This document shows, one piece after another, positions 1-64,000 of a DNA stretch of 64,000 bases. Location: positions 868,001 to 932,000 of the forward strand of contig CANNCO010000001.1 in assembly GCA_947503175.1 (NCBI GenBank). The letters are read 5' to 3'. The notes beneath the pieces were generated by a model, which was given only the letters and a program-made list of their open reading frames with translations, made no database searches and had not been told where the DNA came from. Position numbers and translations under genes: made by a program. This stretch comes from an uncultured Paracoccaceae bacterium (lineage in GTDB: Bacteria; Pseudomonadota; Alphaproteobacteria; Rhodobacterales; Rhodobacteraceae). How positions within the stretch are numbered: position 1 is the stretch's first letter; every line of letters begins with the position of its first letter.

Positions 1-193
1 AAAGCAGCTCCCCCTGTTCGGTGAGAATCAAGCCGCGGGCATGGCGGTGGAACAGGGTGGTGTTCAGGCTTTCTTCCAGCGCCCTGATCTGGCGTGACAC
101 GGCTGACTGAGACAAGTGCAGAGTATCGCCGGCATGGGTCAGACTGCCAGCATCGGCGACGGCATGAAATATTCTTAGCTTGTCCCAATCCAT
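1..193 (-). CDS. LysR-family transcriptional regulator, N-terminal part (truncated by window edge)
   Basis: Reverse-strand translation from ATG at 193: MDWDKLRIFHAVADAGSLTHAGDTLHLSQSAVSRQIRALEESLNTTLFHRHARGLILTEQGEL, a typical LysR winged-HTH; divergent from the next gene. Confidence 0.88.
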   Translation of the reverse strand, partial: MDWDKLRIFHAVADAGSLTHAGDTLHLSQSAVSRQIRALEESLNTTLFHRHARGLILTEQGELL

Positions 194-338
194 ATCGGCA
201 GATTCAATCTTTGTTAGCGCCCAAACTCGGCACAGCCTTACACGGCGCGGATACCCGGATGCAAATGCACATATGTCGCGAAAATGATTTTGTAGGTCAG
301 AAATTATGACCTATAATGAGATGACCTTGGAGGATGAG

Positions 339-3300
339 ATGAGCCTACGCGATGTAAGTCTGCATGATCGGTATGATCTGACAAAAGACCAGGTTTTGCT
401 GAATGGAACACAGGCGCTGGTCCGGCTCATGCTGATGCAGAAAGCGCGCGACGTGGCGGCCGGTCTGAACACGGCGGGCTATGTGACCGGCTATCGCGGT
501 TCGCCACTGGGTGGCGTCGATCAGATGATGGCGCGGGCCAGTGAAACCCTGACAAAGTCCGATATCGTCTTTCAGCCGGGTCTGAATGAAGATCTCGCCG
601 CAACCGCGTTATGGGGCACCCAGCAGGCGGAACTGCGCGGTGAGGGTAGATATGACGGCGTTTTCGGCCTTTGGTATGGCAAGGGCCCCGGCGTCGATCG
701 GTCCGGCGACGTGATGCGGCACGCCAACATGGCAGGTACCAGCCCTCATGGCGGGGTCATCATGGCCCTGGGTGATGACCATACCGGCGAAAGCTCGACA
801 ACCTGCCATCAGTCTGATTGGGCGGTGATGGACGCCTACATGCCGGTTTTGTCGCCCGCGGGGGTTCAGGAAATCCTTGATTACGGGCTCTATGGTTTTG
901 CCTTGTCCCGGTTCGCCGGTGTTTGGGCCGGTCTGAAGCTGATGAAAGACACGGTCGAAGTGACCAGCGTCGTTGATGCGCGTCCGGATCGGATGAGCTT
1001 TCTGTCGCCAGATTTCGCGTTTCCGGAAGGGGGGCTGAATATCCGGCTTCAGGATCATTGGATCCAGCAGGAAGCCCGGATGATCGATCACAAACGTTTT
1101 GCGGCCGAGGCGTTTTCCCACGCGAACGGGATCGACAAACGGATTTGGGGCAAACCGGGCGCGAAGATCGGCTTTGTGGCCGCTGGCAAGAACTGGCTGG
1201 ATCTGGCCCATGCGCTGAGCCTTCTGGGTTTTGATGCAGAGGAAGCAGAACGTCTGGGGATCACGACATATAAGGTCGGCCAGACCTTTCCGCTGGATAT
1301 GGCTGGCTTCAACGACTGGGCCGAAGGTCTGGAGCTGATTGTCGTCGTCGAGGAAAAGCGCAAGCTGATCGAGGTTCAGATCAAGGAGGCGATCTTTGAC
1401 GATCGTCGCGGGCGTCGGGTCTATGGGTGGTACAAGGGCGGCGCAGGCGGGGTGCATGAGGAAGAGTTGTTCCCCACGCGCATGGCCCTGGATCCCGTGA
1501 TGATTGCTGAAAAGATTGGTGAGATTCTGATCGACGAGGGCAGAGGCACCGATGCCGTTCGTGGTGCGATATCGCGAATTGCCGAAACGCGAAAGACTGA
1601 CAACGCCGAAGACATCGCCGCGCGGGTTCCGTATTTCTGCGCCGGCTGTCCGCACAACACATCCACCAAGCTGCCTGAGGGTAGCCGCGCCTATGGCGGG
1701 ATAGGGTGCCATATCATGGCACTCTGGATGGACCGGGGCGTGTCAGGATACACGCATATGGGCGGCGAGGGCGCAAACTGGATCGGCGAGGCTCCGTTCT
1801 CCAGGACAAACCATGTTTTTCAGCAGCTTGGAGATGGGACCTACAACCATTCGGGGCTTCTTGCGATCCGCGCGGCTTTGGCTGCGGGAACGAATATCAC
1901 CTACAAGATCCTTTACAATGATGCGGTGGCGATGACCGGCGGACAACCGAATGAGGGAGGTTTGAGCCCGGACCGGATTGCCCATGAAATCAAAGCCGCC
2001 GGCGTGAAGGAAATCGCCGTCGTCTACGACCCGAAAGAAGAACCGGCGCGGGCCCCCTTTCCGAAAGGCATAAGCTGGCACGAACGGGATGAACTGCCCC
2101 AGGTACAGGCACGGATGAAGGAGGTCGAGGGTGTATCCGTCATCCTGTACATCCAGACCTGTGCCGCCGAGAAACGCAGACGCCGCAAACGTGGCCAGTT
2201 TCCGGATCCTGACAAGCGCGTGTTCATCAACACCGATATCTGCGAGGGCTGTGGTGATTGCGGTGTTCAGTCAAACTGCGTGGCAATCGTTCCGGTTGAA
2301 ACGGAGCTGGGGCGCAAACGGGCAATCGATCAATCGGCTTGCAACAAGGATTTTTCCTGCCTGAAGGGGTTTTGTCCTTCATTCGTGACCATAGAGGGTG
2401 GCGCGATACGCAAGGAGGCGAAGGCAAGCGTCGAGATCGGAGATCTACCCTTGCCTGACCTGCCGCAGATCGACGGGACCCATAATACTGTGATCACCGG
2501 TGTCGGCGGCACGGGTGTTGTGACAATCGGCGCCATCCTTGCAATGGCGGCCTATGTCGATGGTAAAGGTGCGGGCATGATGGAAATGGCGGGCCTCGCG
2601 CAAAAGGGCGGCGCGGTTCATATCCATTGCCGCATCGCCGAGACGCCCGAAGATATCAGCGCAATCCGTGTCGCTACGGGTGAGTGCGATACTTTGATCG
2701 GCGGAGACCTCGTCGTGAGCGCGGGCGCCAAGACGCTGGGGCTGATGGCGGAGGGTCGAACCGGAGCGGTGGTCAATAATCATCAGATTGTGACCGGTGA
2801 GTTCACCCGAGATACCGAGTTTGCCATTCCTGCCGACCGGCTGACCTTGTCGCTGGAACGGAAGTTGCGCGACGGTGTGAGCTTCTTCGATGCATCGGAA
2901 CTGGCACGCGTGCTGATGGGAGACTCGATTTATTCCAACATGATCGTTTTCGGAGCGTCGTGGCAACGTGGACTGATCCCGGTGTCGCTTGAGGCGGTTC
3001 AGAAGGCGATAGAGTTGAACGGTGCGGCGGTCGAAAGGAACAAGAAAGCTTTCATGCTGGGACGGTGGGCCGTCATGCATCCGGAGGAGGCGGCAAACGC
3101 GGTTTTGCCAGAGAGTTCCGATGCCCCGCAATCACTGGAGGAGCGCATTGCCTTTCGGGCCGAGCACCTGGTTGCTTATCAGGGGAACAGGCTCGCAAAA
3201 CGCTACAGGAACCTTGTGAACAGCGTGACCGATCCGACTCTGAGAGAGGCCGTGGCGTTAGGCTATCATAAGCTCTTGTCCTACAAGGACGAATACGAGG

Positions 3301-3755
3301 TCGCGCGGTTGCTTTCCGAGACGCGGGCAAAGGCGGAAGCCGAGTTTTCGGGCGACTTGACGCTCAAATACCATCTTGCGCCGCCGATGCTATCGAAGGA
3401 GGGGCCGGATGGGCGTCCGAAAAAACGGGAGTTCGGCCCGCGCATGGCTCGATTCTTTCCCTGGCTTGCCCGGATGAAGCATTTGCGCGGTACGCTGTTC
3501 GATCCTTTCGGCTATACTGCCGAGCGCAGGATGGAGCGTCGTCTGATCAGGGAATACGAGCGCGATATGAAGAAGGTGCTGTCGTTACCGGACGCGGATC
3601 CGGAGGCGGTGGAAGCTCTTGCCCGGCTGCCGCTCGATATTCGCGGTTTCGGTCCGGTAAAGCATGCGAACGCCCAGAAAGCATCCAAACGTCGCGCCGA
3701 ATTGCTTGAAACGATCAATGCTTCGCCAGGTGCAGCAAAGCAGGCTGCGGCCTAG
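339..3755 (+). CDS. Indolepyruvate ferredoxin oxidoreductase, fused alpha/beta type
   Basis: Long ORF with TPP-binding and CxxCxxC Fe-S motifs (DICEGCGDCGVQSNC) and a C-terminal gamma-type domain (GVGGTGVVTIGAILAMAA). Start moved from 306 to ATG 339, preceded by GGAGG. Confidence 0.9.
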   Translation: MSLRDVSLHDRYDLTKDQVLLNGTQALVRLMLMQKARDVAAGLNTAGYVTGYRGSPLGGVDQMMARASETLTKSDIVFQPGLNEDLAATALWGTQQAELRGEGRYDGVFGLWYGKGPGVDRSGDVMRHANMAGTSPHGGVIMALGDDHTGESSTTCHQSDWAVMDAYMPVLSPAGVQEILDYGLYGFALSRFAGVWAGLKLMKDTVEVTSVVDARPDRMSFLSPDFAFPEGGLNIRLQDHWIQQEARMIDHKRFAAEAFSHANGIDKRIWGKPGAKIGFVAAGKNWLDLAHALSLLGFDAEEAERLGITTYKVGQTFPLDMAGFNDWAEGLELIVVVEEKRKLIEVQIKEAIFDDRRGRRVYGWYKGGAGGVHEEELFPTRMALDPVMIAEKIGEILIDEGRGTDAVRGAISRIAETRKTDNAEDIAARVPYFCAGCPHNTSTKLPEGSRAYGGIGCHIMALWMDRGVSGYTHMGGEGANWIGEAPFSRTNHVFQQLGDGTYNHSGLLAIRAALAAGTNITYKILYNDAVAMTGGQPNEGGLSPDRIAHEIKAAGVKEIAVVYDPKEEPARAPFPKGISWHERDELPQVQARMKEVEGVSVILYIQTCAAEKRRRRKRGQFPDPDKRVFINTDICEGCGDCGVQSNCVAIVPVETELGRKRAIDQSACNKDFSCLKGFCPSFVTIEGGAIRKEAKASVEIGDLPLPDLPQIDGTHNTVITGVGGTGVVTIGAILAMAAYVDGKGAGMMEMAGLAQKGGAVHIHCRIAETPEDISAIRVATGECDTLIGGDLVVSAGAKTLGLMAEGRTGAVVNNHQIVTGEFTRDTEFAIPADRLTLSLERKLRDGVSFFDASELARVLMGDSIYSNMIVFGASWQRGLIPVSLEAVQKAIELNGAAVERNKKAFMLGRWAVMHPEEAANAVLPESSDAPQSLEERIAFRAEHLVAYQGNRLAKRYRNLVNSVTDPTLREAVALGYHKLLSYKDEYEVARLLSETRAKAEAEFSGDLTLKYHLAPPMLSKEGPDGRPKKREFGPRMARFFPWLARMKHLRGTLFDPFGYTAERRMERRLIREYERDMKKVLSLPDADPEAVEALARLPLDIRGFGPVKHANAQKASKRRAELLETINASPGAAKQAAA

Positions 3756-3825
3756 GCCTGTTGTCGCAAAATCGTAAACTTTAGTGGCCATGGTTCTGCG
3801 CCTAACGTAAACGCATCGTCAGGCA

Positions 3826-4722
3826 ATGGCAGAGCGATACAGTATGGGACAGCGCAGGCAGGTTGCTCGCGAAATCAGTTATGCCAGTTCCGCTCAGTCG
3901 CGCAGCGGCCGGGCCATGATCCGCACCGTGGAGAACGTCACGGGGCGCATGCGTCTGATCCGTCGCGCCGACGGCTATGAACACGAAGTCTCGCAAGGGC
4001 GCGACTTCTGGCAGGTGATGGTCGAAAGATATGGGTTGTCGCTGCAACTGGTGGCCGGACGGATGGAGAACATACCGACCGACGGGCCACTTGTTCTGGT
4101 CGCCAACCACCCTTACGGCATCCTTGATGGTCTGATGATGGGCCACATACTTTCGCTTGTGCGGGGAGACTTTCGTATACTGGCGCATCGTGTGTTCCGA
4201 AAGGCGGAGGACCTTGACCGTGTCATTCTGCCGATCTCGTTCGATCAGTCGAAGGAGGCGGTTGCACTGAATCTGGAAACTCGCAAGACGGCACTTCGGT
4301 ATCTTGGAGGCGGCGGTGCGATCGGCGTGTTTCCGGGTGGAACGGTTTCAACCGCACATCGGCCCTTCGGGCAGCCAATGGACCCGGGCTGGCGCGCGTT
4401 TACAGCCAGAATGATCGCAAAGAGTAGTGCGACCGTCGTTCCGATCTATTTTGACGGGGCGAACTCTCGTCTGTTCCAGGTTGCCAGCCATCTGCACCAG
4501 ACGTTGCGCGTGGCGCTTCTGATCAAGGAGTTCAAGCGCAGGACAGACGAGCCGGTGCGTATCGTGATCGGCGAACCCATTCCGTCCCGCGAGATCGACG
4601 CACGGCGTAGTGATACAAAGGCCATGATGGACTTTCTCCGGCAAGAGACATATGCCCTGTCTCCGAAACCGCTCAAATCCCTGAGTTACGGGTTTGAGTT
4701 CGAGTCACGTTACAAGGTCTGA
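3826..4722 (+). CDS. Lysophospholipid acyltransferase family protein (1-acylglycerol-3-phosphate acyltransferase-like)
   Basis: NHPYGILDG (NHxxxxD-like) and GVFPGGTVS motifs; 298 aa. Exact start uncertain. Confidence 0.8.
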
Positions 4723-4726
4723 GGCT

Positions 4727-5539
4727 ATGGCCGTCGGAATTTTTGATTCAGGTCTGGGCGGGCTGACCGTTCTGGATGCAGTTGCGAAACGGCTTCCGGA
4801 TGTGCCGTTTGTGTATTTCGGGGACAATGCACATACACCATACGGCGTCCGTGATGCGGATGATGTCTATGACCTGACGACGAGGTCGGTCGCGCGGTTG
4901 TTCGATGCCGGGTGCGATCTGGTCATCCTCGCCTGCAATACCGCTAGTGCCGCGGCGCTGAGACGGATGCAGGAAGGGTGGGTTCCGCCGCAAAAGCGGG
5001 TCTTGGGCGTCTTCGTGCCTCTGATCGAAGCTCTGACGGAGCGGCAGTGGGGCGATAACTCTCCCCCGCGCGAGGTTGCCGTGAGGCATGTCGCGCTGTT
5101 TGCAACGCCCGCGACTGTGGCGAGCCGCGCTTTTCAAAGGGAACTGGCCTTTCGGGCGATCGGCGTCGATGTCGAAGCCCAGTCTTGCGGAGGTGTGGTG
5201 GATGCGATCGAAGAGGGTGATGAGATACTTGCCGAGGCGCTTGTCCGTAGCCATGTTGATGCCCTCAAGCGGAAGATGCCGCATCCGGATGCGGCAGTTC
5301 TGGGTTGCACTCATTATCCATTGATGGAGACCGTCTTTCAGGACGCGCTTGGTGAGGACGTGCGGGTGTTTTCCCAGGCGAAGCTGGTTGCGGAAAGCTT
5401 GGCCGATTATCTGGAGCGGCGGCCAGAGATGAAAGGATCCGGGAAAGTGTCACAGTTTATGACGACCGGGGACCCCGCCAGAGTGTCTTCGAAAGCAACT
5501 CAGTTCCTGCGACGAAAAGTCGAGTTCTCGCCTGCATGA
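4727..5539 (+). CDS. murI: Glutamate racemase
   Basis: [30 protein letters not shown] and GCTHYPLM motifs; start at ATG 4727 rather than 4694. Confidence 0.93.
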
Positions 5540-5595
5540 TTGCGGGCCGATCTGAATCTTCCTACATCGCAAGTACCAATGAGGACGGGCCTGAC

Positions 5596-6624
5596 ATGAC
5601 CCATAACATCGCCATTCTCGGAGCCAGCGGATATACCGGCGCTGAGTTGGTACGCCTTATCGCCACTCATCCCACGTTTGAAATCAGGGCTTTGTCGGCG
5701 GATCGCAAAGCTGGCATGGAGATGAGCGAAGTCTTCGCGCACTTGCGTCATCTTGAATTGCCGCGTCTCAGCCGGATCGACGAAATCGACTTTGCCGGAA
5801 TTGATCTGGTGTTTTGCGCATTGCCGCATGCAACCACGCAGGAAATCGTTCGCGACTTGCCCCGCAATCTAAGGATCGTGGATCTTTCGGCCGACTTTCG
5901 TCTTCGCGACCCGGCGGATTACGAAACATGGTACGGCAAGCCGCATGCCGCGCCCGAGACGCAGAAAGAGGCGGTTTACGGTCTGACTGAGTTCTATCGG
6001 GACCAGATCAAGACGGCACGGCTTGTTGCGGGAACCGGGTGCAATGCCGCCACGGGTCAGTTTGCGTTAAGGCCCTTGATCGAAGCTGGTGCAATTGATC
6101 TTGACGACATCGTTATCGACCTGAAAGCGGCGGCGTCCGGAGCAGGGCGTGCGGCACGGGAGCATCTCCTTCTTTCGGAGATGTATGAGAATGTTGTTCC
6201 ATATTCGATCGGCGGGACCCATCGGCATCTTGGGGAGTTCGATCAGGAGTTCTCTGCCGTGGCCGGACGACCGGTTCGGATTCGCCTGTCACCGCATTTG
6301 ATCCCCGCATCCCGCGGAATCGTGGTGACAGCCCACGTTTCCGGCGATCCGACCACGATCCACAAGACGCTTTTTGATGCTTATCAGGATGAACCGTTTC
6401 TCAATGTGTTATCTCTTGGTAAGGTACCGTCGATGAAAGATGTCCGCGGCTCGAATTTTTGCCACGTCGGTGTGGTGGGTGACCGGTTGCCGGGGCGTTC
6501 GACGGTCGTCGCAACGCTCGACAACCTGACAAAGGGATCGTCCGGTCAGGCGGTCCAGAATGCGAACCTGATGCTGGGCGAGCCAGAGACGGCGGGCCTT
6601 ATGCTTGCACCGGTTTATCCGTGA
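5596..6624 (+). CDS. argC: N-acetyl-gamma-glutamyl-phosphate reductase
   Basis: [26 protein letters not shown]...[12 protein letters not shown]...; start ATG 5596 within the ORF beginning 5536. Confidence 0.95.
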
Positions 6625-6631
6625 GGATGCG

Positions 6632-7087
6632 ATGAAGGGACTGAAGAAGAAACGTAGAGTTCAGGTGATCCTGGTTGCGACCGTGGCGCTTGCGGTTTCG
6701 ACGGCACTGATCGGTTACGCGATGCGGGATGGAATCAATTTCTTCCGAACGCCGACGCAGGTCGCCGAGGCCCCACCAGAGCCTTACGAGACATTTCGGA
6801 TCGGTGGATTGGTCGAGGAAGGCACCTTGGTGCGCGGACAAGGTAAGACGATTACCTTTCACGTGACCGATGGCGGTGCTTCCGTTCCGGTGGCCTACAC
6901 GGGTGTCCTGCCGGATCTCTTCGGAGAAGGCGAAGGCATGGTCGGGACGGGTCAGATGCAGGACGGGGTCTTTCTGGCGAGCGAGATTCTGGCGCGGCAT
7001 GACGAGACCTATATGCCCGCCGAGGTGGTCGATGCCTTGAAGGAACAAGGTGTCTATGTCGAGCCGGACGAAGCACCGAACGGTTAG
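6632..7087 (+). CDS. ccmE: Cytochrome c maturation protein CcmE
   Basis: MKGLKKKRRVQVILVATVALAVSTALIGYAMRDGINFFRTP...VLPDLFGEGEGMVGTG...ILARHDETYMP (heme-binding H motif LARHDExYMP). Confidence 0.95.
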   Translation: MKGLKKKRRVQVILVATVALAVSTALIGYAMRDGINFFRTPTQVAEAPPEPYETFRIGGLVEEGTLVRGQGKTITFHVTDGGASVPVAYTGVLPDLFGEGEGMVGTGQMQDGVFLASEILARHDETYMPAEVVDALKEQGVYVEPDEAPNG

Positions 7088-7123
7088 ATTGCCATGTCTT
7101 AATCCCTGAAGGCCATTTTCGCC

Positions 7124-7145
7124 CCTGTTCTTTTGCAAGAGCAGG
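7124..7145 (+). promoter_or_regulatory. Hairpin directly upstream of the lysozyme start codon
   Basis: CCTGTTCTT-ttgc-AAGAGCAGG: 9-bp stem (one G-U) ending about 8 nt before ATG 7154. Confidence 0.4.
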
Positions 7146-7153
7146 CAGGCAGA

Positions 7154-7765
7154 ATGCAAACCGTCACCGAAATCGCCGATGAGATCATTGCCCGGGAGGG
7201 CGGGTTCGTGAACGATCCCGATGATCCGGGCGGTGCCACGAATTACGGCATAACTATCGGAACGATGCGCAAGCTGGGCATCGATCTCGATGGTGATCAC
7301 AGGGTCACAACGAATGATGTGAAGCGACTGACAGGCGATCGCGCGCGCGCGATCATCATCGAGTACTACTTTCGCCGTCCACGGATCGACGAGTTGCCCA
7401 AACCGCTTCAGGCGACGGTTTTTGACATGCAAGTCAATGCCGGCGCGCAGGCCGTGCGGTTATTGCAGCGGCTTCTGGGAGAACTGAACGAACCAGTTGC
7501 AATTGATGGTGTAATCGGTCCGAGGACGCTTGCTGCGGCGCGACGTGCATACGCGAAAGCACCAGAGCATATAGCAGACGCTTACGGCATCTCACGACGT
7601 AACTACTATTACAGGCTGGCTGACCGGCGAGCGGCATCGCGGAAGTATGCGCGTCGGCAGGATGGCGGCAAGGGTGGATGGATCACACGAGCCGAGTCTT
7701 TCATTTCGCCAAGGTTTCATTTGAGCGATGAGCAACATCGCGAGCGGACCCGCCAATGGGGCTGA
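7154..7765 (+). CDS. Holin-associated N-acetylmuramidase / GH108-type endolysin (GTA/phage-type lysozyme)
   Basis: IIAREGGFVNDPDDPGGATNYGIT catalytic motif, C-terminal peptidoglycan-binding-like segment, immediately followed by a holin gene; start at ATG 7154. Confidence 0.88.
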   Translation: MQTVTEIADEIIAREGGFVNDPDDPGGATNYGITIGTMRKLGIDLDGDHRVTTNDVKRLTGDRARAIIIEYYFRRPRIDELPKPLQATVFDMQVNAGAQAVRLLQRLLGELNEPVAIDGVIGPRTLAAARRAYAKAPEHIADAYGISRRNYYYRLADRRAASRKYARRQDGGKGGWITRAESFISPRFHLSDEQHRERTRQWG

Positions 7766-8283
7766 TTGAGCGCATCTTTACGTTGGTTTTTGGCGGTAGC
7801 GGAAACCTGATCCGAGAGACTGCGGAAGTCTTTCGTCCGAACGCGGAGGCCTCAGAGGTGCGCAATGCCCATCTGCGTGAGGCGGCGTTATCGCAGTTTG
7901 CAGCAGAGTTCACTCACCCCCGGCGCGGGGTGTTCGACCGGATCATGGATGGGATTAATCGTCTTCCACGACCGGCGCTGGCGCTCGGAACCCTATGTCT
8001 GTTTTTGTCGGCGATGTTCGATCCGATCTGGTTCGCCGCGCGCATGGCCGGAATTGCCCTGGTTCCGGAACCGCTCTGGTGGCTTCTGGGGGTGATCGTC
8101 TCCTTCTATTTCGGGGCACGTCATCAGGCCAAGGGCTTTGAATTCAATCGCGCGCTTGCGCTGACCTTGACGCAGGCGCCGCGGATTGCCCGCGAAGTAC
8201 ATCTTCTTGAGACAGAGGATGCCGGACATGGGTTCGAAGACGAGAACGCGGCGTTGCGCGACTGGGTCGAGAGCAGACCTTGA
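7756..8283 (+). CDS. Holin of the three-TM, gene-transfer-agent-release type
   Basis: Hydrophobic segments ALALGTLCLFLSAMFDPIWFAARMAGIAL and LWWLLGVIVSFYFGARH; overlaps the end of the lysozyme gene. Confidence 0.82.
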   Translation: MGLIERIFTLVFGGSGNLIRETAEVFRPNAEASEVRNAHLREAALSQFAAEFTHPRRGVFDRIMDGINRLPRPALALGTLCLFLSAMFDPIWFAARMAGIALVPEPLWWLLGVIVSFYFGARHQAKGFEFNRALALTLTQAPRIAREVHLLETEDAGHGFEDENAALRDWVESRP

Positions 8284-8456
8284 GCGAAACGCTGGTAACA
8301 ATCCTGTCCGATCACGGACCCTGGGTCTTCCTGGTTTTCTATCTGCTTTATCGGGACGTGGAGAAGGACAAGGTCACGCGCGCACTTCTGGACAAGAACA
8401 CCCAGGTGCTGATCGAGCTGAGTACGATCATCCGCGAGCGGTTGCCGGGGAGCTGA
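8280..8456 (+). CDS. Small BhlA/UviB-like holin-like peptide (TTG start)
   Basis: Not in ORF track. TTG at 8280 overlaps the holin stop; translation (start as M) MSETLVTILSDHGPWVFLVFYLLYRDVEKDKVTRALLDKNTQVLIELSTIIRERLPGS: one TM followed by an amphipathic charged helix. Confidence 0.6.
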   Translation: MSETLVTILSDHGPWVFLVFYLLYRDVEKDKVTRALLDKNTQVLIELSTIIRERLPGS

Positions 8457-8462
8457 GGTTTG

Positions 8463-8597
8463 ATGCGGATTGTGGGAGCGATGTTTGAGATGGTCGGCGG
8501 GTTCGTATTCGGATCGGACCTGAAGCGGGCGCGACGTCAAAATGCAGAAGCAGCAGAAAAACTCGACGCTGCGTTGAAAGAGGTTCTGAACAAATGA
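8463..8597 (+). CDS. Small hypothetical protein (44 aa)
   Basis: Not in ORF track. MRIVGAMFEMVGGFVFGSDLKRARRQNAEAAEKLDAALKEVLNK; 4-bp overlap (ATGA) with the next gene. Confidence 0.55.
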   Translation: MRIVGAMFEMVGGFVFGSDLKRARRQNAEAAEKLDAALKEVLNK

Positions 8598-9016
8598 GAC
8601 AGGCTCTGGCCCTTCTTCTGCTGACCGCGGGGATATTTGTGGCTCTGGAGATCTGGTTTGGTTTTCACATGGCCTATTCGATTGCGCTTGGCACCATTGT
8701 GGTGATGGCCATCATGATTTCCCTGACATTTCTGTGGCTTTGGCAACGGCGTGAAACTCCGCTTGCATTGGGAATGTCTTTCAGTTGGGCAGGTGCGGCG
8801 AGCGTTTTGGGCTGGTGGTGGTTTTTTCATGTGCTTCACGGGCCGGTTGTCATGAACGAGAATGGGGTTCTGTTCGTTTTCCTCGGGCTGTACTTCGTCG
8901 GTGCAGTGCAGCACTTCGTGGTGATGCAGCGAAGCATGGGAATTGGCATCCGCGTCTTCGTGTTGCCCGTCCTTGGGGCAATCCTGGTTGCGGCGATGGT
9001 CAGCCTCTACGGATAG
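8594..9016 (+). CDS. Hypothetical integral membrane protein (about 4 TM)
   Basis: Hydrophobic 140-aa ORF in the same tightly packed operon. Confidence 0.7.
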   Translation: MRQALALLLLTAGIFVALEIWFGFHMAYSIALGTIVVMAIMISLTFLWLWQRRETPLALGMSFSWAGAASVLGWWWFFHVLHGPVVMNENGVLFVFLGLYFVGAVQHFVVMQRSMGIGIRVFVLPVLGAILVAAMVSLYG

Positions 9017-9084
9017 TCCGTCACAGACGCGACAGAGGCGCACACCTCCTTGGCCTCGACCTGCTGCCAGACTAGTATTGATTC

Positions 9085-11055
9085 ATGATTGTTGAACTCG
9101 GCCATTTCACCCTGATTCTCGCTTTCCTGATCGCCTGCGTGCAGTCGGTCGTCCCGATGATCGGGGCGCAGAAAAACTGGCGAGGATGGATGTCCATGGC
9201 GGAGCCGGCGGCGACAGCGCAGGTCCTTCTGGTCGCGTTCTCGTTTTCGGCACTGACCTATGCCTTTGTTACATCCGACTTTTCGCTGCGACTTGTCGTA
9301 CTGAACTCGCACACGCTGAAGCCGATGCTCTATAAAGTTACGGGAGTCTGGGGAAATCACGAAGGGTCGCTTCTTCTGTGGTGCCTGATCCTCGCACTCT
9401 TCGGCGCAATGGCAGCCTGGTTCGGTGGCAATCTGCCCCCGCGGCTGAAGGCTCGGGTGATAGCCGTTCAAGGCTCTGTCAGCGTAGCGTTTCTGGCGTT
9501 TATCATCTTCACATCCAACCCCTTTGTCCGGCTCGAAGTCCCGCCATTTGACGGACAGGATCTGAATCCGCTTCTCCAGGATCCCGGTTTGGCCTTTCAC
9601 CCGCCGTTTCTGTATCTGGGCTATGTCGGTCTTTCGATCGCCTTCTCATTCGCCGTAGCTGCGTTGATCGAAGGCCGCGTCGATGCGGCTTGGGGGCGTT
9701 GGGTGCGGCCGTGGACGCTTCTGGCATGGGTCAATCTGACCATCGGTATCGCGCTTGGGTCCTGGTGGGCCTATTACGAGCTTGGATGGGGCGGTTTCTG
9801 GTTCTGGGATCCGGTCGAGAATGCGTCGTTCATGCCCTGGCTGCTTGCCGCCGCTCTCTTGCATTCGGCGATTGTGGTCGAGAAACGGGAAGCCTTGAAG
9901 AGCTGGACGATCCTGCTGGCGATCCTCGCCTTTGGGTTTTCGCTGATCGGTGCATTCATTGTGCGTTCGGGCGTTCTGACTTCGGTCCACGCCTTTGCAA
10001 ACGATCCGGAACGAGGTGTCTACCTGCTCGCAATCACTGGCATCTTCATGGGCGGTGCGCTGACGCTCTTTGCCGCGCGCGCCGGCGCAATGACTGCAAA
10101 GGGTGTGTTTTCACCGATCAGCCGCGAAGGGGCGCTTGTGGCGAACAACGTCCTGCTGGCTGTCAGTTGCTTCGTCGTCTTCATCGGGACGATCTGGCCG
10201 CTTGTCGCCGAGATTTTCTTTGATCGGACGCTGTCGGTCGGACCGCCGTTCTTCGATATGGCCTTTACGCCGTTCATGGTGGCCTTGGCGATCATTCTGC
10301 CCATCGGCTCGACGCTTCCGTGGAAGCGGGCCCGGCTCGGACGTCAGTTCAGACCGCTTTGGGGCGCTCTTGTTCTGGCGATTGCCGTTGGTGCGCTTGT
10401 CTGGACGCTTCAGACCGGACGGACGATCCTTGCACCAATTGCCGCCATTCTTTCTGTATGGATCGTGCTTGGAGCTCTGGTCGACCTCTGGCAGCGGACG
10501 GGCAGGGGGAACGGTGCCTCGCGGCTTCGCCGGTTGCGGAACCTGCCTCGGGCGGATTGGGGCAAGGCGATCGGTCACATTGGCTTTGGCATCACGGTCT
10601 TTGGAGTGGCCGCCTTAACAGCCTGGAAGGTCGAGGATATCCGCGTCGCGCAGAATGGCGACGTCTGGACCGTCGGAAATTATGAGATAACACTGGTGGA
10701 CGTGGCGCGTGTCGAAGGACCGAACTACATTTCGACGATGGCGCAGATCGACGTTCTGGATAACGGTCGGCCACTTGATCGTCTGACCCCGGAAAAGCGG
10801 GTGTATCCGGTCGCGGGAATGCCGACCACCGAGGCGGCAATCAACAACGGCTTCACGCGTGATGTCTATGTCGTCATTGGCGATCCGCAACAAGGTGGCG
10901 GGTGGGCCGTGCGCACATTCATCAAACCATTCGCGAACTGGATCTGGGCCGGTGCAATCGTGATGTCCCTTGGCGGCATTCTCAGCCTAACGGACAGGCG
11001 TTTCCGCGTTGCCGCAGGCGCCCGGAAATCCCCTGCCCCCCTGCCAGCAGAATGA
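9085..11055 (+). CDS. ccmF: Cytochrome c-type heme lyase CcmF
   Basis: WGNHEGSLLLWCLI, WAYYELGWGGFWFWDPVENASFMPWL tryptophan-rich heme-handling motif; 656 aa. Confidence 0.97.
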   Translation: MIVELGHFTLILAFLIACVQSVVPMIGAQKNWRGWMSMAEPAATAQVLLVAFSFSALTYAFVTSDFSLRLVVLNSHTLKPMLYKVTGVWGNHEGSLLLWCLILALFGAMAAWFGGNLPPRLKARVIAVQGSVSVAFLAFIIFTSNPFVRLEVPPFDGQDLNPLLQDPGLAFHPPFLYLGYVGLSIAFSFAVAALIEGRVDAAWGRWVRPWTLLAWVNLTIGIALGSWWAYYELGWGGFWFWDPVENASFMPWLLAAALLHSAIVVEKREALKSWTILLAILAFGFSLIGAFIVRSGVLTSVHAFANDPERGVYLLAITGIFMGGALTLFAARAGAMTAKGVFSPISREGALVANNVLLAVSCFVVFIGTIWPLVAEIFFDRTLSVGPPFFDMAFTPFMVALAIILPIGSTLPWKRARLGRQFRPLWGALVLAIAVGALVWTLQTGRTILAPIAAILSVWIVLGALVDLWQRTGRGNGASRLRRLRNLPRADWGKAIGHIGFGITVFGVAALTAWKVEDIRVAQNGDVWTVGNYEITLVDVARVEGPNYISTMAQIDVLDNGRPLDRLTPEKRVYPVAGMPTTEAAINNGFTRDVYVVIGDPQQGGGWAVRTFIKPFANWIWAGAIVMSLGGILSLTDRRFRVAAGARKSPAPLPAE

Positions 11056-11498
11056 TACGTGCGCTTCTTATCCTGTTGATGCTCGCGGGCCCGGCCTGGT
11101 CCGTCGAGCCCGACGAGATTTTGGACGATCCGGTCCTCGAAGACAGGGCACGGGAGCTGTCAAAGGGGCTTCGCTGCCTTGTATGCAGGAATGAGTCGAT
11201 CGACGAATCCAATGCGGATCTGGCACGGGACATGCGCATCCTTGTCCGGGAACGCCTAGTCGAGGGTGATAGCGACGATCAGGTCATCGAGTTTCTTGTC
11301 GAACGTTATGGCGAGTTCGTGCTCTTGAACCCGACCCTGACTGGATCAAACCTTGCTCTTTGGCTTGCCGCGCCAGGTATGCTGCTTTTCGGTGGCGGAA
11401 TAGCCTTTGCCTATCTGCGAAGCCGAAGCAAACCCGCTGGACCGGAAGCCCTTTCCGATGATGAAAAAGCGCGACTGAGCCAATTGATGAACGACTGA
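11052..11498 (+). CDS. ccmH: Cytochrome c maturation protein CcmH
   Basis: LRCLVCRNESIDESNADLARDMR (LRCxxCxxxSI motif); ATGA overlap with ccmF. Confidence 0.94.
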   Translation: MIRALLILLMLAGPAWSVEPDEILDDPVLEDRARELSKGLRCLVCRNESIDESNADLARDMRILVRERLVEGDSDDQVIEFLVERYGEFVLLNPTLTGSNLALWLAAPGMLLFGGGIAFAYLRSRSKPAGPEALSDDEKARLSQLMND

Positions 11499-11569
11499 CG
11501 CGCGGTTTTCCTTTTCCAAACCGTTTAGTTCACTTATGTGTCTTTCGACGGAAGAAGGACGCATATTCC

Positions 11570-12346
11570 ATGGACTATCAGACCATCCGCCTTACGGTGG
11601 CCGACGATGTCGCGACCGTGACCCTGAACCGCCCCGATGTGATGAACGCGCTCAACACGCAGATGCGGGCAGAGATCCTTCACGCTGTTCAGCTGGCCGG
11701 TCGGGAGGCGCGCGTGGTGGTGATCACCGGATCGGGCAGGGCGTTTTGCTCTGGTCAGGATCTGGGGGATCGTGCGACGGCGGCCAATATCGATCTGGAA
11801 CGTATTCTGCGCGACGAGTACGAGCCGATGCTGAAGGCTATCTTCGATTGCCCCGTTCCGACGATTTCGGCGGTGAACGGGCCGGCTGCCGGGGCCGGCG
11901 CAAACCTCGCGCTTGCCGCAGATGTGGTCATCGCGACCCAAAGCGCCGTGTTCCTGCAAGCTTTTACCCGTATCGGTCTGCTGCCCGATGCTGGTGGAAC
12001 CTATTGGCTTCCGCGTCAGATCGGGTTCGCCCGGGCGATGGGCGCTGCCTTGTTCGCCGAACCGGTATCGGCACAGCAAGCCTGTGATTGGGGAATGATC
12101 TGGGAAGTGGTCGAGGACGCCGCTTTCAACGAGCATTGGCAGGGCAGGGCGGCGCATCTGGCAAAGGGACCAACGGTTGCCTATGGCGGAGTCAAACAAG
12201 CGCTTCGCGCTACATTCGCAAACTCGCTTAGCGAGCAGTTGACGCTTGAAGCCCGGCTGCAGGGCGTCGCAGGCAAGACACGCGACTTCAAGGAAGGCGT
12301 GATCGCCTTCACCGAGAAACGCGCCGCGCGTTTCGAAGGGCGGTAA
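11570..12346 (+). CDS. Enoyl-CoA hydratase/isomerase family protein (PaaG-like)
   Basis: Crotonase fold motifs VVITGSGRAFCSGQDLGD, SAVNGPAAGAGANLALAADVVIA. Confidence 0.88.
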   Translation: MDYQTIRLTVADDVATVTLNRPDVMNALNTQMRAEILHAVQLAGREARVVVITGSGRAFCSGQDLGDRATAANIDLERILRDEYEPMLKAIFDCPVPTISAVNGPAAGAGANLALAADVVIATQSAVFLQAFTRIGLLPDAGGTYWLPRQIGFARAMGAALFAEPVSAQQACDWGMIWEVVEDAAFNEHWQGRAAHLAKGPTVAYGGVKQALRATFANSLSEQLTLEARLQGVAGKTRDFKEGVIAFTEKRAARFEGR

Positions 12347-12391
12347 CGTGCGGGGCCATACGGACCCCGCCACTACGCCATCACAATCGGA

Positions 12392-13051
12392 CTAGACGTG
12401 ATCGCCGTCGGCGATTTTTGATGCAAAGTCGTGGTTCGTGTCGCGATGCTCGGCTTCGTCCTGGCGGATCACGATAACCACATCCCTAAGCGTGGCATCC
12501 TTGGGAAGGTTCCAATAGTCGATTGCAAGCTGCGGTGCAGGCACGTTCGGCGTGTTGCCTGCATCGATGTCGTTCAGGTAATGGGTGTAGCTTACGACTG
12601 CCTCCTCTTCGAGATAGCCGACAACGCGATGCGCGGTCTTGGGCGCGAAGAGATAGAGAAAGAAGTAGAGGTTGTAGAAGATCGCCTGCGCGATCATGAT
12701 CAGCCAGCGTTCCGCCCGTGACGGTTGGGCAATGTGAATGAATGTCATCAGATGCATACGCTCATTCTCCGCTTCGTCGATCAGTTCCCGGATCCATCCC
12801 TGATCGTCGCGGATATGCCGGATGGCTTTCAGATGTTGAAGCAACCCGCCGACCATTCCCGGCACCGCGGCGACAGTCTCAAGGACGACCGCACGATGGC
12901 CATAGCGATTGGCAAAGAACCTGTCGGCAAAGATCCGCATGAATTTTACGAGGCGAAGTGCGAACCGGTCATGACGATCCTTCGGTTCGAAATGAACCGG
13001 GGCAAAATCCGCTTCGACAACTGATGTTTTGAGATGCGAGCTGTCCTTCAT
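12392..13051 (-). CDS. Alternative oxidase (di-iron ubiquinol oxidase)
   Basis: AOX signatures [42 protein letters not shown]; start at [10 protein letters not shown] (ATG 13051). Confidence 0.92.
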
Positions 13052-13088
13052 GGGTCGTTCTCCTGTCGCGTTTATGACAAGAGATAGA

Positions 13089-13119
13089 ACGCCCGCGTCC
13101 GATTTCACGGAACGCGGGC
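13089..13119 (-). terminator. GC-rich hairpin between gltA and the alternative oxidase gene
   Basis: CGCCCGCGTCCG-atttca-CGGaACGCGGGCG inverted repeat; only a short T-rich stretch follows on the minus strand. Confidence 0.45.
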
Positions 13120-13142
13120 GCGTATAAAGGTCGCAGAATGGC

Positions 13143-14438
13143 TTAGCGGTTTTCGACGTCGACGTAGTCGCGCAACTCCGCTCCCACATAAAGCTGACGC
13201 GGGCGACCGATCTTGAGCTGCGGATCGGCGATCATCTCCTTCCACTGGGAGATCCAGCCGACGGTGCGCGCAAGGGCGAAGATTGGAGTGAACATCGATG
13301 TCGGAAAACCCATCGCATCGAGGATGATGCCGGAGTAGAAGTCCACGTTGGGATAGAGCTTTTTCTCTTTGAAATAGGGGTCTTCCAGCGCGATCTTTTC
13401 GAGCTCTTTCGCGACCTGCAAGGTCGGATTGTTCTCGACCCCAAGGAGGTCAAGAACCTCGTCGGCGGACTGTTTCATGACCTTGGCGCGCGGGTCGAAA
13501 TTCTTGTAGACCCTGTGTCCGAAGCCCATCAGGCGGAACGGATCATCCTTGTCCTTCGCGCGGTCGATGAATTCCGGAATCCGGTCGACCGTCCCGATTT
13601 CGCGCAACATTTCAAGACAGGCCTGATTGGCGCCACCATGCGCCGGTCCCCAGAGGCAGGCGACACCGGCGGCAATACAGGCAAATGGATTCGCCCCCGA
13701 TGAGGATGCCAGCCGTACCGTCGAGGTCGACGCGTTCTGTTCGTGGTCCGCATGAAGCGTAAAAATCCGATCCATCGCCCGCGCAAGGATCGGGTTGACG
13801 ACATAGTCTTCGGCGGGGACGGCAAAACACATCCGCAGGAAGTTCGCTGCATAATCCAGGTCGTTGCGCGGATAGACGAAAGGCTGGCCAATCGAATATT
13901 TGAACGCCCATGCGGCAATCGTCGGCATCTTGGCGATAAGGCGGATCGAAGCGACTTCCCGTTGCCATGGGTCCTGAATGTCGGTGCTGTCGGGGTAGAA
14001 GGCGCTCATCGCACCTACGACGCCAACCATGATTGCCATGGGGTGCGCGTCACGCCGGAATCCGCGGAAAAAGTTCTGCATCTGCTCATGCAGCATCGTG
14101 TGGTTCGTGACACGGAACTCAAAGTCTTCCAACTGCTCGGCAGAAGGCAATTCGCCGTAAAGAAGAAGATAGCAGACTTCGAGATAGTGCGACTTTTCGG
14201 CCAGCTGGTCGATCGGGTAGCCGCGATGCAGGAGCTGGCCGACATCGCCATCGATATAGGTGATCGTTGAGTCGCAGGATGCTGTCGACGTGAACCCAGG
14301 ATCGTAGGTAAACACTTTTCCCTGCGCGTAAAGTTTTCGGATATCAATGACGTCGGGTCCGGCACTCGGTGAAAGGATCGGCAGATCCAGTTCGGTGTCG
14401 TCGAAGGTGAGTTTCGCGGTTTTTTGGGTATCTTTCAT
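13143..14438 (-). CDS. gltA: Citrate synthase
   Basis: [38 protein letters not shown]; 431 aa. Confidence 0.97.
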
Positions 14439-14512
14439 CGTCGTCCTTCCTTGCGCACGGCGCAGGGCGACCGCCGCTGTCCGTAGTGTTCGTCAGTCCG
14501 GTTCTCCGGCTC

Positions 14513-15916
14513 TTAAAGCGCCACATCCGAAAGACGCGCGAGCGTTTCGTCGCGTCCAAGGACAAGCATCATATCGAATACGCTGGGGGAAACCGATCGA
14601 CCGGCCAAGGCAGCACGCAGAGGCTGCGCGACCTTTCCGAGTTTGGCCCCGTTTGCTTCGGCCACTTGGGCCACAGCAGTCTCCAGCGTCTCGCGGTTCC
14701 AGCTAGCACTTTGCAGGTGCGGCGTCAATTCTGACAGTATACCACGGGATACATCGTCAAGCGCAGCGGCCGATTTCGCATCCATTCCAAGCGGGCGGTC
14801 TGTCAGGATAAAATGTGCTTTATCAATAAGTTCCTCGAATGTCCTTGCCCTGTCTTTCAGGCAGTACAGGGCAGGAGCCAAGGCAGACCTTTGTGAGTCC
14901 TCCAGTGGAGGTTTTCCTGCAGCTGCGAAATAACTCTCGAGGCCATCGATGACTTCTGTATCTGACATTGCTGCGATATGCTGGCCTGAGAGGTTTGCCA
15001 GTTTTTTTGTATCGAACCGTGCCGGGGACTTCTTGATTCCGGCGATGTCGAACCAGTCTCGGGCCTGCGCATCGGTGAAGTATTCATCGTCCCCATGGCT
15101 CCATCCAAGCCGGGCCAGGTAGTTGCGCATCGCGCGCGCGGGATATCCCATGGCGGCCCATTCTTCGACACCGAGTGCGCCGTGCCGTTTTGATAGTTTC
15201 TTGCCATCCTCGCCATGGATCAGCGGGATATGTGCCCAGACCGGTACATTCCAGCCCATCGCCCGATAAACCAGCATCTGGCGCGCCGCGTTGTTCAGGT
15301 GATCGTCCCCGCGAATGACGTGAGTCACGCCCATATCATGATCATCGACAACAACGGCCAGCATATAGGTCGGAGTGCCGTCAGATCGCAAGACAATCAT
15401 GTCATCCAACTGATCGTTGGAGATTGTCACGTCTCCTTGAACCACATCCTTGATCACTGTCTGGCCGGACTGAGGTGCACGAACCCGGACGACATAAGGA
15501 AGATCGGGCAGACTGCCCGGATCAGCGTCGCGCCATGGCGAACGGAAGAGCGTCGACCGGCCTTCGGCCCGGGCGGTTTCCCGAAATGCGGAGATTTCTT
15601 CTTGCGTCGAGAAGCATCTATAAGCTGCGCCCGCAGCCAGCATCGCATTTGCAACCTCAGCGTGGCGCGATGCGCCTTCGGCCTGACTTACAGCGTCGCC
15701 ATCCCAGTCCAGACCGAGCCATTCGAGGCCCCGGAAGATTGCTGCTGTCGCTTCGGGCGTGGAACGTTCGCGATCGGTATCTTCGATACGCAACAGGAAC
15801 TTTCCCCCGCGGCCACGTGCATAGAGCCAGTTGAACAAGGCGGTCCGTGCCCCGCCGATATGTAGGTACCCCGTGGGTGAGGGCGCGAAACGGGTGACGA
15901 CGGGACGCTCGGACAT
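14513..15916 (-). CDS. gltX: Glutamate--tRNA ligase
   Basis: [25 protein letters not shown] and [11 protein letters not shown] (HIGH/KMSKS class I motifs); start ATG 15916. Confidence 0.95.
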
Positions 15917-15993
15917 GGAAAGATTAACCTTTTGGAAACCAGTTCGGGGTGAGGTTGAGCGCGGTCTACTGAACAGCTTGAAGGAGAACAAGG

Positions 15994-18096
15994 GTGCGTG
16001 CCTTGGCCGCCATGATGCGCGCATTGGACGGGCAGCGTGGCGCGCTGTTTCCATGGGCACCGGTTTTCTTTGCAACGGGTATCGGCATCTACTTTGCGCT
16101 GCGAACCGAACCGGGAGCATTGCATTGGTGGGGATGGGGCATAGCGACCTGCCTGACCCTTCTAGCGGTGCGCCGGTTTGGGCAAGGTGCGCCCGTGTTG
16201 CTTGCCTTCTGCCTGATACTTGCGGGCTTCGGTGTGGCGGCCGTAAGGACGCAGCTGGTCGCCGGTCCGGTTCTGCCGTTTCGGTACTACGGACCGATCG
16301 AAGGGCGGGTCGTCGTGATCGACCGTTCCGGTTCTGACAAAGTCCGGCTTACGCTGGATGAGGTCGTTTTGTCGGACATACATCCCGATGAAACGCCGCT
16401 TCGCATCCGGGTTTCGCTTCACGGCGAACAGTCATTCGTTCAACCTGTTCCCGGGTTGCGCGTCATCCTCACAGGGCATCTCGACGCGCCCGGCGGGCCG
16501 GTTGAACCGGGAGGCTTTGACTTCCAGCGGCAGGCCTGGTTCCGTTCTCTCGGAGCTGTTGGCTATACGCGGACGCCTGTGCTTAGCATCGCACCGGTCG
16601 AAGACGGTGAGGGTGGGCTCCTGATCCACCGCATCCGAACGGCGGTTTCCGCTGCTGTGCAACAGACACTGCCGGGCCGGAACGGCGCGTTCGCGGCGGC
16701 GATCATGACCGGTGACCGATCCGGTATGGATGCGGGCACACTGGAAAACCTTCGCGTCTCGAACCTTGCCCATCTCCTCGCCATCTCGGGTCTGCATATG
16801 GGACTTCTGACAGGGTTCGTTTTTGCGGTGTCTCGCTACGGCCTTGCGCTTGTTCCGGCCCTCGCCCTTCGTCTGCCGACCCAAAAGATCGGGGCATGTG
16901 TGGCTCTGGCTGCCGGGGCCGTCTATCTGGCCCTTTCCGGCGGAAGCGTCGCTACCGAAAGGGCCTATGTGATGGTTGCGGTGATGTTTCTTGCCGTTCT
17001 GTTCGACAGGCGTGCCCTGACGCTGCGCGCCGTTGGGCTGGCCGCGCTCATCGTCCTTGCATTACGGCCAGAGGCGCTTCTCGGACCCGGATTTCAGATG
17101 TCGTTCGCTGCGACCGCTGCTTTGATCGCAGTGTTTCAAGGGCTGCGTGAAACGGGGATGTGGCGCTGGCATCCGATCTTGCGATGGGTTGCGGCGCTTG
17201 TGATCTCTTCGGCTGTGGCAGGACTTGCAACAGCCCCTTTTGCTGCGGCGCACTTCAACCGGGTTCCGCATTACGGTCTTGTTGCCAATCTCTTGTCGGT
17301 TCCGGTCATGGGGGGGCTGGTAATGCCTGCTGCGGTGCTGTCAGCGGTTCTTGCACCACTGCGGCTGGATTGGATCGGATTGCGGATCATGGAGCCTGGC
17401 ATCGAGTGGATACTGGGTGTGGCGGACCGGGTGGCAGGTTTCGAAGGCGCGGTCAGTCACGTCGCGATGCCTCAACCTTTCGTGTTGCCGCTGCTTGCGA
17501 TCGGTTCAGTCTTCACGATCATCTGGATGGGGCGCGCGCGGTGGTGGGGCGTCGTGCCGGTTATCTGTGCACTCGCACTCTGGTTTCAGGTCGAGCGCCC
17601 GACGCTCCTGATCTCAGCCGATGCCAGCCTTCTGGGGATAGCATCCACCGATGGACGTGCTTTGTCGAAACCCAAGGGCTCTGGATTTGCCGCATCGAAC
17701 TGGCTTGAGAACGATGGTGATGGTGCGGATCAGGCTGCTGCGTCTGCCCGTCCGGGCTTTATTGGCGATCGGTGGGAGAACCGCTTCGAGCTTGGAGATA
17801 TCGGAGGTATGCATTTCACTGGGCGCGGCGCATCGGACCGGGCCCGGGATGCGTGTCAGACGGTTGCCTTGGTCGTGGTGAATGCCGAAGTCAGTGATCC
17901 GGGTGGCCCATGCTTCATGATCGAGCGTCGTATGCTTTCGCGGACAGGTTCGGTCGCAATCACTATGGATGACGGACATCTTCTCATCAGACCTGCGCTT
18001 GACGGCTACAGGCCCTGGAACACCAGAAACCGAAAGGGCGAAGAGCCGGCCGAGCCCGTTCAATATGTCCGGATCAATCCCACAAGCTTGCCCTGA
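15994..18096 (+). CDS. comEC: ComEC/Rec2-family competence protein
   Basis: [20 protein letters not shown] motif of the competence domain, multiple TMs; GTG start. Confidence 0.88.
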
Positions 18097-18743
18097 ACCT
18101 TGACCTGATCATCGGGATAGACACGCGTTTCATACGCAGGGTTCGCCGCTTCAAGCGCAATCGCATTACCCTTGCGACGAAAGCGTTTCAGCGTTGCTTC
18201 ATGGCCCTCAACAAGTGCAACAACGATGTCTCCATTGTCGGCTGACGGCGATTCCCGAATGACAACAACATCGCCATCGTTGATCCCCGCTTCGATCATC
18301 GAGTCGCCCTTGACCTCAAGCGCGTAGTGATGGCCTTGTCCTGACAGCATGCTGCCCGGAACCGCAACGGTATGGGATACTTCGCTGATCGCTTCGATCG
18401 GAACGCCGGCAGCGATCCGGCCCATTACCGGAAGGTCCATCGCCTGCGTCTCAACGGGCAATGCGCGAGCCGGCGGGTCGGATCGATCGCCTTCGATCAC
18501 ACGCGGCTTGAACCCCGGCGCCTCCATCGCTTCCGGCAGTTTCAGGATCTCGATGGCCCGCGCGCGATGGGCGAGACGTCGGATGAAGCCGCGCTCTTCC
18601 AAAGCCGTGATCAACCGATGAATGCCGGACTTCGATCTCAGGTCCAACGCCTCTTTCATTTCATCGAACGACGGAGGCACTCCGTCGCGGGTCATGCGCC
18701 GGTTGATGAAATCCAACAGTTGCAATTGTTTGCGCGTCAGCAT
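18060..18743 (-). CDS. lexA: SOS response repressor LexA
   Basis: [45 protein letters not shown]...[12 protein letters not shown]...[19 protein letters not shown]. Confidence 0.97.
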
Positions 18744-18799
18744 CGGGTCACCTGTCCTTGGACTGTTTGCATGTTGCATACGCCGCCCGTTGCCCGGGC

Positions 18800-18825
18800 G
18801 TTCAGGTAACGTTCTATCCCTGTTC
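18800..18825 (-). promoter_or_regulatory. Overlapping tandem LexA (SOS) boxes upstream of lexA
   Basis: GTTC-aggtaac-GTTC-tatccct-GTTC: three half-sites at 11-bp spacing, two overlapping matches to the alphaproteobacterial consensus GTTC-N7-GTTC. Confidence 0.8.
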
Positions 18826-18846
18826 ACTATTTGTGTCAACGCCCGG

Positions 18847-20019
18847 CTAAAGCGGCAGATACTCGACCTGTGTTCCCGCTTCTCGCTCAGGGTCATGGGG
18901 GGGACGGACGACGAGTGCATGTGCGCGGGTCAGGGTGCGCATCAACCCGCTATCCTGCCGCGACAGCAGACGAAGCCCATCGGAGGAGATCGTAGCGCGC
19001 ATATAGTGTTCGCGCGGACCGTTGGCTTCAATCGCCGCAGCGAGTGTCCCGATCATCCTTGACGCCGGTGCAGGCGAAGCGCCCAACATGGCCCGAAGCG
19101 CAGGCACCACGAACACCATTCCACAAACCATTGCCGAGGTCGGGTTGCCCGGCAGCCCGATCATCGGGATACTATCCAATCGTCCCGCCATCAGCGGTTT
19201 GCCGGGCCGCATCGCGACCTTGTAGAATGCCGGTGCCATACCCCGGTCACGCGCGACTTCCTGAACCAGATCGTGGTCGCCCACGGATGCGCCGCCGATC
19301 GTGATGACGAGGTCGCTTCCTTTCGTAAGGTCGAAGACAGAGTGCAGCGACTCTTTCCGGTCACGCGCAATGGGAAGAAGTCGCACTTCGGCCCCTTCTC
19401 GCTCAAGAAGCGCTTTCAGACCCAGACCGTTCGAAGCTATGATCTGATCGGGTCCCGGGTCTGAACCCGGCATCACCAACTCATCGCCCGTCGCGATGAG
19501 GGACACAACCGGGCATCGGGCGCAGGGCAGTGTCGGCAGGTTCATTGCCGCAGCCAAAAGGATTGTTTGGGGATCCAGCCGGCGTGGTGCGTCGATCTTG
19601 TCTCCAGCCTTGAAATCGGCACCTGCTGGGCGGATGTAGGGTCCGGGATCGGCGTTCTCGACCACAGTGATCGTATCACCGGTTAATACCGTGTCTTCCT
19701 GTATGACGATACGATCGGCACCATCCGGCACCGGGGCACCGGTAAAGATACGCATCGTCTGCCCCGGTCCGACCGGCACCTCACCCCGTCGCCCGGCCTG
19801 TGCGGACCCGATGATCTTTAGCGAAACGCCCGGTTGAACATCGGCATTTCGGACGGCGTAGCCATCCATGACGGAGGTTGCAAACGGCGGCTGATCCCGG
19901 GATGCCGAGACAGAATGGGACAGAAACCGGCCTGACGCCCGATCAATGGGTACGTCTTCTGTCTCAAGCGGTTCGACCAGATCGAAGATATGGCCCAGCG
20001 CCTCTTCGACCGATATCAT
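18847..20019 (-). CDS. moeA: Molybdopterin molybdotransferase MoeA
   Basis: [39 protein letters not shown]. Confidence 0.95.
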
Positions 20020-20492
20020 GCCGTTTCGAACCGGCCAGACTTGCCGCCGTCTTTCAGAGTCACAGCAATGCCGCCGATTTCCATGGTCCGCTCCACGGCT
20101 TTCAGCATGTCATAGATCGTAAGGCATGCCGTCGAGACCGCGGTGAGCGCCTCCATCTCGACACCGGTCTGACCGGTCGTCTTGACGGTCGCCTCGACAC
20201 GCACGCCGGGCAGGCCCGGGTCTGGCGTAAGGTCGAGCTTGACCTTGGTGATCGGGAGCGGATGGCAAAGCGGAATGAGCTCGGCTGTCTTCTTCGCCCC
20301 CATGATGCCCGCAAGGCGGGCAACTCCGAGAACATCGCCTTTCTTGGCGGTGCCCTGCATCACGATCTCAAGCGTTTCCGGCGTCATTCGCACATGGCCG
20401 CGGGCGGTGGCAATTCTGTCGGTCGCCGGTTTGTCCGAGACGTCAACCATATGCGCATGGCCTTGTGCGTCGAAATGGGTCAGTGGCGCCAT
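20016..20492 (-). CDS. moaC: Cyclic pyranopterin monophosphate synthase MoaC
   Basis: [57 protein letters not shown]. Confidence 0.95.
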
Positions 20493-20494
20493 GT

Positions 20495-21304
20495 CTAGAA
20501 CGCTCCGGATGTGAGCGGGTTGGCCAGAAGTGCGCGGGTTGCAGCAGCTACGTCCTCCTGCCGCATCAGGCTTTCACCAATCAGGAAGCAGCGGGTTCCA
20601 TAGCGCGCCATGTTCGCGAGGTCTTCCTGCGACGTCAGCCCGGATTCAGATATCAGAATTCGGTCTGCCGGCGCGATCCGCGAGAGCTGCCGGGTCGTGT
20701 CAAGGTTCGTTTCGAACGTCTTGAGGTTCCGGTTGTTGATTCCCAGAAGTCGCGATTTCAGTTGGGAGGCTCGCTCCAGCTCATCCGCATCATGGATCTC
20801 GACCAGAACGTCCATATCCCAATGAAATGCAGCCTCTTCCAGTTCCGCCGCCTGAGCATCCGAAACGCTTGCCATGATGATCAGGATACAGTCCGCGCCC
20901 CATGCGCGCGCTTCCGCGACCTGATAGGTGTCGTACATGAAGTCCTTTCGAAGCAAAGGAAGCTCGACAGTTGAACGCACCTCGCGCAGATAGGCCGGAC
21001 TACCCTGAAACGAGGGTTGATCGGTCAGGACCGAAATACAGGCAGCACCGCCATCTTCATAGGCGCGCGCGAGGGCAGGGGGATCAAAATCGGTACGGAT
21101 CACACCCTTTGACGGGCTGGCTTTCTTGATCTCGGCAATCAGCCCGTAACCTTCGCGCGACGCCGCGATAAGCGCATCGGCAAAGCCCCGGACCGGCGGG
21201 GCCGCATTTGCTTCTGCTTCGAGCTCCTGAAGGGGCAGGGCGGCCTTCGCCGCCTCTATCTCCTCAAGCTTGTATGCCTTGATACGATCCAGGACGGTTG
21301 TCAT
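20495..21304 (-). CDS. trpC: Indole-3-glycerol phosphate synthase
   Basis: [37 protein letters not shown]; start ATG 21304 inside the longer ORF. Confidence 0.95.
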
Positions 21305-22326
21305 ATGCTTTTTGCCTCGGAGGTGATCTGGGCGAGCCGCCTGATCTTTTCTGACGCGGCGCCTGAATCGATGCTTTCTTCGGCCATGGCGACCCCTTCG
21401 GGAAGAGATGTGGCCTGTCCTGCCACGAGAAGCGCCGCGGCGGAGTTCAGCAGCACCGCGTCCCGGTAACCCGAGTGGACCCCATCGAGCAAGGCCCGGA
21501 AAGCCCGCCCGTTCTCTTCCGGCGATCCGCCAAGGATGGCTTCGAACGGGTGGGTGGGCAACCCCGCATCCTCGGGGTGGACCTCGCGATCGCTCACTGT
21601 ACCGTCTTTCAGTTCTGCAACCCAGCTTTGGCCGGTAATGGTCAACTCGTCCGTTCCGTCCGATCCATGAACGAGCCAAGCCGCGTCCGATCCCAATGTC
21701 GCCAGCGTTTCGGCCATGGGCCGGATCATGTCGCGCGAGAACGCGCCGGTCAGTTGCCGCTTTACGCCTGCCGGGTTCGTCAGCGGACCAAGGATATTAA
21801 AGATTGTCCGCGTACCCAACTCTCCGCGCGTCGGCATGACATGGGCAATCGCCGGATGATGCATGGGCGCCATCATGAAGCCGATACCGACTTCAGAAAG
21901 AGCTCGTTCGACCACATCGGCGCCGACCATGACATCGATCCCCATCTGAACAAGCGCATCCGCTGCCCCGGATTTCGAACTCAGGTTGCGGTTTCCGTGT
22001 TTTGCTACGGGCACGCCTGCTCCGGCCACTACGAACGCCGTTGCCGTCGATATGTTCAACGTTCCTTTTCCGTCACCGCCCGTACCTACAATATCGATCG
22101 AACCTTCCGGTGCCTTCACCGCCCGGCATTTGGCGCGCATAACCGCTGCCGCCGCGGCATATTCCTCGACCGTCTCTCCGCGGGTACGCAACGTCATCAG
22201 AAGGCCACCCATCTGGCTGGGTGTTGCTTCGCCTTCGAACAGAATTGTGAAGGCGCGTTCAGCCTCTGACCTGCTGAGAGGGCGATCGACCGCTGCTGCG
22301 ATCAAAGGTTTCAGCGAGTCGCTCAT
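21301..22326 (-). CDS. trpD: Anthranilate phosphoribosyltransferase
   Basis: [36 protein letters not shown]. Confidence 0.96.
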
Positions 22327-22904
22327 GCGGCGACCGGCAGGCGATCGAGAAATGTGCGAAGCATCGCATGGCCATGTTCTGATGCGATGGATTCGGGGTG
22401 GAACTGCACTCCCTCGATCGGGAGGCTCCGGTGGCGAAGTCCCATGATCGTCCCATCCTCCAGCTCAGCCGTGATCTCAAGCTCGGCGGGAAGCGTCGGC
22501 CGGTCGACGATCAGGGAATGGTATCGTGTCGCGGCAATCGGCGAGGGAAGCCCTTTGAAGACACCCGAGTCGTTATGATGAATCCTACCGACCTTGCCAT
22601 GCACGATCTCTCGTGCCTGCAAAACCCTGCCGCCAAAAGCCTGACCAATCGACTGATGTCCCAGACAGACGCCCAGAAGCGGGATCTGGCTTTCGGAAGC
22701 CGCGGCAACAAGCGACAGGCAGATACCTGCTTCGTTCGGTGTGCAGGGGCCCGGGGAAAGGACGATACCGGCAGGCCGCAGCGCCATGGCGGCCTGAACA
22801 TCGAGCGCATCGTTGCGCTTCACGACCACATCCGCTCCCAACTCGCCAAGATAATGGACCAGATTGTAAGTGAAACTGTCGTAATTATCGATCAGTAGCA
22901 GCAT
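22323..22904 (-). CDS. trpG: Anthranilate synthase component II (glutamine amidotransferase)
   Basis: [53 protein letters not shown]. Confidence 0.93.
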
Positions 22905-23054
22905 ATCCGTACCTGTTTCCGCATTTGGGGATACCCCCCTTCGCTTGCCCGCGCTATACATGGACGTAACGATCCGAAAGGGTCAAGGCACCATCGCGCG
23001 GGGAACGACGCTGACGGGCCTTGTCGGAGCTAGGCTGAGCACGGAGACGAACAG

Positions 23055-24740
23055 GTGTTACGCGGCATCATTGCAGGAAGCCTTTGGGGTGGACTCATTG
23101 GGGTCATCGTATTGGCGTTGGCCTCACAACTCGCAGACTGGCGTGATCTTACCCCGGCGTTGAACGAAGAACTTGCAGAAGGCGCGACACCGCCGCTTGA
23201 GCCAGAGCCCGCATTGTCCGAAAACCCCGTGGTCGTTGCCGGTGCAGACACGGTTCCCAACCTGTCGGATGACCGACCGAGGGCACTTGGCGAGGGGGCG
23301 GCAGATGCGCCGGCCGAACTCGAGCCCGATATGGTTCCGCCGGTTGTGACGGTTGCTACAGAAGCGCCAGTTGTCGATGTTCCCGATACTGAAGTTGTGC
23401 CTCTGCCGGAGATAGCGGTGGTGTCTTCTGAGGCACCTGAACAACCAGCGAGACAGGGAAAGGTGATCCCCGATGCGGACATTGCGCCAGAGATAGCTGC
23501 GGCGCCGCCGGCGGAACCTTCGCCGGTTGAAACAGCAATGCTGGACGCCCCTCCAAGTCCCGCACAGCCGGAACCGACCGCAGAAGCCGAACTTGGCGTT
23601 GCATCCGACGCCTTGCCGGATGCGCCTTCGTTACCCAAACCCAACACCGCATCCGATCCGGTTGCCGATACGCTGGTTGATATACCGGAGGCTCCGGCAC
23701 CCGAGCCCCAGGAAACGCCTGAAATCGCGCAAGCCAAACCGGCGACAGACGCCGCTGCCGTGCCGCCTTCGTCCGTATCCGCGCCAGAGACGCAAACTGT
23801 TCCTGGCGCACCGGCTGAACCGGTTGCGTCGGACTCCACCGAAGCCCCCCGGCAGATCATCGTCACCGAGAACGCGAGAGAACCGGAAGTCACCGTCGAG
23901 GAACGAGCGGAGATTGCCGAACCTGAAGAGAACTCGGCACCATCGCTTCCCGGGGCACAGGTCCGGCGCTTGCCAAGTATTGGCGATGGTGTCGCGCGCG
24001 GGGCAAGCACCTTGCCTGCGGTGGCAACCGCTCCCGCCGCCGACGCGGTCGAAGAAGCCCCGGAAACCGGCGAAGGTCCGGCCATAACTGCGAACGCCAT
24101 CGAGTTCGATCCTCCGGCGGACAAGGCTTTGATGACAGTCATCCTTGTTCACGAAATCGGCGCACCGGTCGCCGATGACGTTCTCAACGGAATAGGCTTG
24201 CCGCTTACATTCGCAGTACCGGCGTCGTTGCCCGATGCCGCCCGCGTCGTGGCGGCCTATCGCAATGCAGGAGCAGAGGTTGTTCTGATCCCCGATCTTC
24301 CGCCGCGCGCGACGGCGCAGGATGTGGAGGTGTCGCTATCGGTGACGATGGACGCCGTGCCGGGGGTGGTTGCTATCATGGATCGTGGTGCCGATGGATT
24401 TCAGGCGGAACGCGACGCAACGGCAGCGGTGCTCGCGCAAGCCGGCGAATCCGGGCATGGGATCATCACATGGTCACGGGGTTTCAACAATGCCCAGCAG
24501 GCGGCGCAACGCGAGGGAGTGCCAGCGGCCCTGATATACCGGGAAATCGAAAGTGACGACGAGGCCGCCGTTTCCCAGGTATTGGACCAGTCGGCGTTCC
24601 GCGCCCGTCAGCAAGGCGGTGTCGTGACCGTCGGACCTGCGACGGTTACCGTCTTGTACGGTATTGCGGCCTGGGCTGAGGAAAACCAGAACGCCGGAGT
24701 CGCGCTTGCGCCGATCTCTGCGGTTCTTGGTGTCGAGTAA
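23055..24740 (+). CDS. Divergent polysaccharide deacetylase family protein with long P/A/E-rich linker
   Basis: N-terminal TM, about 300 aa of low-complexity P/A/E-rich sequence, C-terminal LMTVILVHEIGAPVADDVLNGIGLPLTFAVPASLPDAARVVAAYRNAGAEVVLI domain; GTG start. Confidence 0.75.
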   Translation: MLRGIIAGSLWGGLIGVIVLALASQLADWRDLTPALNEELAEGATPPLEPEPALSENPVVVAGADTVPNLSDDRPRALGEGAADAPAELEPDMVPPVVTVATEAPVVDVPDTEVVPLPEIAVVSSEAPEQPARQGKVIPDADIAPEIAAAPPAEPSPVETAMLDAPPSPAQPEPTAEAELGVASDALPDAPSLPKPNTASDPVADTLVDIPEAPAPEPQETPEIAQAKPATDAAAVPPSSVSAPETQTVPGAPAEPVASDSTEAPRQIIVTENAREPEVTVEERAEIAEPEENSAPSLPGAQVRRLPSIGDGVARGASTLPAVATAPAADAVEEAPETGEGPAITANAIEFDPPADKALMTVILVHEIGAPVADDVLNGIGLPLTFAVPASLPDAARVVAAYRNAGAEVVLIPDLPPRATAQDVEVSLSVTMDAVPGVVAIMDRGADGFQAERDATAAVLAQAGESGHGIITWSRGFNNAQQAAQREGVPAALIYREIESDDEAAVSQVLDQSAFRARQQGGVVTVGPATVTVLYGIAAWAEENQNAGVALAPISAVLGVE

Positions 24741-24745
24741 AGATA

Positions 24746-26257
24746 TTATCCGTTCCCGCCGGAGAACAGACCCGCATCCGCGGCTGCGCGTCTGATCGCC
24801 TGCGCCTTGTTCTCGGTTTCCTCGTATTCCGCCTGCGGATCACTGTCGTAAACAACGCCTCCACCGGCCTGGATATAAAGGGTCTGGTCTTTCAGAACAG
24901 CCGTTCGAAGCGCAATGCACATGTCCATATCCCCGCCCGCGCTGAAATAACCGACACCGCCGCCATAGACCCCACGCTTTTCCGGTTCAAGCTCATCGAT
25001 AATCTCCATTGCGCGCACCTTGGGCGCGCCCGACACCGTCCCTGCCGGTAGCCCGGCCAGGAGAGCCGACAAGGCATCATGATCGTCGCTGAGTTCGCCC
25101 ACGACGTTCGACACGATATGCATGACGTGACTGTAGCGTTCGATGACGAACTGTTCGGTCGGGCGAACGGTCCCGATCTTCGAAACACGGCCCGTGTCGT
25201 TGCGGCCGAGGTCGAGAAGCATCAGATGTTCCGCACATTCCTTCGCATCGGCTAGCAGTTCGGCCTCGTAGGCCCGATCCTGCTCCGGTGTCTCCCCGCG
25301 AGGTCTGGTTCCCGCAATCGGGCGAATGGTCACTTCCTTGCCGAAGACCCGGACCAGTATCTCTGGGCTTGCACCGATCACCTGAAACCCGCCAAAGTTG
25401 AAATAAAACATGAACGGCGATGGGTTTGTTCGACGCAAGCTGCGGTAAAGCGCGAAGGGCGGCAGTGTAAAGGGCTGTGCCCACCGCTGGGACGGAACGA
25501 CCTGAAAGATGTCGCCCGCTCGAATGTATTCTTTCGCCCGTTCGACTGCGGCTAGGTAATCGGAATGAGAGAAGTTGGAGACTGGCTCGGAGACATCTGC
25601 AACCTCTCCCAGCCCACGGGTTTCCGCAGCCGGAGCACGCTCAAGGTCGCGCACCGCATCCATGACCCGCTCTGCGGCCTGCGCATAGGCAGCACGTGCA
25701 GACAGACCCGAACCGACCCAGGCAGGCGACACAACCGTTACATCACCTTTCACCCCGTCGAGCACCGCAACGACCGAGGGGCGCAACATCAGCGCATCGG
25801 GAAGACCCAGAGGATCGGGGTTGATATCCGGCAAGTGCTCCACGAGCCGGATCATGTCATAGCCCAAAAAGCCGAATAGCCCGGCTGCGGCCGCCGGAAG
25901 ATCGTCCGGCAAATCGATCTGGCTCTCAGCGATAATGCTCCGCAATGCATCAAGCGGAGGTCCATCCATCGGTTCAAAGCTTTCCCTGTCGAACCTTGCC
26001 TGACGATTGATCCGTGACGTCGTTCCACGGCAGTCCCAAATCAGATCCGGTTTCAGTCCGATGATCGAGTACCGCCCTCTGACCTCGCCGCCGGTGACCG
26101 ACTCCAGAATGAAGCTATCGGTGCGCGCGTCGGCCAGCTTCAACATCAACGAGACAGGCGTATCGAGATCGGCGGCTAGCCTTGCATAAACGACCTGGTT
26201 CTTTCCGGCGTCATAGCCCCGGGAGAACTCGTCGTAACCGGTCACAAGTGCGGTCAT
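24746..26257 (-). CDS. trpE: Anthranilate synthase component I
   Basis: SPEILVRVFGKEVTIRPIAGTRPRGETPEQDRAYEAELLADAKECAEHLMLLDLGRND. Confidence 0.96.
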   Translation of the reverse strand: MTALVTGYDEFSRGYDAGKNQVVYARLAADLDTPVSLMLKLADARTDSFILESVTGGEVRGRYSIIGLKPDLIWDCRGTTSRINRQARFDRESFEPMDGPPLDALRSIIAESQIDLPDDLPAAAAGLFGFLGYDMIRLVEHLPDINPDPLGLPDALMLRPSVVAVLDGVKGDVTVVSPAWVGSGLSARAAYAQAAERVMDAVRDLERAPAAETRGLGEVADVSEPVSNFSHSDYLAAVERAKEYIRAGDIFQVVPSQRWAQPFTLPPFALYRSLRRTNPSPFMFYFNFGGFQVIGASPEILVRVFGKEVTIRPIAGTRPRGETPEQDRAYEAELLADAKECAEHLMLLDLGRNDTGRVSKIGTVRPTEQFVIERYSHVMHIVSNVVGELSDDHDALSALLAGLPAGTVSGAPKVRAMEIIDELEPEKRGVYGGGVGYFSAGGDMDMCIALRTAVLKDQTLYIQAGGGVVYDSDPQAEYEETENKAQAIRRAAADAGLFSGGNG

Positions 26258-28095
26258 GGGAACTGAGCATGCACGGCATTGATTGCCTGTTGGTTCACCT
26301 GAACGCCGGCGCTGTTCTGAATGGCGCGTGTGAACATCAGCAAAACGTCGCCAGCCATGTCTTGAATTGCCTGCTGATTGAAGTTGGCCTTCAGCGCCTC
26401 GGCCTCCGCACCATCCGGATCGGGCGGGGTGATCGTGTCGAGGCGAACAAGGGCGGCTCCGCTTTCGGCTTGAAAGACGCGGACATCTCCCAGGGACATC
26501 TGGAATATGCCGTCGACCATGCCATCCGGCGCATCATCGAGAAATGCGTTGCGGCCCATTCCCATCTCGGCACGCAACGGGAGATCGAGTCCCGCCATCT
26601 CACGGCCATCCCGGATCGCCTGGGCGGCTTCCTGAGCCCGGGCCTCGGCAAGCCGGGCGGTCTCCGCCAATTCCCAACCCTCGATGACCTGTGAACGGAC
26701 TGCTTGCAAAGGTTGAAGCTCGGGCGGGCGAAGCTCATCGACGCGCAACGCGAAGAGGCCACCCTCTTCGATCTCGATCATTTCAGGGAAATCGCCGGCT
26801 TCAGCAATCAATGCTGCATCGCGAAACTCAAGGTAATCGGCAATGCCGCCCTCCACGCCCTGCCGCCAGTCGATCTGCCCGAGTTCGAGTTCAGTCTCTT
26901 CGGCAAGCTCTTCGATCGTTGCACCACCGGCCAGAAGATCATCCACCTGATCGCGCATATCGAGGATGAGCCGGCTGGCACGGTCGGAAGCATATTCCGC
27001 GGCGAGTTCGTCACGTGCATCGTCGAACGATGTCTCGCTGGCCGAGAGGATTGCGTTCACCCGGAACAGTGCCGGGCCAAGCGGCGAGGGCAGGGGACCT
27101 GCGATACCGGGTTCGGTCAGCGCAAACACCTCTTCCCCGGCAGCATCGAGTTCATCGATCGTCACATCGCCAAGGTCGACATCACCAATGGAAAGTCCCC
27201 GGTCTTCGATAAGGTCGTCAAAGGTCATCTCTGCAGCGTCGATCTGTGCCCTTGCAGCCTCGGCGGCGGCGCTGTCTGCAAAGACAAGACGTTCGACGAG
27301 ACGCCGTTCCGGACGGATGTACTCAGAAGCGCGCTGTTCGAAGAGCGAACGCAGCGCGTCTTCGTCGACATCAATCGTGTCTAGGATCATCCTTGGGGTG
27401 ACCCAGGCATAGGTGATCGCCTTGGTCTCGGACAATGTGAAAGCCGCTTCGTTGGCGTCGTAATAGGCCTGAAGGTCGGCATCCGACGGTTCGCCAAGCG
27501 GCTCGGAGAGGTCATCCGCGTCAAGCAGGGCCCAGGTGACATCGCGTTCCTCCAGAGCCCAGTTGAAAAGCGTGTCGGTGAAGACTTGCGGGGCAGGCAC
27601 CCCATTGATTACCGCACCTTGAAGGATATTCCGCGCGGTTTCGTTGCGCACGCGCTCTTCGAATTCCGCAACCGAAAGCCCGGTATTCCCAAGCGTGAAC
27701 GCATAGGCCTCGCGGTCGAAACTCCCGTCAATGCCACGGAAGGCCGGGATCTGGGCAACCTGATCGCGAACCATCTCGTCCCCGACCGAAAGGTTGATAC
27801 GGGCCGTCTCGTTGTCAAGCGCGGCCTGTGAGACAAGTCGCGACAGAACCGCGGCATCCAAACCAAGCGCACGCGCCTCTGCCAGACTGATCGCTCGGCC
27901 GCTCTGGGCCGCCAAGGCCCGGAGATCCTGTTGCAGCTCGCGTCCGTAGTCATCGACCAGAACTTCCATGTCACCCACCATCGCGACGCTGCGGACCGAC
28001 CCCCCAAAGTTGGTGGCCCCGAACCCCGCCAGCGCGACGATCAGCAAGCCCAGAATGACCCAGACGAATGCGCGTGACGCCGTGCCTTTAGCCAT
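26254..28095 (-). CDS. PpiD-like periplasmic peptidyl-prolyl isomerase (SurA_N domain)
   Basis: N-terminal TM anchor (AFVWVILGLLIVALAGFGATNFGG) and SurA/PpiD-like N-domain; ATGA overlap with trpE. Confidence 0.85.
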   Translation of the reverse strand: MAKGTASRAFVWVILGLLIVALAGFGATNFGGSVRSVAMVGDMEVLVDDYGRELQQDLRALAAQSGRAISLAEARALGLDAAVLSRLVSQAALDNETARINLSVGDEMVRDQVAQIPAFRGIDGSFDREAYAFTLGNTGLSVAEFEERVRNETARNILQGAVINGVPAPQVFTDTLFNWALEERDVTWALLDADDLSEPLGEPSDADLQAYYDANEAAFTLSETKAITYAWVTPRMILDTIDVDEDALRSLFEQRASEYIRPERRLVERLVFADSAAAEAARAQIDAAEMTFDDLIEDRGLSIGDVDLGDVTIDELDAAGEEVFALTEPGIAGPLPSPLGPALFRVNAILSASETSFDDARDELAAEYASDRASRLILDMRDQVDDLLAGGATIEELAEETELELGQIDWRQGVEGGIADYLEFRDAALIAEAGDFPEMIEIEEGGLFALRVDELRPPELQPLQAVRSQVIEGWELAETARLAEARAQEAAQAIRDGREMAGLDLPLRAEMGMGRNAFLDDAPDGMVDGIFQMSLGDVRVFQAESGAALVRLDTITPPDPDGAEAEALKANFNQQAIQDMAGDVLLMFTRAIQNSAGVQVNQQAINAVHAQFP

Positions 28096-28100
28096 GCCTG

Positions 28101-28133
28101 AAAACCCCTGATTGATCTGACGATCAGGGTTTA
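28101..28133 (-). terminator. Hairpin followed by TTTT on the minus strand, immediately upstream of ppiD
   Basis: Minus strand AAACCCTGAT-cgtcagatca-ATCAGGGGTTTT; stem ends about 5 nt before the ppiD start. Confidence 0.45.
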
Positions 28134-28135
28134 TG

Positions 28136-29347
28136 TCAGCCGCCGGAAGGCCGCAAGCCTGTCTCGCTCAGGTTCGCAAGACGTTCGAGCACTTCTTCGA
28201 TACCGGAGCGGTCCATATTCGCGAAGGCCAGCCGCATTTCCCGCCGCCCGTTGGCGTCATGTGCCGGGCGAAAGAAAGTACCCGGCAGACCGAGCACCCC
28301 GGCGGCCTCGACAAGCCATTTGGAAACGACGTCGGAAGACGCATCATAGGGATGCCTGACATAGGCGAAATAGGCACCGCACCCGAGAAGCTGCCAGCCA
28401 GGCAGGTCGATGAGGCCCTTTGTCATCGCTGCGCGACGGGAAAGGATTTCCCTGCGTTCGGCCGCCAGCCAGTCCTGAAGGTTCTGCATCCCCCAGACGG
28501 CAGCCATCTGACCCAGCTGCGGCGGGCAGATCGTCACGGTGTCGAGATACTTCTCGACTTCAATAAGGCGTGTCGGCGACGTCAGAATTGCCCCGACACG
28601 ATGCCCGGTCAGCCGGTACGCCTTTGAGAACGAATAGAGCTGGATCAGCGTATCATCCCAGTCGGGATCGTGAAACAGATCATGAGGCGCTCCGCCCAGC
28701 GCATGAAAATCGCGATAGGTTTCATCGAGGATCATGGTAATCCCATGTTTTCGCGCGAGATCGCGGAAAGCCAGAATGACCTCGTTCGGATACTCGACAC
28801 CGCAAGGGTTGTTCGGCGAAATCAGAACAATGGCGCGGGTTTTTGAAGTAATCAGGCGTTCTGCTTCTTCTGGATCAGGTACAAGATCGTTGCCGGTTTC
28901 TAGAGGAACCGTGACCTGGCCGCCCATATCGAGTGCCATCTTGTGATTGAAGTACCAGGGCACCGGCAGGATTACCTCATCGCCCGGTGCTGCCAGGGTC
29001 GCCATTGCCGCGCAGAACGCTTCGTTGCAGCCAGCCGTGATGGCGACCTGATCGCGCGAAACCGCCGCCCCGTAGACACGGTGCCATTGAAGCGCGATTT
29101 CGGTGCGCAGGGCATCGAGGCCCAGAACCGGGCCGTAGAAATGGGCCGTTGGTTCGTTCAGAACCATATCTGCCATCGCTTGCCGCATCGCATCCGGCGG
29201 GGGGTCCACCGGAGCAGCCTGACTGAGATTCAAAAGGGTTTTGTCAGCGGCGAGGTTTGCATTCTCGACCCATCGATGCGCCTCTATGATGGGTGGTGCA
29301 TTCGTTGCCGCCAGATTTGGGTTCAGAGGTCGAAGCGATCGCGACAA
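28136..29347 (-). CDS. Pyridoxal-phosphate-dependent aminotransferase (class I/II)
   Basis: ITAGCNEAFCAAMATLAAPGDEVILPVPWYFNH, LISPNNPCGVEYP, YSFSKAYRLTGHRVG. Start probably TTG 29347 (GGAGG upstream); ATG 29419 would overlap gpt. Confidence 0.82.
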   Translation of the reverse strand: MSRSLRPLNPNLAATNAPPIIEAHRWVENANLAADKTLLNLSQAAPVDPPPDAMRQAMADMVLNEPTAHFYGPVLGLDALRTEIALQWHRVYGAAVSRDQVAITAGCNEAFCAAMATLAAPGDEVILPVPWYFNHKMALDMGGQVTVPLETGNDLVPDPEEAERLITSKTRAIVLISPNNPCGVEYPNEVILAFRDLARKHGITMILDETYRDFHALGGAPHDLFHDPDWDDTLIQLYSFSKAYRLTGHRVGAILTSPTRLIEVEKYLDTVTICPPQLGQMAAVWGMQNLQDWLAAERREILSRRAAMTKGLIDLPGWQLLGCGAYFAYVRHPYDASSDVVSKWLVEAAGVLGLPGTFFRPAHDANGRREMRLAFANMDRSGIEEVLERLANLSETGLRPSGG

Positions 29348-29390
29348 GCGTTTGTTGCCTCCATCGACAAGTCTTTGGGACCGAATGCAG

Positions 29391-29894
29391 TCAGTCGGTC
29401 CCCCGATAGGGTTCGACATATTGCAAGGCCATGTCCCAGGGAAAGAAGATCCATGTATCCTGGCTGACTTCGGTGATGAAGGTTTCGACCATCGGTCTGC
29501 CCTTTGGCTTGGCATAAACGGTCGCCACATGCGCCTTCGGCATCAAATCCTTGACGACTTCAAGCGTTTTGCCCGTGTCGACCAGATCATCAATCACCAG
29601 GATCCCGGTTCCGTCTCCGACCAAAGCCATGTCGGGTTCCTTTATGACTCGCGGCTCTGATTGAGTCTGGTGATCATAGCTTTTGACGCTGATCGTATCG
29701 ACCGTGCGGATATCCAGTTCACGGCTGACGATCATCGCAGGTGCCATGCCGCCGCGGGTGATTGCCACAACAGCCCTCCAAGCGCCGTTATCCGGCCCCT
29801 GACCATCGAGCCGCCACGCCAACGCGCGGCTATCGCGATGAATCTGATCCCAGCTTACGTGAAATCCCTTCTCGTGGGGCAGACGGTCGTTCAT
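29391..29894 (-). CDS. gpt: Xanthine phosphoribosyltransferase
   Basis: [37 protein letters not shown] (PRPP motif), YAKPKGRP. Confidence 0.9.
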
Positions 29895-29898
29895 TTTA

Positions 29899-30501
29899 TC
29901 ACCTGTCGACTAGGAGGCGGAGGCCAAGGCCGCCAAGGATGACGGCGCTGGCGCGGTCGAGCCCCGGTTTTGCGCGCATATAGGCTGCGCGTACCGGTGC
30001 ACTGGATAACAGCCATGCCAAGGCTGAATAGACGATCACTTCAACAAGGAAGTGGTTTGCGACGATCAACAGCTTTGAGCCAAGGGTCAGATCGGGTGGA
30101 AAGATCACCACAAGCACCGCACCGGCGAAAAGTACCGATTTCGGATTCAACAGGTTGACCGTTGCACCTGTAAGAAACGCTTTCTGACGCGCAACCGGTT
30201 CCTGGCGAAGTGCAGCATCGGCATTGCGCCACGCCGAAATGGCAATCCAGATCAGATATCCCGCACCGACAATCCGAACCGCTGTGTAGGCCCATGGAAA
30301 CAGATGGAAGACGAGATCTAGGCCCAGAAGCGCGGCCAGAGTCCAGAACGAGGCAATCAACGCGAGACCGGCGCCGGTCGCGATGCCAGACTTCAATCCG
30401 CCGGTCAGAGTGCTGCGGATCGCGACGAGAAGCGCAGGTCCCGGGCTGGCGAGTGCCGCCAAGAGCGTGAGGTTGAAGACGATGAGGTGAAGCGGCTCCA
30501 T
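29899..30501 (-). CDS. LysE-family translocator
   Basis: [47 protein letters not shown]. Confidence 0.9.
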
Positions 30502-30511
30502 TCCCGATCGC

Positions 30512-31318
30512 TCAGACGGTCGATATATCGGGCGCGTCAACCGCTTTCATGCCAACCGCATGATAACCTGCATCGACATGGAGAACCTCGCCGGTGACGC
30601 CGGAGCCAAGATCACTCAGCAAATAAAGCGCAGATCTTCCGACATCATCGATTGTCACGTTTCGCCGAAGTGGCGAGTTGAGTTCATTCCATTTCATGAT
30701 GTAACGGAAGTCGCCTATGCCTGATGCTGCGAGCGTCTTGATTGGTCCCGCAGAGATTGCATTGCAGCGCATCCCCTCTTTACCCAGATCCTCGGCGATG
30801 TAACGCACCGATGCCTCAAGGGCGGCCTTGGCAAGCCCCATGACGTTATAGTGGGGCATGACCTTTTCGGCGCCGTAGTAGGTCAGTGTCAGAAGCGACC
30901 CGCCCGGATTCATCATCGCCGAAGCGCGCTGCGCGATGGCAGTGAAGGAGTAGACGGAGATATCCATGGACATCAAAAAGTTATCCCGCGATGTGTCGAC
31001 GTAACGACCGCGCAGTTCATTCTTGTCCGAAAATCCTATCGCATGAACGACGAAGTCGAGTTTGCCCCAGCGTTCCTTCAGGGACGCAAAAAGGGCGTCC
31101 ATCGACGCTTCGTCGGCAACATCGCAGGGCAAGACGATATCCGATCCAAGCTGCGCCGCCAGAGGATCGACGCGCTTCTTCAGCGCGTCGCCCTGATACG
31201 AAAAGGCCAGCTCTGCCCCGGCTTCGCCCAACGCGCGCGCAATGCCCCATGCGATGGACTTGTCATTCGCAAGTCCCATGATGAGGCCCCGTTTTCCAGT
31301 CATTAGATCGGTGGTCAT
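30512..31318 (-). CDS. fabI: Enoyl-[acyl-carrier-protein] reductase (NADH)
   Basis: GKRGLIMGLANDKSIAWGIARALGEAGAELAFSYQGDAL, YYGAEKVMPHYNVMGLAKAALEASVRYIAEDLG. Confidence 0.96.
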   Translation of the reverse strand: MTTDLMTGKRGLIMGLANDKSIAWGIARALGEAGAELAFSYQGDALKKRVDPLAAQLGSDIVLPCDVADEASMDALFASLKERWGKLDFVVHAIGFSDKNELRGRYVDTSRDNFLMSMDISVYSFTAIAQRASAMMNPGGSLLTLTYYGAEKVMPHYNVMGLAKAALEASVRYIAEDLGKEGMRCNAISAGPIKTLAASGIGDFRYIMKWNELNSPLRRNVTIDDVGRSALYLLSDLGSGVTGEVLHVDAGYHAVGMKAVDAPDISTV

Positions 31319-31461
31319 CTGCCCTCGGCTTACAGTCGTATGAAATGCTTTTCGCCCGTCTATGTCATTCGCAGAGTGCGATCAAGCGACCCCCCTTGCG
31401 GCGGGCTGGAGCAGGGCGTATTGCCTGCTGCCTTTAGCATGCGGAGACGGAGGTTGGCTCG

Positions 31462-32067
31462 ATGGTGAAACGCAAGGGAATCTTCGCAGGCGATGATCCA
31501 TTTCAGCTGGCGCGCGAATGGCTGGCCGAAGCGACGCATTCCGAGCCCAACGATGCGAATGCAATTCAGTTGGCGACTGTCGACAAAGACGGATTGCCAA
31601 ATGTGCGGACGGTCTTGCTGAAGGAAATCGAAGAGGCCGCATTTGTCTTCTACACCAACTACGGGAGTGCCAAGGGCCTCGAACTCGATGCGTCTGGCAA
31701 GGCGGCCTTCGTGATGCACTGGAAGTCGTTGCGCCGCCAGATCCGGGTGCGCGGTCTGGTGGAACGCGAGGACGGTGATAAGGCAGACGCCTACTACAAG
31801 TCGCGTGCGTTGCAGAGCAGGGTGGGTGCTTGGGCATCCCGACAATCCCAGCCTCTGCAATCGCGCGAGGCCCTGATGGCAGAGGTGGCGCGGCAGAGCC
31901 TACGGCACGGCACGGATCCCGAGCGCCCTCCGTTTTGGGGCGGCTTCAGAATAACACCGGTCGAAATCGAGTTCTGGGCAGATGGCGCGTTCCGCCTGCA
32001 CGACCGGTTCCGTTGGACTCGCGAGACTGTCGACAGTATGTGGGAGATAGTCCGCCTACACCCGTAG
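31462..32067 (+). CDS. pdxH: Pyridoxamine 5'-phosphate oxidase
   Basis: [44 protein letters not shown]...[15 protein letters not shown]. Confidence 0.95.
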
Positions 32068-32205
32068 ATTGGCCTTCCATTCGCGAAGCGTGAATGGTTA
32101 ATGTCCGAAATATGCGGATTTTCGCTTGCATACTGTAAGCGACTTGACTCTAAATACAAAAAAAACGGCTCTGAAACGGGCTGTACGGGACAAAGTAAAG
32201 TTGCG

Positions 32206-32742
32206 ATGAACGATGATAGCGAGCGTGGGCAAACGCTGAAAGGGCGGGTCAAATGGTTTGATCCGACCAAAGGGTTTGGGTTTGTGGTTGCCGAGGAAGG
32301 TGGTCCGGATATCCTTTTGCACGCTAATGTCTTGCGCAATTTTGGCCAGAGTTCCGTTGCCGATGGGGCCGGTATCGAAATCGTTGCCCAGCAGACCGCG
32401 CGGGGCGTTCAGGCAGTCGAAGTCCTGAGTATCGAACCGCCTGCTGTCGAGGCCGGCGCATCGCCGGATACAGAGCCCAGCGCGCTGGCCGGTCCGGTCG
32501 ATCTTTCGCTGCCACTCGTTCCGGCACGTGTGAAATGGTTCGACAAGGCAAAAGGTTTCGGCTTCGCAAATGTCTTTGGCAGTTCCGAGGACGTGTTCCT
32601 GCATGTGGAGGTTCTGCGCCGGTCCGGGCTTGCCGATCTTCAGCCGGGTGAAGCGGTGACGCTTCGGGTCACGGATGGAGCACGCGGCAGAATGGCCGTG
32701 CAGGTGACAAGCTGGGAAACCGCTCTGAAGGATGACGGGTGA
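32206..32742 (+). CDS. Protein with two cold-shock domains
   Basis: Two CSD cores: LKGRVKWFDPTKGFGFVVAEEGGPDILLH and VPARVKWFDKAKGFGFANVFGSSEDVFLHVEVLRRSG; start likely ATG 32206. Confidence 0.92.
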   Translation: MNDDSERGQTLKGRVKWFDPTKGFGFVVAEEGGPDILLHANVLRNFGQSSVADGAGIEIVAQQTARGVQAVEVLSIEPPAVEAGASPDTEPSALAGPVDLSLPLVPARVKWFDKAKGFGFANVFGSSEDVFLHVEVLRRSGLADLQPGEAVTLRVTDGARGRMAVQVTSWETALKDDG

Positions 32743-33203
32743 TCCGCACTCTCTTCACGCTTTTTGTTGTTTGCACGGCCGGTGCGGCGCAGGCCACCTG
32801 TCGCGAAGACGTCGTCGAACTCGTGGGAGAGTTCGGGCAGGCCCGTTTCACCGTTGATCTTGCCGATGAACCGGAAGAAAGGAGCAGGGGTCTGATGCAT
32901 GTCCCTTCCATGCCCTCCGGCCAAGGCATGCTGTTCATTTATGATCCGCCGCAGCGCGCGGTTTTCTGGATGAAGAACACGTTAATTCCACTGGATATGA
33001 TCTTTGCGGATGTGACGGGCACGATTACGCATATCCATGAGAATGCCATTCCCATGGACGAGACGAACATCGATGGTGGCCCGGGCGTGTTCGCGGTTCT
33101 GGAGATCAATGGCGGGCTTTCCGAGGCGATCGGAATTTCGGTTGGTGACGCCATGAAGCATCCCAGCTTCAACTCCGAGGTTGCGGCGCTTCCCTGCGAG
33201 TAA
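32739..33203 (+). CDS. DUF192 domain-containing protein
   Basis: FTVDLADEPEERSRGLMHVPSMPSGQGMLFIYDPPQRAVFWMKNTLIPLDMIF; N-terminal signal peptide. Confidence 0.93.
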   Translation: MIRTLFTLFVVCTAGAAQATCREDVVELVGEFGQARFTVDLADEPEERSRGLMHVPSMPSGQGMLFIYDPPQRAVFWMKNTLIPLDMIFADVTGTITHIHENAIPMDETNIDGGPGVFAVLEINGGLSEAIGISVGDAMKHPSFNSEVAALPCE

Positions 33204-33244
33204 GGGCTTTTCACTCAGGAGAATGGGCGCTAGAAGGCACGCGT

Positions 33245-33321
33245 CGGGGCGTAGCGCAGCCTGGTAGCGCATCTGTTTTGGGAACAGAGGGTCGGGAGTT
33301 CGAATCTCTCCGCCCCGACCA
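33245..33321 (+). tRNA. tRNA-Pro (anticodon TGG)
   Basis: 77-nt cloverleaf with encoded CCA: CGGGGCG..CGCCCCG acceptor, TCTGT-TTTGGGA-ACAGA anticodon arm, GGGAG-TTCGAAT-CTCTC T-arm. Confidence 0.96.
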
Positions 33322-33802
33322 TTTCAATCAGTGTTTCGGACCGCGCGGTTCGAGTTCATTGAGATGCAGGCATCTGATCTAAGGCAACACGCGACGGCTC
33401 TTCACGACCGGTTTCGATCATGGTGAACTTGCGCGATCCGCGCCTGTCTCTGGTTCCGGCAGGTTTTTTTGCTCCGGCGTGTCGATACTGTAACAGCATA
33501 GCAAGGTCTGAAGATCCCGGCTGCGCCATATTCAGGCTGTGCCAAGTTACGACCTTGGGCGGCGCTGCATCGTCGGCATCCGGTTTCTCCCCTGAATCCA
33601 TTGCCCTCGCGCAAGAGTTGTTGATCCGGATCAGCGATTGATCGCACGTCAACGAGGCTGCCGGCGCACGCGATGAATCAAAGGTTAACTTGACGGAACG
33701 AATGCGGGCCGGTTCGTCAATCACAATTTTGTCGTCATTCCGTGATTTTTCCGTTGACCACCTATGGTCACCTACGTCAGGTTGTGCGGGCTGACAGGGT
33801 CG

Positions 33803-33818
33803 CCACAAGATATAGTGG
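33803..33818. promoter_or_regulatory. Candidate NrdR box upstream of nrdJ
   Basis: CCACAAGATATAGTGG resembles the NrdR consensus acaCwAtATaTwGtgt; a second box at helical spacing was not clearly found. Confidence 0.45.
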
Positions 33819-34002
33819 CTCGGTCGGTCGGGAGACATCGACACATGAGGGCCCAATACCCCCGGGCCAATGCGTCACGCGGCGAGTTTGCAGCACGCCG
33901 CACCCCCAGTTGTCCTCCGGCGCGACAGGCCCTGTCGGCACGAAATCTGGGAACCGGCAGATAAGCGCGGTCCCGAGCATGACAAGAAATGGGGCACGGA
34001 CA

Positions 34003-37000
34003 ATGAAAATCGAACGGACGTTTACCGCAGCAGGACAGGACGCCTATGCCGCTCTCGAGTTCACCACGACGACATCGGAGATTCGGAACCCGGACGGAAC
34101 TGTCGTGTTCCGGCTTCCCGACGTGGAGATCCCGCGCGGCTGGAGTCAGGTCGCGTCCGACGTCATTGCGCAGAAGTATTTCCGCAAGGCCGGCGTTCCG
34201 GCGCGGCTGAAGAAGGTTCGGGAAAAGGGCGTTCCGGAATTTCTGTGGCGCTCGGTCGCCGATGAGGCTGCACTCGCCGACTTGCCTGAAGACATTCGCT
34301 ATGGCGGTGAAACATCGTCGAAGCAGGTCTTTGATCGTCTGGCGGGGGCGTGGGCCTACTGGGGCTGGAAAGGTGGCTATTTCAGCAGCGAGGCTGACGC
34401 CAAGGCCTATTTCGATGAGATGCGCTATATGCTCGCGACACAGCGGGCGGCGCCAAACTCGCCCCAATGGTTCAACACAGGTCTTCACTGGGCCTATGGG
34501 ATCGACGGTCCGGCGCAAGGTCATCATTATGTGGACTATAAGACCGGAAAACTGACGAAGTCGAAGTCGTCCTACGAGCATCCACAGCCCCATGCCTGTT
34601 TCATTCAGGGCTGTGCCGACGATCTGGTGAACGAAGGGGGCATCATGGACCTTTGGGTTCGTGAGGCACGTTTGTTCAAGTACGGTTCCGGAACAGGCAC
34701 GAATTTCAGCCAGTTGCGCGGCGAAGGTGAGAAACTCTCTGGTGGCGGCAAGTCTTCGGGTCTGATGGGCTTTCTCAAGATCGGCGACCGTGCCGCCGGT
34801 GCGATCAAGTCGGGCGGCACGACACGGCGCGCGGCCAAGATGGTGATCGTCGACGCAGATCACCCGGATATCGAGGACTTCATCAACTGGAAGGTTATCG
34901 AAGAACAGAAAGTGGCGTCGATCGTCGCAGGCTCGAAGATGCACGAGCAAAAGCTGAACGGCCTGTTCGCCGCGATCAAGGCCTGGGATGGCAAGGAAGA
35001 AGATGCCTACGATCCGAAGATCAATGATAGCTTGAAAGAGGCGGTCCGCGACGCAAAAAAGGTCGCGATCCCCGAAACATATATCAAACGCGTCCTTGAT
35101 TATGCGCGGCAGGGCCACACCTCCATCGAGTTCCCGACCTATGACACCGATTGGGATAGCGAAGCCTATTCCTCGGTCTCCGGCCAGAACTCGAACAACT
35201 CGATCCGCGTGACCGATGCCTTCCTGAAGGCCGTTGAGAAAGACGGCGACTGGGATCTGATCAACCGCAAGGACGGGACAGTTTCCAAGACCGTCAGGGC
35301 ACGCGACCTGTGGGAACAGGTGGGGCACGCCGCCTGGGCCTGTGCCGATCCCGGCATCCAGTACCATGATACGGTCAATGCGTGGCATACTTGCCCCGAA
35401 GACGGCGCGATCCGCGGGTCGAACCCGTGTTCCGAGTACATGTTCCTCGACGATACGGCCTGCAACCTCGCCTCGATGAACCTCCTGACCTTCTACAAGG
35501 ACGGCGTGTTTCAGGCAGACGATTACATGCACGCCACGCGGCTTTGGACGCTGACGCTGGAGATCAGCGTTATGATGGCGCAGTTCCCGTCTAAAGAGAT
35601 TGCGCAACTCTCCTATGATTTCCGCACGTTGGGTCTGGGATACGCCAATATCGGCGGCCTTCTTATGAACATGGGCTACGGGTATGACAGCCCCGAAGGC
35701 CGCGCACTTTGCGGCGCTCTGACTGCGGTCATGACCGGCGTCGCCTATGCGACATCGGCCGAGATCGCCGGCGAGTTGGGGCCCTTTGCGGGCTACGACC
35801 GGAACAAGGACCACATGCTGCGTGTCATGCGCAATCACCGCCGGGCGGCCTATGGCGAAACCGGCGGCTACGAGCAGATGAACGTCAATCCGGTGGCGCT
35901 GGATGCGGGCAACTGTCCCGACGAACGCCTTGTCGAACTGTCCAAATCCGCCTGGGATGAGGCGCTGCGCCTTGGCGAGAAAAACGGGTATCGTAATGCG
36001 CAGGCTACCGTGATTGCGCCGACCGGCACGATCGGTCTGGTCATGGATTGCGATACGACGGGCATCGAGCCTGACTTCGCACTGGTGAAGTTCAAGAAGC
36101 TCGCAGGCGGCGGTTACTTCAAGATCATCAACCGCTCGGTTCCGGCCGCACTTGAGGGCCTCGGATATTCCTCATCGCAGATCGAAGAAGTCATCTCGTA
36201 TGCCGTTGGCCACGGAACGCTGGGCAATGCACCGGGCATCAACCACACGGCACTGATCGGCCATGGTTTCGGGCAGGCCGAGATCGACAAGATCGAGGCG
36301 GCGTTGCCGCAAGCCTTCGATATCCGGTTCGTTTTCAACCAGTGGACGCTGGGTGCGGAATTCTGCACCGATGTTCTGGGCATTCCTGCGGCAAAGCTGA
36401 ATGACCCGACCTTTGATCTGCTGCGTCACCTTGGGTTTTCGAAGGCAGATATCGAAGCGGCAAACGACCATGTCTGCGGAACGATGACGCTGGAAGCTGC
36501 GCCGCACCTGAAGGAAGAGCATTACAGCATCTTCGATTGCGCCAATCCTTGCGGCAAGAAGGGCAAGCGCTTCCTGTCGGTCGACAGCCATATCCACATG
36601 ATGGCAGCAGCTCAGTCGTTCATCTCGGGTGCGATCTCGAAGACGATCAATATGCCGAACGATGCGACCATCGAGGACTGTCAGAAGGCCTATGAGCTAA
36701 GCTGGTCGCTGGGCGTGAAAGCGAACGCACTTTATCGCGACGGCTCGAAACTGTCGCAGCCCCTGGCGGCGGCACTGGTCGAAGACGACGAGGAAGCCCG
36801 CGAGGCGCTGGAATCGGGAAACCATCAGGAAAAAGCCCGCGTTCTGGCCGAGAAGGTCGTCGAAAAGGTGATCGTCAAGGAACTCATCAAATCGCACCGC
36901 GAAAAGATGCCCGAGCGGCGCAAGGGCTATACCCAGAAAGCCATCGTCGGCGGGCACAAGGTTTACCTGCGCACGGGTGAGTACGAAGATGGCGCGCTGG

Positions 37001-37677
37001 GCGAGATTTTCATCGACATGCACAAGGAAGGCGCAGGCTTCCGCGCGATGATGAACAACTTCGCCATCGCCGTGTCGGTTGGCCTGCAATATGGTGTGCC
37101 GCTTGAAGAGTTCGTCGATGCCTTCACCTTCACCCGTTTCGAACCGGCCGGAATGGTGCAGGGCAACGATTCGATCAAGAACGCGACCTCGATCCTCGAC
37201 TACATCTTCCGCGAACTGGCGGTCAGCTATCTCGACCGCACCGATCTGGCCCATGTAAAGCCACAGGGCGACAGCTTCGACGATCTGGGCCGCGGCGAGG
37301 AAGAGGGCGTGCGCAACTTCGACAATGTCTCGGAAAGTGCCGCTGCCAAATCGCTTGAGGTGCTCAAGCAGATCTCGTCCACGGGTTACCTGCGCAAGCG
37401 CGTTCCACAGGAACTGGTGGTTCTGCAAGGCGGGATGACGGCTGGCGCTGTGGCCCTCGATGGCTCACTGGACCCCGGGGCCGCGATGCAGACCCTTGTT
37501 GCCACCGAGACGACGACCGCGCTCGCCACCGGTACGGTCGCGATCGACGCCTCGACCAAGGCGCGGATGCAGGGCTACGAGGGCGATCCCTGCGGTGAGT
37601 GTGGAAACTATACGCTGGTCCGCAACGGGACCTGCATGAAGTGCAATACCTGCGGGGGGACGAGTGGTTGTTCGTGA
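34003..37677 (+). CDS. nrdJ: Vitamin B12-dependent ribonucleotide reductase
   Basis: [69 protein letters not shown]-terminal [28 protein letters not shown]; start ATG 34003. Confidence 0.96.
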
Positions 37678-37862
37678 CACCACGAAAACGAATTGGATAT
37701 GGGACGGACTCCGCAAACTTCTGCGAAATCCGCTCTGTCCGGCACCTCGAAACGTCAGCGGCGTTTCAAGGGACACGGGGCGGGTGCGCTCGCCCCTGAC
37801 GCGGATCGGGCCGCAGGCAGAAACCGGGCGGTACAGATAAGAGCCTGATCAGCGAAACTTAC

Positions 37863-37887
37863 GGGGTCCCTTCGGGGGCCCCTTTTT
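37863..37887 (+). terminator. Rho-independent terminator downstream of nrdJ
   Basis: GGGGtCCC-ttcg-GGGgCCCC followed by TTTTT. Confidence 0.75.
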
Positions 37888-37901
37888 CATCAGGCCGGGC
37901 G

Positions 37902-38402
37902 TCAGTCGCGCAGCATTTCGGCCACGGAATGCCCCGGATTAAGCTTCATATCGACCCGAAGCTTTGCCCGGCCGCGCGCGACGCGGCTCATCACGGTCCC
38001 CAACGGAAGCCGGTGACGGCGCGCAAGCTCGGCATAGCTGACGCCATCTATGGCATGATGCAGGATCAGTGTGGCCTGCGCGTCAGGCAGATGCGACAGG
38101 GCTTCTAGAACATCCGTCGTCGCAAGGCGCCGCGTGGCATCCGGACTGGTCTGCGGCGCATTCTTGGCATCAAGCTCTTCCATCGGGCGCGATGCTCTGA
38201 ACGCAAGATTGCGCAGTGTTCGGAAAAGGTAGCGTTCCACATCCTCGATCGGTGGATCCTTTGCCAGACGGGTCCACACCTGCAGCAGCGTTTCCTGCAC
38301 CAGATCCTCGGCAGCCGCCCAGTCGCCGCTGTAACGCCGCGCCCGCCGCAGAAGCCGCGGGCGCATGCGCATGAGTTCGGCGGTTCGATCAACGTGCTTC
38401 AT
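37902..38402 (-). CDS. ECF-type RNA polymerase sigma factor
   Basis: DWAAAEDLVQETLLQVWTRL (region 2), LSHLPDAQATLILHHAIDGVSYAELARRHRLPLGTVMSRVARGRAKLR (region 4). Confidence 0.9.
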   Translation of the reverse strand: MKHVDRTAELMRMRPRLLRRARRYSGDWAAAEDLVQETLLQVWTRLAKDPPIEDVERYLFRTLRNLAFRASRPMEELDAKNAPQTSPDATRRLATTDVLEALSHLPDAQATLILHHAIDGVSYAELARRHRLPLGTVMSRVARGRAKLRVDMKLNPGHSVAEMLRD

Positions 38403-38636
38403 AACAGTCCCTTTTGTTCTCCATGGCCGAGGATGGTGGATTCAGCGCCCGCCGTCCGACGCTGGCTGCTTTCTGCCAGCAAACTGGCAAAGGATCGCCC
38501 GTCCGATTGCGCCGGTTCGGCGGCGAACCGCATAGTTTTGGGTGAAGATGGATGGGTTGGCCGCTCTCAGGCTCTAACCAGACAGGAGCGCGCAAAAAGC
38601 CGTTCCGAAAACAACAAGACTTCACAGGAGAAACCA

Positions 38637-38879
38637 ATGACCAAGACATATCTCGGACTGGCTGCAGCCACTGTCGCCCTTATGGCCACTCCGGCTCTTG
38701 CTGCGACACTCGATGCAGATGGTGACGGACTTGTCACATTCGAGGAGATGACGGCCGCAATGCCTGAAATCTCCGAAGAAACCTTCATGCTGATCGACGC
38801 CAACGCAGATGGCGCGGTCGATGCGGAAGAGTTGGCCACAGCCGAGCAGGCGGGTACGATTCCGCCACAGGACAGCTAA
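38637..38879 (+). CDS. Secreted EF-hand calcium-binding protein
   Basis: Signal peptide MTKTYLGLAAATVALMATPALAA and two canonical EF loops DADGDGLVTFEE, DANADGAVDAEE; divergent from the sigma factor gene. Confidence 0.88.
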   Translation: MTKTYLGLAAATVALMATPALAATLDADGDGLVTFEEMTAAMPEISEETFMLIDANADGAVDAEELATAEQAGTIPPQDS

Positions 38880-39060
38880 GACCTCCCCGGCGCAAAACTG
38901 CGCCAAACCTCGCCGGAGGCCCCTGTCCCTGGGTCTCCGGCACCTTGCCGGGGATACCAGTTGCCGCCTCGGAACCCCGTTTCTTCCCCAAATTTGACAG
39001 ATTTCCCAGCGATACCCGAACTCGGGTGGGTGGCGATTGAACTATTTGAGGGGTCGTTCG

Positions 39061-39765
39061 ATGCCAGCTGCTCGTAATTCGTCCGGATTTAATCCCTATG
39101 TTCGCGCCCATGGTAAACGGCGCCGTTCAGCCAAGGCGCTGATTGCCGCGCTCGCCACAAGTCTTGGACTGGCCGCCGCTCTGACAGTCGGTGCTGCCAG
39201 TCCGGCCTATGCTGCAAGTCTGCCCAACAGCTTCATTATCGCGACGAAGTCCGTGGCGGCTCCGATTGGTTTCGCGGGCGTCTGCGAACGGTATTCCTGG
39301 GCCTGCATTTCAAGGTCGGCTTCGGCAAAATCCTATTCCGCGGACCAGAAACTGCGTCTCGCCTCACGCGTGAACCTGTCAGTCAACCGGACAGTCCGCG
39401 AAGTGTCCGACAATCGCCAGTACCGTGTGTCTGAGCACTGGGCACTGCCCACCCGACGTGGCGGCGACTGCGAAGACTTTGCCCTTCTCAAGAAGAAAAA
39501 CCTGATGGCGCTTGGCGTACCCGCGGAGAAGCTTCTGATCGCAACTGTCCTGGATCGCAAGAGGCGCCCACATGCTGTTCTTGTGATGCGCACGGCAGGC
39601 GGCGACTTCGTGCTCGATAACCTCACCAACAAGATCAAGCCCTGGAAAGAGACCGGCTATTCGTTCCTGCGAATGCAAAGCCCCGAGGCCCCCAGCCGGT
39701 GGACGGCAGTGATGGCGGGCGGTATCTTTGACAAGGCCAGACCGAGGGCACAGGCGGGCGCCTGA
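39061..39765 (+). CDS. Transglutaminase-like cysteine peptidase (BTLCP type)
   Basis: EHWALPTRRGGDCEDFALLKKKNLMALGVPAEKLLIATVLDRKRRPHAVLVM; N-terminal export signal. Confidence 0.88.
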   Translation: MPAARNSSGFNPYVRAHGKRRRSAKALIAALATSLGLAAALTVGAASPAYAASLPNSFIIATKSVAAPIGFAGVCERYSWACISRSASAKSYSADQKLRLASRVNLSVNRTVREVSDNRQYRVSEHWALPTRRGGDCEDFALLKKKNLMALGVPAEKLLIATVLDRKRRPHAVLVMRTAGGDFVLDNLTNKIKPWKETGYSFLRMQSPEAPSRWTAVMAGGIFDKARPRAQAGA

Positions 39766-39794
39766 ACGCCCCGAAAAACCCTGCAAAGACAGGT

Positions 39795-39829
39795 CGGCCC
39801 GCTGCACTTTACCCCCGTGCAGCGGGCCG
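39795..39829 (+). terminator. Strong hairpin downstream of the BTLCP gene (terminator candidate)
   Basis: CGGCCCGCTGCAC-tttaccccc-GTGCAGCGGGCCG: perfect 13-bp stem; weak T-tract (ctcctgttt). Confidence 0.55.
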
Positions 39830-40048
39830 CTCCTGTTTCGCACCCGGGCCCCACTGCGTCCGTCCCCAGAACGGTCGCAACCCCATCAGGGCTGCCGGGC
39901 CGCGCAAACAAAGCCCCCACCTGCAGCGCGTCTGGCTGTATTGCCCCGCATGGTCGCAAGGATCAATTCCAAGGGTATCAATCGGCCCGATTGTCGACAT
40001 CTGCGCCGCAGTGCGCGGCCTTTGCGGCGTTTGGTCAGAAAGTGCCGC

Positions 40049-40612
40049 CTAGGATGCACCTCTGGAAAGAGCTGCAACGCCTGTTCGAGCCACTTCGAGA
40101 AGGCCAAGAGGACGCATAAGCTCTGCAAATGCATCGATTTTTTCGGGCGGGCCGGTGATCTCGAATACAAAGGAGTTCAACGTCGAATCAACGACGTTCG
40201 CTCTGAAGATCTCGGCGAGACGTAGCGCCTCGATCCGTTTCTCTCCCTCGCCGGCCACCTTGAACAGCGCAAGTTCACGTTCAACGCTTGGACCTTCGAC
40301 GGTCAGGTCATGTACCTCGTGCACCGGCACGATCCGGCCCAGCTGCGCCTTGATCTGTTCGATAACGCTAGGCGTACCGGTCGTCACGATCGTAATTCGC
40401 GACAGATGGCCCAAGTGATCCACTTCCGCGACGGTCAGGCTTTCGATGTTGTAACCGCGCCCCGAGAAAAGCCCGATAACGCGGGCCAGAACGCCGGCTT
40501 CGTTGTCGACCACGACCGTCAGCGTGTGCCGCTCTGTCTGTTCGGCATGGGGATCACGCAGATCATAGGCAGAATGGCTTGAGACACCCTTCTTGAGTTT
40601 TAGCGGGGACAT
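40049..40612 (-). CDS. ilvN: Acetolactate synthase small subunit
   Basis: HTLTVVVDNEAGVLARVIGLFSGRGYNIESLTVAEVD ACT domain. Confidence 0.95.
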   Translation of the reverse strand: MSPLKLKKGVSSHSAYDLRDPHAEQTERHTLTVVVDNEAGVLARVIGLFSGRGYNIESLTVAEVDHLGHLSRITIVTTGTPSVIEQIKAQLGRIVPVHEVHDLTVEGPSVERELALFKVAGEGEKRIEALRLAEIFRANVVDSTLNSFVFEITGPPEKIDAFAELMRPLGLLEVARTGVAALSRGAS

Positions 40613-40654
40613 GAGAGTCTTTCTTTGTTGTCGTCAGTTCGTTTGATTGCGGCT

Positions 40655-42412
40655 CTACACAAGAACCGACCCCTTCGCATCAATGACGCCATGTGTTTCG
40701 GCCTCACCCAAAAGCATTTCATTATGGGCCTTGCCGGACGGGATCATCGGGAAGCAGTTTTCGTGCTTTTCCACAAGACAATCGAAGATAACCGGCCCGT
40801 CGTGGTCCAGCATCTCCATGATTGCGTCATCCAGATCGGCCGGATCCTTGCAAAGGATGCCTTTCGCGCCGAATGCTTCGGCCAGCTTGACGAAATCGGG
40901 CAGGGCTTCGGACCATGAATGGCTGTAGCGTTCGCCATGCAGCAGTTCCTGCCACTGGCGCACCATGCCCAAGCGCTCGTTGTTCAGAATGAACTGTTTC
41001 ACAGGCAGACGGTACTGAACCGCCGTGCCCATCTCCTGCATGTTCATCAGCCAGGACGCCTCGCCCGCGACATTGATGACAAGCGCATCGGGATGCGCCA
41101 TCTGAACGCCGATGGAGGCGGGAAAGCCATAGCCCATGGTGCCGAGACCACCGGACGTCATCCATTGGTTCGGTTCTTCGAAGCCAAGATATTGGGCTGC
41201 CCACATCTGGTGCTGGCCCACTTCAGTACAAATGAAACGGTCCTTGCGATGCTTCGTCAGTTCTTCCAGCCGCTTTACCGCATATTGCGGCTTGATCGTC
41301 TTGGCCGAGTTGGTGAATGCGAGGCAATCAACCTTGCGCCAGTCCTTGATCTGGTTCCACCATTGCTGAACGTCAGAAGCGTTCGTCTTTGACCCACGGG
41401 ACTTCCACAATGCGATCACATCCTTCAGGACATTCGCGACGTCGCCGATGATCGGCACGTCGACCCGGATCACCTTGTTGATCGAGGACGGATCGATATC
41501 GATATGAGCTTTCCGTGACTCAGGGCTGAAAGCGTTCAGCCGCCCGGTGATCCGGTCATCGAAGCGTGCCCCGACATTGATCATCACATCGCAGCCATGC
41601 ATCGCCAGATTGGCCTCGTAGAGCCCATGCATTCCCAGCATCCCAATCCAGTTCTTGCCGGAAGCCGGGTAGGCTCCGAGGCCCATCAGGGTAGAGGTGC
41701 ATGGAAAGCCGGTGGCATCGACCAGCTTACGCAGCAATGTCGATGCTTCCGGTCCTGAATTGATCACGCCGCCGCCTGTGTAGAAGACGGGGCGTTCCGC
41801 CGTCTCGATCATCTCGACCAGACGCTCGATCTGCTCGGGATCTCCGGACACTCGCGGCTGATAGTGGTCTGTCCGCGCCTCTTCCGGGGACGAATACGTG
41901 CCGGACGCGAACTGAACGTCCTTTGGAATATCAACAAGGACGGGGCCGGGCCGCCCGGATTTCGCGACGTGGAACGCCTGATGGATCACGTCGGACAGTG
42001 AATCCGTATCGTTAATCAGCCAGTTGTGCTTGGTGCAGGGTCGCGTGATGCCGACCGTGTCGGCCTCCTGAAACGCATCGGTTCCGATCATGAAGGTCGG
42101 CACCTGACCGGTCAGAACAACAATCGGGATCGAGTCCATCAACGCATCGGTCAGGCCGGTCACGGCATTCGTGGCACCGGGGCCGGACGTCACGAGACAG
42201 ACACCAGGCTTGTTCGTCGAACGGGCATAGCCTTCTGCCGCGTGGACCGCACCCTGCTCGTGCCGGACCAGCACATGACGGATGTCGTTCTGTTTGAATA
42301 TCTCGTCATAAATCGGAAGGACAGCACCGCCGGGGTAGCCAAAGACGACATCAACCCCCTGATCCTTGAGGGCCTTAACCACCATCGCAGCGCCTGTCAT
42401 TGTCTGTGCCAT
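40655..42412 (-). CDS. ilvB: Acetolactate synthase large subunit (biosynthetic)
   Basis: [72 protein letters not shown]. Confidence 0.95.
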
Positions 42413-42441
42413 ATCGTCCGTACCTTACTGTTTTCGCGCAT

Positions 42442-42469
42442 AAAAAAGCCCCCGGGGTTAATCGGGGGC
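42442..42469 (-). terminator. Intrinsic terminator (attenuator) in the ilvB leader
   Basis: Minus strand GCCCCCG-attaaccc-CGGGGGC-TTTTTT, between leader peptide and ilvB start. Confidence 0.88.
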
Positions 42470-42511
42470 GCATGGGGTACCAATTGGGTGTCCGTTACCG
42501 GCCCATGCGCC
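42467..42511 (-). promoter_or_regulatory. Antiterminator hairpin of the ilv attenuator
   Basis: Minus strand GGCGCATGGG (42511-42502) pairs perfectly with CCCATGCGCC (42476-42467); its 3' arm overlaps the 5' arm of the terminator by 3 nt. Confidence 0.75.
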
Positions 42512-42542
42512 ACTTTCCTAGAATTACGACGACCCGTATCAT
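42495..42542 (-). CDS. ilv operon leader peptide MIRVVVILGKWRMGR
   Basis: Short ORF on minus strand with consecutive Val-Val-Val-Ile-Leu codons, located between promoter and terminator; not in ORF track. Confidence 0.85.
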   Translation of the reverse strand: MIRVVVILGKWRMGR

Positions 42543-42570
42543 TCCGAAGGCTCCCTAATCAGTGATCGGG

Positions 42571-42599
42571 ACTTTACGGAGGGTGATTTGGGGCGTCAA
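42571..42599 (-). promoter_or_regulatory. Sigma70-type promoter of the ilvBN leader transcript
   Basis: Minus strand TTGACG-N17-TAAAGT, 28 bp upstream of the leader-peptide ATG. Confidence 0.65.
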
Positions 42600-42968
42600 C
42601 AGCCATTTGCCTGAATTTTCATGCGCGGGGAGAGTTTTTTCTTTTCGCAAGTTGCGCTGTCTTGAGGAAATTCGGAACAATCATGAAATCGAGGGGTGTT
42701 TGCTCCTTACGTCCACATGGAACCGATGCTCCGGAAGCTGGCCTGCCCGATTTCGGCCAGCTTCAAGCCGACACCTCATGCCGCTTCGGCAATGGTCAAG
42801 ATGACAACCGTAAGCGGAGGCCGGAAATTTGCTTTTCGCCGCAAGCCGGAACAAGGTTCACTCATCGATCTCCTGACCCCGGAAATGCGTGACTGGTCAC
42901 ACACACGATTCGCAATACTCCCCCTCAAGCACCTCCCACCTGAACCGAACGGGCGGCAATCACGTACT

Positions 42969-42980
42969 GTTAGCGCTAAT
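42969..42980. promoter_or_regulatory. LacI-family-type operator upstream of the TRAP operon
   Basis: GTTAGCGCTAAT: 11/12 match to the perfect palindrome GTTAGCGCTAAC found upstream of edd. Confidence 0.5.
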
Positions 42981-43115
42981 TTACACGATATTGATCTTCA
43001 AACCCGCATCGACGGAGAACTGGGTATTTATTCCCGCCGAACTAATCTCTAGTTTCCGATCACTAATTCACGCCGCCTGCAAATGGCGGGACACTACCTA
43101 TGGGAGAAGATAATC

Positions 43116-44201
43116 ATGGATCGTCGTTCTTTTCTAAAGAACTCCGCACTCGGCAGTTCCGCTGTCGCAGCGACCGCATTGGCCGCACCGGCCTATGCGC
43201 AAGGCAACCGCACACTGACTATGGTAACTTCGGTGCCGCACGGTTTTGCCGTGTTCGATGACGCTGCGGTTTACTTCGCCGAAGCAGTCACTGCCATGTC
43301 CGACGGTGCGCTGACAATCGACAAGAAGGCCGCCGGCGAGCTTGTTGGCGCGTTCGAAGTGTTTGACGCTGTGTCTTCGGGTCAGGCCGACATGTATCAC
43401 TCGGCCGAGTACTACTTCGGTGGTCAGCATCCGGGTTACTACTACTTCACATCCGTTCCATTCGGCGCAACCGCTCAGGAATTCTCCAACTGGTACTACC
43501 ATGGCGGCGGTCGCGACCTGCACGACCAGCTTGGCCAGATCTTCGGTCTCAAGACTTTCATTTCCGGCTCAACGGCGATGCAGCCGGGCGGCTGGTTCCG
43601 TGAGCCGATCAATTCGGCCGAAGACCTGAACGGCCTCAAGTTCCGGATGCCCGGCATTGGCGGACTTGCCCTCGGCCGGACCGGCGTGTCGGTTCAGAAC
43701 GTCCCCGGTGGCGAGATCTATCAGGCGCTGGCATCCGGTGCCATTGACGGTGCCGAATGGATCGGACCCTTCGCGGACGAACGTCTTGGCTTCCAGGAAA
43801 TCTGCAAGCACTACTACACGGCTGGCTTCCACGAGCCCGGCTCGGCTCTGGCTGCGTCGATCAATCTCGATATCTGGGAAGATCTGTCGCCAGCCCATCA
43901 GGCGATCATCGAAAACGCGTCGATCGCTGCAACGCATTGGAACACCGCACAAACGCTCTCCAACAATGGCGCGGCGCTAGAGCGTATCCGGGCAAGCGGG
44001 GTCAGTATCGAGCAGTTCTCGGACGACGTATGGGATGCCTTTGGTGTTGCAGCCGCCGGCGCTCTCGACGAGTTTATGGACGATCCGATCTATGCGGAGA
44101 TCCGCGCCAGCTACGAGGTCTCGATTAAGTCGAGCGCGGGTTGGGCAAGCCAGTCTGATGCAATCTATGTGGCTCAGCGCGAGCGGGTCCTGCGCGGCTA
44201 A
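43116..44201 (+). CDS. TRAP transporter substrate-binding protein (DctP family, TakP-like)
   Basis: Tat signal MDRRSFLKNSALGSSAVAATALAAPAYA; PINSAEDLNGLKFRMPGIGGLALGRTGVSVQNVPGGEIYQALASGAIDGAEWIGPFAD. Confidence 0.92.
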   Translation: MDRRSFLKNSALGSSAVAATALAAPAYAQGNRTLTMVTSVPHGFAVFDDAAVYFAEAVTAMSDGALTIDKKAAGELVGAFEVFDAVSSGQADMYHSAEYYFGGQHPGYYYFTSVPFGATAQEFSNWYYHGGGRDLHDQLGQIFGLKTFISGSTAMQPGGWFREPINSAEDLNGLKFRMPGIGGLALGRTGVSVQNVPGGEIYQALASGAIDGAEWIGPFADERLGFQEICKHYYTAGFHEPGSALAASINLDIWEDLSPAHQAIIENASIAATHWNTAQTLSNNGAALERIRASGVSIEQFSDDVWDAFGVAAAGALDEFMDDPIYAEIRASYEVSIKSSAGWASQSDAIYVAQRERVLRG

Positions 44202-44293
44202 GTCACGTTGCCTTTCGGTGTCGCCGCGGATGACGTGGCGACACCAACCGGCCGATTTCGGCCCGATAACAAAAGCCGACCGGGGAGGACAGG

Positions 44294-45184
44294 ATGGAGA
44301 TCATTCTGTGGATCGCTACGAACATCGTTCAGGCGTTCGCAAACATCGCATACGCGGTCACGCATCCGGGCCTTTGGCTTAACTGGTCCGACCCTGAGGC
44401 GATCATGCGGTTCGTCTACTATGGCGGATCGGTCGAGTTCTTCTTCGCCATCTTCGTCATACTCCTGATCCTGACGGGGATCGGTGTGTGGAAACACTCC
44501 GTCATGTGGGGTGTTGTGCGCGGGCTCGAAGGGTTCGGAAACACCGTTGGCCGGATCGCCGCCTGGGCCGGGCTTCTGATGGTGGTCCAGCAGATCATCA
44601 TCATCTTCATGCAGCGGATCTTCACCAGGGTGGATCTCAGCTTCGGGTTCGGCGCTCCCGTGACATTCGATATCAGCTGGTGGTCCGAAGAGCTCAAGCT
44701 TTACAACGCGATCATTGTTTGCCTCGCCTGTGCATACACTTTCGTGCAGGGCGGCCACGTCCGGGTTGATTTGGTTTATTCCGCCGTCAACTACCGTAAG
44801 CGCAAGATCATCGATATGATCGGCAGCCTCATTTTCATGATCCCGACCGCGGTCGTGATCTGGATGTATGGCTGGTATTTCATGTGGCGGCACCTGATTA
44901 ATCCGCCTGTTTCGGCCTCGGACTCCCTTGACCGGATGCTTGCCAAGGCGCGGGCATTCCGATGGAGTGTCGAAACAATCGGGTTCAGCCCGAACGGATT
45001 TAACGGGTACTTCCTGTTCAAGGTCCTGATCGTGCTCTTCGCGGGCATGATCTTTCTTCAGGCCGTGGCGTTCTTCTATCGGTCTTACCTGGAACTGCGA
45101 GAAGGCCCCGAAAGCGAGGGCAAGTACCTCGATAAAGACAAGCTTGGCGATGAAGAAGCTGAGATAACAGCGAATATTCACTAG
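44294..45184 (+). CDS. TRAP transporter small permease (DctQ family)
   Basis: Multiple TMs; between binding protein and large permease; GGHVRVDLVYSAVNYRKRKIIDMIGSL motif. Confidence 0.88.
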   Translation: MEIILWIATNIVQAFANIAYAVTHPGLWLNWSDPEAIMRFVYYGGSVEFFFAIFVILLILTGIGVWKHSVMWGVVRGLEGFGNTVGRIAAWAGLLMVVQQIIIIFMQRIFTRVDLSFGFGAPVTFDISWWSEELKLYNAIIVCLACAYTFVQGGHVRVDLVYSAVNYRKRKIIDMIGSLIFMIPTAVVIWMYGWYFMWRHLINPPVSASDSLDRMLAKARAFRWSVETIGFSPNGFNGYFLFKVLIVLFAGMIFLQAVAFFYRSYLELREGPESEGKYLDKDKLGDEEAEITANIH

Positions 45185-45198
45185 GGACGGTCGGGACT

Positions 45199-47559
45199 AT
45201 GCCATTCGGATTGGACGGGATCGAGGTCGGTCTCATCATCGTTTTCCTCTGCCTCTTCGGTGGAATCATGACCGGCTTTCCTGTGGCTTTTGCCATCGGC
45301 GGCTCGGCGGTGGTCTCGTTCGCGATCATCGCGGCGCTCGATACCGGCGGCCTTCTGATCCACCAGGCGATCGATACCGGCAGCGCAGAGTACGCGGCCC
45401 TTCTCGCCGAGGGCGTCGCCCGCGACGCGATCAGTGTCTTCCGATATCCCGAATTGCCAAGGGTCGAAGAGGCGCTGTTTCCCTCCGGATGGGAGCAGGC
45501 CGTCGACCGCAACCTCAGCTTCATCGTCAACCGGATGAACGAACGGGTGATCGCCGGACAGTCGATCGAAACGCTGTTGGCCGTTCTGATGTTCGTTATG
45601 ATGGGCATCACGCTGGAGCGTTCGAAAATCGCGAACGACCTTCTGACGACTATGGCGCGTGTCTTCGGACCGCTTCCCGGCGGTCTTGCCGTTTCCATCG
45701 TCGTGGTGGGTGCTTTCCTCGCGGCATCGACCGGTATTGTCGGCGCAACAGTCGTGACGATGGGTCTGCTGGCGCTACCGACGATGCTGCGCAACGGGTA
45801 CAGCCCTGAACTCTCGACCGGTGTTATCGCGGCGTCCGGAACACTCGGCCAGATCATCCCTCCCTCGATCGTGATCGTGCTTCTTGGAACGCTTGCGGGA
45901 GATCTCTATGCAACCGGTCAGGACCAAAGGGCAACGCTTGCCGGGTGTACCGATGCACTGACGTTTCTGGGCAAGCCTGCGGTTCTTTCCGTAGGTACGT
46001 TGTTTCAGGCGGCATTGCTGCCGGGTCTGTTTCTGGCCGGTCTCTACGCAGCTTACGCGTTCGGCTTTGCGCTTCTGAACCCGTCGAAAGCCCCACCGGT
46101 GCGTGGCGATGCCACGGGAGTACCGGGCGAAGTTGTGACGCGCAATGATGGCCTGACATGGTTCCTTGCCGTGCCTGCCCTCATCATTCTCGGAACGGTC
46201 GCCATGGGCAATTTCGGTTTTGTGGGCAACCAGTCGACCGCCGTTCTCAACGTGGTGCAGGACGCCCGCGCTCCGGAGCTTCGCACCAACGTCTCCGAGC
46301 AATGCCAGGCGTCGATGATCGAGTTGCACGGACAGGAGAAATGGGACCGTTCGGTTGAACTGGCCTCTCAGCAGGCCGCTGCGGGTACATCGACCGCAGT
46401 CCGGGAGATGACACCTGAAGAGATGGAGGCCGCCCTTGTCGCGAGGGTGGAGAACGCTGCACCCATCGGAACCGGCGTCGCGACGATCATGGTTCTGCTG
46501 GGTCTTGTTCTTGCCGTTGCGCGCGGTGTCGCACCGTCCGCATCGGCAACACCGCTTGTAGTCGGCGCCATCGGCATTTGCCTCTGCCTGCTTGTGGACG
46601 CCGCGCTGATTTCGCCACTGTCCTCACCGGGGGCATTGTTCGGGCTGATGGCCCTTCCCATGCTGATCACCCTCTGGGGATGTCGCGAAGCCGCGGGCCG
46701 GCTGGCCAAGAACGAACTGATCCGCGTCGTCTTCCCTCCATTGGTCCTGATTGTCGCCGTCCTCGGCTCGATCCTCGGCGGGATCACCAACCCGACACCT
46801 GCCGCGGCGCTCGGCGCTGGCGGGGCGATCATGCTTGCAGCCTATCGCAAGCTCAAGGAAGACCATGGGTCGGGCAAGATCATCATATGGGCCAGCTTCG
46901 CGATCATCATCATGATCCTTCTGGGGATCAACTTCGACCTCAGACCGAACCGGGCCGGGATCACCGGCGCCGATTGGCTGGCCATTATCGCAGCACAGGG
47001 CGCGTATCACTTTGCACTCTTTGGTCTGCTGTATTCGATCTGGGTCCTGTTCCGGGGCGGCATCATGAACCCTGTGGTGCGCGAGACGGCCAAGGTCACC
47101 TCGATGGTCTTTACCATCCTGATTGGATCGCAGCTCTTGAACCTCGTGGTGATCAGCTTTGGCGGCGAGCATTACATCCAGCAGTTCCTGCGGGCTTTCG
47201 ACAATGAACTCGTCGTGTTTCTCATTGTGATGCTCGTGCTGTTCATTCTTGGGTTCGTGCTCGACTTCCTCGAGATCATCTACATCGTGATCCCGATCGT
47301 CGGACCTGTCATCTATGGCGGAACGATGGACCCAAGCTGGGTGACGATCATGATCGCCGTGAACCTGCAAACCTCATTCCTGACGCCGCCCTTCGGCTTT
47401 GCGCTCTTCTATCTCAGGGGCGTTGCACCCCCGGGCATCACGACAGGGCACATCTATCGGGGCGTTATCCCGTTCGTCCTGATCCAGGTGATCGCGCTGG
47501 CGCTGTTCTGGGCGTTCCCCGGCGTCGTCACGTTCGTCCCGAACCTGCTGGCCGGCTGA
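45199..47559 (+). CDS. TRAP transporter large permease (DctM family), extended 786-aa form
   Basis: LCLFGGIMTGFPVAFAIGGSA, AASGTLGQIIPPSIVIVLLG, FLDFLEIIYIVIPIVGPV; large soluble and TM insertions. Confidence 0.92.
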   Translation: MPFGLDGIEVGLIIVFLCLFGGIMTGFPVAFAIGGSAVVSFAIIAALDTGGLLIHQAIDTGSAEYAALLAEGVARDAISVFRYPELPRVEEALFPSGWEQAVDRNLSFIVNRMNERVIAGQSIETLLAVLMFVMMGITLERSKIANDLLTTMARVFGPLPGGLAVSIVVVGAFLAASTGIVGATVVTMGLLALPTMLRNGYSPELSTGVIAASGTLGQIIPPSIVIVLLGTLAGDLYATGQDQRATLAGCTDALTFLGKPAVLSVGTLFQAALLPGLFLAGLYAAYAFGFALLNPSKAPPVRGDATGVPGEVVTRNDGLTWFLAVPALIILGTVAMGNFGFVGNQSTAVLNVVQDARAPELRTNVSEQCQASMIELHGQEKWDRSVELASQQAAAGTSTAVREMTPEEMEAALVARVENAAPIGTGVATIMVLLGLVLAVARGVAPSASATPLVVGAIGICLCLLVDAALISPLSSPGALFGLMALPMLITLWGCREAAGRLAKNELIRVVFPPLVLIVAVLGSILGGITNPTPAAALGAGGAIMLAAYRKLKEDHGSGKIIIWASFAIIIMILLGINFDLRPNRAGITGADWLAIIAAQGAYHFALFGLLYSIWVLFRGGIMNPVVRETAKVTSMVFTILIGSQLLNLVVISFGGEHYIQQFLRAFDNELVVFLIVMLVLFILGFVLDFLEIIYIVIPIVGPVIYGGTMDPSWVTIMIAVNLQTSFLTPPFGFALFYLRGVAPPGITTGHIYRGVIPFVLIQVIALALFWAFPGVVTFVPNLLAG

Positions 47560-47639
47560 TAGCACGCGCTGCTTGAGGGCGGCGCATCAAAGGCCCAGGT
47601 TTCAGGCGTTTTCGGGGCAACAGGATCGGAGGGTCGGTC

Positions 47640-48467
47640 TCAGCCGGAGGTCGGACGTGTGTCGGGAAGGGATATCTGCGCAACCTGCTCTGCAATCGGA
47701 TCGGTCGACATGGGATGGGTCTCCGACGAATAGTCGTCCGGATTTCCGATATCCTGCCAGACGCCGCCGCGGTAAACCTCGACAGCGGGGAAACGCGCCT
47801 TGTAGCTCATCTTGGGGCTGCCAGGCACCCAATAGCCCAGATAGACATAGGGTAGGCCCGCATCCCGCGCGATCTTGATATGGTCAAGGATCACATAGGT
47901 TCCAAGCGAGTTCGAAACACGTTCGGGATCGTAGAATGAATAGACCATGGACAGGCCGTCATCCAGTACATCGGTCAGGCAGACGGCGGCCAGTTCGCGT
48001 TCGCCGTCCTCCACTGCCGTGTACTCGATCACGCGGCTGCGGATCGGCGTTTCTTCGACCATCGCGGCAAATTCGAAGATATCCATATCGGCCATACCGC
48101 CATCTGCGTGACGGCTGTCCAGATAGGTGCGAAACAGTGCGTATTGCTGTTCCGTCGCCCAAGGAGAGGTTGCCTCACGTTCGAGGTGGTTGTTCCGCCG
48201 TTCCGCGCGCCGCTGGCTTCGGGTCGGCTCGAAATCGGCGACCCTGATCCGTGCAGACAGGCAGGCCGAGCATTCAGAGCATGATGGACGATAAAGAACG
48301 TTCTGAGACCGGCGAAAGCCCTGCTTTGACAGGGCGTCGTTCAGCTTTTCCGCATATTCGCCTTGCAGCGAAGTAAACAACTTCCGCTCCATCCTGCCCT
48401 CCAGATAAGGGCAGGGCTGGGGTGCCGTCACATAAAACTGGGGCGCAATGGGAAGCGTGTGGCGCAT
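47640..48467 (-). CDS. bpt: Aspartate/glutamate leucyltransferase (bacterial arginyltransferase family)
   Basis: [67 protein letters not shown]. Confidence 0.93.
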
Positions 48468-48546
48468 GATGCTCGCTGATCAACTCGTACGAAACGTTAG
48501 CAAGCCCGGTACGCGCCGCCAAGCCCCCCAAAAACAGCGAGGAAGG

Positions 48547-48996
48547 TTAATTCGAACGATTGATCGCCGCTGTTCCCAAAAAGTGGTCCGACAGGCCCTG
48601 GGCCCGGTTCGAAATCAGCATAAGGGCGATGGAAATCAGTTGAAGCGGAAAGACGGCGACCGAAACCGTGTAGCCAAGGGTGTGTAGAAAGGCCGTGCCC
48701 GAATCAAGCCGGTCACCGAATCTGTCGCGTAACTCGACCGACAGGACACGCATCCCGATTGTTGCCGAGCCTCGGGCCAGCGTAACCCATCTATAAAGAA
48801 AACTTGTGATCAGATAGAGTGCGCCCAGAAAGAACATGCCGACAAAGGCCGTAAAAGGCAGGATCACCGCGGTCAGAACGGCAATCAGCACCACATCGAT
48901 GACCCATGCGAACAGTCGTTTCGCCGGAACACCTTCGTAGAACTCAGGCCGGGTCTCCGGATCGGGCAAGCCCGGGGTGACATGGGTGGTCGTCAT
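48547..48996 (-). CDS. RDD family membrane protein
   Basis: AKRLFAWVIDVVLIAVLTAVILPFTAFVGMFFLGALYLITSFLYRWVTLARGSATIGMRVLSVELRD. Confidence 0.88.
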   Translation of the reverse strand: MTTTHVTPGLPDPETRPEFYEGVPAKRLFAWVIDVVLIAVLTAVILPFTAFVGMFFLGALYLITSFLYRWVTLARGSATIGMRVLSVELRDRFGDRLDSGTAFLHTLGYTVSVAVFPLQLISIALMLISNRAQGLSDHFLGTAAINRSN

Positions 48997-49087
48997 CGGA
49001 GTACATTCCTTCTCTTGAAGTCGAGCGGCCCCGGGACTGGGGCCGCTCATCGGGCAGGGGGAGGGGGACAACCTGCCCGGCTGCAAC

Positions 49088-49501
49088 TTAGGCTTCGACG
49101 GGGTCGTCGTCACCGTTCTTTGACTTGCGTGCGCGTTCATCCATGAACTGGTCGAACTCGGCCTTGTCCTTTGCATCTCTCAGACGGTTCAGGAAGGCCT
49201 GGAATGCATCCTGTTCTTCTTCAAGGCGCCGCAGCGTTTCCGACTTGTAGGCGTCGAATGCCGTGTTGCCGGAAGATTTGAACGCCGTGCGGGCGTGATG
49301 GGTACGGGTGCGGCAGCTGCCATTGAACATGCGTTTGCTCCAGATCATATAGGCGAGAAGGGCAAGACCGATCGGCCAGAAGAAGATGAACCCGAGAACC
49401 ATTGCTGCGATCCAGGCACCTTTGCCGCGATCGTCTAGCCAGCCCTCGGTACGGGCGAACCAGGAGGTCCTTTCAGGCAGAGTGGTACTAAGCGTAGTCA
49501 T
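49088..49501 (-). CDS. DUF2852 domain-containing protein
   Basis: GKGAWIAAMVLGFIFFWPIGLALLAYMIWSKRMF plus conserved FNAFLxRLRxAKDKxEFDQFMxER-like C-terminus. Confidence 0.82.
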   Translation of the reverse strand: MTTLSTTLPERTSWFARTEGWLDDRGKGAWIAAMVLGFIFFWPIGLALLAYMIWSKRMFNGSCRTRTHHARTAFKSSGNTAFDAYKSETLRRLEEEQDAFQAFLNRLRDAKDKAEFDQFMDERARKSKNGDDDPVEA

Positions 49502-49538
49502 CGAGGTCTCCGTTCCTTGTTGTGACGTTGAGGTCAGT

Positions 49539-49557
49539 ATGTAAATCGTTTTCACAT
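49539..49557. promoter_or_regulatory. Inverted-repeat operator copy 1 upstream of DUF2852 gene
   Basis: ATGTAAA-tcgtt-TTCACAT. Confidence 0.5.
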
Positions 49558-49595
49558 TACCGATATTGGTCAAATGGCGATGCGGTTCAAGGATT

Positions 49596-49616
49596 AATGT
49601 AAAAGAATTTTACATT
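49596..49616. promoter_or_regulatory. Inverted-repeat operator copy 2 between DUF2852 gene and glnE
   Basis: AATGTAAAA-gaa-TTTTACATT perfect 9-bp arms (ATGTAAA-N5-TTTACAT). Confidence 0.55.
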
Positions 49617-49740
49617 TTCTTTTCTTCTCCAGAAATTACAAATAGTTAGGCGATGCCATGTCGGTCTTTAGGCGGAACGCTGCACTTGCCGCCCCGTCAT
49701 ACAAGGCCTAGCGTCACGACACGGATGGCAAGGGAACCGT

Positions 49741-52548
49741 ATGGGCGAACACGGATCATTTGGGAGCAGAATCGACCGCTCACCGCGCCCCTATGAACCG
49801 GATCGCGGTACCGAAGCGTCCCAGTTGTTTCCCGAACTCGCGCCCGATATCCGCACCGTGATAACGGGTGCCGCAGGGTGCAGTCCTTACCTCAGGACGC
49901 TCTGCGAACGGGAACGGGACTGGCTTACCCTTGCCTTGTCGGGTTCGCCCGAATCCGCGATGGACGGTCTTCTCAAGGATATTCGCACGCTCACGCAAAC
50001 CGAATTGTCACCGGGGCTCCGGGAAGCAAAGCGACGTGCAGCGGTCCTGATCGCTCTGGCCGATGTCGCTGGCATCTGGCATCTGGAACAGGTGACGGGC
50101 GCGCTTACGAAGCTTGCAGACGCTGCAGTCGACCGTGCTATGGCCACCCTGATTGCGCAAGAGGCCGCGCGCGGCAAGCTGCCCGATGTCACCCCTGATA
50201 TAGCTGAAACCGGTGCCGGAATGGTCGCCCTGGCCATGGGCAAGATGGGGGCAGGAGAGCTGAACTATTCATCGGATATCGATTTGATCTGTCTTTTTGA
50301 CGAAACCCGCTTCGATCCCGATCTGTTTCACGATGTCCGCAGCGCTTTCGTCCGCGTCACACGACGCATGGCGGCGCTTCTCTCTGAAGTCACGGCAAAC
50401 GGCTATGTCTTTCGCACCGATCTCCGGTTGCGTCCCGATCCTGCGGTGACGCCTGTGTGCCTCTCGATGGCGGCTGCCGAAAGGTACTACGAAAGCGTCG
50501 GCCGCACGTGGGAGCGGGCGGCCTATATCAAAGCCCGGCCCGCTGCAGGTGACTTGGAGGCCGGCGCGGCGTTTCTCGAACGGCTGATACCATTTGTCTG
50601 GCGCAGGCACCTTGATTTTGCCGCCATTCAGGACGCCCACGACATGCGGCTGAAGATTCGTGAGCACAAGGCGCTTGGGGGTGCTCTGAGACTCGAAGGA
50701 CACGATCTGAAGCTTGGCTCGGGCGGCATTCGCGAAATCGAGTTCTTCACCCAGACCCGGCAGATCATCGCAGGTGGCCGTGATCCGGATCTCAGGCGCA
50801 GGCAGACCGTGGAAGGATTGCAGGCACTCAAAGCGGCGGGATGGGTCGGCGAGGTCGATGGTTTGATCGACGATTACCGCGCGCATCGCGAGATAGAGCA
50901 CCGGCTGCAAATGGTGAATGATCAGCAAACCCACAAACTGCCCACCACGCCGGATGGGTTTGAGCGGCTCGCCGCATTCGTCGACAAGGATGTCGATACC
51001 CTCAGAGGGGAGCTTATCGAACGGCTCCAACGCGTCGCGCGAACCACGGAAGACTTCTTCCGTCCGGACGAAAAAACACAGTCATCCCCCGATATCTCTC
51101 CGGCATTAGCCGAGATTGTGGCTCGCTGGCCGGATTATCCCGCATTACGGTCGGCGAGGGCGGCGGAAATCTTTGCCCGGGTCAAACCCCAGATCCTCAA
51201 CTGTCTGGGCCGCGCAGCACGTCCGGAAGAAGCACTGGTTCACATCGACGGTTTTCTTGCGGGTTTGCCCGCCGGTGTTCAGGTTTTTTCGCTCTTCGAT
51301 GCCAACCCGCAACTGATCGATCTGATCGTCGACATCGCCGCAACCTCACCGGCTCTGGCGAGTTACCTCTCGCGGCATTCATCGGTACTGGATGCGGTAA
51401 TCGGAGGCGGCTTCTTTGCGGAATGGCCGGAACTCCGTTGGTTGAAGGACGATCTTGGAAGGCATTTAGAACAAGCCGGCGACTATGAATCCCAGCTGCT
51501 GGAGGCCCGGCGCTGGCGGAACGAATGGCATTTCCGTGTGGGGGTGCATCATCTTCGCGGGTTGATCACGGCTGAACAGGCGGGAGCACACTATGCTGAT
51601 ATCGCCGAGGCAGTCGTCGCCTCGGTGTTTGACCCGGTTATCGAAGAATTCTCCCGTAAGCATGGCCCTCCGCCGGGGCGGGGCGCGACGATCCTTGGGA
51701 TGGGATCGCTGGGATCGAGAGCATTAAACGCCACATCCGACCTTGATCTGATCGTGATCTACGATCCGGATGGTACAGAGAATTCACAAGGCCGGCGGCC
51801 ACTGGATGCCCGAAGCTACTACGCCCGCCTGACGCAATCGCTCGTAACCGCGATCACCGCGCCCATGGGGCCCGGGAAGCTCTACGAGGTCGATATGCGC
51901 CTGCGCCCTTCGGGACGTAAAGGACCCGTGGCGACCGGGTTAAACAGCTTCAAAAGCTATCAGCGGGACGAGGCATGGACATGGGAACACCTTGCCCTGA
52001 CCCGCGCCAGACCGATTGCCGGATCGGCCGCACTGGGTGCCGAAGTCGAAGCGTTCCGTCGCGAAATCCTGTCGGGATCACGTGACCAGAGCAAGGTTCT
52101 GCGCGACGTTGCGTCCATGCGCAAACGGCTGGCCGACGCGAAGCCCGGCCATGGCGTTTGGGACGTCAAGCTCGGCCCCGGCCGGGCACAGGATATAGCG
52201 CTACTCGCCCAGGCAGGGGCCCTTCTGTCCGGCTCACCTGAAAGAGCCATCTCTGCGCAGATTTCAGCCGGGAGAAACGCCCTTGACCTGACCGGTGAGG
52301 AGGCCCGCGATCTGACCAAAACCCATGATTTGCTCTGGCAGGTGCAAGCCGCCGCGCGGCTCATGACCGATGCGGCGTTCGATCCCGTCGCCGTCGGTGC
52401 CGGAGGGCAGAGCTTTTTATTGCGCGAAACCGGTCACGGCGATATGGCGGAACTGGAGAATGCCCTGATCCGTCAGACGGCCCGGGCAGACGCTATCATC
52501 ACGGCGCGGATGCCGGAGGCCGAAGATGGGACGACGGGCGATGGATGA
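49741..52548 (+). CDS. glnE: Bifunctional glutamine synthetase adenylyltransferase/deadenylylase
   Basis: GAGELNYSSDIDLICLFDE and LGSRALNATSDLDLIVIYD duplicated nucleotidyltransferase motifs; 935 aa. Confidence 0.95.
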   Translation: MGEHGSFGSRIDRSPRPYEPDRGTEASQLFPELAPDIRTVITGAAGCSPYLRTLCERERDWLTLALSGSPESAMDGLLKDIRTLTQTELSPGLREAKRRAAVLIALADVAGIWHLEQVTGALTKLADAAVDRAMATLIAQEAARGKLPDVTPDIAETGAGMVALAMGKMGAGELNYSSDIDLICLFDETRFDPDLFHDVRSAFVRVTRRMAALLSEVTANGYVFRTDLRLRPDPAVTPVCLSMAAAERYYESVGRTWERAAYIKARPAAGDLEAGAAFLERLIPFVWRRHLDFAAIQDAHDMRLKIREHKALGGALRLEGHDLKLGSGGIREIEFFTQTRQIIAGGRDPDLRRRQTVEGLQALKAAGWVGEVDGLIDDYRAHREIEHRLQMVNDQQTHKLPTTPDGFERLAAFVDKDVDTLRGELIERLQRVARTTEDFFRPDEKTQSSPDISPALAEIVARWPDYPALRSARAAEIFARVKPQILNCLGRAARPEEALVHIDGFLAGLPAGVQVFSLFDANPQLIDLIVDIAATSPALASYLSRHSSVLDAVIGGGFFAEWPELRWLKDDLGRHLEQAGDYESQLLEARRWRNEWHFRVGVHHLRGLITAEQAGAHYADIAEAVVASVFDPVIEEFSRKHGPPPGRGATILGMGSLGSRALNATSDLDLIVIYDPDGTENSQGRRPLDARSYYARLTQSLVTAITAPMGPGKLYEVDMRLRPSGRKGPVATGLNSFKSYQRDEAWTWEHLALTRARPIAGSAALGAEVEAFRREILSGSRDQSKVLRDVASMRKRLADAKPGHGVWDVKLGPGRAQDIALLAQAGALLSGSPERAISAQISAGRNALDLTGEEARDLTKTHDLLWQVQAAARLMTDAAFDPVAVGAGGQSFLLRETGHGDMAELENALIRQTARADAIITARMPEAEDGTTGDG

Positions 52549-52816
52549 AAAGACATTGGATCCCAAGGGGGTCATCCGGGAAAGTTATAACATCGACGGT
52601 ATTTCCGAACCTGAATGCCGCTCGATCTTTTTCGACTGGGCCATCGGCGTCCCGGTTGGCGAAGACCCGAAAGACTGGATCCGACAATTGCTGGTCCTGC
52701 ATGGTCTCGATGCGCCAGATCATCCGATGACGCGTGTTCTGACCGAAGGTCTCGATCGACCGGCCCGAACCGGGCGCCGTGGCGGACGGCGGGGCCGTGG
52801 CATAGATGTTAGCTAA
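52541..52816 (+). CDS. Conserved hypothetical protein (about 91 aa)
   Basis: MDEKTLDPKGVIRESYNIDGISEPECRSIFFDWAIGVP...; overlaps glnE 3' end. Confidence 0.75.
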   Translation: MDEKTLDPKGVIRESYNIDGISEPECRSIFFDWAIGVPVGEDPKDWIRQLLVLHGLDAPDHPMTRVLTEGLDRPARTGRRGGRRGRGIDVS

Positions 52817-53448
52817 AGAGCTGCCGCTTCGCCTGCGAGCGCGGTGACGCCTTTCCAATCGCCCTGTTCCAGAAGTGTCTTTGGTGCAACCCACGAGCCG
52901 CCAACGCAAACGCAGTTGGTCAAGGCGAGGTAATCGCGCGCCCGTACAAGGTCGATGCCCCCGGTTGGACAAAACGTGATCTGGGGCAGGGGACCCCCCA
53001 GAGCTTTTACCGCGGGGGCGCCGCCGGACGTCTCGGCCGGAAAGAACTTCTGCGTCGTATATCCCCGCTCCAGAAGATACATTGCCTCGGTTGCCGTGGC
53101 AGCTCCCGGCAGAAGCGTAAGGTCCGAATCCTCGCAGGCATCCATCAACCGGTCGGTCGCACCAGGCGAAACCGCGAACCGGGCTCCGACCGATTTTGCA
53201 GCCATCACGTCGTCGGATGTGAGAACCGTACCAGCGCCAACAATCCCACCTTCGACCTTTGCCATCTCTGCGATCGCATCCAGCGCAACCGGGGTCCGAA
53301 GCGTCACTTCAAGGACGGGCAGGCCACCGGCCACCAGGGCTTCCGCCAGCGGACGCGCCTGCGCCGGGTCCTCGATCACGAGGACGGGTATCACCGGTGC
53401 CGTCCGGCAAAGGTCTAGCGCATATGCGCTGGCTTCGGTTGGTGTCAC
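52813..53448 (-). CDS. eda: KDPG aldolase (2-dehydro-3-deoxy-phosphogluconate aldolase)
   Basis: PVIPVLVIEDPAQARPLAEALVAGGLPVLEVTLRTPVALDAI, VGAGTVLTSDDV, PTGGIDLVRARDYL; GTG start 53448. Confidence 0.94.
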   Translation of the reverse strand: MTPTEASAYALDLCRTAPVIPVLVIEDPAQARPLAEALVAGGLPVLEVTLRTPVALDAIAEMAKVEGGIVGAGTVLTSDDVMAAKSVGARFAVSPGATDRLMDACEDSDLTLLPGAATATEAMYLLERGYTTQKFFPAETSGGAPAVKALGGPLPQITFCPTGGIDLVRARDYLALTNCVCVGGSWVAPKTLLEQGDWKGVTALAGEAAAL

Positions 53449-53461
53449 GTGCGTCTTCTCC

Positions 53462-55270
53462 CTACCGTACCACAACTCCGGCGCCGTCGGAGGCGAGCCC
53501 ACAGCTTTGCCGGAACATCTCGAACATTTCACGCCCCAATCCCCAGCGATTGTCTGCCAGATCGGCCACGACCGGAGAACGGGCGTCAAAGCCCTCTTCA
53601 AGAACCTCCAATAGGCCCGAAGCCGCATCTACACGCAACCTGTCGCCATCCCGAACTTTGGCGATCGGACCGCCTTTGGCTGCCTCCGGGCTCACATGGA
53701 TAGCTGACGGAACCTTGCCCGAGGCACCGGACATGCGCCCGTCAGTGACGAGCGCCACCTTGAGGCCTCGGTCCAACAGAACCGCAAGGATCGGGGTCAG
53801 CGAGTGCAGTTCCGGCATTCCGTTTGCGGCAGGCCCCTGAAAGCGCACCACGATCACCGTGTCCTCGGTGAACTCACCAGCCTTGAAAGCGCTCTTTACG
53901 TCGTGCTGGTCGTGAAACACGCGGGCGGGTGCCTCGGTGATCTGATGTTCTGTTTTAACAGCGGACACCTTCATAACCGACCGCCCCAGATTGCCCTTCA
54001 ACTCGCGCAATCCGCCCGTGGGCTGAAACGGATCAGAGGCTGGGCGGAGTATCTTGATGTTCTGGCTTTCGGTCGCACCCCCGGCCCATGTCAACTGGTC
54101 ATCCTGCAACTTCGGCTCTTGGGTATAAGCTGCGAGTCCATCGCCAACCACCGTGCATGTGTCCGGGTGCAGCAGTCCCGCATCCAGCAACTCACCGATC
54201 ATGTAGCCAAGTCCGCCTGCGGCATGGAAGTGGTTCACATCGGCCAAACCGTTCGGATACACTTTGGCCATCAGGGGTACTGCCGATGACAGATCGTTGA
54301 AATCCTCGATGTCCAGAACAATCCCGGCCGCCCGCGCCATGGCAGGCAGGTGAATGACCAGATTGGTCGACCCGCCCGTCGCCATGAGCCCCACGATACC
54401 GTTTACAAAGGCCTTCTCATCAAGGATGTGTCCAACGGGACGGAAATCATTACCAAGCGCCGTGATTGCCAGCGCCCGCCGTGTAGCCTCTTCTGTCAAC
54501 GCATCCCGCAAGGGCGTTCCGGGGTTTACGAAGGATGCCCCGGGCAGATGCAGGCCCATAAACTCCATCAACATCTGGTTTGAATTCGCGGTGCCATAGA
54601 AGGTGCAGGTGCCCGGTCCGTGATACGACGCCATTTCCGCCGCCATCAGTTCCGCACGCCCGACTTCTCCGGCTGCGAATTTCTGGCGCACCTTGGCTTT
54701 CTCGTCATTCGGTAATCCGCTGACCATCGGTCCGGCAGGAACGAACAGACCCGGAACATGGCCGAAAGTCGCCGCAGCTATGATCAGGCCCGGCACGATC
54801 TTGTCGCAGACACCGAGGTAAAGAGCGGCATCGAACGTGTCGTGCGACAGCGCAACGCCGGCGGCCAGGGCAATGACGTCGCGCGAAAAGAGCGAAAGCT
54901 CCATCCCGGTTTGACCCTGCGTGACACCGTCGCACATCGCCGGAACGCCGCCCGCGACCTGTGCCGTGGCTCCGGCCTTGCGAGCCGCTGCCTTGATCCG
55001 GTCGGGATAATCCTTGAACGGCTGATGTGCCGACAGCATGTCGTTGTAGGCGGTCACGATTCCGATGTTCGGGCTGCGCTCATCGACCAGCGCATCCTTG
55101 TCTTTGCCCATGGCTGCATAGGCATGTGCCTGATTGCCGCATGACAGATGCGCCCGTTTCGGGCCTTCGTCGGCGGCTCGCGCAATACGGTCCAGATACA
55201 GCCCGCGGCTGTCCGCACTGCGCGCCCGGATGCGTTCGGTGACGCGGGCAACGGTCTGGTCGAGAGGCAT
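53462..55270 (-). CDS. edd: Phosphogluconate dehydratase
   Basis: [72 protein letters not shown]-type IlvD/Edd motifs. Confidence 0.96.
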
Positions 55271-55313
55271 CCGTGGCTCCGTTGGATGAGGTTTGTCTCG
55301 CATTCTATATAAC

Positions 55314-55325
55314 GTTAGCGCTAAC
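55314..55325. promoter_or_regulatory. LacI-family (CceR-like) operator upstream of edd
   Basis: Perfect palindrome GTTAGCGCTAAC adjacent to a TATATAGAAT -10-like element on the minus strand. Confidence 0.65.
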
Positions 55326-55465
55326 ATATCCAGTCCAAACGCAACGGCTAGGGTTGCAAGTTCAGCAAACCCGACATGCAGGATTGTCTCTGGTGACAGA
55401 GGGTTGGTCCACCTAACTCTTTGACAACACCGGCGCTTCTGCCGGCAGCGAACAGGAACAAAGAC

Positions 55466-55618
55466 ATGAAACGCGAAACTGACATCACCGCCATCGATCT
55501 GAACCGGATCGATCTGGAGGCGCGCAGACTGCGGGCACAGGCTCTCGCAGACGGGATGAAGTGGTTCTGGAACTGGGCCAGAAACATTACGAATGTAGGG
55601 ACCGGGCGAACCGCCTGA
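55466..55618 (+). CDS. Small conserved Rhodobacteraceae protein (RSP_7527-like)
   Basis: [50 protein letters not shown]; preceded by RBS-like agcgaacaggaac. Confidence 0.6.
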
Positions 55619-55713
55619 CCCATACGTCGTCGATCACGGCAGGCCGTCGCAATCGGCCATTCTCCGGCGCGTGACCGCTTTCGGTTCAACTGAAATTACG
55701 TTACCGGCGGGGC

Positions 55714-56913
55714 ATGACAAATTCGTCCCGCCCCGCGATCCGCCTTCTGCCCAAAACCGACGCACGTCCGATACGACGCGGTATGCCTTGGGTCTATGAC
55801 AATCAGCTTGTAATGGACCGGCGAACCCGTGGATTGGCACCGGGTAGCATCGCGGTTCTGCAGGACGCAAACCGCAGCCCGGTCTGTCTGGTTACTGTCA
55901 ACCCAAACTCGAAAATCGTCGCGCGCGTTCTGGACAGCGATCCGGATGCCGACGTTGATCGGGAATGGATCGAACATCGTCTGCGATATGCTCTGTCTCT
56001 TCGCGAACGCCTCTATGACACGCCGTATTACAGACTCGTCCATGCGGAAGCGGACGGTTTCCCGGGCGTCGTGATCGACCGCTTCGGCGATGTTGCCGCC
56101 ATCCAGCCCAACGCGGCATGGGCAGAGCAATATCTCGACATTCTTGCAGGCGCGCTTCGCACTGTCACCGGCGTAACGACGGTGATCAAGAACGCGAGCG
56201 GACGCGCCCGGGCGCTTGAGGGCCTGGACGACCAGAGCGAAGTTCTGAGCGGTGCAATCGACGGACCGGTTCAGGTCCGGATGAACGAAGCGACCTATAT
56301 GGCCGATCTGCTCGGAGGGCAGAAGACCGGGCTGTTCTATGATCAACGTCCAAACCACGTCTTTGCGGCGCGACTATCTGTAGGAGCGAGTGTGCTCGAT
56401 CTCTTCTCTCATGTCGGTGGCTTCGGACTGGCCGCCTTGGCGGCCGGAGCATCTAGCGTTCTGGCAGTCGATGGGTCCCAGGCCGCGCTCGACCTCGCCC
56501 TGAAGGGCGCGCAGGCTTCTGGCCATGTTGATCGGTTCGCAGCGCGAAAGGGGGACGCTTTCAACGTTATTGAACAGCTGTCATCCGAAGGCGCGCGCTT
56601 TGGCGTCGTGATCTGCGATCCGCCGGCATTTGCACCGTCGAAACAGGCGCTTGACGCCGGGTTGCGGGCTTACGAGAAACTTGCGCGTCAGGCTGCGGGC
56701 CTTGTGGAGCCGGGCGGATACCTTGTGTTATGCTCCTGTTCCCATGCGGCCGACCTGGCACGATTTCGCAACGCTTCACTGCGCGGCGTCGGGCGGGCAG
56801 GGCGGTGCGCGCAGCTTCTCCATACAGGCTTTGCCGGGCCGGATCATCCGCAACATCGGTCTCTTGCCGAAAGCGCATATCTGAAAGCCCTGTTCCTCCG
56901 GCTCGACGAATGA
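55714..56913 (+). CDS. Class I SAM-dependent rRNA methyltransferase, RlmI-like
   Basis: N-terminal PUA-like (RRGMPWVYDNQL), GLFYDQRPNH, VLDLFSHVGGFGLAALAAGA, VVICDPPAFAPSKQALDAGLRAYEKLARQAAGLVEPGGYLVLCSCSH. Confidence 0.9.
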   Translation: MTNSSRPAIRLLPKTDARPIRRGMPWVYDNQLVMDRRTRGLAPGSIAVLQDANRSPVCLVTVNPNSKIVARVLDSDPDADVDREWIEHRLRYALSLRERLYDTPYYRLVHAEADGFPGVVIDRFGDVAAIQPNAAWAEQYLDILAGALRTVTGVTTVIKNASGRARALEGLDDQSEVLSGAIDGPVQVRMNEATYMADLLGGQKTGLFYDQRPNHVFAARLSVGASVLDLFSHVGGFGLAALAAGASSVLAVDGSQAALDLALKGAQASGHVDRFAARKGDAFNVIEQLSSEGARFGVVICDPPAFAPSKQALDAGLRAYEKLARQAAGLVEPGGYLVLCSCSHAADLARFRNASLRGVGRAGRCAQLLHTGFAGPDHPQHRSLAESAYLKALFLRLDE

Positions 56914-57455
56914 GACTCCTGATCGACGCCTGTGTGCTTTATCCTACGGTCCTGCGCGAGATCATCGTTGGGCTGGCCGCGACCGGGTATTTCGAACCGC
57001 TTTGGTCTGCACGGATTCTCGAAGAATGGGCGCGCGCTGCTGCGCGGAATGCAGATGAAGACATTGCACGGGGCGAAATCGCCATTCTGCAGGCCCAGTG
57101 GCCGCAGTCGGAAGTCACGGTCACCGAAGCGACACTTGAACGCCTCTGGCTTCCCGATGTCGACGATATCCATGTCCTTGCCGCAGCGGTCGATTCAAAG
57201 ACCGACGCGATCCTGACGCTCAATATCAGGGACTTTCCGACCAGGATCCTGTCTGCCGAGGGCATTCTTCGCAGAGACCCGGACGGGTTCCTGTACGAGG
57301 CACTTGGCGAAGAGCCGCAAACCGTGCGGCAGGTGGTCGAAACGGTCCACGGCACAGCGTGCCGCCTGTCAGGCGAGGAACTCGATCTGCGCGCTCTTCT
57401 GAAACGGGCGCGTTTGCCAAGGCTGGGAAAGGCCCTTACACGGTCGGCATCCTGA
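56910..57455 (+). CDS. PIN domain-containing protein (RSP_2648-like)
   Basis: MRLLIDACVLYPTVLREIIVGLAATGYFEPLWSARILEEW...DIHVLAAAVDSKTDAILTLNIRDFP acidic PIN residues; ATGA overlap with the methyltransferase. Confidence 0.85.
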   Translation: MRLLIDACVLYPTVLREIIVGLAATGYFEPLWSARILEEWARAAARNADEDIARGEIAILQAQWPQSEVTVTEATLERLWLPDVDDIHVLAAAVDSKTDAILTLNIRDFPTRILSAEGILRRDPDGFLYEALGEEPQTVRQVVETVHGTACRLSGEELDLRALLKRARLPRLGKALTRSAS

Positions 57456-57482
57456 CGACGGTGTTTCGGGCCTTGTTCACTT

Positions 57483-59045
57483 TCAACCGGTACCGGCTCC
57501 GCGGCGCTGGCGGATGATCTTCGGCGTTGCCTTCAGAACCTCGGCCAGCGAAAGAAAGCGCGCTTCGGCGACCTCGCCGAATAGGTCTTCTGCCCCCGGG
57601 GCAAGCCGCATTTCGATCTCGCGCTTTTTCGGAAGCCAGCGCAAGGCACCCATCAGCTCTGGCGTCTGAACCGAAAACATCGCGCCGAAACGCATGGCCT
57701 TGCCCAGAATCTCGGCCTTCTCCAACGCACGGTCGTCAAGCAGATCGAACAGCGGCTCGAAACGCGAACCAGACCTGCTGTTCTTGTATCGATGAAGCAG
57801 TGCAACACCCAGAAAGACGCGTTCTTCATGGGTCATGCCGCCCAGATTGGCGCGGGTTGCATTGTCAAAGCAAACCTCGTGGCGGTAGTCGGGATGCGCA
57901 CGCCAGCTCACGTCGTGCAAAAGACAGGCGGCCTTTATGATCCGCGTCTCCTCCGGCCCCGCGCTGGGAAAGAGGGGAATGATGAAGTCGTAAAGCCGCT
58001 TGCCAAAGCCCGGCATACGCGCGTCTTTTGACTCGGCGAACCGGCAGGCTTCCACCAGCGGGTCACGGTCGCGCAATCTCTGCGGCATCTGTTCGAATAA
58101 CATGCCTTCGCGAATGCCATAGCTGGAGATCGCTATGTCCCGCGGGCGAAACGTGGCGATCAGATTACGCAGCACTTCGGCAGCAACCGGAACCAGAGAC
58201 ATCCGTGCCTCACCAAGCCCGGTCCGGGCACGCAGTTCATTTACATCGTGTTCGGCGATGTAATCGATCGTGGCAATCAGCGACTTCCGTGACATGCGGT
58301 ACTCGTGAAGAACGGCAAGCGGGTAGCCGCGCCGTTCCATGTCGATCCTTGCAATGGCCCGCCAAGATCCGCCAACAAGAAAAAGCCGGTCTCGCTGTGG
58401 CCCCATGCGGTAATGAAGTTCGGCCAATACCTCTTTGATATGGCGACGTAACCCCTTTTTTCCGCCCTTGATGCCCCGCAGCCGAAGCGGACCGAGTTGA
58501 GAGGTGAGCCGCTTGCCGACCCGTCCGTCCCGTAACTCCGCCAGCTCCATCGAAGACCCGCCAATATCGCAAACCAGCCCGTAGGCGCCGGGCCAGCCCA
58601 GAAGCACACCCTGCGCGGAAAGGCGCGCTTCTTCCTCGCCATCGATCACCCAGAGCTTGATACCCGTCGCGGCTTCGATCTCGGAGCGGAACGCGGGACC
58701 GTCCTCGGCCTCCCGCATTGCCGCGGTGGCCACCGCCGTCAGCGGCGGAAGCCCCATCGCGTCGGCCAGAAGCTGAAACCGCCGGATTGCGGCCATCGCC
58801 CGAATCTTCCCTTCGGGGTTCAACTGGCCTGTCTCGGCCATGCCGTCGCCGAGACCGCACATGATCTTTTCGTTATAAAAATAGGCCGGACTGCGGGCCG
58901 CACCGTCAAACACCACCAGACGAACCGAGTTCGAGCCCACATCGACGACCCCGATGCGCGACAGGGCGCGGGCCGAAGGATCGTCGAAGATCGGGCGTCC
59001 GAACGGCCCCCAATCCTCGCCCGGATCGTCGTTCAAGACGTCCAT
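57483..59045 (-). CDS. ppx: Exopolyphosphatase (Ppx/GppA family)
   Basis: RIGVVDVGSNSVRLVVFDG, LVCDIGGSSMELAEL, C-terminal HD-like helical domain. Confidence 0.92.
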   Translation of the reverse strand: MDVLNDDPGEDWGPFGRPIFDDPSARALSRIGVVDVGSNSVRLVVFDGAARSPAYFYNEKIMCGLGDGMAETGQLNPEGKIRAMAAIRRFQLLADAMGLPPLTAVATAAMREAEDGPAFRSEIEAATGIKLWVIDGEEEARLSAQGVLLGWPGAYGLVCDIGGSSMELAELRDGRVGKRLTSQLGPLRLRGIKGGKKGLRRHIKEVLAELHYRMGPQRDRLFLVGGSWRAIARIDMERRGYPLAVLHEYRMSRKSLIATIDYIAEHDVNELRARTGLGEARMSLVPVAAEVLRNLIATFRPRDIAISSYGIREGMLFEQMPQRLRDRDPLVEACRFAESKDARMPGFGKRLYDFIIPLFPSAGPEETRIIKAACLLHDVSWRAHPDYRHEVCFDNATRANLGGMTHEERVFLGVALLHRYKNSRSGSRFEPLFDLLDDRALEKAEILGKAMRFGAMFSVQTPELMGALRWLPKKREIEMRLAPGAEDLFGEVAEARFLSLAEVLKATPKIIRQRRGAGTG

Positions 59046-59159
59046 TCTTTCCCCCCGATCGGTTCTGCGGCAAGGATGACCCGGACCTTGAATGAGGTCA
59101 AAGACAAACAGGTAACGGGTGCGATCAAAGGTCCCGGCGCGGACGCATGAAAACCCACG

Positions 59160-61334
59160 TCATTCATTCGGTTGGGCAAGGATCGGTGCATCCGATGCCC
59201 CCGCCGATCCACGTCCCGAAAGCGACGGCGTTTCCATGAAGAACCGGTGGCATGAGAACTCGGTGTCGCCTTCCTTCGGCGCGGGTCGGATGAAAGTGCC
59301 GTCGCCCCGCAGGACCCAGCTTGATGTCGTGTCGGCAAGGTTGGCAGACATGATCTGCCCCACGATCTGGGTCTTGACCGTCGAATTGGTGATTTCGACC
59401 AGCGTTTCGACGCGGCGGTTCAGGTTGCGACCCATCCAGTCCGCCGATGAAATGTAAACGCGCGCCTTCTTGGACGGCAGCGCATGACCCGCCCCGAAGC
59501 AAACGATCCGCGAATGCTCCAGAAATCGCCCAACGATCGATTTGACCCGGATATTTTCGCTCAACCCCTTGATTCCCGGGCGCAAGCCGCAGATGCCCCG
59601 GACGACGAGGTTGATCTGAACACCGGCCTGGCTGGCCAGGTACAAAGCGTCGATCACGTCTTCCTCGATCAGCGAGTTCATCTTCGCCCAGATGACAGCG
59701 GGTCTTCCGGCAAGCGCATGCTCGGCCTCCTCCGCAATCCGTTCCAGAAGCGTCGTTTTCAGGGTCAGGGGAGAGATCGAGAGGTTTTCCAGCACATCGG
59801 GCTGTGCATACCCCGAGAGATAATTGAACACCCGCGTCGCATCACGGCCCAATGCCGCATCGCATGTAAAAAGCGACAGATCCGTGTAAATCTTCGCTGT
59901 GATATGGTGATAATTGCCGGTGCCGTAATGGGTATATGTGACCAGTTCACCCCCTTCACGCCGCACGACCGTGCTGATTTTCGCATGTGTCTTGTAGTTC
60001 ATGAAACCATAGACGACATGGGCGCCCGCACGTTCCAGCCGCCGCGATTGCCGGATATTCGCAGCCTCGTCGAACCGTGCCTTCAACTCGACAAGCGCGG
60101 TCACCGATTTGCCGTCTTCGGCGGCCTCGCACAGCGCCTCGACAATCGGGCTGTCTCGCGAAGTCCGGTACAACGTCTGCTTGATCGCGACGACATCGGG
60201 ATCGGCCGCGGCCTGTTTCAGGAAGCGGACCACCATGTCGAAGGTCTCGTAGGGGTGGTGCAGCAACATGTCCTTCTGGCGGATCGCGGCGAACATATCG
60301 CCTTCGTAGTCCTGTACCCGTTCCGGTACGCGCGGTGTAAAGGCGGGCCACAACAGGTCGGGCCGTTCGTCAAGCACCAGCTCCGAAAGGTCGTCCATGC
60401 CGATCAGCGCATCGACCTCCACAACCTCATGGTCATCCACCATCAGTTCACGTTGAACGGTCTGGCGGAGATCCTTCGGCGCACCCTTGGAGATCTTCAT
60501 GCGCACGACCTCGCCACGACGTCGGCGCTTCAGGGCCACCTCGAATTCCCGGACCAGGTCTTCGGCTTCATCCTCGACCTCAAGATCACTGTCGCGCAGG
60601 ACCCTGAACGAACAGTCGCCTTTCAGCACGTATCCGGGGAACAGGACATCGAGATGGAGCAAAAGAAGCTCTTCCAGAGGAAGGAACCGATGTTTGCCTT
60701 CCGGGGCGGGAAGGCGCACGAACCGGTCGATCTGGTGCGGGATCGGCAGAAGCGCCTGCAATGCACGTTTGTCCGATTTCCGCTGAAGCTGAAGCGCGAG
60801 CGAGAAGCCCGCATTCGGAATAAAGGGAAACGGGTGGGCCGGATCGATTGCAAGGGGTGACAGGATTGGAAAGACCCGGCGCAGAAAGACTTCTTCGAGG
60901 AAGGGTTTGTCTTCCTTGGTCAGGGTCGTCCGGTCCAGAAGCGAAATGCCCGCCGTCTCCATCTCGGAAGCGATTTGACCCCAGGCATCGGCCTGCGCGT
61001 TGATAAGACGGCGCGCATCCTTGTCGATCAGCACCAGTTGTTCGGCCGGGGTCAGGCCGTCGAGGCCGGGCATCAGATTACCCGCATGGGCCAGTTCCCG
61101 AAGGCCTGCCACGCGGACCGTATAGAACTCATCAAGATTGGTTGCCGAGATCGATAGAAAGCGCAGTCGCTCGAGCAGCGGAACGGTCGGATTCGATGCT
61201 TCCTCAAGGACACGCCAGTTGAACGCGATCCAGCTGAGCTCACGATTGAAGAACCGCTCTGGCCCCGAGAAATCCTTGCCCGGAAACGCCAGCGGCGTCG
61301 GAAAAGGGGCCTTCAGAAAATCGGTTTCAATCAT
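59160..61334 (-). CDS. ppk1: Polyphosphate kinase 1
   Basis: [80 protein letters not shown]. Confidence 0.96.
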
Positions 61335-61374
61335 GGTGCCCGTATCTTTTGTCACTGTAAATTTCGAGTGACAT

Positions 61375-62064
61375 TTATGCGTTAGAGGGAGCACCTTTGT
61401 CCAGCACGCGCCGTGCGAGCGGGGTGGTGATCGGGGCGCGTTCTGCCAGGGCTGCGGCATCCAGTTCCGTTACTATCCGGCGCGCTTCGGCGAAAGAGCG
61501 TTCGATCCTCGGCACAAGAAACGCGATCACATTCGGAGCGACAGTAAGCTGCCTGTCCGCGAATTGTTTCACGAGCACGGCCTGAAGAAGCGCATCGTCC
61601 GGCAGGTCCAGCTGAAATGACGGTAGCGCCTGAAGCCGGCTCGCGAGATCGGGAAGCGCGATCGGCCAGTCCCTCGGGGCGCCAGTGCCGGTGATCAGAA
61701 GGCTGCCACCTTCAGCTCCAACAAGATTGTGGAGGTGAAACAATGCAGCCTCATCACATCCGCAGTCGGCATCCTCGACGCAGATCGCGGCGCGCTCCAG
61801 AAGGTCCGGCACCGCCTCGATCGTCAGATCGCGAGATGCAACGATGGTGGCTCCGGCAATCTCTGCCCAGACATGCGCCAGATGGGTCTTGCCGGACCCT
61901 GCCGGTCCGATCAGAATGGCGCGTCCCTGAGGCCATGTTTCCCAGGCCTCAACCCCCGCCAGGGCGGCGGCATTGGCAGGCGACACAAAAAAGTCTTCAC
62001 GCCCCAATGCTATGCGAGTCGGCAGATCGAAAGTCAGCTGACGCGAAACCGGGTCAGTCGTCAT
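61375..62064 (-). CDS. HdaA/DnaA-family AAA protein (regulatory inactivation of DnaA)
   Basis: [53 protein letters not shown]; short DnaA-like ATPase without DNA-binding domain. Confidence 0.85.
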
Positions 62065-63124
62065 CGGTCTGGTTGTCCAGCCCGCGGTAAAGGCGGCCCT
62101 GCTTGTACTGATGTATCGCGAACCGCGCGATTACTCCGAAAGCGGCGGCAAGCGGCACAGCGACCAGCATGCCCACGAACCCGAACAGGGTTCCGAAAAC
62201 CGACAGGGCCGCAATCAGCCAGACAGGGTGCAGGCCGACCGACTGGCCCACCAGGTTCGGTGTCAGGATGTTTCCCTCGACGAACTGCCCAAAGGCAAAG
62301 ATGCCAGCAACCGCGCCGATCCAGAGCCACTCGCCCCAGAACTGAAACAAAGCTAGTCCCACGGCCAGAGCCCCGCCAACGAGCGCACCCACATAGGGAA
62401 TGAACGTGATCAGCCCGGCAATGAACCCGACCACAAGCCCGAACTGCAATCCCGTCAGCATCAGCGCAACCGCGTAATATGTTCCCAGGATCAGACAGAC
62501 CGTACCCTGTCCACGGATAAAGCTAGCCAGCGTCCCGTTGATGTCTCCAGCCAGACGGCGGATCGTCGGTGCATGATCGCGCGGCAACAGCCCATCAATC
62601 CGTTCGACCATGCGGTCCCAGTCCAGAAGCAGGTAGAAGGTGATGACGGGAACCAGAACGATAAGCACAACCACGTTCACCAGCCCCAGTGCCGAGGTGA
62701 CGACCTGGTTGGCGAACTCGCCGCCGCGCGACCGGAGCGCCTCGCCGATATCGGCCAGCGACTGACGCACGATCGAACCTTCATCGAGAAGTTGCGGAAA
62801 CCGCTCGGTCAATGCCGTCTGAAGGCTCTGGAACAGATTTGGCGCAGTCCGGATCAGGTCCTCGGTCTGCTGGATCAGTGTCGGGATCACAAGAAGTGCC
62901 ATCAGGACAAAAAGGAGGATGGCGAAAAAAGTAATCGTGATGGTCGCGAGAATCCGCGAAAACCCCAGCCGTTCCAGCCGATCCGCAATCGGATCAAGGC
63001 AATAGGCGATGGCCGCTCCCAACACGAACGGCAAGAGCACGTCGCCCAGAAACCAGAGTATGAGCAGAAAAAGCGTACCGGCCACGCCCCAGTAGGTTAA
63101 CTGATCCCGTATCGGCAGGGCCAT
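62054..63124 (-). CDS. AI-2E/PerM family transporter
   Basis: Eight-TM pattern with FVEGNILTPNLVGQSVGLHPVWLIAALSVFGTLFGFVGMLVAVPLAAAFGVI. Confidence 0.92.
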   Translation of the reverse strand: MALPIRDQLTYWGVAGTLFLLILWFLGDVLLPFVLGAAIAYCLDPIADRLERLGFSRILATITITFFAILLFVLMALLVIPTLIQQTEDLIRTAPNLFQSLQTALTERFPQLLDEGSIVRQSLADIGEALRSRGGEFANQVVTSALGLVNVVVLIVLVPVITFYLLLDWDRMVERIDGLLPRDHAPTIRRLAGDINGTLASFIRGQGTVCLILGTYYAVALMLTGLQFGLVVGFIAGLITFIPYVGALVGGALAVGLALFQFWGEWLWIGAVAGIFAFGQFVEGNILTPNLVGQSVGLHPVWLIAALSVFGTLFGFVGMLVAVPLAAAFGVIARFAIHQYKQGRLYRGLDNQTDDD

Positions 63125-63313
63125 TCCGTCTCTCCGTCTTGAAGTTCACCTGATATCGCCGGTTGGGCCATGTCTTGCAAGTCTGACAGGCCTTTCTGTT
63201 GATGACTTGCACGCCATTGCCGCAAGAACGCCCTTCTTCATTGGTGACGCTTGCCCCCGTCCTGCCCTTGGCCTATGCCGGATCGAACGTCCAATCGCCT
63301 CAGGTTTCCACCC

Positions 63314-64000
63314 ATGCGACTTAGCCGCTACTTCCTTCCGGTGCTCAAGGAAACGCCCGCCGATGCACAGATCGTCAGCCACCGTCTGATGCTGCGCGCC
63401 GGTATGATCCGTCAGGCCAGCGCGGGGATCTATTCGTGGCTGCCCTTGGGCTACAAGGTACTGCGCAAGATCGAGCAGATCGTGCATGAGGAACAGCAGC
63501 GCGCAGGTCATATCCCGATGCTGATGCCAACGCTGCAATCGGCCGATCTCTGGCGCGAAAGCGGGCGGTATGACGATTATGGCGAAGAAATGCTGCGGGT
63601 CACCGACCGTCACGGTCGTGACATGCTTTATGGCCCGACGAACGAGGAACTGATCACCGATATCTTCCGGTCCTATGTCTCAAGCTACAAGGACCTGCCG
63701 CTAACGCTCTACCACATCCAGTGGAAGTTCCGGGACGAGATCCGCCCCCGGTTCGGCGTAATGCGCGGGCGAGAGTTCCTGATGAAGGACAGCTACAATT
63801 TCGACCTGACCAAAGAAGACGCGATGCACGCCTACAACCGCCATCTGGTGACCTATTTGCGCACCTATGAACGCATGGGGTTGCAGGCGATTCCGATGCG
63901 GGCCGACAGCGGGCCGATCGGCGGCGATAACACGCATGAGTTTCTGGTTCTTGCCGATACCGGTGAAAGCGAAGTGTTCTACGACAGCGCGATCACCGAA
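63314..64000 (+). CDS. proS: Prolyl-tRNA synthetase (truncated by window end)
   Basis: [164 protein letters not shown]. Confidence 0.96.

Follow-up and report, generated by a model that had tools for sequence, protein, structure and literature searches.

The ilvBN operon of an uncultured Paracoccaceae bacterium is preceded by a compact leader that we read, with high confidence and as by far the best account, as a ribosome-mediated transcription attenuator. The leader lies on the minus strand of the 64,000-nucleotide stretch of DNA analyzed here (the window), and it very probably switches on the genes of branched-chain amino acid (BCAA) synthesis when those amino acids are short. Small and unannotated, it is a regulatory element that the Rhodobacteraceae have family-wide at a core biosynthetic operon, and its design is simpler than that of the textbook attenuator. 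Related leaders precede a clade of transporter genes annotated as multidrug efflux. If ilvBN and this clade share one element, that sharing offers a testable hint on the physiological role of the transporter. It also lets a catalogued small RNA family, Atu_C8, be re-read as a leader-peptide attenuator.

All parts of the element are on the minus strand. The regulated gene, ilvB, encodes the large subunit of acetolactate synthase (585 aa; 40655..42412, ATG at 42412), and its product is 81-88% identical, over the full length, to proteins from Rhodobacteraceae genomes. The second gene of the operon (40049..40612) we take to be ilvN, for the small subunit, from its position and its ACT-domain-like translation. 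Transcription of the leader would be driven by a sigma-70-like promoter (42571..42599), recognized by its sequence and its conservation in the leaders, which consists of the -35 element TTGACG (42599-42594), a 17-nt spacer and the -10 element TAAAGT (42576-42571). A Shine-Dalgarno sequence, AGGGAG (42551..42556), lies 8 nt 5′ of the ATG of the leader ORF. This ORF (42495..42542) has 15 codons, encodes MIRVVVILGKWRMGR and keeps its form in relatives; it reads ATG ATA CGG GTC GTC GTA ATT CTA GGA AAG TGG CGC ATG GGC CGG TAA, where GTC GTC GTA ATT CTA (Val Val Val Ile Leu; 42519..42533) are the regulatory codons. The antiterminator is a hairpin of 10 bp. Its 5′ arm, GGCGCATGGG (42502..42511), falls within leader codons 11-14, and its 3′ arm is CCCATGCGCC (42467..42476); the pairing is conserved, with compensatory changes in relatives. 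The intrinsic terminator, GCCCCCG-N8-CGGGGGC-T6 (42442..42469), is supported by covariation and is made up of GCCCCCG (42469-42463), an 8-nt loop, CGGGGGC (42454-42448) and T6 (42447-42442). Three nucleotides (42467-42469) are common to the two hairpins. The leader ORF lies 82 nt upstream of ilvB, and the terminator ends 29 nt before it. A first-pass annotation of this DNA had listed the promoter, mini-ORF, upstream hairpin and terminator, and all of them are present base for base at the coordinates it gave. The 15-aa peptide it described as Val/Ile/Leu-rich does have 15 codons with five consecutive Val/Ile/Leu codons, and the 3 nt that it had the terminator's 5′ arm share with the upstream hairpin are real (42469-42467).

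Conservation was assessed in the 80 closest IlvB loci of a species-genome collection, which come from Rhodobacteraceae/Paracoccaceae or from less precisely named MAGs. A leader ORF with an RMGR-like end is found upstream of ilvB in 77 of these 80 relatives, with 67 distinct peptides; together with the window they form a main group of 78 leaders. Nearly all relatives have a peptide of the pattern M-x-x-(I/L/V)5-G-x-x-RMGR*. At codon columns -12 to -8, counted from the stop, 96% of cells in the 78 leaders are I, L or V, versus 22% I/L/V in IlvB itself. Because these five core codons vary synonymously and exchange among V, I and L, the constraint is on the class of amino acid and not on the bases. 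The leader thus has a feature by which BCAA attenuators are recognized, a short ORF with many codons for the amino acids that the pathway makes. TTGAC stands upstream of 77 of the 78 ORFs, with a TAATGT-like -10 element at 17-nt spacing in 75, and an SD-like motif is seen in 70. The last four codons (CGC ATG GGC CGG), inside which the hairpin arm sits, are nearly fixed, and 51 of the 78 leaders have an exact CGGTAACGG around the stop. The first-pass annotation had proposed looking for a conserved leader ORF and stems in relatives; in that search the ORF, promoter, SD and both stems all proved to be kept, with covariation. A covariance model built from the ilvBN leaders (R1) was also run on 101 sampled genomes from the window's family; 90 of them have a match, and several of the other 11 have diverged BCAA leaders. 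The arrangement is not due to chance, because the I/L/V run is unique in the window (five or more consecutive I/L/V codons occur in 1 of its 573 ATG ORFs of 10-30 codons), the antiterminator hairpin outdoes versions in which the segment with its own 5′ arm is shuffled (p about 0.01, the lowest value that 100 shuffles allow), and 77 of 80 loci keep the arrangement.

Both hairpins are conserved, and covariation was examined in an alignment of 55 leaders. In the terminator 99.5% of cells are paired and four of the seven pairs show two-sided changes, a level reached by none of 500 shuffles. An intrinsic terminator between the leader ORF and the first structural gene, a further recognized feature of such attenuators, is therefore present here in conserved and covarying form. 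The antiterminator is found in 78 of 78 leaders, its 5′ arm starting 11-15 nt before the stop codon, and it overlaps the terminator by 1-4 nt in all of them (2-4 nt in 77, 1 nt in one). Since its arms hardly vary, covariation in the main group is sparse and amounts to one two-sided change, in L088 (CACATGGG/CCCATGTG). Further evidence comes from three diverged leaders (L127, L128 and L201), in which the arms differ in sequence, still pair, and sit at the end of the leader ORF. Compensatory arm changes also occur in two leaders upstream of transporter genes (L190, L124). Across 23 diverged leaders, the arm helix is better than shuffles at p<=0.05 in only six, the others being weak or non-significant. 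Anatomy, conservation, coding constraint, terminator covariation and some arm covariation are thus directly seen.

No protector (1:2) stem, in which the 5′ part of the leader would pair with the antiterminator arm, was found at p<=0.05 against shuffles in any of the 78 leaders. This rejects the three-stem subtype of enteric bacteria, and leaves ribosome-mediated attenuation as such untouched. The first-pass annotation had called the layout classical; ribosome-mediated attenuation is supported by the comparison, but in place of the 1:2, 2:3 and 3:4 stems there are two hairpins. With no protector stem, an untranslated leader is therefore expected to read through at least partly, unlike enteric attenuators.

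We infer that ribosome stalling, premature termination and its relief proceed as follows. Transcription would start just downstream of TTGACG-N17-TAAAGT, and a ribosome would translate the leader of 15 codons. A shortage of Val-, Ile- or Leu-tRNA would make the ribosome stall in codons 4-8, with its leading edge about 15 nt past the P site. Arm GGCGCATGGG in codons 11-14 would then be free to pair with CCCATGCGCC, occupying the three bases with which the terminator's 5′ arm begins, and polymerase would read into ilvBN. When tRNAs for Val, Ile and Leu are charged, the ribosome would reach the stop codon and cover the whole arm, and the terminator would form. The scheme was examined by folding under ribosome masks. 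When the mask stands for a ribosome at the stop codon, terminator formation has a probability of about 0.99 on average. For a ribosome stalled at the middle BCAA codon, the probability of the basal terminator pairs is about 0.80 in the window and 0.77 on average, versus 0.93 on average under the same mask with shuffled arms. Of the earlier claim that a stall frees the arm and a ribosome at the stop masks it, the second half accords with the value of 0.99, whereas the terminator persists at 0.77-0.80 despite the stall. Masked folding does not bear out the simple view that, at equilibrium, the antiterminator wins over the terminator. Because the two are only weakly exclusive at equilibrium, we infer the antitermination step, and the switch would rest on a kinetic or driving-force argument. 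In the window, the last 3 bp of the terminator contribute -9.9 kcal/mol when they close on their own, but 8.4 of this is given back if the antiterminator must open; it is on closure of these 3 bp that the RNA-DNA hybrid would have to melt. The weak coupling of the two hairpins in equilibrium folding is also what one would expect of a constitutive terminator next to a fortuitous short ORF, with no regulatory coupling at all. Against this stands the conservation of the ORF, SD, BCAA run, arm-to-stop position and overlap in 78 leaders, and we consider such a coincidence extremely improbable.

Attenuation of ilvBN is known from other bacteria, being established in E. coli and described for Caulobacter; the element in the window adds a compact case of this kind. 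The ivbL-ilvBN attenuator of E. coli has a BCAA-rich leader peptide and a terminator before ilvB (PMC6123439), and the window leader resembles it in operon, peptide and terminator. The E. coli peptide has 32 aa with 11 BCAAs (PMC6123439), the window peptide 15 aa with six. A second difference is that the antiterminator arm of the window lies inside the last codons, with no protector stem detected. Closer in phylogeny, the ilvBN operon of Caulobacter crescentus is subject to attenuation, with tandem Ile and Val leader codons and a Rho-independent terminator (Tarleton et al. 1994, as cited in PMC4117421). The likeness is of an alphaproteobacterial ilvBN with an Ile/Val leader and a terminator. 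In Rfam, the locus has no match at the gathering threshold. Weak matches to MEG3_2, NsiR1, gyrA and RNaseP-T (E up to 10) are chance by score. A full-length weak match to Atu_C8 (RF02502; 24.3 bits, below the gathering threshold of 50) covers arm GCGCAUGGGC, its partner and the terminator, that is, the same anatomy. Atu_C8 differs in being catalogued as an sRNA and in having its hairpin 8 nt from the terminator where both are found.

It is also conceivable that the locus mainly yields a terminated small RNA or peptide that acts in trans, and that attenuation of ilvBN comes second. One would expect a discrete terminated RNA of about 120 nt, the related Rhizobiales element is catalogued as an sRNA (Atu_C8), and the peptide hardly ever departs from its RMGR end. 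There is also precedent in the trpL attenuator products of Sinorhizobium (rnTrpL/peTrpL), whose trans functions are cited in PMC10117765. However, the RMGR codons lie precisely where the hairpin arm is and vary together with it. Their conservation is accounted for by base pairing in the RNA, and in every inspected case the element lies directly upstream of a same-strand gene. We therefore consider a primary role in trans unlikely and retain attenuation in cis as the probable function of the leader.

Outside ilvBN, the same kind of leader is found upstream of an MFS transporter gene. In a class-wide sample of 387 genomes, R1 has matches in 17: five in the window's family, eleven outside it, and one (L111) that proved spurious on inspection. 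All 11 real matches outside the family lie upstream of an MFS gene. Such leaders occur in 11 alphaproteobacterial family labels (L100-L110, L089, L115-L119, L124, L190, L193, L194, L196), and four MFS proteins tested as examples match the family TIGR00710 (Bcr/CflA efflux), with scores that reach its cut-off or fall just short of it. The leader-bearing MFS proteins form one clade (22 rows) apart from six Rhodobacteraceae paralogues (100/100). Five genomes of the window's family have a copy before the MFS gene and a second match elsewhere, which is the ilvB leader in the three that were inspected. Like the ilvBN leaders, the MFS leaders have a Val-rich peptide with an RRMxR-like end, GGTAACGG around the stop, the arm CCATGCGCC and an overlapping terminator. 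They differ in having a TIGR00710-family transporter gene downstream, often three rather than five clustered I/L/V codons, and arms often with an internal mismatch. A model of the MFS leaders alone (R2) finds the window leader at E 3.4e-15, a result that is partly circular because those leaders were collected with R1, although the identity of the downstream gene is not circular. A second R2 match in one genome (G626, L197) was spurious on inspection.

Atu_C8 belongs to the same picture. All six genomes with above-threshold matches, from a Rhizobiales-like family (a taxon inferred from the Rfam family's own name), have the match upstream of this MFS gene. In L089 and L115-L119, a Val-rich mini-ORF and usually a terminator are seen directly before the MFS gene. 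Because of this mini-ORF, the usual terminator and the position, Atu_C8 looks like an MFS leader attenuator rather than a stand-alone sRNA.

An efflux-type gene downstream raises another reading, namely that the leader senses a general slowing of translation, for example by ribosome-targeting drugs, and that the BCAA codons are merely slow positions. There is precedent in other bacteria, where leader attenuators that respond to drugs are known to precede efflux genes, and the same RNA family does stand before Bcr/CflA-type genes. Yet the core codons of the ilvBN leaders match the products of the operon and are kept as I, L or V while exchanging among these and their synonyms, and the MFS leaders are Val-rich too. 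We regard this reading as very unlikely and take BCAA supply to be what the leader probably senses.

Common descent of the ilvBN and MFS leaders seems more likely than convergence, because pairing does not require the CGGTAACGG that they share around the stop. In the class sample, neither R1 nor R2 has a match before ilvB in any genome from outside the window's family. A simple ORF-plus-terminator scan detects nothing comparable before ilvB in any of 15 genomes with an MFS leader, and in no more than one (L233) of 27 other class genomes from outside the family; on these counts we reject the idea that the leader is the general one of alphaproteobacterial ilvB. Since ilvB outside the window's family is mostly without a comparable leader, the use of the leader at ilvBN looks derived, with the MFS leader as the wider-spread form. 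We give an even chance to the full proposal, in which a single attenuator family sensing BCAAs, mainly valine, serves a Bcr/CflA-type MFS clade in many families and the ilvBN operon of the Rhodobacteraceae, which apparently took the leader over. If true, the transporter would belong to the BCAA regulon and be a candidate carrier of a BCAA-related substrate, and Atu_C8 would be its Rhizobiales leader. The literature searched holds no report of a leader peptide before Bcr/CflA-type or other alphaproteobacterial MFS genes. A link between the ilvBN leader, the MFS gene and Atu_C8 is likewise not reported in the open-access literature searched, and either leader may have been mentioned earlier elsewhere.

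Finally, several natural variants are evident. Among the 80 closest IlvB loci, no such leader was found in L034 and L069. Elsewhere in the family, no recognizable leader precedes ilvB in L215, L219 and L222, which are all three inspected members of genus label g299, or in L206 and L223-L225. These latter absences are probably losses and would be useful natural controls. In some diverged leaders the hairpin shares no bases with the terminator; a subgroup of ilvBN leaders with a GGCCCC-type or similar terminator (L202, L207, L213, L216, L217 and L220) has this arrangement. Directly 3′ of TTTTTTA in the window, TGCGCG (42440-42435; ATGCGC) is a second copy of the core that the antiterminator 3′ arm contains. 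In readthrough RNA this copy might be a competitor for pairing with the 5′ arm; 30 of 77 leaders have ATGC after the T-tract. In L030, a relative from Sedimentitalea, the leader peptide is cut short to MATLVVIVGT by a TAG immediately ahead of the arm, while the arms and the BCAA run are kept, making this locus a natural variant of the position at which the ribosome stops.
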